Origin: Archaeoglobaceae archaeon
Lineage (GTDB): Archaea > Halobacteriota > Archaeoglobi > Archaeoglobales > Archaeoglobaceae
DNA length: 33,517 nucleotides
Reading direction: 5' to 3'
Assembly: GCA_015520485.1 (NCBI GenBank)
Contig: WAPX01000030.1
Span: forward strand, 1-33,517
Made by a program: the position numbers and the translations under genes
Notes under the pieces: model-generated
Told to the model about the DNA's origin: nothing
Seen by the model: only the letters and a program-made list of their open reading frames with translations
Databases searched by the model: none
In this document: piece by piece, positions 1 through 33,517 of the stretch
Position numbering within the stretch: position 1 is the first letter of the stretch
Layout of the letters: each line of letters opens with the position of its first letter

Positions 1-2
1 AG

Positions 3-602
3 CCGGATTTGAACAGAGAACGGCTGAGAGATTATCTGAGAACAAGAGAATACTGGAAAATTAAAAAACCGTCCTCGGTAATGCAGTTCCTCTACGATGC
101 AGACGAATTCTACAGATTCAGAGGGGCTGAAGCTCTCGGTTACCTCTGCAAAGGTCAGACTGCAAAAAACTTCATACTCCGGCTTTTCTGGCACCTGAGT
201 GACGAGAGCGGGGCTTACTGTGTAGGAGCTCCTCTGGGAATAGCGGAAATTGGCAGAACGAACCCAGACGTATTTGAGGGTTTTAAAAACAAGTTCGTTT
301 CTCTGATGGACGACTGGGAGGTCGAGAAAAAATACGTTATTTACGGTATAGGCAGAATCTCGCATATAGTTGCAGATGCCTATCCGAATCCCGTGAAGAA
401 AATTAAAGAGGCTCTTGTAAGTGAGGAATCTCCGGAAGTTGTTGCCTACGGCATTTTAACGGCTAAAAAACTTAACTGTTGTTTTGAAGAGAGTTTTAAA
501 GCTGCCGAAAGATTTACCGGTAAAAAAGTGAAGGTATACGATGGAAATGAAATGCTCACTGCGGGATTTCCAGAAATCTTAAACCTGAGTTACCAGTTTT
601 AG
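3..602 (+). CDS. HEAT-like repeat protein, DVU0298-like, probably 5'-truncated
   Basis: The reading frame is open to the window edge. The first possible start inside is a TTG at 9, so the true N-terminus probably lies upstream. The visible ~198 residues are helical and built like HEAT repeats. Segments such as RFRGAEALGYLC and LSDESGAYCVGAP followed by IAEIG resemble the family I remember as DVU0298-like, found in sulfate-reducing bacteria and Archaeoglobus. No catalytic motif, membrane segment or signal peptide is visible, so a scaffold or adaptor role in the cytoplasm is likely, but no partner can be named. It is followed after 62 bases by the pilin gene on the same strand, which has its own TATA-like sequence. 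The family call rests on memory of the DESG...GAP pattern and is moderate. Confidence 0.55.
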   Translation, partial: PDLNRERLRDYLRTREYWKIKKPSSVMQFLYDADEFYRFRGAEALGYLCKGQTAKNFILRLFWHLSDESGAYCVGAPLGIAEIGRTNPDVFEGFKNKFVSLMDDWEVEKKYVIYGIGRISHIVADAYPNPVKKIKEALVSEESPEVVAYGILTAKKLNCCFEESFKAAERFTGKKVKVYDGNEMLTAGFPEILNLSYQF

Positions 603-633
603 ATTTTCGAGTTCATTCACGTAAAATCGAAGA

Positions 634-645
634 AAATAATACAGG
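634..645 (+). promoter_or_regulatory. TATA-like element of the pilin gene
   Basis: The A-rich sequence AAAATAATACAG is centred about 25 bases before the ATG at 665. No ribosome site lies in between, which fits a leaderless transcript. Confidence 0.35.
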
Positions 646-664
646 GTATGTCCGCAAAAATCTT

Positions 665-1135
665 ATGCGTGAAATTGAGAACATACGCGGGTTAAGTCCT
701 GTCGTTGGTGTGGTTGTGGTACTAATCGTAACGCTGATACTCTCCGCTTTTTTAGCGGCTTACGTCTTCAGATTACCTGCTAAAATGAGAAATGTTCCGT
801 CTGCAGACTTTGCCGTTTACGACTGTCCTGAAACGCTTAGTTCGGGAAAAGTATTTACCATAGTGGAAGTTAGCGGTAACTCCCTGAATCCGTCTGATCT
901 GGAGATAACCCTGCAAAACGAGACATCCAAAAGGATTTACATCCTCGAATGGAACGGCAGTGCTTTCATCAGTTCAAACCTGTACATCCCTGTCAGGGGA
1001 TACGTAACGAATGGAAAAGAAATGACGTGCTATCAGAGAACCCCCGTTTTCTCGTGCAGGACAAAGATAAGGGTCAGCATACTTTACAAGCCGGCCAGCG
1101 TGTTTTTGCTAAAAACAGACCTATGGGTCGAATGA
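665..1135 (+). CDS. archaeal type IV pilin-like protein (Pilin_N class)
   Basis: The protein of 156 residues has a class III signal peptide. A short charged leader ends in RG, followed by LSPVVG and a hydrophobic helix to about residue 35. This is the hallmark of archaeal type IV pilins (PF07790, formerly DUF1628), which are cut by prepilin peptidase after the glycine and assembled through the hydrophobic helix. The remaining ~120 residues look beta-rich and contain three cysteines, as expected for an extracellular pilin head. No pilus assembly ATPase or membrane platform gene lies nearby, so this is an orphan pilin subunit whose assembly machinery must be elsewhere. The gene ends 11 bases from the convergent DUF134 gene. 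Confidence 0.8.
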   Translation: MREIENIRGLSPVVGVVVVLIVTLILSAFLAAYVFRLPAKMRNVPSADFAVYDCPETLSSGKVFTIVEVSGNSLNPSDLEITLQNETSKRIYILEWNGSAFISSNLYIPVRGYVTNGKEMTCYQRTPVFSCRTKIRVSILYKPASVFLLKTDLWVE

Positions 1136-1146
1136 ATTTCAGTTGT

Positions 1147-1551
1147 TCAGTCTTTCCAGCAGCCCCTTCTCCTCCTTCTCCTTCCCGGACGGACTGGGGA
1201 GATGACAGAACCGCAGTTAGGGCACACAGCCTCCATTATTCCAGAAGTAAACGGCTCCTTCCAGGAATACCCGCAGTTTCTACACTTAAACGTCCTGACA
1301 ACATTTCCGGTAACGTCGATTGACGCCCCTCCCACTACAGCCATGCTCGCCTTCCTCCTCGCCTCCTTCAGTATCCTGTGGAAAGTTGGCTGAGAGACTC
1401 CCATTTTTTCGGCTGCTTCTATCTGCGTTAACCCTTCTATGTCGGCAAGTCTCAGAGCTTCAAGTTCCTCCGGTGTAAACTCCACAGCTCCGGGATATGC
1501 CGGAACTTCAGCATATGACCTTCTGCACCTCCTCCTACCGGGCATGGCCAT
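1147..1551 (-). CDS. DUF134/UPF0251 family DNA-binding protein with zinc ribbon
   Basis: The 134-residue protein begins MPGRRRCRR after two extra residues, as DUF134 proteins do. A helix-turn-helix of sigma-70 region 4 type follows (about residues 27-65, with TPEELEALRLADIEGLTQIE and then GVSQPTFHRIL). The C-terminal half has a zinc-ribbon pair, CRNCGYSW and CPNCGSV, and ends in a run of six arginines. It is probably a transcription regulator, but no target is known to me. An ATG at 1545 (residue 3) is an equally good start and matches the family's usual N-terminus. The gene is convergent with the pilin gene. Confidence 0.85.
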   Translation of the reverse strand: MAMPGRRRCRRSYAEVPAYPGAVEFTPEELEALRLADIEGLTQIEAAEKMGVSQPTFHRILKEARRKASMAVVGGASIDVTGNVVRTFKCRNCGYSWKEPFTSGIMEAVCPNCGSVISPVRPGRRRRRRGCWKD

Positions 1552-1620
1552 AACCTTAGATTTTATTATTGGTGATAATTTATTGATTTCAACAATCTCC
1601 CAGGGCTGACAGTTTAACGA

Positions 1621-1899
1621 CTACACTCCGCTTACAGGCTTCAGCTCGAGCTCCACGAAGTCTCCAACCTTCAGTTCGAGCTCGCAGTATTCAGAGTAGT
1701 CGAGGGTTACGTAAGCGTCATCCGCAATGGAACTGACACAGGCGTTTCCTATCTGCTTGCTCAGCTCAACGAGGCTGAAAGGGTCTTTTATTGCATCTTC
1801 AATGCTTGGCGCGGTAAAACCTTCTCTGCTGGCAAGCTTTAGGTAAACGACAACGTTGTTTTCGTCCTTCATCTCTATTTTTGTTATTCTGTACTTCAC
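1621..1899 (-). CDS. conserved-looking 92-aa protein of unknown function
   Basis: I do not recognise this family. The small acidic protein starts with GTG at 1899, supported by a strong GGAGGTG ribosome site that begins right after the stop codon of the upstream HD gene, an 11-base gap. It has two parts: residues 1-40, with a beta-like stretch followed by a helix, and residues 50-92, with alternating charged and hydrophobic residues ending in a VGDFVELEL strand reminiscent of small beta-barrels. There is no membrane segment, Cys pair or catalytic motif. Tight spacing behind the HD hydrolase and deacetylase genes indicates co-transcription. Confidence 0.75.
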   Translation of the reverse strand: MKYRITKIEMKDENNVVVYLKLASREGFTAPSIEDAIKDPFSLVELSKQIGNACVSSIADDAYVTLDYSEYCELELKVGDFVELELKPVSGV

Positions 1900-1910
1900 G
1901 GCTACACCTC

Positions 1911-2468
1911 CTAAAATCTCAGTCCGCTAACTCTTTCGAGTTCTTCTTTCATCTTTATAGCTCTTTTCAGGCTGTTTTCAACGATCCATTTTTTCTCAGG
2001 TTCCACTTTTTCCTTCAGTTCTTTTAATTTTTCGAAGAACTCCTCGAAACTCGCTCTGTCCCTGTCGAATATCAGGTTGTCCGCAAACGCAACAATTTTT
2101 TCCTCCAGAGTTTCGGGCATGAAGTCCCTTTTCGGTAAACCGAGCGCCTTTGCTTCCTCAGCAGTAATGCCACACGAGAAATGTCTTTCGGCAATTTTCA
2201 CTATCTTCTCATCAACGCCTTCTTTCCTCAGTATTTCTCCCGAAACCACGAAGTGTTCCAGACCGTGAGTTTTTGCACGCCCTACGTCGTGTAGTAGCGC
2301 TCCGAGCTTTACCGCTTCTAAATCAACGTCGTATCCGTTGGTTTTTGCTTTTTCAGCTATCTCTAAAGCAAGTTTTGCGACTTCAATGCTGTGCTTCCTT
2401 ACGTTTTCAGGCAATCCGTACCTGTCCCAGATTTTCTTTACGAGTTCCGGCACTTCCACTGATGTCAT
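1911..2468 (-). CDS. HD-domain (HDIG-type) phosphohydrolase, TIGR00295-like
   Basis: The 185-residue cytoplasmic protein has the metal-binding HD signature. A first histidine lies in NVRKHS, the pair is in LGALLHDVGRAK, a later histidine sits in LEHF, and another in ERHFSCG. These features match the archaeal HDIG family I know as TIGR00295. The family hydrolyses phosphate esters, but the substrate here is unknown. The C-terminal third is a charged helix. The ATG at 2468 has a GAGGTGG ribosome site four bases upstream, placed inside the end of the deacetylase gene. The two genes are separated by one base, so translation is probably coupled. Confidence 0.8.
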   Translation of the reverse strand: MTSVEVPELVKKIWDRYGLPENVRKHSIEVAKLALEIAEKAKTNGYDVDLEAVKLGALLHDVGRAKTHGLEHFVVSGEILRKEGVDEKIVKIAERHFSCGITAEEAKALGLPKRDFMPETLEEKIVAFADNLIFDRDRASFEEFFEKLKELKEKVEPEKKWIVENSLKRAIKMKEELERVSGLRF

Positions 2469-2469
2469 G

Positions 2470-3558
2470 CTACCACCTCACAAAACAGCTCCAGTACTTC
2501 GAGTGGATCCTCTTTACTCTTTCCATTGTGGCTCTAACCCTGTCCTTTGCCTTCGGGTCGAGCACCGAATTGAGTGCCGACAGGTAGTTTTCGGGCTCTC
2601 TTATACACGATACGTCGAGACCCGCCATGGCTGCAATCACTGCGAGGTTCGTGTACGGTAAGGCAGCTTCTATGCTGTACCCCCCTTCAAGGACGGCAAA
2701 AAGTTTACCGTTGCACAGATCTTCAGCAAGCTCTCTCGTCCTCTTCATGAGTTCCGCATACCCCCTCGCAGTAAGAGCAAGACCCGTCAGCGGATCTGTG
2801 AAGTGGTTGTCCTGCCCGGCAGAAACCGCTATGAATTCGGGCTTGAAATCCTGAGCTATCGGCTCTATTATTTCCTCGAAAACCATTAAATAGCACTCAT
2901 CCCCTGCTCCGGGAGGTAAGGGGACGTTTACGGTGTATCCCTCTCCCTCTTTTTCTCCAGTCTCTTCAGGATAGCCCGTACCGGGGTACAGGGGCATCTG
3001 GTGCAGGGATATAAAGAGAACTGTTGGATCTCCGTAAAAGATTTCCTGAGTTCCGTCTCCATGATGAGCATCCCAGTCGAGAATCATTATTCTTCTGACC
3101 TTCCTCTTCCTCTGAAGCCACTTTACGGCAATTGCCATGTTGTTCAGGTAGCAGAACCCAGCACCCATGTAGGGCTTGGCGTGGTGGCCGGGAGGTCGCA
3201 CCATTGCAAACGCGTTCTCAGCCATTCCATCAGCCACAACTTTTGCGGCAGTGATGGCACCTCCAGCGGCAAGCATCGCTCCCCTGTAAAGACCCACCGG
3301 GATTACGGTGTCCCAGTCTATAACTCCACCTGTTTTGCTCTCCTTTTTCAGAAATTCCAGATAATCCCGATTGTGAACAGCAAGAACGTCCTCCTCCTCA
3401 GCCATTTCAGGCTCAACTACTTTTATGACGTTCGAGTCAAATATTCCCTCTTCCATTAACTGGTCAAACGTATATGCGAGTCTCTCCTTTCTTTCCGGAT
3501 GAGTTGGAGTTTGCTCGTGTTCGAGGTAAGATCTGTGAAATACGAGGGCTGTTCTCAT
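2470..3558 (-). CDS. histone deacetylase-family (AcuC-like) zinc amidohydrolase
   Basis: The protein has 362 residues, a typical length for class I HDAC-like and AcuC enzymes. All expected active-site elements are present: RPPGHHA (catalytic His pair), LDWDAHHGDGTQ (zinc-binding Asp and His), SAGQDNH (second zinc Asp) and EGGYS (catalytic Tyr). It should therefore be an active zinc-dependent deacetylase, acting on acetyl-lysine or on acetylated small molecules such as polyamines. It is the first gene of a three-gene operon with the HD protein and the 92-aa protein. A GNAT acetyltransferase lies 1.6 kb away on the same strand. A TATA-like element 25-30 bases upstream supports the ATG at 3558. 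Confidence 0.92.
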   Translation of the reverse strand: MRTALVFHRSYLEHEQTPTHPERKERLAYTFDQLMEEGIFDSNVIKVVEPEMAEEEDVLAVHNRDYLEFLKKESKTGGVIDWDTVIPVGLYRGAMLAAGGAITAAKVVADGMAENAFAMVRPPGHHAKPYMGAGFCYLNNMAIAVKWLQRKRKVRRIMILDWDAHHGDGTQEIFYGDPTVLFISLHQMPLYPGTGYPEETGEKEGEGYTVNVPLPPGAGDECYLMVFEEIIEPIAQDFKPEFIAVSAGQDNHFTDPLTGLALTARGYAELMKRTRELAEDLCNGKLFAVLEGGYSIEAALPYTNLAVIAAMAGLDVSCIREPENYLSALNSVLDPKAKDRVRATMERVKRIHSKYWSCFVRW

Positions 3559-3581
3559 TGAACTGAATTTCTTCCTGCGGG

Positions 3582-3590
3582 ATAATAAGC
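3582..3590 (-). promoter_or_regulatory. TATA-like element of the deacetylase operon
   Basis: On the minus strand, CTTATTATC is preceded by AAG and lies 24-32 bases before the ATG at 3558. It fits a nearly leaderless transcript. Confidence 0.45.
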
Positions 3591-3613
3591 TTTTGTGATT
3601 CCATCATCCAATT

Positions 3614-5017
3614 TCAGGGCTTTGAAATCCAGAAGTACATGAACAGGAGAACGGCTGAAAGCACGAGTATGCCCAGAACAAACGAAGTTCTATTTATCTC
3701 ACCTGTGCCGCTGGAGTAGTCCTCTAAGAACCTGCGACTCATCCAGTTGCAGGCTTTTCCGTCGAGCAGAACTCCAATCTCCCTGTTCTTCTCCAGTCCG
3801 TACCTGTCGAGGTTTGCGGACATTATCAAAACCCTGTTGTCGGAGATTATCACCTTTCCGTGAAGGGGACGGGGGTAATACCTGATCGATACGTTGTGCA
3901 TTTCCAGCTTCAACGGCGAGCCTGTGACTATCAGTACTCTGGTTCTGCTGGAGGCGTTCATCAGCGCTCTGTAGAGCTCTGGATATAGCTTTATGTAAGG
4001 AGCTTCGATGTACAGCCTCTTCTTTGCGGAATTTATGAGTTTTAAGGCAATGCTCACGTCGGGCATGACGAAGACAGTTACGTTTCCTCTGAAGCTTGCA
4101 GACTTCGAACGACAGCAGACGTGTGGCATCTCAACTTTGTCAGTGTATCTGTCGTTTTCTCCTTTCAGTTTCACTGCGTATCTGGAGTCGTGATTCGCAA
4201 TTTTGAGGAGAAACCTCACAACCCTGTCGTCTTTGAAAACGAGGATGTATCCTCTCTTGTACCACCTCCAGTTCTCGGTCGTTATCACGGCAAATGCACT
4301 TCCATTCGTTCCGTTCCGAAAAACAGCGAACTTGTAGTGGAAGAAGCCGTAAGATTTTGACTTTAAAAAGTGAACGTTTTTCAGGTTAAACTCGCATTTC
4401 GGTATTCCGCCAACGGGATGAGCGTCGAGGTAGTAGCTGACATTCCCGGCATCAATCGTTTTCGCCGTATACGTGTAAGAAAAAACGATCGCCCTGTCAG
4501 CTCTGAATGTGCAGCTGGCAGGAGTTTCGATGAGGGTGTAGCTGGTTTTAAGCCTGAGGGGTTTGAAGTCCGTCCAGTCCTGATACCTGATTTTCCAGCC
4601 TTTCGGTGTTCTGCAGTACATCACTCCCGGCTTCGCTTTTCTGTAGTGGAACCTGCTGTTACCCAGAACGATTTCTCCACCGGAGTTGCTCAGAGTTATT
4701 CTGGCCTCAGCAACGTTAAGGCCGGAGAGTTCAGGGAATTGCCTGAAAAAAGCTGACCTGTTTCTGGTAAGTATTCTGAAGCCGGGCTCGACTTTCACGC
4801 TCCAGCTCGTTTTTCCGTTTGAGAAGTTGAGGTATGCCGGAATTGAAGGGTTAACAGCAATCCATTCAGCGTTATCGCTTCCGTACGGATTTGGACAAAT
4901 TGCAACGATTCCTTTACCCGTTTTTAGCCACGAGGGCTGGCAGACATGTGCACTTTGACACAAGTACACTGCTGTAAACACGAGAATGAATACAACAACT
5001 GTTACTCTCAGTTTCAC
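3614..5017 (-). CDS. membrane-anchored LTD / phospholipase D-like protein with two HKD motifs
   Basis: The 467-residue protein starts with GTG at 5017. A signal peptide or N-terminal anchor covers residues 4-22. Residues ~38-122 resemble a lamin-tail domain (NAEWIAVNP, then SNSGGEIVL). A two-part phospholipase D fold follows. The first half has DAHPVGG near 198-204 and a weak motif, H227-Y-K229 with N249 in TTENW. The second half has a clear motif, H386-G-K388 with D393 and MSAN near N402. A hydrophobic helix at 446-464 anchors the C-terminus. The catalytic part is expected outside the cell. Family members cut phosphodiesters, either nucleic acid or lipid. The first motif lacks the usual Asp, so activity needs testing. 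The protein is rich in Cys for an extracellular archaeal protein. Confidence 0.75.
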   Translation of the reverse strand: MKLRVTVVVFILVFTAVYLCQSAHVCQPSWLKTGKGIVAICPNPYGSDNAEWIAVNPSIPAYLNFSNGKTSWSVKVEPGFRILTRNRSAFFRQFPELSGLNVAEARITLSNSGGEIVLGNSRFHYRKAKPGVMYCRTPKGWKIRYQDWTDFKPLRLKTSYTLIETPASCTFRADRAIVFSYTYTAKTIDAGNVSYYLDAHPVGGIPKCEFNLKNVHFLKSKSYGFFHYKFAVFRNGTNGSAFAVITTENWRWYKRGYILVFKDDRVVRFLLKIANHDSRYAVKLKGENDRYTDKVEMPHVCCRSKSASFRGNVTVFVMPDVSIALKLINSAKKRLYIEAPYIKLYPELYRALMNASSRTRVLIVTGSPLKLEMHNVSIRYYPRPLHGKVIISDNRVLIMSANLDRYGLEKNREIGVLLDGKACNWMSRRFLEDYSSGTGEINRTSFVLGILVLSAVLLFMYFWISKP

Positions 5018-5121
5018 TGTGAACTGTTTCAGGCAAAATTATTCAAATTTTTCGATTTTTTGTTAATTTCGTTTTTTATACAATTTAGGTCTACCGGTCA
5101 GCAGAACTGGTCAGGGTCAAG

Positions 5122-5625
5122 TTAACATATTTTCTTCTCCTTTAACGGCAGGTACATTTCGTAGTCGTAACAGGAATCCACGACCCTGAAACCCATCTTC
5201 TTAAAGACATGTATCGCCCTGACGTTGCACCGGGACGTTGTCAGAAATATACCTCTCATTCCCCTCTCCATGGACATCTTGATTATTTCTTCCATGAGCT
5301 TCTGCCCTATTCCCCTGTTCTGGTACTCTCTGAGTATGAATATGCACAGTTCTCCAGTTCCGTCTCCTGCCGGTATTACTGCCACGTGTCCCACTATTTT
5401 TCCATCACACTCAGCAACTATGGAAAAACCGCTTTCCAGTATAAATTCCACCCACGCCTCTATTGCCGGTTTTGAGATGGGGGGTAAGCCGAGACACCTG
5501 TCTTCAGGGTTAAAGTTCAGGTACATTTCCACGAGTCTGTCCTTGTCCTCTTTCCCCGCGGGACGGATAATAACTTCCTTGCCATCCTTCGTTATGAACT
5601 TTAAAATGTGGTTGAGAGCTATCAT
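5122..5625 (-). CDS. GNAT-family N-acetyltransferase
   Basis: The 167-residue protein is a single GNAT domain. The acetyl-CoA binding loop is seen in LREYQNRGIGQKLM (Q/R-x-x-G-x-G type), and the C-terminal NVRAIHVFKKMGFRVV is typical. The N-terminal VIIRPAGKEDKDRLVEMY and the extra segment to residue ~65 are reminiscent of the GNAT domains of protein lysine acetyltransferases (Pat/AcuA type), but the substrate cannot be read from sequence. Start ATG at 5625 is supported by a TATA element 21-29 bases upstream and no ribosome site, implying a leaderless mRNA. Its neighbourhood contains an AcuC-like deacetylase on the same strand. Confidence 0.85.
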   Translation of the reverse strand: MIALNHILKFITKDGKEVIIRPAGKEDKDRLVEMYLNFNPEDRCLGLPPISKPAIEAWVEFILESGFSIVAECDGKIVGHVAVIPAGDGTGELCIFILREYQNRGIGQKLMEEIIKMSMERGMRGIFLTTSRCNVRAIHVFKKMGFRVVDSCYDYEMYLPLKEKKIC

Positions 5626-5645
5626 AATTTAATGTTATAACTCAT

Positions 5646-5654
5646 CATATATAA
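5646..5654 (-). promoter_or_regulatory. TATA element of the GNAT gene
   Basis: The minus-strand sequence TTATATATG is centred 25 bases before the ATG at 5625. Confidence 0.5.
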
Positions 5655-5666
5655 TTTCTTTTGAGG

Positions 5667-5694
5667 ATGATTAATAATTATATCCATTAATCAT
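5667..5694. repeat. 9-bp perfect inverted repeat upstream of the GNAT promoter
   Basis: ATGATTAAT (5667-5675) is mirrored by ATTAATCAT (5686-5694) across a 10-base spacer. It lies just upstream of the TATA element of the GNAT gene, where an archaeal activator could bind, and downstream of the FBP gene. Confidence 0.5.
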
Positions 5695-5774
5695 TTTAAG
5701 CTTTATCGATAAGCTACAGGAGCAGTTACTAATACGTTAGAGTATTGAAATAGAGTAAAATTAAAATTAAAAAT

Positions 5775-6890
5775 TTAAATCTTTTCAAACCTGTCTTCGA
5801 GCTTTTCGAGAACCTTGGGCAGGGTCGTGTACTCCATGTCCTCGTGTGGCAGCCTGTGTGGTTCGAATGGTCCATGCCTTCTCATGTATTCAGCTATCTC
5901 CTGTGCCTTCTTTCTCGTGTAGTCAAAAGCCGGGTCGTCGAACATGTCTACAGGCCCCACGAGCCAGCTGTCTCCAACTTGGAAACCAGCTCCTATGACC
6001 CTCGGAGGCCCGTCAAATCTCGTGCACTTCGCATACCTGAAGGGAACTGGCATGAGCGGTCCGTTGTGGCTACCTCTCATCCATCCGCTCACGAGGTGTG
6101 GAAACGCAAACGCCTCCAAAACCTCTCCAACTGCCGGTAAACCACTCTGCGCTCTTACGAGAGCTACCGGGTCATCCTTACCGACGTACTCTCCGGCTAT
6201 CTGGTAAAGTTTTTCCGTGCTTACCACTGCAACCGGCTCGTCCGGTGGGAGTTTTCCACCCTCCTTTGGATACACTCTCTTTATAACGAACCTCGACTTT
6301 CCGCCAATTAGCGCAAGTATGTCGTACATTTCCTCGGGAGCTTTCATGAACACCCTCTTGTGTTCCATTATGTCCCAGATTTCAAAAACGAAACCGTTGT
6401 GCAGAGACGGGTCTATCACAAGCCCGGCGGTGTTGAACGGGTCTGCAAACATCCTGAATATCGGCAGGTTGAATGCACCCGGTTCTGTCTTGTCCATCAT
6501 AAACGCTATTAATGGCTCTGCTTTTCTCGGTGTAAATTCCATTTCAGCAACTCCCGGACCCATTCCCCTGACGTTTCCGGAGAACGCGTCCTTTAATAAA
6601 TCCTGTCCGGCGCCGTAAAGCTTCAGTTCTTTGGCTTTAGCTGTGCAGTTTTCGAACACTTCCCATGCAATTCCGTGAATTTTCTCACTGTCAACACCTT
6701 CTCTGTGAAGCATAATGAGTTCAGTATCATCTCCACAGTTCAAAACCCTGTAATCCAAAATTTCGCCATTCTGTTTCTTTTCTTCAAGAATTGACTTCGC
6801 AACTTCCATTGTTTCTTCCCAGACTACAGCATGTCCGGGACAGCTACCGATATCTGCCTTTATGAGGCTTACAGTAATTTTCTCACTCAT
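5775..6890 (-). CDS. fbp: bifunctional fructose-1,6-bisphosphate aldolase/phosphatase (type V FBPase)
   Basis: This 371-residue enzyme joins triose phosphates to fructose-1,6-bisphosphate and dephosphorylates it, making gluconeogenesis one-way in archaea. It has the family's N-terminus ITVSLIKADIGSCPGH and metal ligands in NCGDDTEL. The catalytic pair that switches between aldolase and phosphatase is present as Y235 and K238 in AGEYVGKDDP, matching Y229/K232 of characterised enzymes. The C-terminus is also typical. I place the start at ATG 6890 (MSEK) rather than at 6914, because the family begins there and a TATA element lies 22-30 bases upstream. It is divergent from the KaiC-like gene. Confidence 0.97.
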   Translation of the reverse strand: MSEKITVSLIKADIGSCPGHAVVWEETMEVAKSILEEKKQNGEILDYRVLNCGDDTELIMLHREGVDSEKIHGIAWEVFENCTAKAKELKLYGAGQDLLKDAFSGNVRGMGPGVAEMEFTPRKAEPLIAFMMDKTEPGAFNLPIFRMFADPFNTAGLVIDPSLHNGFVFEIWDIMEHKRVFMKAPEEMYDILALIGGKSRFVIKRVYPKEGGKLPPDEPVAVVSTEKLYQIAGEYVGKDDPVALVRAQSGLPAVGEVLEAFAFPHLVSGWMRGSHNGPLMPVPFRYAKCTRFDGPPRVIGAGFQVGDSWLVGPVDMFDDPAFDYTRKKAQEIAEYMRRHGPFEPHRLPHEDMEYTTLPKVLEKLEDRFEKI

Positions 6891-6911
6891 AATGTTTATT
6901 ACTACCACAAA

Positions 6912-6920
6912 CAATTTAAG
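6912..6920 (-). promoter_or_regulatory. TATA element of fbp
   Basis: Minus-strand CTTAAATTG lies about 25 bases before ATG 6890. This supports the shorter start and a leaderless transcript. Confidence 0.45.
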
Positions 6921-7053
6921 CTTTTGGTATACCGGAAACCATACAGGGCTGATAATTATGATGGGTAAAGATTTATCTGGGAAATAATGCTATAACTTGG
7001 ATTGTTAGCAGGGCAAAACCCTGAAAATTACAACCCGAAGAGGTGGATTGAGA

Positions 7054-7794
7054 ATGGTGTCAAAACTGGAGAGGGTCCCTACGGGAATTCCAGGATTTGA
7101 TGAACTGTGCGAAGGTGGATTGATAAGAGACAGGTCGTATCTCGTTACCGGAACATCCGGTTCTGGAAAAACAATATTTGCCATGCAGTTTTTACTGAAC
7201 GGCATAAAAATGTACAACGAACCGGGAATATTTATCGCGACTGAAGAGAGGCCTCAGCACGTCAGGGAACACTTCTCTACATTCGGGTGGGATCTAGAAA
7301 AATATGAAGACGAGAACATGCTTGCAATAGTTGATGCAACGTCAACAAAAATAGGACTGCCAACTGACGAGAAATACGTTGACATTCGCCCCTTCGATAC
7401 GAGGTCGCTGATAGACAACATAATAACGATTCAGGACGAAATCGGTGCACTCAGGTGTGCTCTGGATTCCACGACGTCAATAGGTTTTGCTGTGCAGGAT
7501 CCGGCTAAATTCAGGGTTGAATTACTCAAGATATCCACGACTCTCGAAGTTCTGGGCTTAACGTCGATTCTCACGTGCGAAGTTATTGAAAACGGAGCAA
7601 TAAACAGGTTTGGCGTTGAGAACTTTGTAACGGAAGGCACAATAGTTCTGTACTACACGAAATCTGAAAACATGAGGACCAGAAGCCTTGAAATCTTCAA
7701 GATGAGGGGAAGCAACCACAGCAAGAAGACACACCACTTCGTTATAGACAGCAACGGCATAACCGTTCATCCGGGAGAGGAAGTTTACAGCTAA
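7054..7794 (+). CDS. KaiC-like RecA-superfamily ATPase, single domain
   Basis: The 246-residue protein has one KaiC-type RecA domain. Walker A is GTSGSGKT (about residues 34-41), a catalytic glutamate pair is in IATEERP, and Walker B is in CALDSTTSIG. Archaeal proteins of this type are signalling ATPases or regulators, and most have no assigned task. It lacks the second domain of cyanobacterial KaiC, so no clock function should be inferred. The start is ATG 7054, seven bases behind a GAGGTGG ribosome site. The in-frame TTG at 7048 lies too close to that site. A short CAGGG/CCCTG hairpin (7009-7023) lies in its leader. It is transcribed divergently from fbp. Confidence 0.85.
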   Translation: MVSKLERVPTGIPGFDELCEGGLIRDRSYLVTGTSGSGKTIFAMQFLLNGIKMYNEPGIFIATEERPQHVREHFSTFGWDLEKYEDENMLAIVDATSTKIGLPTDEKYVDIRPFDTRSLIDNIITIQDEIGALRCALDSTTSIGFAVQDPAKFRVELLKISTTLEVLGLTSILTCEVIENGAINRFGVENFVTEGTIVLYYTKSENMRTRSLEIFKMRGSNHSKKTHHFVIDSNGITVHPGEEVYS

Positions 7795-7857
7795 AATTTT
7801 ATACGTAATATACCTAAAAGATCTCCAGCACCTGTATTCACCGGTAATTGTTGATTG

Positions 7858-7921
7858 ACAGACTTTCCTGATGTACTTAGCTCTATCTAAAAAGCTATTC
7901 AAGAACAGAATTAAAGTCTGT
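7858..7921. repeat. 9-bp inverted repeat with nested stem
   Basis: ACAGACTTT (7858-7866) and AAAGTCTGT (7913-7921) are perfect complements 46 bases apart. A shorter TAGCT/AGCTA pair lies inside. It is located between the KaiC-like gene and the solute-binding protein gene, before the latter's TATA-like element near 7950. Confidence 0.4.
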
Positions 7922-7979
7922 ATTTACAGGGTTATCAAGTTTCAAAATAGATTTATTCAATGCTGACGTCCAGCAAACT

Positions 7980-8807
7980 ATGGAAATGCCAGTAATACCG
8001 GATGAAAGAGAAGATGACCTGCACAACCTCGAGTATGCGGACAGTGCGGAACTCATACTGTTCATGGCCGGAAACCAGTTCATGGTGATGGAGGAACTCG
8101 TAAAGGCGTTTCAGGAAGAGTACGGCGTTGAACGAATTTTTTATGAAACTCTGCCTCCGGGGTTATTGCTCAAGCAGATACTTGCCGGAGGAGTGATTTT
8201 CAAAGGCAAGGTTCTTCCGGGCACGGCGGACGTTTACTCTTCAGTAAGCGAGGACGCCATGAAAACGTTAAAGGATAGAGGGTTAATAGATGACTACTTT
8301 GTTTACCTTCACAATCGAATAGTTTTGATGGTTCCGGAAGGAAATCCTGCAGGAATCAGGTCTGTTTTAGACCTTGCAAGAGAAGACGTCAGAATATCTC
8401 AGCCAAATATTGAGAACGAGGACATAGCAAAATACATAGTTGAGATGTACCGCAAAGCCGGTGGTGAGGAACTGGTGAAAAGAATTTTGGAAGAAAAGAG
8501 AAAAACTGGTAAAACTATCCTTACGCTCGTTCACCACAGAGAGACGCCTGAGAGGATAATCAGGGAAGAGGTGGATGTCGGTCCTGTGTGGGCGACAGAG
8601 GTCGTTTACGCCAGAAAGAGAGGTTTGAAGGTTGAAGCAGTTGAAGTTGGTGAGGAGTTGGATCAGAGAGATAAGGTTAACTACTACATAACAAAACTCA
8701 AAAACTGCCCGAATCCAAAAAATGCGGAAAAGTTTCTGGAATTTATAAAGTCTGAAAAAGCACAGAAAATCTACGAAAAGTATGGTTTTGTCCCTCACTT
8801 CAGGTAG
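7980..8807 (+). CDS. periplasmic-binding-protein-fold protein without signal peptide
   Basis: The 275-residue protein resembles ABC-transporter solute-binding proteins of the ModA/SBP_bac_11 kind. It has a strand ELILFMAGNQ, then VKAFQEEYG, a GTADVYSSVSEDAM loop, a central IVLMVPEGNPAGIRSVLDL, and a C-terminal EFIKSEKAQKIYEKYGFVPH, which is the usual ending of this fold. The N-terminus is charged (MEMPVIPDEREDD) with no signal peptide or lipobox, so the protein should be cytoplasmic. No permease or ATPase gene is adjacent. It could be a ligand sensor or an oxyanion-binding accessory protein, but the ligand is unknown. A GATTTATT element 23-30 bases before ATG 7980 supports the start. Confidence 0.75.
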   Translation: MEMPVIPDEREDDLHNLEYADSAELILFMAGNQFMVMEELVKAFQEEYGVERIFYETLPPGLLLKQILAGGVIFKGKVLPGTADVYSSVSEDAMKTLKDRGLIDDYFVYLHNRIVLMVPEGNPAGIRSVLDLAREDVRISQPNIENEDIAKYIVEMYRKAGGEELVKRILEEKRKTGKTILTLVHHRETPERIIREEVDVGPVWATEVVYARKRGLKVEAVEVGEELDQRDKVNYYITKLKNCPNPKNAEKFLEFIKSEKAQKIYEKYGFVPHFR

Positions 8808-8869
8808 TTTTATATTTTATTGTTTACAAATAGTTAAAATAAAAAACATTAAATTTTAAACCATTACTG

Positions 8870-8885
8870 TATATACGCTATATAT
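8870..8885 (+). promoter_or_regulatory. purL promoter, TATA region
   Basis: TATATACGCTATATAT gives two overlapping TATA candidates about 100 bases before the chosen purL start. Transcription would start near 8900, leaving a leader of roughly 80 bases. This promoter lies inside the longer reading frame and so argues against the ATG at 8884 as the start. Confidence 0.5.
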
Positions 8886-8896
8886 GCTATGTATCT

Positions 8897-8935
8897 CCTC
8901 AGAATTTAAGTTCCAGTACTTACCAAATGCTGAGG
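8897..8935 (+). promoter_or_regulatory. nested hairpin in the purL leader
   Basis: CCTCAG (8897-8902) pairs with CTGAGG (8930-8935), and TAAGT (8907-8911) pairs with ACTTA (8918-8922) inside. It resembles no riboswitch I know. Confidence 0.35.
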
Positions 8936-8982
8936 TCAAGCAAATTCAAAACGAATTTAAGCAAAGATTTAGAAGGAGAAGC

Positions 8983-11271
8983 ATGCTGTATAACAGGGTT
9001 GACGTTCCTTTTGAACTGTACGAGATAAACATCCTCAACGCAGATGATGAAGATTTGAAAAAGATAAGCGAAGAGATGGGTCTTGCTCTGAACGTTGAGG
9101 AGATGAAGAGAATTAAAGATTACTTTGAGAGAGCTGGGAGGAATCCTTACGACATAGAACTTCAATCAATTGCTCAGGCTTGGAGTGAGCACTGCTGCTA
9201 CAAGAGCTCCAAGTGCTACCTCAGGCAGCACCTGTTTGGAGTTGAGGCTGACTACGTGATTTCGGCAATAGAGGAGGATGCAGGAGTTGTTGAATTTGAT
9301 GAAGATTACGCTTACGTCGTTGCGATGGAATCTCACAATCACCCATCAGCCATAGAGCCTTACGGTGGTGCCGCTACCGGTGTTGGCGGAATTCTGAGAG
9401 ATGTGCTGTGCATGGGTGCCCAGCCAGTGGCTCTGCTCGACCCCCTGTTTTTTGGGGAGCTCGACACGAAGTATGAGGAGTTACCCAGAGGGACCAAACA
9501 TCCACTTTACCTGCTATCAGGAGTCGTCTCGGGAATAAGGGATTACGGAAACAGGGTTGGCATTCCGACAGTTGCGGGGATGGTGTTCTTCGACAGGTCT
9601 TACCTGACAAACTGCATAGTAAACGTTGGGTGCGTGGGAATCGTCAGAAAGGACAGGATAGTCCACAGCAGAGCCGGAAATGCTGGAGACCTCTTCGTCC
9701 TTGCAGGAGGATACACTGGAAGGGACGGCATACACGGCGTAACCTTTGCCTCAGCCGAGCTCGACGAGAGCAGTGAAGAGGAGTCGAGAGGTGCAGTTCA
9801 GCTCGGAAACCCGATAGTAAAAGAGCCGCTCATTCACGCATGCCTCGAAATAGTGGAAAAAGGACTGCTCACAGGAATGAAAGACCTCGGAGGAGGAGGA
9901 TTGAGCTGCGTCATCGGAGAAATGGCTCTTTCCGCAGGATTTGGGGCTGAGGTCTGGCTGGACAAAGTTCCGTTAAAAGAAGAGGGAATGGCTCCGTGGG
10001 AGATATGGATCAGTGAGAGTCAGGAAAGAATGATGCTGACCGTCAGCCCGCAGCACGTTGATGAAGTGCTCTACATCTTTCAGAAGTGGGACATTCCCGC
10101 AGTCGTCGTCGGCAGGGTTACAGAGGACAGGAAGCTGAGAGTTTACTACATGGGGCACAAGATCTACGACATGGACATAGATTTCGTAGTTAAGGCAGTT
10201 GAATACTGCAGGGATTACACGATCAGAGAGGTTGTTGAGGTTGATGAGACTTCTGCAGTTCACGACTTGAAAGGGTTGATTCTCAAAATGCTCGAGCACC
10301 CGAACGTTGCGAGCAGGGAGTGGATCATCAGACAGTACGACCATCAGGTAAGAGCTTCGACAGTCCTTCCACCACTTCATGGAAGGGCAAATGCGGAAAC
10401 TCACGGAGATGCTGCAATCATAAGGCCGACGAATTCCTGGAAGGGTCTGGCGTTAACAGCTGACGTAAACCCGTGGATGTGCAGGATCAATCCGTTCTGG
10501 GGGGCTGCGAGTGCGTTTGACGAAGTAATCAGAAATCTCGTAGCCGTTAACGCCACCCCTCACAGCTTTGCCGACTGTCTGAACTTTGGAAATCCCGAAA
10601 AACCGGAGAGAATGGGAGAATTCGTGGAGAGCGTTAAAGCACTCGGATGGATGGCGAGAGGCTATCCCCTTCCGTGTGTTAGCGGAAACGTAAGTTTCTA
10701 CAACGAAACTTCTCACTCCGCAATAGCTCCCACTCCCACGCTGATGGGCATAGGCGTAGTTGAGGATGTGAGAGAGGCGGTAACATCGCATTTCAAGGGC
10801 AAAGGAGACGTCGTGCTGGTCGGAGAGACGAAAAAGGAGTTTGGAGGCAGTCTTTACTGCAGGCTGACGAACCAGAGGAGCACTGTGGTTCCCAAAACCT
10901 CTCCGGATAAGCTGAGGACTTACGCCAGAGCCATGCTCGATTCGTTTGGCCATTTCAGGGTTTACGCATGTCATGACCTGAGCGAGGGTGGGTTAGCTGT
11001 GGCACTGGCAGAGATGTGCATAGGGGGTTCGGGATGCAGAATTAAGGGAGTCGGAGACTACGTTTCACTGTTCTCAGAGTCGAATACGAGGTGGGTCGTG
11101 GAGGTTGATGGAGGAGAGGAATTCGTGGCTTTCCTCGGTGAAAGAGGCGTTAAAGCGGAGGTTATTGGAGAAAGCACAGGTGATACTCTCGAAATAGGAG
11201 ACATTTCAATCAGCACAGATAAAATGGAAAGAGCGTGGAGAAACGGCTTAGTCAAATATACCGGGTGGTAA
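8983..11271 (+). CDS. purL: phosphoribosylformylglycinamidine synthase subunit II
   Basis: This enzyme uses ATP and ammonia passed from the PurQ glutaminase to convert FGAR to FGAM in purine synthesis. The 762-residue length fits the small-type PurL that works with separate PurS and PurQ. Conserved segments are [12 protein letters not shown], the [20 protein letters not shown] loop, [11 protein letters not shown] and, in the second half, [16 protein letters not shown]. The start is ATG 8983, preceded by GGAG at 8975-8978. The frame is open back to an ATG at 8884, but that 33-residue extension (basic, unlike PurL) overlaps the promoter. purS and purQ are not in this window, so the gene appears to be separate here. 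Confidence 0.95.
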
Positions 11272-11352
11272 GCATAGGTTCATCTGAGCCGTATTTCTCA
11301 CTTCAAAATTGCTAAATTGCTAAAATAAAACAGAAAATAGACAGGGAAGACC

Positions 11353-12102
11353 ATGAAAGGTATTAACGTGTACTTCATAGGTACTGCTGGCAGCGGAAAA
11401 ACTCACCTGCTTGCTGCTTTTTCAGAGTGGCTCGACTTCCACAAAATAGATCATGTAACGGTCAACCTCGATCCGGGAAGCGAGGACATGCCTTACTCTC
11501 CTGACATCGACATCAGGGAGTACTTCACCTTGAACGACATAATGCTCAGGTACGGGGTTGGGCCAAACGGAGCCCAGATACTCGGGGCTGACCTTTTAGG
11601 AGCGGAAATAGACGAGATAAAGGATGAAATCGAATACTACGACGTCCCGTACGTGCTGATAGACACACCGGGACAGATGGAGCTTTTTACCCTGAGGAGA
11701 AGTGGTGAAATAGTCGTAAACGTTCTGGGAAAGGACAGCGTAGCAGTATTCCTTTTCGATCCCGTAATATCCAAAACGCCGGACGGCTTCGTATCCGTTA
11801 CATTTCTCATGGCTTCTTCCGTTTTCAGGCTCAAAATACCCCACATACCCGTTCTGTCAAAGTGCGATCTCTTGGGGACGAGGGAGATAGAGAGAATAGA
11901 GAGCTGGAGCGACCCGGACGTTCTTTACTCTGAGCTCGGAAGCGGTGTGGAAAGAGAGGTGTTTCACGTGGTCAGAGAGGCTGGATTTCTTCAAAAACCA
12001 GTACCCGTTTCGGCAAAAAAGGGATATGGAATGGAAGACGTCTACGACAGCATACAGGAAATATTCTACGGAGGGGAGGATATGGACAGAATTCTGTACT
12101 GA
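11353..12102 (+). CDS. GPN-loop GTPase
   Basis: The 249-residue P-loop GTPase has G1 FIGTAGSGKTHL, the family-defining GPN tripeptide in RYGVGPNGAQ, G3 LIDTPGQMEL and G4 SKCDLL. Archaeal members such as Pyrococcus PAB0955 are dimeric. Their eukaryotic relatives (GPN1-3/Npa3) help assemble and import RNA polymerase II. The archaeal role is not settled but may concern RNA polymerase or other complex assembly. ATG 11353 is preceded by GGGAAG. The short region before it carries a tandem ATTGCTAA pair (about 11308-11325). It stands alone on the plus strand after purL. Confidence 0.92.
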   Translation: MKGINVYFIGTAGSGKTHLLAAFSEWLDFHKIDHVTVNLDPGSEDMPYSPDIDIREYFTLNDIMLRYGVGPNGAQILGADLLGAEIDEIKDEIEYYDVPYVLIDTPGQMELFTLRRSGEIVVNVLGKDSVAVFLFDPVISKTPDGFVSVTFLMASSVFRLKIPHIPVLSKCDLLGTREIERIESWSDPDVLYSELGSGVEREVFHVVREAGFLQKPVPVSAKKGYGMEDVYDSIQEIFYGGEDMDRILY

Positions 12103-12284
12103 ACTTTTTACTCTAAATAATTTATGATTTTATTTACGAAGTGTTTATCCTTGACAACCTCCTATTGTTTATCGTTTTATTATTGTTGTACTACAGCAGA
12201 TCACGACAGGCAGACACAAAGCCAAATTATCAACTTCAAACCCTTTAAGCAAAAGACTTTAAGTAACAGAAAATCAACGTAAGC

Positions 12285-13472
12285 ATGGATATTTTAACAG
12301 CAATTCTTGGAGTGCTGCTCGGAATTTTTACGGGCATCACTCCGGGAATCCACGTCAACACAGCAATAGCCCTCCTCGTCGCAGGAAGACAGATTAACAA
12401 AGAACTTACGATTCTGATAATTTCTGCCACCATAGCCCACACTTTTGCAGACGCAATTCCTGCAACCTTCCTTGGGATTCCGGACGTGAGTTTTGCCGTT
12501 TCGGCGTACCCGGCACATGAGATGTGTCTCGAGGGAAGGGGAATTGAAGCAGTGACAATATCAGCTTTTTCAGGCATTATAGCCGTCGTTCTCACATTAC
12601 CGCTATTTTTCCTGATGCTTAAGTACTTGAGAGGTGGCTACACTGAAAGCCTCGTACTACCCGTTCTGGTGTTAACGTCCATTTTTATCGTTTTTAGAGA
12701 GAAAGGAGATATTTTTGGCGGAAGGCATTCAAGAGTTCTGAATTGCATAAAGGCCTTAACAGTTTTCACGTTATCAGGAATTCTGGGCACCCTCGTTTTT
12801 AAGTTAAACGCAAAAAACCTGCTCTTACCTCTGTTTTCCGGTCTGTTCGCATTTCCTATCCTTTACAGAGGTGCGAGGGGAACCAAAAATCTGCCGGGGC
12901 AGGAGGTGGGAGTTAAGCTAAAACCGCTCTCTGCGTTAACCGGAACTCTCTCCGGATCTCTTGTTTCGCTCTTTCCGGGAATAAGCTCTGGAGTGGCTTC
13001 TGCACTGGCTGTTTCCCCGTTTAAAGAGAGCGAAGCCGATAACTACGTTTCTGCTACCGGTGCTGCAAACACGTCCAACGCCCTGCTGTGTTTCGCTGTA
13101 CTGATGAGTACCGGTAAATCGAGAAGTGGAGCGGCTTTAGCTTTAAGGACGATTTACAGGATTTTGAATCCAGCAGATATCTTGCTTCTCTGCGTGTTTT
13201 CAGCCCTGCTTTCCGCAATTCTAACAATTCTGCTTGGAATTTTTACTGAAAGAGTGCTGAGAAGACTGAATTTAAGAATTCTGTGTTCTGTGAGCTTGAT
13301 CTTTCTCACACTGGCAGTTCTTTACCTCACGAAAGTTACAGGGCTGCTTCTGTTCGCTCTCAGCATCCCTGTTGGATTGCTGCCGGAAATACTTGAGGTA
13401 AAGAGGTTAAACTGCATGGGCTGTTTGCTCCTCCCCCTAACTCTCAGCAGGTTAGGCCTGACTGGTTTTTGA
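12285..13472 (+). CDS. TctA/DUF112-like membrane permease
   Basis: The 395-residue integral membrane protein has about ten hydrophobic segments. Two related motifs mark the internal duplication of the TctA family: GIFTGITPGIHVNTA near residue 15 and a second LFPGISSGVASALAV near 230, each before a helix. Bacterial TctA is the large membrane subunit of tripartite tricarboxylate transporters, working with TctB and a TctC binding protein. Neither partner is adjacent here, and archaeal members of this type are usually alone. The transported substrate is unknown. A CTTTAAG element about 25 bases before ATG 12285 supports the start. Confidence 0.85.
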   Translation: MDILTAILGVLLGIFTGITPGIHVNTAIALLVAGRQINKELTILIISATIAHTFADAIPATFLGIPDVSFAVSAYPAHEMCLEGRGIEAVTISAFSGIIAVVLTLPLFFLMLKYLRGGYTESLVLPVLVLTSIFIVFREKGDIFGGRHSRVLNCIKALTVFTLSGILGTLVFKLNAKNLLLPLFSGLFAFPILYRGARGTKNLPGQEVGVKLKPLSALTGTLSGSLVSLFPGISSGVASALAVSPFKESEADNYVSATGAANTSNALLCFAVLMSTGKSRSGAALALRTIYRILNPADILLLCVFSALLSAILTILLGIFTERVLRRLNLRILCSVSLIFLTLAVLYLTKVTGLLLFALSIPVGLLPEILEVKRLNCMGCLLLPLTLSRLGLTGF

Positions 13473-13527
13473 TGGCCGGGTGACTGGTGAAAGACTGTCA
13501 GGAGATATGGTATTCTCAGTTCTGTCC

Positions 13528-13556
13528 TTTTAATTTTTTCCTTTAACTTGTTTTTT
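13528..13556 (+). terminator. T-rich terminator region after the permease gene
   Basis: Three T-rich tracts (TTTTAATTTTTT, then TTTAA, then TTTTTT) follow the permease gene without a GC hairpin. This is the usual form of archaeal transcription termination. Confidence 0.5.
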
Positions 13557-13634
13557 ACTCAAAGCAAATATATTAGACAATGTCTCAAATCTCTCGGTAT
13601 CTGTCTTATCCTCTAAGCAATTTACTCGCTAACT

Positions 13635-13887
13635 TCATAATCCTAAGTTCTCAGCAAGGATATAAATTCTCTTTCTCACTTCTTCTTCAAACCTGTCGTT
13701 TAATACAAGGAAGGAGGCCAAATCTGGTAAGTTTATGAGTTTAGACGTCAACCCCCTCTCTATTGAATTCGTCAAGAACTCTCCTGACGTCTTCGGATTG
13801 CTCACTTCCATACCTTCTGATTGCTCCTAAGATAGCAACTCCCGCCATCTTTCCAAAATACTTTACCAGTTGCTTTATCTCTATCAT
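13635..13887 (-). pseudogene. small gene, apparently frameshifted, unknown function
   Basis: An ATG at 13887 lies 11 bases after the stop of the PD-(D/E)XK-like gene and opens a 48-residue frame (13741-13887) of plausible protein composition: MIEIKQLVKYFGKMAGVAIL, then a charged helix ending FNREGVDV. Directly after its TAA, a shift of one base continues as SKLINLPDLASFLVLNDRF and then EEEVRKRIYILAENLGL to a TGA at 13635. The join gives a coherent protein of about 85 residues, so I read it as one gene broken by a one-base indel near 13744. It may instead be an intact 48-residue protein followed by chance coding-like sequence. No family recognised. Confidence 0.45.
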
Positions 13888-13898
13888 GCTTTGAAATT

Positions 13899-14618
13899 CT
13901 AACTCATCACTATTTCTTTTGCAATTGTTTTCTCCTCTTGTCTTAGCTCGGCGAAATACTTACGCAGCTTTCCACTACCCCTTGCCTCTTCGAATATGAG
14001 ATTGAAAGTCTTTAGAATGCTTAATATTCTAGGTTCGATTACCGAAACGTACTCCGGTCTCTTGGTCTTCACGCCACGGATTATCAAATCGTAAGCGACC
14101 TCGTCTCTAAAGTTGCTTGGAATCTCCTTGACGATGTAAATCAGAGCTAAAAGGTTAATAGAATCTTCGATGAAGTCGTCCAGCCCAGATTCCCTGAGCG
14201 TCTGGACGAATTTCTCAACTTTCCCTTCTTCCACAATAGAGGGAGGAGGGAGACGGAAATCAGAGGGAAACCTTGGAAAGCTGGGTGATATGCTTAAAAC
14301 TCTTCTAAGTTCATTCTCAAAATGCTTGTAGTGAACAACTTGTATGGTTTTGCCATGTACTTCTATTCTCATTTCCTGATCCAGATTATCTACGATAACA
14401 AAAGCGAGGTTCAAATTTGTTTTTGATAATTTTTCAGCATCTTTCTTTGAATCACTTGTTCGACTAACTTCGATGCCAATTGATTTTCTGTGTGATTTAC
14501 TGTATCCATACACATCGGTTCTCTCCGTTGAAGATATGTAATGCTCCAGCTCGGCATCAAAATCGTAGTACTCAAGTATAGCTTTAAGATACTCCTGAAT
14601 TTTGCGATGCTTCTCCAA
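13899..14618 (-). CDS. PD-(D/E)XK-like nuclease-fold protein, unknown function
   Basis: I do not recognise a named family. In the N-terminal third, TDVYGYS (D35) is followed by SIGIEVSR (E50), then a charged helix KKDAEKLSK and a strand LAFVIVDN. This is the order of the restriction-endonuclease core, D...(E)xK, although the usual lysine after the glutamate is replaced by S/R. The C-terminal 120 residues are helical. The start is a TTG at 14618, seven bases behind a perfect GGAGGTGG. The frame is open to an ATG at 14738, but a TATA element lies in that stretch. Total 239 residues. The gene is next to a broken small gene and a gene-poor gap, which suggests an accessory or acquired segment. Confidence 0.6.
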   Translation of the reverse strand: MEKHRKIQEYLKAILEYYDFDAELEHYISSTERTDVYGYSKSHRKSIGIEVSRTSDSKKDAEKLSKTNLNLAFVIVDNLDQEMRIEVHGKTIQVVHYKHFENELRRVLSISPSFPRFPSDFRLPPPSIVEEGKVEKFVQTLRESGLDDFIEDSINLLALIYIVKEIPSNFRDEVAYDLIIRGVKTKRPEYVSVIEPRILSILKTFNLIFEEARGSGKLRKYFAELRQEEKTIAKEIVMS

Positions 14619-15013
14619 AATAATACCACCTCCACTACTGTCAATCGTAGTTTGCGAATCTATTGTACAGGAGGTTGCCAAGGCAATGCTTTTCTCGCTG
14701 TGTGAAATACTGTTTAAATATCTCTGAGGTGTATCCATTATTATTATAGTCCTGTGCAGAAAGTGTTATACCTATCCCAACTGTTATTCAACTCAACAGT
14801 GGCAGATAAACCATAGAATCAGCATATTCTCATAACCTTATGTTTGGAGCGTTGTGCACCTGACTACAATGTTTCGCTCTGTTGAAAAAATAGCTACAAC
14901 AATTACTGGTATAAAGAATTGAAACAATAGTCTATCAGTATTCATTAATCCAGAACTTTTCCATAAATCTGTACTTATTTTCAAACAAGATAAAGCACAA
15001 AATAAATTAAAAA
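14619..15013. other. A+T-rich gene-poor gap
   Basis: Apart from the promoter and ribosome site of the preceding minus-strand gene, I find no open frame, tRNA or intact repeat array here. It contains an ACTGTT/AACAGT hairpin-like pair (near 14780-14800) and a possible lone CRISPR-type repeat ending GAATTGAAAC near 14916-14925. Confidence 0.5.
14711..14720 (-). promoter_or_regulatory. TATA element of the PD-(D/E)XK-like gene
   Basis: Minus-strand TATTTAAACA is a near-consensus archaeal TATA box. It lies ~95 bases before the TTG at 14618, predicting a leader of about 70 bases that ends in the GGAGGTGG site. Confidence 0.5.
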
Positions 15014-15673
15014 TCAAAACTCAAGCAGTTTTCTTATTCTGGCTTCGCTCTCTCCAAGGTTTTCAGCTATTCTGTCAGGAGAGCTAATTCCCGTAACTTC
15101 CGAGTAAAGCTTGACGAAATCCGCAGCAACTTCGTCATCGTCCAGATCCCACATACCAGAAAAGAACGGATGAAAGTCCTCGAGAAAGTCTGCAAGCTTC
15201 CCCTCTGTTTTTCCCTCTAACATCATCGAAACGTAGTCTTCGTCGAAAAAGGAGCAATCCCTGAGAATCTTTATCACAGCCCTTCTCAAAGACTCTACGT
15301 CGTACTGTTTTCCGGGAGGGGAATATATCTCCAATATCGAATCCATTTCCTCCCTGCTGAACGGGAAAACCCTCTCCCTGTTCCTCCTATCCCTGCATAT
15401 CTCCATTAAAATACTGTGAGTTCTCCTGTCCACATACGCAATTCTGCTCTTTCCAGCGCTGGTCAGCCTGACGACGTACCTGCCGCTGCTGTCGGGATTT
15501 CTTCTCACGTCCTTTTTTACGAGGTTTTCCAATTCATCTCCCGTTGCGAGTGTGGATATTATTAGCCTCACCATGCCGTGGTGCAGGCTGGATTTCCTTG
15601 AAGTTACGGATATGTGGTGAATGTCGAAGTCGAGCCTCATTAGCTCATCCTTCATTCTGTCAGAAATTTGCAT
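15014..15673 (-). CDS. tyrosine-recombinase-like protein lacking catalytic residues
   Basis: The 219-residue protein aligns by eye with the catalytic domain of archaeal XerC/D-type integrases. MVRLIISTLATGDELENLV corresponds to the usual helix ending in TGLR-SEL, GRYVVRLTSAGKSRIAYV to the beta-hairpin with its lysine, RVFPFSREEMDSIL to the next helix, and ESLRRAVIKIL to HxLRH. The first catalytic Arg is replaced (GDE), the HxxR His is missing, and I see no convincing nucleophilic Tyr. It may be a domesticated DNA-binding relative rather than an enzyme. Start ATG 15673 has GGAGGT at the right spacing, which rules out ATG 15700. It is divergent from the OB-fold/primase genes, with a shared ~60-base gap. 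Confidence 0.5.
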   Translation of the reverse strand: MQISDRMKDELMRLDFDIHHISVTSRKSSLHHGMVRLIISTLATGDELENLVKKDVRRNPDSSGRYVVRLTSAGKSRIAYVDRRTHSILMEICRDRRNRERVFPFSREEMDSILEIYSPPGKQYDVESLRRAVIKILRDCSFFDEDYVSMMLEGKTEGKLADFLEDFHPFFSGMWDLDDDEVAADFVKLYSEVTGISSPDRIAENLGESEARIRKLLEF

Positions 15674-15731
15674 GTCCCAACCTCCGACATTTATGGGCAA
15701 TAATTTTTAGGGTGGTGTGAAAGGTTTAACG

Positions 15732-16598
15732 ATGTCCGGTACCGGCGAGAAAAACAGCATGAAAGGCAAAGCTGGAAGGATCGAAAAAATCTTAAAAAGA
15801 TTTGAGGGGCTCGTTGACGAGGAAACTCTGAACATGCTTGCTCTCTACGCAATGGGTGAGCTTGACCTGAATTGCGAGGTTAAAAACGTCAGGTTTTACC
15901 TCTCCCCGGACAGGGCTATTCTCCACGTAAAGCTTGTAAAGCCCGAAACCGGAATTGATGAGTGCAGGATTTTGATCAGAGGAGATATGCTTGAATACCT
16001 TCCAAAAATATCTGCTGGAAGCGTGATTTCTGTTTCTGGAAGTTTTGCAGGGGATGTTTTCAGGGCGAAGAGGTTGCAGATCCTGAAACACAAAAGCGAA
16101 TACGTTGAAGGCTGGGTTGTGGATGCGGAGGACAGAGTTCTGTGTATTTCAAGCGGGAACACGTGTCTGAGCTGTTACACTGCATTCGTTTCAAATAATT
16201 TAAGCTGTTTAAGCTGTGAACACGCATTTGTATCGGCGTGCGGGGTGAAGGTTGACAGAGATGTCTTCGTGGCTGAAAGCGTAAAGGTTGAAAATGCAAA
16301 GCCCAGCAATCCATTAAAAAATCCCTTTAAACCGGTTGAGGAAGCAAAAGCCTGCAATGGTAGAGTTTGCGTCGAAGGAAGGGTCAGCGGAATCGGGCAG
16401 GTTAAAAAGTTTAAGGGAAGAGAGTACGCGAGCCTGCACATCTCCGACGGGAGTGGGAGAGTCAAACTGATGCTGTGGAACGACCTCTCGGTTTACAGAA
16501 AAGCCGACATAGGGAGCCACGTTCAGGTATTTGGCTGCAGGGCGGACGGAAACGCTCTTCACTGCGACGAATTCACGATAATACGGCTCGTGCAGTGA
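15732..16598 (+). CDS. two-OB-fold protein with central Cys cluster, RPA-like
   Basis: The 288-residue protein has an OB-like domain at about 45-120, a cysteine cluster at 138-170, and a second clear OB fold at about 208-286 (CVEGRVSGIGQVKKFKGREY, then LHISDGSGRVKLMLWND). The cluster holds C138, C145, C148, C159, C162 and C170, including two CLSC pairs that look like a duplicated half-site for a zinc ion. Tandem OB folds with zinc are typical of archaeal RPA-type single-strand binding proteins. The gene abuts primase subunit PriL, which supports a role at the replication fork or in repair. The start is uncertain: ATG 15732 chosen, GTG 15717 and ATG 15759 are possible. Confidence 0.7.
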   Translation: MSGTGEKNSMKGKAGRIEKILKRFEGLVDEETLNMLALYAMGELDLNCEVKNVRFYLSPDRAILHVKLVKPETGIDECRILIRGDMLEYLPKISAGSVISVSGSFAGDVFRAKRLQILKHKSEYVEGWVVDAEDRVLCISSGNTCLSCYTAFVSNNLSCLSCEHAFVSACGVKVDRDVFVAESVKVENAKPSNPLKNPFKPVEEAKACNGRVCVEGRVSGIGQVKKFKGREYASLHISDGSGRVKLMLWNDLSVYRKADIGSHVQVFGCRADGNALHCDEFTIIRLVQ

Positions 16599-16603
16599 TC
16601 GGA

Positions 16604-17797
16604 ATGCAGGCGTACTTGCCGGTTTTACCGGTAATAGCAAGGTATCCCTTCGTCAGGGCTACTGGAAAGTTTCTTGAAAGGGAGTACGGATCTTTGAGCG
16701 CCATATTCGAATCCGAAAGAGAAATAGAAAAGGGAGCTGTGGAATCAGCTCTGAACGGTATCGGAAGAATCGCTGAGGGAAAAAAGGGAAAAATTGCAAG
16801 ACCGTTCAGAATTGATAAAAGCTGGCCAATGCTGTGCTTTTCCTGCGAAAGGGATTGCGTTGAGTGTGAAAGTCTGAAACGCCTCGACTTCAGGTGCGAA
16901 ATGTGCTGCAAATGCTTCGAAAACTGCCGTCAAAAATCTGCTGAATATCTGGAACTCAGGATGAAGGCTAAGGCGTCTGCAGTTTACTACCTGACATGCA
17001 GAGCCATTCTCCAGCACGTAAGTCCCTGGATCAGAAGGAAGTTCGCAGTTCAGGAGGCGAGGGCTTACAGAAAAAACATGGAACACGATCTGGAAGAGGG
17101 AAGACAGGACGTACTGAGCTTTTTAGCAGCAGATCTTGGAATTCTTGCAGAGTTCGGGAAAAGCAGCCGCATTCACGTTACTTCCTACCTCAGGGGAGCG
17201 GTCAGGATAAAAGACGAGAAGTGGAGACTCGTTAACAGGAGAGTTGAAAGGGGCTGGGTTGAGGTGACGGAGAGAGAAATCGTGAGGCTGATGGAAGAGG
17301 TTTTGAGAGAGAAACTGGAGCAGCCAGCGAACATCCAGCTCCCGGAGAACCTGCTGAAAGCTGTGAAAAGCATCTCTGAAAGAGAAGTTGAGAGAGTTGA
17401 CATCTCCCTGCCCGTAAGGCTCGACTGCATACCCCCGTGCATGAAAAAAATCCTTTCAGACCTGCAGAAGGGGGTCAACATACCTCACACTGCGAGGTTT
17501 GCCATAACTTCCTTCCTGCTTAACATAGGCATGAGCGTTGATTCGATAGTCGAGCTTTTCAGCTCGGCTCCGGATTTCGATGAGGAAAAGACGAGGTATC
17601 AGGTTGAGCACATTGCCGGGCAGAGGGGAAAGGGCTCCGAATACATCTGTCCCTCCTGCGAGACTATGAGAACATACCACAACTGCTGTGCAGATTGCGG
17701 AGTGTCGAGTCCTTTAACGTACTATGCCAAGAAGAGAAGGGAGATCGAAAAAAGGAGAAAGAAAAGCTCAGCGGGGAAAAGCAGCATCGCAGATTGA
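16604..17797 (+). CDS. priL: DNA primase large subunit with Cys-rich insertion
   Basis: PriL is the regulatory subunit of the archaeal/eukaryotic primase and holds a [4Fe-4S] cluster needed for primer initiation. The C-terminal domain is recognisable by CIPPC (275-279), then GVNIPHTARFAITSFLLNIG, and Cys at 349, 352, 361, 362 and 365. The N-terminal helical domain includes QEARAYR and LAADLGI. The protein has 397 residues. An unusual segment at 78-108 has nine Cys (78, 81, 85, 88, 98, 101, 102, 104, 108), enough for another metal site. The start may be ATG 16604, or GTG 16595, which would overlap the previous stop (GTGA) and couple translation. PriS is not in the window. Confidence 0.88.
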   Translation: MQAYLPVLPVIARYPFVRATGKFLEREYGSLSAIFESEREIEKGAVESALNGIGRIAEGKKGKIARPFRIDKSWPMLCFSCERDCVECESLKRLDFRCEMCCKCFENCRQKSAEYLELRMKAKASAVYYLTCRAILQHVSPWIRRKFAVQEARAYRKNMEHDLEEGRQDVLSFLAADLGILAEFGKSSRIHVTSYLRGAVRIKDEKWRLVNRRVERGWVEVTEREIVRLMEEVLREKLEQPANIQLPENLLKAVKSISEREVERVDISLPVRLDCIPPCMKKILSDLQKGVNIPHTARFAITSFLLNIGMSVDSIVELFSSAPDFDEEKTRYQVEHIAGQRGKGSEYICPSCETMRTYHNCCADCGVSSPLTYYAKKRREIEKRRKKSSAGKSSIAD

Positions 17798-17820
17798 TTT
17801 TAAATTAATTTAAATCAATC
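17792..17820. repeat. 29-base near-perfect palindrome at the end of priL
   Basis: GATTGATTT (17792-17800) pairs with AAATCAATC (17812-17820) around the self-complementary AAATTAATTT, with one unpaired T at 17801. It includes the priL stop codon. It could act as an operator or as an A/U hairpin near the transcript end. Confidence 0.6.
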
Positions 17821-17844
17821 ATGTAAAATACTGGATTCAGCGTG

Positions 17845-17858
17845 TCGTTAATTAACGA
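17845..17858. promoter_or_regulatory. 14-bp perfect palindrome, candidate operator
   Basis: TCGTTAATTAACGA is a perfect palindrome ending eight bases upstream of the TATA box of the small gene at 17915. Its position fits a regulator-binding site. Confidence 0.5.
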
Positions 17859-17866
17859 AGCATAAA

Positions 17867-17875
17867 TTTATATAT
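17867..17875 (+). promoter_or_regulatory. TATA box of the small gene
   Basis: TTTATATAT, preceded by CATAAA, predicts transcription from about 17898, just before the GGAGGTG at 17902-17908. Confidence 0.6.
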
Positions 17876-17914
17876 GACGAACAACAAGGACAGCAAAACG
17901 AGGAGGTGATGGCT

Positions 17915-18055
17915 GTGGAAGGTGAGGTCGAGGAAGTGTTCGTGGTGGAAGCGAGGAAGTTTATAAGAGACAGAGCAGAGCTCGAAGTCTTCGAAAAAGA
18001 GCTGAAAGAAAGGGGATTTAACGTCGAGAAGAGGTGTATCGTTTTCGAGTACTGA
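17915..18055 (+). CDS. small acidic protein of 46-48 aa, unknown function
   Basis: This short frame has full expression signals: palindrome, TATA box, GGAGGTG at 17902-17908, start, stop and a T7 tract. The GTG at 17915 has the right six-base spacing, whereas the ATG at 17909 touches the ribosome site, so I chose GTG (46 residues). The protein is highly charged: EGEVEEVFVVEARKFIRDRA, then ELEVFEKELKERGFNVEK and RCIVFEY. A strand-helix-strand layout with one Cys is likely. There is no membrane segment or zinc motif. I know no family. It sits between priL and the convergent Bax1 gene and is probably transcribed alone. Confidence 0.65.
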   Translation: MEGEVEEVFVVEARKFIRDRAELEVFEKELKERGFNVEKRCIVFEY

Positions 18056-18062
18056 CGGGTAA

Positions 18063-18069
18063 TTTTTTT
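18063..18069 (+). terminator. T7 tract after the small gene
   Basis: Seven consecutive T residues begin eight bases after the stop codon. This fits oligo(T)-dependent archaeal termination. Confidence 0.5.
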
Positions 18070-18089
18070 AAATTGAAATATACTATATA

Positions 18090-19481
18090 TTAAAATTTAT
18101 ATTTAATAACACAGTTTAATCCCTTCCACACAACCCGAATTCCAAGCTTTTTAATGGTGTCTTCGTCGAATCTCAAACCTTCTTCTTCCACCATTGATTT
18201 CAGCTCTTCTACGCTCTCAGGTCTTTTCTCCGAGATTTTTACCTTCAATCTGTCAATTTTATCATCAATTTTTTCTCCTTTAACATTTTTTTCAGCTTTC
18301 TCTACTTTTTCTTCCACGTTTCCAAATTTTCTGGCGAGCCTGTTTACTGCTTTCACGACTTCTCCGTAATCGATTTTTCTGGAAAACAGGACGACTTCCG
18401 GCATGTCGCCAATTCCTGTTTCTCCAAACTCCTCTCTTGCGACGACGATCAGGGGAACTTTTGAGGAAACTATTTTTTCCACTTTTCTTTTCAGGTAGTC
18501 TTCAGTCCAGAACCCCGCAATTTCAACGTAAACTTTTTCGCTCCACCCGTCTTTCCAGATCGCAAAGTCGGGTATGAACGCTCTGCCTCCTGCGTCAACG
18601 ACTCCCGGCTCTCTCTCCACATGGTAACCAAGATTTCTAATCCTTCTAAAAAATTCTGCCTCGAAAGACGAATCGTATTTTACGTCTGATTTGAGTTCAG
18701 GAAACAGGTGTTTTGATGAGCTGTCGAGCTCGAATCTGTAAAGCCTGTCGTTTTCGAGAATTTTGGCATTAATTCTCCACCTTTTCGCGGAAATTACGTG
18801 TGGTATTACTTTTGCCATGGAAATTCCGTACTTTCTCACCATCTTTATAAGAGACGCAGGACCTGTCACCTCGACTTCCACTCTCTTTCCAGCCTCTTTT
18901 ATTTCGTACATGAGTCCGAAAAACTTTACAGCTCTGAAAACAGGTTTGTAATTTCCCTCTACCTCAAACCTCATTGCAGTGCTGTTGAAAAGCGTTGTTT
19001 GCAGGAGTGAAAGGTTGTACATTTTTATCAGCATGTCAGCATCCATCTCATCAACTTTTGAAATTACAAGCTCTTCCTCTCTATCAGCGTACATCGCCCT
19101 CTCGATGTCCTGCGGTTCAACGTTAAAGTACCTCGATGCGTAGGTAATTATCCTGTCTCTTTCAGCTCTGGACGTTACGAATCCTCTCTCAAAAAGGAAC
19201 ATTCTGACTGCGTGTGGATCCAGACCCGTATCGGAATACCTGCATGCCTTCTCGATACAGTGGTTTTCGAGAACCCTCGCAAAACCTCTAACCTTCTTGT
19301 AGTTTTCAGCACTTTCCAGCCTCCTCAGAGCATGCATAACCTGTCCGTATTTTTTACCCAGTCCCGACCTGAAAATCTCTATGACCCTTTCAGCGAGCTG
19401 AGCATCTCTATCCGATTCGGCAAACTTCGGATAAATTCTGCCTTTAACCTTTTTAGCGTCGAGCAGCTCCTTTGGCAGCAT
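18090..19481 (-). CDS. Bax1, XPB-associated nuclease (DUF790 family)
   Basis: Bax1 binds archaeal XPB and cuts DNA at bubble junctions during excision repair. The 463-residue protein shows the DUF790 layout: a helical N-terminal domain, a middle region with VEVEVTGPASLIKMVRKYGI, and a PD-(D/E)XK nuclease core. The core motif is FIPDFAI (D305) followed by VYVEIAGFW (E320), with an earlier acidic E274 in SSFEAEFF. The C-terminal ~80 residues are a charged coiled region (EEKVEKAEKNVKGEKIDDK) ending in a small folded tail. The start ATG 19481 lies nine bases after the XPB stop, with the genes in the order XPB then Bax1, as is usual, so they are one operon. Confidence 0.92.
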   Translation of the reverse strand: MLPKELLDAKKVKGRIYPKFAESDRDAQLAERVIEIFRSGLGKKYGQVMHALRRLESAENYKKVRGFARVLENHCIEKACRYSDTGLDPHAVRMFLFERGFVTSRAERDRIITYASRYFNVEPQDIERAMYADREEELVISKVDEMDADMLIKMYNLSLLQTTLFNSTAMRFEVEGNYKPVFRAVKFFGLMYEIKEAGKRVEVEVTGPASLIKMVRKYGISMAKVIPHVISAKRWRINAKILENDRLYRFELDSSSKHLFPELKSDVKYDSSFEAEFFRRIRNLGYHVEREPGVVDAGGRAFIPDFAIWKDGWSEKVYVEIAGFWTEDYLKRKVEKIVSSKVPLIVVAREEFGETGIGDMPEVVLFSRKIDYGEVVKAVNRLARKFGNVEEKVEKAEKNVKGEKIDDKIDRLKVKISEKRPESVEELKSMVEEEGLRFDEDTIKKLGIRVVWKGLNCVIKYKF

Positions 19482-19489
19482 GGTATCAC

Positions 19490-20842
19490 TTAGCTTTTAC
19501 TTTTTGCCTTTTTGATTGCTCTCCTCCTCGCAGTACCGACTTCTCCCGTGTTTTTCGAAATCAATTCGTAGAGCACAGCTTTCTTTCCTCTGGCAGGTCT
19601 TAAAATCCTTCCAAGCCTCTGGATGTACTCTCTCTGGCTCGCACTTCCGCTAACTATAATCGCCACGTTGGCGTCGGGAACGTCTATTCCCTCGTCAAGT
19701 ACCTGACTGCTTACTAAAGCCCTGAATCTCCCAGTTTTAAACCCGTTCAGTACCTCTTTTCTTTCGTCCTTCGGCGTCTTGTGGGTGATTGACGGGATGA
19801 GAAAAGTTCTGGATATTTTGTAAACCATATCGTTGTGCTTTGTAAAAATTATAATTTTGTCATCTCTGTGTTTTTCTAAAATCTCCCTGAGTTTTTTCAG
19901 CTTGCTCGACGAGTTGTAGGCAATCTTCCTCGCCTCTTCCCACGCCCTGAGGGTGACGTACGCCTGCCTGTCGTAACCGGTCGCCATTACTATCCTGTTA
20001 AAGTCCTCAACTCCCCTTATTTTCAGCTTCTTTGACTTCAGGTATTCCCTGACGACTTTCATTCTCTTCTCGTATTCTCTGCTCTCCTCCTCGCTTAGCG
20101 GCAGGTACATCCTTTTCACGCTGTAACTTGCGAGATGTTCTCCCGCAAGCTCGTCAACCCCCACTTCGAATACCTTACCTCCCACGAGCTCCGGCAACCT
20201 CTCGTGTTTTCCGTCAACTCTTTCGTAGGTAGCGGTTAATCCAAGCCTGTAGGGAGAAGCACTCATTTCCGCTATCAACGAATAAGATTCAGAGGGTAAA
20301 TGGTGCACCTCGTCAAATACGACAAATTTGAACCTGTTGCCGAGAACCTCTGCATTTGCGTAAGCGGAATCGTAAGTTGACACAGTAATAGGTTTCAGTT
20401 CCTTCTTCCTGCCCGAAAACTCTCCTGTATTTTCTTCTCCAAAAACCCTCAGCTTGTTCAGCCACTGATCAAGCAAGTCGAGAGTTGGAACGACAACAAG
20501 TGTTGCCTCAGATACCTCTTTTATTGCTGCTATTGCTATGTAGGTTTTACCGCTACCTGTTGGCAAAACTATGCAGCCTCTTTTATCCACAAGCCAAGCT
20601 TTTAAGGCTCTCTTCTGATAATCTCTCAGCTTCAAATCCACGTTGAACTCTGGGCAGGGTATGGCGTTGAAAACGTAATCTCGATACCGAATTCCGGAAA
20701 CTTCAAAATAGCTGATAACGTCTCTGTACTTATAAGCCATGAGCCTGTAACACTTCTCCTTCGCATCGTAGGTGGCGTTGGGTATGTGAACGTCTCCCCT
20801 GATCACAAGCGTTCCCTTTAAATACCTGATTTCAGCAAACAT
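19490..20842 (-). CDS. XPB/Rad25-type DNA helicase
   Basis: This 450-residue SF2 helicase opens DNA for excision repair together with Bax1. It has an N-terminal damage-recognition domain (1-70), Walker A LPTGSGKT (93-100), DEVH box (177-180), motif III LTAT (202-205), the C-terminal RecA lobe with [16 protein letters not shown], and motif [11 protein letters not shown]. The sequence closely follows A. fulgidus XPB as I recall it, including the start (A. fulgidus begins MIAEIYYERG, this one [10 protein letters not shown]). I therefore placed the start at ATG 20842, not 20884. The conserved RED motif reads R208-V-D210 here. It is the first gene of the XPB-Bax1 operon. Confidence 0.95.
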
Positions 20843-20957
20843 TTCAGAGTGAATACGTGTAAAAGCGTAATACATTTTACGCATTTGAAAACGTGAATAC
20901 TAAAAGAATGCGAAGGACGTGGTATACGGATGGTTAACATTTGCAGGAGGGTTAATT

Positions 20958-21299
20958 TTGACAGAAGCGGGATTTAACTTAAATCTCGAGAACATAAGGT
21001 TCTCCAACCCGGCACCTGAAGAAGGTGAGGAAATAGTCGTTGAGGCTGTGATAAGTAATCTTGGAGAAAAGTGCAGCTTTGATGCCGTTTTCTACTGGGC
21101 TCCGGAGATAATACTTTCCAGCAGGCAGATGGAAGAGTACACGAAACCGGAATACGAGGTGTACAGGGAAAGTGTGGAAATCGCAGGTGGGGGACAGGTA
21201 ACAATTCGGTTCAGGTGGAAGGCGAAAAAGGGCTTCGCCTGCATGTTCGTAAAACCGGAAAACGTCAGGGTTTCAGATAACTGGGAAAACAGTCAGTAA
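20958..21299 (+). CDS. small CARDB-like beta-sandwich protein
   Basis: The 113-residue protein resembles one CARDB/immunoglobulin-like module: ENIRFSNPAPEEGEEIVVEA followed by VISNLGE, a middle insertion, then GGGQVTIRFRWKAKKG and DNWEN. Such modules normally occur outside the cell, yet this one has no signal peptide or anchor. The start is a TTG at 20958, six bases after an excellent AGGAGGG. The frame is open back to a GTG at 20919, but that extension has no ribosome site. It is divergent from XPB and lies before the Lrp-type gene. The function is unknown. Confidence 0.6.
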   Translation: MTEAGFNLNLENIRFSNPAPEEGEEIVVEAVISNLGEKCSFDAVFYWAPEIILSSRQMEEYTKPEYEVYRESVEIAGGGQVTIRFRWKAKKGFACMFVKPENVRVSDNWENSQ

Positions 21300-21386
21300 A
21301 ATACCTGTTAAATTAAAAAACTTACAGAAAATTCCAGAGAAGAATAAAGAAAAATTAAAGTACTCCAACTTTTTTATTGATACAGT

Positions 21387-21869
21387 ATGCCGGATAAAAT
21401 TGACTCGCTCGACATAAAAATACTCGTGGAACTTCAAAAGGATGCGAGAAAAAGTCTGAGGGAGATAGCTGAAAAACTCGGCGTGGTTGAAGGAACGGTT
21501 TACAACAGGATAAACAAACTCAGGAAAATGGGTGTTATAAAGAAGTTCATTCCGGTAATCGACTATTCGATGCTCGGATTTGATTTGATAGCGGTTATCG
21601 GTATTACGGCTGAGGGAAAGCACATGGTTGAAGTTGAAGAAATGCTTGCGAACGAACCAAACGTAACAGCTGTTTACGACGTAACGGGTCAGTTCGACGT
21701 AATAACTGTTGCAAAGTTCAGGGATAGAGAATCTCTGAATGCGTTCGTAAAGAGGATTGCCGGACTTGAACATGTGCAGAAAACGTACACTATGCTCGTG
21801 CTCAACGTATTCAAGGAAACCCACTGCGTTGACTTGGAGAAACTTATGGACGATTTGGCCAACGTTTGA
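21387..21869 (+). CDS. Lrp/AsnC-family transcription regulator
   Basis: The 160-residue protein has the standard layout. An N-terminal winged helix-turn-helix (6-60: LDIKILVELQKDARKSLREI, then AEKLGVVEGTVYNRINKLRK) is followed by the RAM ligand-binding and oligomerisation domain from ~65 (LIAVIGITAEG, then VTAVYDVTGQFDVITVAKF). Archaeal members bind amino acids or related metabolites and act as octameric or dimeric regulators. No target is evident, and it may control itself. An A-rich TATA-like element about 30 bases upstream and no ribosome site fit a leaderless or near-leaderless mRNA. Confidence 0.93.
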   Translation: MPDKIDSLDIKILVELQKDARKSLREIAEKLGVVEGTVYNRINKLRKMGVIKKFIPVIDYSMLGFDLIAVIGITAEGKHMVEVEEMLANEPNVTAVYDVTGQFDVITVAKFRDRESLNAFVKRIAGLEHVQKTYTMLVLNVFKETHCVDLEKLMDDLANV

Positions 21870-21896
21870 GCTAAAAAATCTACATTTTAAGCCGAT

Positions 21897-22685
21897 TTAC
21901 TTGAAAAGACAGCTCAGGTCATCGACCACGAGGTCTGGAGCTTTCTCTTTTTCTGCGACGTTAACTTTTTTCGTAACGCCGCTTAAAACCAGCACGGTTT
22001 TGCATCCCACCTTCTTCCCGGCAGCCACGTCAACATCGATCTGATCACCAACAACCACAGCTTCTTCAGGCTTACAACCAAGTTTTTCGAGAGCCTCCCT
22101 CATTATGATTTCTGAAGGCTTTCCCACCACAGCGTCTGGCATTCTTCCAGTCATCCAGTAAAGGGCGCCTACAATCATTCCCGTTCCCGGTATTGGTCCA
22201 TCCCACCCCGGAAAGATTCTGTCCGGGTTCGTAGCCACGTACTTCTCCACTCTCATGCAGCACCTCAGAGCTTTCGTCATGAGGTCGTAGTTCAGGTTTC
22301 TGTTGGATGCGACGACCAGACATTCAGCTTTCCCGTAGTCCACAATTCTGTGTCCCATTCCCTCAAGCTCCTCTACAAGCCCCTCTTCTCCTGTAGTGAA
22401 TACGTCGAGTTCTCCAAACTCCCTTTTGAGGTATGAGGCCGTTGCATAGGTTGCTACGATTATCATGTCTTCGCTTACGTCCAGACCAAAACTTCTGAAC
22501 CTGTTTATCAGCATTCTCCTGCTCCTCGTGGAGTTGTTGGAAACGAAAACGACTCTCTTACCCATTTCCAGTAAAGCCCTGACCCCTTCAACTCCACCTT
22601 CTATGGGTCTGCTGCCCCTGCAGATTACTCCGTCAACGTCGAGTATGAACCCTTTTTTCGAGAGCAGCTCCTGCTCCTCCTGCAT
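21897..22685 (-). CDS. HAD-IIA (NagD-like) sugar-phosphate phosphatase
   Basis: The 262-residue HAD hydrolase has motif I FILDVDGVICRG (nucleophile Asp and acid/base Asp), the class IIA start VFVSNNSTRSRR (motif II), a substrate-binding cap with TKALRCCMR and GRMPDAVVGKPS around the motif III lysine, and motif IV VVGDQIDVDVAAG. Such enzymes hydrolyse small phosphate esters, for example sugar phosphates or phosphoglycolate. The specific substrate cannot be told. ATG 22685 lies 21-29 bases from a minus-strand TATA element, so the mRNA is probably leaderless. It is divergent from the glycosyltransferase gene. Confidence 0.92.
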   Translation of the reverse strand: MQEEQELLSKKGFILDVDGVICRGSRPIEGGVEGVRALLEMGKRVVFVSNNSTRSRRMLINRFRSFGLDVSEDMIIVATYATASYLKREFGELDVFTTGEEGLVEELEGMGHRIVDYGKAECLVVASNRNLNYDLMTKALRCCMRVEKYVATNPDRIFPGWDGPIPGTGMIVGALYWMTGRMPDAVVGKPSEIIMREALEKLGCKPEEAVVVGDQIDVDVAAGKKVGCKTVLVLSGVTKKVNVAEKEKAPDLVVDDLSCLFK

Positions 22686-22705
22686 GCAGCCAGCATTACC
22701 TGTGT

Positions 22706-22714
22706 GATTATAAC
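22706..22714 (-). promoter_or_regulatory. TATA element of the HAD phosphatase gene
   Basis: Minus-strand GTTATAATC is centred 25 bases before ATG 22685. Confidence 0.5.
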
Positions 22715-22735
22715 CTTTCCTGCAAAATCAGAAGG

Positions 22736-22744
22736 CATATATTA
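22736..22744 (+). promoter_or_regulatory. TATA element of the glycosyltransferase gene
   Basis: CATATATTA is centred about 26 bases before ATG 22766, predicting a leaderless transcript. Confidence 0.5.
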
Positions 22745-22765
22745 TCCGGTGTTGCGATAACGCGT

Positions 22766-24415
22766 ATGGCAAAAAAGGGGAGAAAAGCAAAGAGAACGGC
22801 AAAGGAAGCAAAGGGAAAACCAGAGAAAACAGAGAAGAGAATAAAAAGAACGGATGAAATTGATGAAATTAAAACAGACGAAACGGGATTTGAGTTTTAC
22901 GCTTCAGTTTTCATAACTGCGCTTTCTGTTTTAACGACAGCTTATTACATAGCCATGAACAACATGCCCCTTTCGTGGGATCCCGCACTTCACACGCTGT
23001 ACTCATACCTTTACTACAGGCTCATAACGTCTTTTAATTTCGGACAGATAGTGCACGTGAGCAACTACTATCCGCCGTTTTTCTCCCTCACATCGGCATT
23101 TATGTACATACTCTTTGGTTTCTCCGAGAAAACGGGTATAGCCACAAACATCGTGTACTACATCGTTCTCGTTTACTCGATTTACGGTATATCCTCCACT
23201 CTGTGGGACAGAAGAGCAGGTTACCTGTCGGTAGTAATCGTTTCAGCCTACCCGTTCCTTTTAACTTTACAGAGGGAGTTCATGCTTGACTTTGCTCTGA
23301 CGGCAATGGTCGCTCTGACGGTTTACTTTTTCCTCAAATCCAACTACCTGAGAGACATAAAGTATTCAGCACTTTTTGGACTCTCGCTGGGGCTCGCAAC
23401 CCTCACGAAGTGGGATGCTTTCCTGTACATCCTGCCCTTTGTACTTGCTGAAATGTACTTTGAGTACGGATTTAACTTTAACAGGCTGAAGGAGACGTCA
23501 GGTTGCGTAATTGTAGCGCTACTGATTGCTTTTATTTCCTCCTCATGGTGGTACCTGCCAAACCTGGGCGTGGTTACGAGGAGACTCGTTTACTTTGCAA
23601 ACATTGGAGGTAAGGAGGGAAATCCACCCTTCTGGACTTTGAACGGGTGGCTGTATTACTTGAAGAGCCTCGATTTCTCCATGGGGTTGATATTCACAGT
23701 GATATTCTTTGCAGGAATTGCGTGGATGATTTACCGAAAGAAGCTGAGCAGACACGAGTACTCCACGCTCTTTGCCGTGCTGACGATCTACGTTGTGCTG
23801 ACTTTCCTGAGCAACAAGGACAACAGGTACATTCTTCCAGCTTTGCCTTACATAGCCATGCTGACCGGAGCATTCGTGTCAGATGTCGTCAGAACGTACG
23901 GGTTAAAAGCCGGTAAAGCGAACCTGAGCAAAATCGTTACCTGTCTGATTGTACTTCTGTCTGCTGTGCAGATATGCTCTGCAACGTTTGCAGTTCCGGA
24001 CTTCCACAACCCGTACGTAATGATATCCAGCAAACCGCAGAGCCAGAACTGGCATATAAACGACATACTGAAGACGATATCAAAATACGCAAAGCCGGGA
24101 GATGTTGTGATAACTCTGGCTGACCACCCATACCTCAACGGGCAATCCCTCGAATTCTACAGGGTTGTTAAGGGTTACACTTTCAGGATCTTCAACGGAC
24201 CTTATCTGCCTGTCAACTACGTGATAAAAAACTTTAACAGGATAAACTTTGTAATCGTTATAGAGCCAAGAGCGCATAAAGGCGTTTACGGTAGAGCTGA
24301 GGCAGAGCTGTACAGCGCCTTCAACAAATACAGGTCCGATTTCAGGCTGATTGGCAAGTATCCGTTACCGGACGGGACTTATGTGTACATCTACATGAAC
24401 AAAAAATATCATTAA
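22766..24415 (+). CDS. ArnT/PMT-like (GT39/GT83-type) membrane glycosyltransferase
   Basis: The 549-residue protein has a very basic N-terminal tail (MAKKGRKAKRTAKEAKGK), then about ten to twelve transmembrane helices, and a short extracytoplasmic C-terminal domain (~420-549). The first outer loop holds SWDPALH, with the catalytic Asp expected for GT-C enzymes that use a polyprenyl-phosphate sugar donor, and WDAFLYILPF and TKWD occur later. It should transfer a sugar to lipid or protein outside the membrane. The acceptor is unknown. The lysine-rich tail of ~40 residues is longer than usual and cytoplasmic. No other glycosylation gene lies next to it. Confidence 0.85.
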   Translation: MAKKGRKAKRTAKEAKGKPEKTEKRIKRTDEIDEIKTDETGFEFYASVFITALSVLTTAYYIAMNNMPLSWDPALHTLYSYLYYRLITSFNFGQIVHVSNYYPPFFSLTSAFMYILFGFSEKTGIATNIVYYIVLVYSIYGISSTLWDRRAGYLSVVIVSAYPFLLTLQREFMLDFALTAMVALTVYFFLKSNYLRDIKYSALFGLSLGLATLTKWDAFLYILPFVLAEMYFEYGFNFNRLKETSGCVIVALLIAFISSSWWYLPNLGVVTRRLVYFANIGGKEGNPPFWTLNGWLYYLKSLDFSMGLIFTVIFFAGIAWMIYRKKLSRHEYSTLFAVLTIYVVLTFLSNKDNRYILPALPYIAMLTGAFVSDVVRTYGLKAGKANLSKIVTCLIVLLSAVQICSATFAVPDFHNPYVMISSKPQSQNWHINDILKTISKYAKPGDVVITLADHPYLNGQSLEFYRVVKGYTFRIFNGPYLPVNYVIKNFNRINFVIVIEPRAHKGVYGRAEAELYSAFNKYRSDFRLIGKYPLPDGTYVYIYMNKKYH

Positions 24416-24436
24416 CAAAAATACCATTAACAGAAG

Positions 24437-25894
24437 TTAAACTTCAGTAGCCTTCAGAGCCTCTTCTTTTAACCTGTCAATAGCTTTATCTATTTTTTTC
24501 TCAATTCTCTCAACCTTTTCTATGTCTTCTTTCAGTTTTTTCATTCTTTTTTCAAGCATGTTTTTAACGACCTCATCAGACGTCCCGCCCACGTTGTCCC
24601 TGTTGTTCACGGTATCTCTAACATCCATCCATTTTGCAAATTCCTCTTCGTCCGGAATGAAGCTTTCAGCTCCCTCCCCCCTCATTATCTCGACCATTTT
24701 ATCGTAGAGGTTTGAAACGCCGTAAAACCTGCTCAGTTTTCCAACTATTCTGTGCGCTTTTCTGAAAGGCACGCCTTTTTTAGCGAGCTCCTCAGCTATT
24801 CTCGTAGCAACAGCAAATCCCTTGTTCGCCTTGCTCTCCATTACATCTACCTTGAATTCCAGTTTCGAAAACATGCCCGCAACAACTTTGAAAGATAGAG
24901 CCACATCTTTGAGGCTGCTGTAAAGCAGGGGGTTCATCTCCTGAAAATCCCTGTTGTACGCCAGGGGCATGGCCTTGTAAATCGCCATTGCCGCTGTCAG
25001 GTAACCTGCAAGCTTTCCCGCTTTGGCTCTGACTATCTCCGCCACATCCGGATTCTTTTTCTGGGGCATTATGGATGAGGAGGAGGCGTACTCCTCTGGA
25101 AGCTCAACGAAATCGAATTCGGAAGCCCACAGAATTATTTCCTCCGCGAGTCTGCTGAGAGTCAAACAGCTTTCGGCAGCCACGAAAACGGACTCTATTA
25201 AGAAGTCCCTCGAAGCTACAGCATCCTCGCTGTTTTCAATCACACCGTCAAAACCCATCAGGTCAGCCACGTATTTCCTGTCGATTCTGAAGGAGGTTGA
25301 AGCAAATGCCGCTGAGCCGAGAGGTGACAGGTTTACCCTCCTTAGCGCTTGCAAACACCTATCAAAGCACCTCTCGAACATGTCGTGCAGTGCCATCAAG
25401 TGGTGAGAGAGCTTCGTTGGCTGGGCGTACTGGAGGTGCGTGAAGCCGGGCATTATAACTTCCAGATTCTCTTCAGCCTTTCTGAGCAGCACTTCTCTCA
25501 ACTCTGCTATCGCCTTGGAAAGTGCAATCAGTCCGTCTCTCGCAAACAGCCTTAAGCACGTTGCTATTTCGTCGTTCCTGCTCCTTGCCGTGTGCATTTT
25601 CATACCGGTTTCTCCGATAAGCTCTATCAGCCTTGCCTCTATTGCTTCGTGTATGTCCTCCCCGCCCTCCGGCATTTCGCCGCTCTCTTCGATTTCACGG
25701 GCAATCTCCATCAGGGCGGAGATAATTTCTGCAGCCTCCTCCTTGAGCAAATGTCCCGTTTTAAGAAGTCCAAGAACGTGAGCGAGGTCAACAATTATAT
25801 CGTACATCCATATGTTGACGTCATGCTCCAAGGAGCTTGTTAGCTGTAAGGCGAGATCGTCCATATCTTTTTCAAACCTGCTCCTGACGACCAT
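24437..25894 (-). CDS. argH: argininosuccinate lyase
   Basis: ArgH splits argininosuccinate into arginine and fumarate, the last step of arginine synthesis. At 485 residues the length is normal. The family signature loop with the catalytic serine is SSSIMPQKKNPD, and other conserved parts are TARSRNDEIAT and PGFTHLQYAQPT. The C-terminus carries an extra charged helix (KRMKKLKEDIEKVERIEKKI). The gene lies 41 bases downstream of the cation exchanger gene on the same strand and is probably the last gene of the S8e / exchanger / argH transcript. It converges with the glycosyltransferase gene, 21 bases apart. Confidence 0.97.
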   Translation of the reverse strand: MVVRSRFEKDMDDLALQLTSSLEHDVNIWMYDIIVDLAHVLGLLKTGHLLKEEAAEIISALMEIAREIEESGEMPEGGEDIHEAIEARLIELIGETGMKMHTARSRNDEIATCLRLFARDGLIALSKAIAELREVLLRKAEENLEVIMPGFTHLQYAQPTKLSHHLMALHDMFERCFDRCLQALRRVNLSPLGSAAFASTSFRIDRKYVADLMGFDGVIENSEDAVASRDFLIESVFVAAESCLTLSRLAEEIILWASEFDFVELPEEYASSSSIMPQKKNPDVAEIVRAKAGKLAGYLTAAMAIYKAMPLAYNRDFQEMNPLLYSSLKDVALSFKVVAGMFSKLEFKVDVMESKANKGFAVATRIAEELAKKGVPFRKAHRIVGKLSRFYGVSNLYDKMVEIMRGEGAESFIPDEEEFAKWMDVRDTVNNRDNVGGTSDEVVKNMLEKRMKKLKEDIEKVERIEKKIDKAIDRLKEEALKATEV

Positions 25895-25935
25895 GTTCTC
25901 GCTTACAGTTGAAGATTAATTACCTTTGCTTTATC

Positions 25936-26940
25936 TCAGTCGTGAAAGACGAATACGAGAATTGCGTAGGCGAAAAAGAACAGGATGCCTGAAAAGAGGG
26001 CCTGCCACGGAACCTCATCTTTCGAAATGAAGTAGAGCAGAATGAGGGAAACAACCGTCGTCGTTACTACGCTGAACACGGCGTGGCAGTCAACTCTCCA
26101 GTCCGTTACAAGCAATCCAATTCCGGGGTAAAAAGTCGAGTAGAGTATCTTCTCTCCAACGAGAGAACCGAGGCTCATCGTGTCTTTTCCCCTGTACCCC
26201 CATATCAGAGCGCTGATGGTTTCGGGAATTGCCGTTGCGAAGGGTATAATTACGAGGGCGAGCCCGAGAGGGCTTATGCTGGTCATGGCTGAAAGCGAGG
26301 ATACAGCTGAAACGAGCTTTTCTGAACCGTAGTACAGAACGACAACAGCTATTCCGAGCTGAACAAGGCTGAGAAACACGAGATTGGTAGAATTCGTAAG
26401 TACAGAAAGGTACAATTCGTCAGCCTCTTCTAGCATTCCACTGCTCCTGTTTCTGTACATCAGCGTCATGTACGCAGTAAAGGCCAGAAGAAAAAGCATG
26501 CCGAAGAGAACTCTTATCCAGTCTGCTCTGATAAAACCGGGAATCAGCGTTAGCGGGAAAAATAGAGTTACGAATGCGTAGGGCGTTAAGAGCGATCTAT
26601 CAATCTTCATCCTCGAATCCACTCTTTTTCCGAATTTGCAGCCGAGTAGCACGGCCAGACCAACAAGACCGTAGGACAGGCTTGAAGCCATGAACGGCTG
26701 GCCGAAAATAGTTCCAATACCTATTTCAACTCCACCTCTGACGTTGGATAGGAGAGCTACGACAAAAACTGTCAGTTCGGGTAGAGACGTAAAGAGCGGG
26801 GAAAGAATTGCACCTACGAACGAGCTGCCGAGCTTCAGCCTGTATCCGAGAAACTCTATTGCGTTAACAAACGCCAGTGACGAGAGAAATACGATAAAAA
26901 TCCCGAAAACAAGTTCGAGAAGGGAGTAAAAAATTTGCAT
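25936..26940 (-). CDS. CaCA-type sodium/calcium exchanger-like membrane protein
   Basis: The 334-residue protein has about ten transmembrane segments and two alpha-repeats in inverted arrangement. The first reads VGAILSPLFTSLPELTVF, and the second LGLALVIIPFATAIPETISA. The SLPE and AIPE acidic residues are the cation ligands of the CaCA family. The usual GNxxGSN companion motifs are weak here (GIGTIFGQPF and SLGSLVGEKI), so the ion may differ from calcium. It starts 12 bases after the S8e stop and precedes argH, hence is co-transcribed. No ribosome site is clear before ATG 26940. Confidence 0.85.
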   Translation of the reverse strand: MQIFYSLLELVFGIFIVFLSSLAFVNAIEFLGYRLKLGSSFVGAILSPLFTSLPELTVFVVALLSNVRGGVEIGIGTIFGQPFMASSLSYGLVGLAVLLGCKFGKRVDSRMKIDRSLLTPYAFVTLFFPLTLIPGFIRADWIRVLFGMLFLLAFTAYMTLMYRNRSSGMLEEADELYLSVLTNSTNLVFLSLVQLGIAVVVLYYGSEKLVSAVSSLSAMTSISPLGLALVIIPFATAIPETISALIWGYRGKDTMSLGSLVGEKILYSTFYPGIGLLVTDWRVDCHAVFSVVTTTVVSLILLYFISKDEVPWQALFSGILFFFAYAILVFVFHD

Positions 26941-26951
26941 TTTTATTAGTT

Positions 26952-27329
26952 TTACTCAACAAGCACAGCGTTAATCACTCCATGCTGATTGGGTCTGCTC
27001 GTAACCCTCGCGTTTCCAACGCTTGTTTTTATTACTGCTCCCTTTGTTACCACGTTTTTTCTCACGTAGTGAACGTGAGCAGGGTTTTCCACGACGGAGA
27101 GTATTTCGGCCTTTACGACCTTTCCTTCCGAAGGCACGTAAACGTTGGCGTACTTATCCCTGAAAACCTTTATCTTAAAATCTCCACCTTTCACTCTAAC
27201 TTTTTTTATCTTTCTCTCTCCTATCAGCGTCTCCACCTGATCCCTTCCGAGTTCGTACTTTCTCTTTTTCCTGAAGGGTCTGTAAAGCTTTCCTGTGTAA
27301 GACCTTCTACTCCTTCCGTGCCAGTGCAT
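26952..27329 (-). CDS. rps8e: 30S ribosomal protein S8e
   Basis: The protein of 125 residues binds 16S rRNA in the archaeal small subunit. It begins MHWHGRSRRSYTGKLYRPFR and continues with KKRKYELGR, as archaeal S8e proteins do. The rest is a basic beta-barrel with NPAHVHYVRKNVVTKGAVI and ends VTSRPNQHGVINAVLVE. Start ATG 27329 has a GAGGTG ribosome site six bases before it. The GTG at 27338 belongs to that site and is not the start. A TATA box overlapping the hisS stop drives it. It heads a run with the exchanger and argH. Confidence 0.97.
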   Translation of the reverse strand: MHWHGRSRRSYTGKLYRPFRKKRKYELGRDQVETLIGERKIKKVRVKGGDFKIKVFRDKYANVYVPSEGKVVKAEILSVVENPAHVHYVRKNVVTKGAVIKTSVGNARVTSRPNQHGVINAVLVE

Positions 27330-27401
27330 TATCCTCACCTCTAAACTTCCAAGTCAAGGTCACGATTACGTTTATTGAGTAATTCAGCCATGCCACTCTT
27401 G

Positions 27402-27411
27402 CTTATATACT
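27402..27411 (-). promoter_or_regulatory. TATA box of the S8e cluster, overlapping the hisS stop
   Basis: Minus-strand AGTATATAAG contains the TAA stop of hisS (27403-27405). It predicts a start near 27376 and a leader of about 47 bases. Confidence 0.5.
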
Positions 27412-28674
27412 TTGCGTCCCCTGACATGTGGATTTAAGCCTGTTAACGAGCTCTTCGAAGTCAAGCTCTTCCTGTTTACCGCTCTTCAGGTCTTTCACCG
27501 TGTAAAGTCCTTTCTCAACCTCTTTTTTGCCCACAATCACGGCGAAATCGAAGTCGCTGAAGTGGCTGAGCTGTTTTCTCAGGTTTCTCCCCATAACGTC
27601 CGTGACGATTACACACTCCGGTAGCTCTCTCCTCAACCTTTCAGCGAGTTTTATCGATTCTTCGAGCTGATTTGCATGCACTACAGCCACTCTCCTCTTC
27701 TCCGCAGGCTTCAATCTGCATACCTCCATCACCCTGTCGAAGCCTATTGCGAAGCCTGTTGAAGGGACGTCTTCTCCACCAAAGAGGTGTGCGAGTCTGT
27801 AACTTCCTCCACCGCAGATCTGCTTCTGAGCGCCCAGCCCTTCAGCGTAAACCTCGAACACGATGCCCGTGTAGTAGTCCAGACCCCTCACGACGCCCGT
27901 GTCAACGGAATACTTCACTTCGTAAACGTCCAACAGCTCGCAGACCCTCTTAAGCCTGCTGATGTTCTCTTTTCCGGCAGATTCGGGTAAATCCTCCAGA
28001 CTTTCAGCCTGAATTACAGCCTCGACGTCGTTATACAAACTCTCGAGTCCTGAACTCAGCATCAGCTCTCTCAGCTCATCGAGCTGACCCTTATCTATGA
28101 GTCTGAAAATTTTTGATGAAATTTCGTCTTCAACATCTCTGAGAACGTTTCTGAGAATGCCGACGTGTCCAACGTGAAGCTCGTAATCTATACCGAGCTC
28201 GTCCAGAATCCTGCTGGCAAGAGCTATTACTTCTGCCTCGCTTTCCGGCTCATCTGAGCCTATGAGCTCCACGCCAAACTGCCAGAATTCTCTGTACCTC
28301 CCTCTTTGTGGTCTTTCGTAACGAAAGCAGTTTGCAAAGTAGTAGAATCTGAGAGGTCTGGGCATGACGCTGCACTCGTTAACGAACATCCTCATTACCG
28401 GAGCCGTCAGCTCAGGCCTCAGAGCAAGATCTCTGCCACCCTTATCCTTGAAGCTGTAAATTTCTTCAACTATCTGCTCTCCGGATTTTATCGTGAATAG
28501 CTCCAGATGCTCGAACGTCGGAGTGCACACCTCTCTGTAGCCATAACTTTCAGCTACTTTTCTCATTATCCTCTCCACGTGTCTTCTCTTCTCCATATCC
28601 TCCGGAAGAAAATCCCTCGTGCCCCTCGGTCTCTCCAGTTTCTCCTGTTTTTTGTGAGAGTCCCTCTGTCTCAT
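27403..28674 (-). CDS. hisS: histidine-tRNA ligase
   Basis: This class II synthetase charges tRNA-His. The 423-residue form starting at ATG 28674 (MRQRDSH) begins with the typical KLERPRGTRDFLPEDM. It has motif 2 CFRYERPQRGRYREFWQFG, the histidine-specific LDYYTGIVFEVY and a glycine-rich QICGGGSYRLAHLFGG, motif 3 STGFAIGFDRVM, and a C-terminal anticodon-binding domain from ~325 (VAVVHANQLEESIKLAERL). AGGTG lies five bases before this ATG. The frame stays open up to 28776, but that part overlaps the divergent DUF63 gene's promoter and is not typical. A T-rich minus-strand element near 28704-28713 may be its TATA box. Confidence 0.96.
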   Translation of the reverse strand: MRQRDSHKKQEKLERPRGTRDFLPEDMEKRRHVERIMRKVAESYGYREVCTPTFEHLELFTIKSGEQIVEEIYSFKDKGGRDLALRPELTAPVMRMFVNECSVMPRPLRFYYFANCFRYERPQRGRYREFWQFGVELIGSDEPESEAEVIALASRILDELGIDYELHVGHVGILRNVLRDVEDEISSKIFRLIDKGQLDELRELMLSSGLESLYNDVEAVIQAESLEDLPESAGKENISRLKRVCELLDVYEVKYSVDTGVVRGLDYYTGIVFEVYAEGLGAQKQICGGGSYRLAHLFGGEDVPSTGFAIGFDRVMEVCRLKPAEKRRVAVVHANQLEESIKLAERLRRELPECVIVTDVMGRNLRKQLSHFSDFDFAVIVGKKEVEKGLYTVKDLKSGKQEELDFEELVNRLKSTCQGTQSI

Positions 28675-28726
28675 AACGACACCTGACATGCGTAGCAATA
28701 CAGAAATAAAAAACAATCGGGAAAAA

Positions 28727-28735
28727 CGTTTAAAG
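28727..28735 (+). promoter_or_regulatory. TATA element of the DUF63 gene
   Basis: CGTTTAAAG lies 22-30 bases before ATG 28757. It supports that start over ATG 28688. Confidence 0.5.
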
Positions 28736-28756
28736 CCTGCCCCTCTCAAACAGTTC

Positions 28757-29584
28757 ATGAGTTTTACCGATCTCACCCATGCACTCTGGGAATTCGTAAA
28801 GAAGTACTACATAAACTCGATAGTTTACAAAACCGGTTACAATCCGGTTAACTCTGCTACGTGGGTTATACTGTTAATTCTCGCCTGCATAGCAGTTTAT
28901 AAGGTGCTCGTAAAGTACAGCGTGAAATTCGACGAGTACTTTGTGGCGGGAAACATCCCGTACATAGTTTTCGGTTCTTCGATAAGGGTCGTGGAGGACG
29001 CCAACTTCATGAAACCCCCCGTGTGTTACATGTTCATGTCCCCTTTCATATACATGGTGGTTTTTGCAGTAGCTTTTCCCGTCTTCGTTCTGTCCCTCAG
29101 GTTCAGGAGAGAAAAATACTGGATTCACTACGGCGCTTTTGGAGCTGTTTTAGCCACCTTAACTCTGGTATTTCTGTTCACGCACTTAAGAGTTGTTAAC
29201 TGGTGGATTCTGCCGTCAGCATTTGCCATGGCAGCTCTGTTTCTGGCAGCTTATTACGTCCTCACTTCGAGGTTCTGCCGGAAGATGTGTAACAGGCTCA
29301 GCCTTGCGGTGTTTTTCTCCCAGATGCTGGACGGCAGTGCAACGTTTCTGGGCATAACGTTTCTCGGATACTGGGAAATGCACGTGATTCCGAGACTTCT
29401 GATTTCGATCTTTGGGGCGTGGATTATGCTGCCCCTGAAAATCGTGATATTCGCAGTGGTGCTGTACGCATTGGATTCCGTCGAGGAGAACAGAGACCTC
29501 GTAAACTTCCTGAAGTTCGTGCTGATAGTGCTGGGTCTGGCTCCGGGATTGAGAGATGCGCTGAGAATGACGTTTCAGGTTTAA
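28757..29584 (+). CDS. DUF63-family archaeal membrane protein
   Basis: The 275-residue protein has about eight transmembrane segments. The features that recall DUF63 are the N-terminal helix WEFVKKYYINSIVYKTGYNPVN, FVAGNIPYIVFGSSIRVVED, the intramembrane QMLDGSATFLGITF and the C-terminal LGLAPGLRDALRM. The family is confined to archaea and its biochemical role is not settled as far as I know. ATG 28757 was chosen because a TATA box sits at leaderless spacing. The longer frame from 28688 would add a basic tail overlapping that promoter. It is divergent from hisS and convergent with the RCK-DHH gene. Confidence 0.85.
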   Translation: MSFTDLTHALWEFVKKYYINSIVYKTGYNPVNSATWVILLILACIAVYKVLVKYSVKFDEYFVAGNIPYIVFGSSIRVVEDANFMKPPVCYMFMSPFIYMVVFAVAFPVFVLSLRFRREKYWIHYGAFGAVLATLTLVFLFTHLRVVNWWILPSAFAMAALFLAAYYVLTSRFCRKMCNRLSLAVFFSQMLDGSATFLGITFLGYWEMHVIPRLLISIFGAWIMLPLKIVIFAVVLYALDSVEENRDLVNFLKFVLIVLGLAPGLRDALRMTFQV

Positions 29585-29628
29585 ATTTTTAGCAGTTTAC
29601 AGTTCCTTACAGTTCTGTTTACGATTTC

Positions 29629-31086
29629 TCAGGACTCAAGCTCAATTCCAATTGCTGAGAGGAACCTCCTCTTTATGGCCTCTGTAACGAGCTTGCCCAG
29701 AGCTTCTTTGTCCTTCACGCTTCCAAATATTCCGAGGGGAATCTGCCCTCCTGCGGCGTGTGCATGCCCTCCAGCACTTCCTACGTCGCCAAAAGCCCTC
29801 TTCAGTACATCACCTATGTTTATTCTCACGTCCTTGTTTCTCGCTGAAAGGTAAACCGTATCTTTCACAACTCCAAAAACGAGAACTGTGGAAATCCCTT
29901 CAAGCCTCAGCAGAAAATCTGCTGCCTGAGGCAGGGCATCTCTGTCGTTTATGAAGCCAGCAAAGCTTATCAAAAAACTCGAGTAAACTTGTCTGTTCTT
30001 TATTGCAGCACCGAGAACGTCAAGAGTCTCCGTGGATATTGCGGGGCCTTCCATTTTTTCTATAAGCTCGTTGTCCACGAAGGGATACAGATATGCTGAT
30101 GCCGTGAAATCTGCAGTTCTCGTATTCTTTTTGAAGTCGTCAGTCTCAGTTCTTATTCCGAAGAATAAAGCTGTTGCGAGGGTTCTGCTCGGAACTATTT
30201 TTAATTCTTTCAGGTACTCCGTCAGTATCGTTGCAGTTGCTCCAACGTCTGTTCTTAAATCAATGTACTCAGCTTCAACCCCCTCAACTTGGTGGTGGTC
30301 GATTACGATGTTTATTTTTATGCTCGGAGGTATGGAGTTGTTCGCTCCCGGTTTTGAAGCATCCACTATAGCAAACTTCGTGTACTCGCTCAAATCCACC
30401 TCATCTGCCCTTATGAGCGGTATTTGAAGCAGGTTAACCATTGCCTTGTTCTCCTGATGGAATATTTCTCCGTAGTAAAGTATATCAGCTTCAACTCCAA
30501 ACTTCTTTGCTATTTCCTGTAAAGCCATTGCAGAAGAAATTGCATCCGGATCAGGGTTATCGTGAGTGAATATACCGAGTTTTCCATCTCCAACTTCTTC
30601 TATTACTTTTCTGAGCTTTTTCAGCTTTCTGAATGATTCCATTTTGCTTAGAGCGTTTACGACGCAGTTCTTCAGAGCCTCTGAAGGAAATATTACAAAG
30701 TCAGCTCCAAGCGTCTCAAGCTCCTCTTTCTGTTTGTGATTTTTCGCCCTTGCGATTACAAAAACTTCTTTGCTAACACTTCTTATTACTTTTATAGCCT
30801 TTATCACAACTTCAACGTCAGGAATCAGAAGGAGTATGGCAGACGTCTTGGAATAATCAAACTTTTTATAGAGTTCAGCATCCTCAGCATTACCAACTAT
30901 AGCGTCGTAGTGTTCATCTCTGAGGACCTCAACTCTCTCCTCAGACATGTCAACAGCTAAAACTCTTTTGTTCCTCCTGACAAGTTCTTTTATTACAGCG
31001 AATCCAACTGCACCGCATCCAACAACCACGTATTCGTGATCGTAGACTTCAAACTCAGACATGTCGTATTCAGATTTTTGAGCCAT
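29629..31086 (-). CDS. RCK (TrkA-N) plus DHH/DHHA1 phosphoesterase fusion
   Basis: The 485-residue protein joins an N-terminal nucleotide-binding RCK/TrkA-N domain (17-150; YVVVGCGAVGFAVIKEL, then NAEDAELYKKF) to a DHH phosphoesterase (168-400). The second part has FTHDNPDPDAISSA, IVIDHHQ (D263-H264-H265) and RTETDDF. A DHHA1 domain follows, with GSAGGHAHAAGG near 438-449. Relatives cleave cyclic di-AMP or short oligonucleotides, and RCK domains bind nucleotides and often gate potassium transport. A nucleotide-sensing phosphodiesterase is likely. It shares a divergent promoter with the MazG-like gene, and ATG 31086 is at leaderless spacing from it. Confidence 0.9.
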   Translation of the reverse strand: MAQKSEYDMSEFEVYDHEYVVVGCGAVGFAVIKELVRRNKRVLAVDMSEERVEVLRDEHYDAIVGNAEDAELYKKFDYSKTSAILLLIPDVEVVIKAIKVIRSVSKEVFVIARAKNHKQKEELETLGADFVIFPSEALKNCVVNALSKMESFRKLKKLRKVIEEVGDGKLGIFTHDNPDPDAISSAMALQEIAKKFGVEADILYYGEIFHQENKAMVNLLQIPLIRADEVDLSEYTKFAIVDASKPGANNSIPPSIKINIVIDHHQVEGVEAEYIDLRTDVGATATILTEYLKELKIVPSRTLATALFFGIRTETDDFKKNTRTADFTASAYLYPFVDNELIEKMEGPAISTETLDVLGAAIKNRQVYSSFLISFAGFINDRDALPQAADFLLRLEGISTVLVFGVVKDTVYLSARNKDVRINIGDVLKRAFGDVGSAGGHAHAAGGQIPLGIFGSVKDKEALGKLVTEAIKRRFLSAIGIELES

Positions 31087-31107
31087 TGCAGGGATTGTTA
31101 CCGCTTT

Positions 31108-31120
31108 GTATTTAAAGTAT
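31108..31120. promoter_or_regulatory. shared bidirectional TATA element
   Basis: GTATTTAAAGTAT is nearly self-complementary around TTTAAA (31111-31116). Its centre is about 25 bases from the plus ATG at 31138 and about 28 from the minus ATG at 31086. One element could direct both leaderless transcripts. Confidence 0.6.
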
Positions 31121-31137
31121 TCCGGTTCAGCAGTTTC

Positions 31138-31413
31138 ATGGAGTTTGGAGAGTTGCTCGAAAAAATAGCTGAGAAGTATCTGGAAAGGGATAAAAAATCG
31201 GGTAGGCTGTTCCTGCTTTCAGTACTTGTGGAAGAGGTGGGCGAACTTTCCGAAGCTCTTAGAAAGGGAGAGGTCGAAGCGATTGAAGAGGAACTGACGG
31301 ATGTCGCGTTCATGGTGTTCTGCATAGCAAACCTCTTTGGAATTAACTTTGAAAACAGGTTAGTGGAGAAATATTTAGTGGGAGACCCCTCTTACAGGTG
31401 GGACTTGCCTTAG
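31138..31413 (+). CDS. MazG-like nucleotide pyrophosphohydrolase
   Basis: The 91-residue single-domain protein has the metal-binding motif of the all-alpha NTP pyrophosphatases: VEEVGELSEAL (ExxE) followed by EEELTDVAFMVF (ExxD), with a C-terminal YRWDLP. It is expected to hydrolyse non-canonical or surplus (d)NTPs as a dimer or tetramer. The frame is open back to 31036, but that stretch overlaps the divergent RCK-DHH gene. ATG 31138 lies 21-27 bases from the TATA core and is accepted as a leaderless start. Its pairing with a nucleotide phosphodiesterase suggests a shared nucleotide-housekeeping theme. Confidence 0.88.
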   Translation: MEFGELLEKIAEKYLERDKKSGRLFLLSVLVEEVGELSEALRKGEVEAIEEELTDVAFMVFCIANLFGINFENRLVEKYLVGDPSYRWDLP

Positions 31414-31526
31414 TTTGTCCAGTATTAGCTTGCTCTAATGATAATAATAATTTTAATTATTGTGATAATATTAAGCAATACTCGAATGAAAAATTTATTC
31501 TTTAATAAACGTTAGAAAACATAAAA

Positions 31527-31535
31527 TTTATAAAT
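31527..31535 (+). promoter_or_regulatory. TATA box of the winged-helix gene
   Basis: TTTATAAAT is centred 25 bases before ATG 31556 in a long A+T-rich stretch. Confidence 0.55.
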
Positions 31536-31555
31536 CTTAAATTTAAATTCGATCT

Positions 31556-31882
31556 ATGCGAGAGATTATTAGACTGTTCGTCAGAGACTTGAAATTGATA
31601 CGTACAGTGGAAAAAAATAAGGGTATAAGCATTTCTAATCTCGCAAAGATTCTGTCGATTCCCTATTCAACCACTTACGTCAAAGTACATAAACTGGAGA
31701 AAGCAGGCCTGTTAGATCTTAAATACAACTCAGGGAGAAAAGCAATTTACCTTACAAAAACAGCAGAAGAACTGATAGAAGCTCTGGAAATAGTAGAAAA
31801 AGAAAAAGTCAACTCTCTCTCTTCAGCTCAACAACCTTCAGACAGTAACCTTTCTGGCATCTCTCAGGGGCATCGCCTATAA
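31556..31882 (+). CDS. winged helix-turn-helix regulator
   Basis: The 108-residue protein has one winged-helix domain of MarR/ArsR-like kind: LKLIRTVEKNKGISISNLAK (helices 1-2), then ILSIPYSTTYVKVHKLEKAG (recognition helix) and the wing LLDLKYNSGRKAIYLT, then a long helix ELIEALEIVEKEK. The last ~25 residues are polar and uneven (SLSSAQQPSDSNLSG) and overlap the convergent UPF0179 gene by 74 bases, so they may be fortuitous. There are no Cys residues or metal motif. The target is unknown. It could govern the neighbouring MazG-like or UPF0179 genes. Confidence 0.75.
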   Translation: MREIIRLFVRDLKLIRTVEKNKGISISNLAKILSIPYSTTYVKVHKLEKAGLLDLKYNSGRKAIYLTKTAEELIEALEIVEKEKVNSLSSAQQPSDSNLSGISQGHRL

Positions 31883-32261
31883 TTCTTTCAACAAACACAG
31901 AATCACCATCTTTCAATTCTACAGGATTGCACAGATTGTACATGGAACACTCTATCCTCCTGCACCTCTTCTCGAAATGCAATTTTGCACCTTCAACAGC
32001 CATTTTCGAGTCAATCAGTGCGAGAATCGGAAGCTCTATCACCTCCACAGCAACAACCCCTTCGTCGTGTAGAGGGCAGTCCTGAGGGGTACCATCTCTC
32101 AGTCCAACGATTTTGTACTTGGCCCCCTCTCTGAGTCTGAGACACGTTCTCTTTAGTTTGCAGGTTTCGCATTCAGCTTTACCACCGAGAAAAGTGAATT
32201 CAACACCGATTTTTGCCCAGTCTCGCCCGCAAAGGGTGATAATCTTATCAACTTCATCCAT
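31809..32261 (-). CDS. UPF0179 family Cys-rich protein
   Basis: The protein of 150 residues belongs to UPF0179, found in methanogens and Archaeoglobales. It has ten cysteines (11, 31, 34, 40, 62, 100, 105, 111, 135, 140), including ECETCKLKRTC, DCPLH and RCRRIECSMYNLC, which suggest one or more Fe-S or zinc sites. The function is unknown. The start is ATG 32261, with AAAGGTGG five bases before it and a TATA box at 32292-32301. The upstream ATG at 32288 is too close to that promoter. Its 3' end overlaps the convergent regulator gene. Confidence 0.88.
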   Translation of the reverse strand: MDEVDKIITLCGRDWAKIGVEFTFLGGKAECETCKLKRTCLRLREGAKYKIVGLRDGTPQDCPLHDEGVVAVEVIELPILALIDSKMAVEGAKLHFEKRCRRIECSMYNLCNPVELKDGDSVFVERIIGDAPERCQKGYCLKVVELKRES

Positions 32262-32291
32262 GAATACCACCTTTCTGATGTATGCCATACA

Positions 32292-32301
32292 CTATTTAAA
32301 C
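32292..32301 (-). promoter_or_regulatory. TATA box of the UPF0179 gene
   Basis: Minus-strand GTTTAAATAG lies ~35 bases before ATG 32261. This leaves a short leader that includes the AAAGGTGG ribosome site. Confidence 0.55.
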
Positions 32302-32474
32302 TTTGGCGGAATTTTTTTACCGGTGATATCACAGTTGGCGCTATCAAGAACAACAAAAAAATATCGAAATATAATGTATGCAACCCAATAAGCCAGTTAG
32401 CAGACTGCGTCAAATCTACAAACTCTAGAGGAATAAGTTTAAAGTTTTGTCGACTACTATACTTTGGTCTTTCT

Positions 32475-32833
32475 CTTTTTTGAAGAAATAAGTCATGAAT
32501 TAATTAGTTAGAACCTATTATCACAGACTTAAGAAAGTCTTAAAGCAACCGGAAAGAAGGTTAATAGCAGTAGACGAAACCAAACTCAAACTGGAGAAGA
32601 AACAGATCTTTGTATGGACTGCAATAGATGTTGATACTGATGAATGCTTAACCATGGGCTTCTGAAGGTAGAAGTTCTTTCCACGCTTACGTTTTCTTGA
32701 GAGGGACTCACCGGAAATAGTTGTTGACAGAGGATTATTTTATTCAGTCAAAATTAGCGGTTGAACAGTATCGAGAAGCGCTGGGCAAAAAAAATAAACG
32801 GATAAAAAGCGGAAAAAGCGTTTACCGAAAGTG
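32475..32833 (+). pseudogene. decayed DDE transposase remnant, IS6-like
   Basis: No intact frame exists, but pieces of one transposase follow in order. [20 protein letters not shown] and [18 protein letters not shown] (from 32516) carry the first catalytic Asp region. GRSSFHAYVFLRG (from 32667) is in another frame. EIVVDRGLFYSVKISG (from 32714), with the second Asp, is back in the first frame. VEQYREALGKKNKRIK (from 32760) is again shifted. In-frame stops lie at 32663, 32669 and before 32765. A weaker [11 protein letters not shown] piece precedes at about 32478. The pattern matches archaeal IS6-type DDE transposases. I could not find terminal inverted repeats, so the element's limits are unknown. 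Confidence 0.75.
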
Positions 32834-32841
32834 AGTTAGCC

Positions 32842-33517
32842 ATGTTGCTCAGAGTCGTATTTCTCGGAACCTCTGGCTCTGTACCCAGTGTGGATAGGGG
32901 ACTGCCTGCAATCTTCATTCAGTTTGGACAGCACAGAGTGCTGTTCGACTGTGGAGAGGGGACGCAGAGGCAGATGATGATTGCAAAAACGGGTTTTAAA
33001 CTCGACGCAGTATTCATAACCCACCTGCACACAGATCACTTTCTGGGTTTATTCGGTCTGCTCGAAACGATGTCTCTAAACGAGAGAAACGAAAAGCTAA
33101 CGGTTTATTCTCCCCATCCGGAATTTCTCACATCCGTTTTCAAAGCCTTCGGTTACGAGAACCTAAGTTTTCCCGTAGAGGTCAGAGAGCTGAAAGATGG
33201 TGAATGCGTAAGATTCGGCAGCTTTAGAGTCGTGTCTTTCAAAACAGATCATACTGTAAAGAGCTACGGCTACGCAGTTGTAGAGGACGAGAGGAGGGGA
33301 AAGTTCGACAGAGAGAAGGCTGAAAAACTCGGACTGAAGCCGGGTCCTCTCTACGCAAAACTCGCGAGGGGCGAGAGTGTTACTGTAAGCGGCAGGGTGA
33401 TAACACCCGACATGGTGCTCGGAGAGGCGAGAAGGGGAAGAAAGGTCGTTTACACAGGAGACACGAGACCCTGTGAGAGAGTGGTGGAGATTTCAAAAAA
33501 TGCAGATCTGCTGATAC
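32842..33517 (+). CDS. rnz: ribonuclease Z, cut by the window end
   Basis: RNase Z trims the 3' ends of tRNA precursors. The visible 225 residues start with ATG 32842 (MLLRVVFLGTSGSVPSVDRG) and show FDCGEGTQRQMM, the metallo-beta-lactamase motif THLHTDHFLGLFGL (HxHxDH), KTDHTVKSYGYAV with its His, and VVYTGDTRPC with the metal-bridging Asp. Family proteins are about 300 residues long, so roughly the last quarter lies outside. The start directly follows the transposase remnant by under ten bases, so its promoter may lie inside the remnant (A+T-rich stretch near 32790-32810). No stop codon is reached in the window. Confidence 0.95.
   Translation, partial: MLLRVVFLGTSGSVPSVDRGLPAIFIQFGQHRVLFDCGEGTQRQMMIAKTGFKLDAVFITHLHTDHFLGLFGLLETMSLNERNEKLTVYSPHPEFLTSVFKAFGYENLSFPVEVRELKDGECVRFGSFRVVSFKTDHTVKSYGYAVVEDERRGKFDREKAEKLGLKPGPLYAKLARGESVTVSGRVITPDMVLGEARRGRKVVYTGDTRPCERVVEISKNADLLI

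Follow-up and report, generated by a model that had tools for sequence, protein, structure and literature searches.

The large subunit of DNA primase (PriL) in the archaeal order Archaeoglobales carries an insert in its N-terminal domain that is homologous to ferredoxins with two [4Fe-4S] clusters. We studied it in a 33,517-nucleotide stretch of DNA from an Archaeoglobaceae archaeon (contig WAPX01000030.1; hereafter the window). The reading that we consider likely is that a two-[4Fe-4S] ferredoxin was inserted once and then pared down, giving a three-cluster PriL in which the insert would form a structural or redox-sensitive module and would share no site with the replication factor A (RPA)-like protein encoded next to it. 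We found no earlier report of a ferredoxin insert in PriL in the open-licence literature. The relevant features of the window are as follows:

15732..16598, + strand (ORF 15717/15732-16598): OB-fold protein, a divergent RPA homologue (Pfam PF01336, E 2.7e-8)
16604..17797, + strand: priL, DNA primase large subunit (ATG start, 397 aa)
16799..16951, + strand: putative ferredoxin-derived insert with its flanks, PriL residues 66-116 (invariant Cys, Pfam matches of family f2, profile A3 against the PDB)
16835..16927, + strand: core Cys segment, residues 78-108, CX2CX3CX2CX9CX2CCXCX3C (direct reading; spacing table of 55 homologues)
17438..17698, + strand: predicted ligands of the C-terminal [4Fe-4S] domain, C279, C352, C361 and C365, the canonical PriL cluster (conservation; Sulfolobus PriL 5of3)

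The priL product matches Pfam family PF04104 with 123.5 bits (E 1.3e-35), above the Pfam cut-off of 22.4 bits; against the NCBIfam model PRK02249.1-3 it scores 331 bits (E 1.4e-98), slightly below the cut-off of 339 bits. The homology to PriL/p58 proteins of known structure (Sso PriL 5of3/1zt2; human 4rr2) extends over the whole length and includes the N-terminal helical body and the C-terminal [4Fe-4S] domain. The AF2 model (mean pLDDT 85) matches solved PriL structures, and primases were the only significant matches in a Foldseek search with the whole model. PriL is single-copy in its own genome, where one PriS partner is also present (PF01896 match at G000:C25:16915-17526, 97.7 bits); with one PriL and one PriS in the genome, the window protein is therefore very probably the subunit of the replicative primase. 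A second Fe-S domain, which the window PriL appears to possess, is not described in the solved or reviewed primases that we consulted.

Direct reading of the window PriL places its Cys residues at positions 78, 81, 85, 88, 98, 101, 102, 104, 108, 132, 275, 279, 349, 352, 361, 362 and 365. Nine of them lie between residues 78 and 108, exactly as a preliminary description of this DNA had it; when 17 Cys were placed at random in 397 residues, a 31-residue stretch with nine of them arose in 10 of 200,000 placements. Eight of the nine are ligand-like, whereas C102 is incidental: only 5 of 55 aligned homologues share it. For the C-terminal cluster, Cys 275, 279 and 349-365 had been named. The conserved ligand set within that list is C279, C352, C361 and C365, while residues 275, 349 and 362 are not conserved. 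None of the 55 aligned Archaeoglobi PriL proteins lacks C279, C352 or C361, an equivalent of C365 is found in every row of the alignment, shifted in some by a small indel, and Sulfolobus PriL (5of3) has Cys at the same four positions. The usual C-terminal cluster is thus predicted, from ligand conservation, to be retained, and the predicted total is three clusters. C102, C132, C275, C349 and C362 were rejected as ligands because they are not conserved in the 55-sequence alignment.

The Cys segment had been described as lying in a normally plain helical region. It proved instead to be an insertion at a short loop of Sulfolobus PriL: in a profile alignment, profile positions 59 and 121 correspond to Sso residues 52 and 64, and the site that holds about 60 residues in the window PriL holds only about 11 in Sulfolobus (Sso ~52-64), where the insert has no counterpart. 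The AF2 model of the window PriL places the insert after helix 40-57 and before helix 115-136; the pLDDT in its core is 63-73. A recent comparison placed the PriS–PriL interface of Asgard PriL on helices alpha5 and alpha6 (PMC12770985), and from the order of the helices we infer that the insert is located beside the PriS-binding face.

We searched 59 genomes of the class Archaeoglobi, each of which yielded a PriL match, and examined the insert in an alignment of 55 Archaeoglobi PriL proteins (A1). An eight-Cys insert is present in 46 of the 55 and occurs in both families of the order, f1 and f2. Exactly four insert Cys are found in seven further proteins and five in L054, through a neighbouring duplicate Cys, while L060, the only aligned member of the sister order, has none. 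The N-terminal Cys cluster was not found in 87 PriL proteins from outside the order, a set that covers the sister order and, through representatives, about 30 other families of Halobacteriota; in the phylum set, the only locus whose N-terminal part has a 40-residue stretch with four or more Cys was L085, itself an eight-Cys member of Archaeoglobales. The survey covered Halobacteriota plus solved structures, and some of the phylum loci are MAG sequences. No relative was found in viral contigs, and a scan of genome contigs for relatives returned two members of the genus and no more. Second PriL-like ORFs are present in four genomes (L061 in G016, L062 in G055, L063 in G014 and L064 in G010); these combine a PriL C-terminal domain with other N-terminal parts, L062 and L064 resemble PriS–PriL (PrimPol) fusions, and all four are probably mobile-element primases. 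No ferredoxin insert was found in these second genes.

In a PriL tree built without the insert, f2, the deepest lineage of Archaeoglobales, and f1, to which the window PriL belongs, are on opposite sides of well-supported branches. The tree requires one gain of the eight-Cys state and one change to four Cys, the latter in a clade formed by g12 and g4 (support 99/100). Among 42 aligned inserts, all eight Cys are invariant at a mean column identity of 34%; thus, the segment is neither absent from close relatives nor variable in its Cys among the eight-Cys members. The Cys cluster could also be read as functionless, a decaying insertion that is tolerated in a loop, as the free variation of loop length and of the non-Cys residues and the reduction in one clade would allow. 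However, drift would not keep reactive Cys fixed, and even the reduced clade still has at least four, so we regard this explanation as very improbable.

The nature of the insert is clearest in family f2. The inserts of its members L056 and L057 read CX2CX4CX3CP-X(15-24)-CX2CX2CX3C, a near-canonical two-cluster [4Fe-4S] ferredoxin, and share the ligand pattern CX2CX4CX3C...CX2CX2CX3C with known two-[4Fe-4S] ferredoxins (Fer4_7/Fer4_9; 6x6u_B, 6cz7_B, NrfC 2vpw_B, FdnH 1kqf_B). In Pfam searches, L056 matched Fer4_7 over residues 75-122 (6.1e-5; 23.8 bits, cut-off 27) and Fer4_9 (7.6e-4, under the curated cut-off), and L057 matched LdpA_Fe-S-bd (1.2e-5; 25.4 bits, cut-off 27.6). Because no f2 insert reached the Fer4 gathering cut-offs of Pfam, and the window insert gave no Pfam ferredoxin match, we filed the insert as ferredoxin-derived by sequence and not as a member of a Pfam ferredoxin family; unlike those ferredoxins, it is embedded in a primase. 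A profile of the 42 inserts (A3) searched against the PDB had dicluster Fe-S subunits as its top matches (6x6u_B, 1.2e-4; 6x1o_B, 1.7e-4; 6cz7_B, 7.7e-4), and all eight Cys were paired in the alignment to 6x6u_B. When the insert was compared by hhalign with ferredoxins from these genomes, the second half alone was aligned, at 54-80% probability. The AF2 model of an f2 insert fragment has the element order of a ferredoxin, E-H-E-E-H-E, at an overall pLDDT of only 62, and a Foldseek search with this fragment gave no significant match. At the level of profile comparison, we take these data to establish the homology of the insert to dicluster ferredoxins.

Fitted to ferredoxin numbering, the Cys of the window insert are C1=78, C2=81, C3=85, C4=88, C5=98, C6=101, C7=104 and C8=108. 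The final group, CX2CX2CX3C, is exact in all 46 eight-Cys members, the window included. The gap between C4 and C5 is 24 residues in L056, 15 in L057, 13 in g6-g9 and g11, and 7-10 in g1, g2, g3, g5 and g13. The first group reads CX2CX4CX3C both in f2, where it is followed by the CP proline, and in g6, g7, g9 and g11, where it is not. In the window it is CX2CX3CX2C, also without CP, which departs from the canonical ferredoxin spacing; compared with two-[4Fe-4S] ferredoxins, the window insert has only 31 residues, an altered C3-C4 spacing and no second CP proline. A profile of the short-loop subset, the group of the window, gave no convincing match, and a phmmer search of the PDB with the window insert alone gave no match. 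Since the f1-only and short-loop profiles are weaker, the ferredoxin ancestry of the insert rests on the homology of the f2 and the intermediate g6-g9 inserts and not on the window itself.

Dicluster ferredoxins bind one cluster through C1, C2, C3 and C8 and the other through C4-C7. The four-Cys proteins retain C1, C2 and C8 with good agreement. Their third Cys is probably C3, as the spacing CX2CX4C in g12 equals that of C1-C2-C3 in canonical members, while pairwise alignment is ambiguous between C3 and C4. The retained set of C1, C2 and C8 is therefore compatible with a lost ferredoxin cluster but not with a lost zinc site, whether the zinc sites are arranged as a cross-brace ({1,2,5,6} / {3,4,7,8}) or sequentially ({1-4} / {5-8}). 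This bears on the possibility that, in family f1, the ferredoxin-descended insert has become a finger with two bound zinc ions and a purely structural role. The loops are shortened in f1, the f1-only profile (A4) favours the PHD zinc fingers of BAZ2A/BAZ2B (4.6e-3 to 7.9e-3) over ferredoxins (0.026 and weaker), and structural zinc is already used by PriS (PMC4434180). Neither the pattern of the four-Cys clade nor the strict conservation of the CX2CX2CX3C half agrees with such a finger, which we consider unlikely.

In the reading that we prefer, the PriL of the Archaeoglobales ancestor would have acquired a bacterial-type two-[4Fe-4S] ferredoxin domain in a single event. The domain would have entered the N-terminal domain at a loop that follows its early helices and comes before the long helices leading to the C-terminal arm. 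In the lineage of the window, shortening of the loops would then have cut the insert to about 31 residues, with all eight cluster ligands kept. By ferredoxin topology, one cluster would be held by C78, C81, C85 and C108 and the other by C88, C98, C101 and C104. Together with the C-terminal cluster, the window PriL probably holds three [4Fe-4S] clusters, an occupancy that, like every functional step, we infer. The suggestion in the preliminary description that primase has an additional metal or redox site is thus well supported at the sequence level by an order-wide insert with invariant Cys and dicluster ferredoxin homology. As for its role, the insert may act as a cluster-stabilised module near the PriS-binding face, shaping the PriS–PriL contact or the docking of partners, and the primase may through it respond to the redox state or to the supply of iron.

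The clusters could also serve as an electron relay, in which electrons from cellular ferredoxin, or DNA-mediated charge, would reach or leave the C-terminal cluster by way of the two insert clusters and switch the enzyme between tight and loose DNA binding. A relay would be in keeping with the ferredoxin ancestry of the insert, with the 61-98 Fer4_7 matches per genome in the five genomes of the class that were searched, and with the proposal that the C-terminal cluster of primase acts as a redox switch (treated, and contested, in PMC5700102). However, Sso primase in which the Fe-S domain is replaced by PriX, and which thus lacks a Fe-S domain of its own, still primes (PMC5700102), the C-terminal domain is attached by a loose tether, and the four-Cys clade persists although it has lost the ligands of one cluster. 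Because of this loss and of the activity of the PriX form, we rank a structural or sensing module as the most likely role and consider the relay improbable.

The OB-fold protein encoded before priL has, as described earlier, six Cys (143, 150, 153, 164, 167 and 175, numbered from GTG 15717) and two CLSC motifs. It shares the FxGLVDEETLxLLALYAxG start and the C-terminal OB domain with archaeal replication factor A (PRK15491-type), is matched by the RPA models of NCBIfam (E 4e-6) and matches RPA-like proteins of other Archaeoglobales. It is, however, strongly diverged, scoring 26.3 bits against the RPA equivalog, far below the NCBIfam cut-off of 362 bits, where the G020 protein scores 114. In a reciprocal search with the G020 RPA-like protein, this OB gene was the sole match in its own genome (G000). 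Homology to RPA is thus supported by sequence similarity, with orthology assigned by elimination only. The strong divergence of RPA in this genus (compared with G020:C1:1840023-1840982) coincides with the move of the gene to the side of priL.

The Cys of this protein fared differently from those of PriL when relatives were compared. In an alignment of six orthologues from the genus (A2), the Cys-rich middle part is not conserved: the second CLSC is found in the window only, being absent in L003-L006 and reduced to one Cys in L002, and the first CLSC pair is broken in L006. A conserved zinc or Fe-S site in the OB protein is not supported, since the Cys ligands are not kept in the orthologues. 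The position of the gene is also restricted, as it lies directly before priL in this genus only. At the other Archaeoglobi loci examined, the gene directly upstream of priL is about 250 aa long, except at one locus at a contig end; the five of these genes that we read out were recognised from their sequences as PCNA, and a PCNA gene upstream of priL was reported earlier for A. fulgidus (PMC2643942). In the genus of the window, PCNA is located elsewhere and the RPA-like gene occupies its place.

The preliminary description had proposed a metal site shared between the two proteins. The genes are adjacent in the genus, and in Pyrococcus the archaeal RPA is a binding partner of primase (PMC11686378). 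That contact is on PriS, however, and not made via the Fe-S domain of PriL (PMC11686378), the OB Cys vary within the genus, and the insert is found throughout the order without an OB neighbour; a joint metal site from the PriL insert and the OB/RPA protein is therefore hardly credible. Judged from these gene orders and alignments, the RPA-like gene moved next to priL in this genus alone, and its product shares no metal site with PriL; since RPA binds primase through PriS in Pyrococcus, its adjacency to priL makes functional sense without one. Three PCNA-like genes are present in the genome of the window (G000:C23:19355-20089, G000:C36:2393-3088 and G000:C33:11124-11823), of which the canonical one is 83% identical to G020 PCNA, another has 40% identity and the third is broken by a TGA. 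Two ORFs adjoining the OB gene, 13899-14738 (- strand, 279 aa) and 15014-15700 (- strand, 228 aa), have no Pfam match. Convergent with priL, 18090-20884 (- strand) encodes an XPB-type helicase (XPB_DRD, ERCC3_RAD25_C) adjoining a DUF790 nuclease, which corresponds to an XPB-Bax1 repair pair.

A core DNA-copying enzyme of Archaeoglobales thus probably holds three iron-sulfur clusters where one is usual. The inserts form a rare stepwise series in which a ferredoxin domain wears down within an essential replication protein. The redox role of the primase Fe-S cluster is the subject of a live dispute. It is conceivable, if rather doubtful, that the captured two-cluster ferredoxin ties primer synthesis to the low-potential electron pool, so that priming by a three-cluster primase would be gated by the ferredoxin-level redox state. 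Together with their sister order, the cultivable Archaeoglobales offer a natural experiment: metal content, redox potential and priming can be set side by side for primases with eight, four and zero insert Cys.
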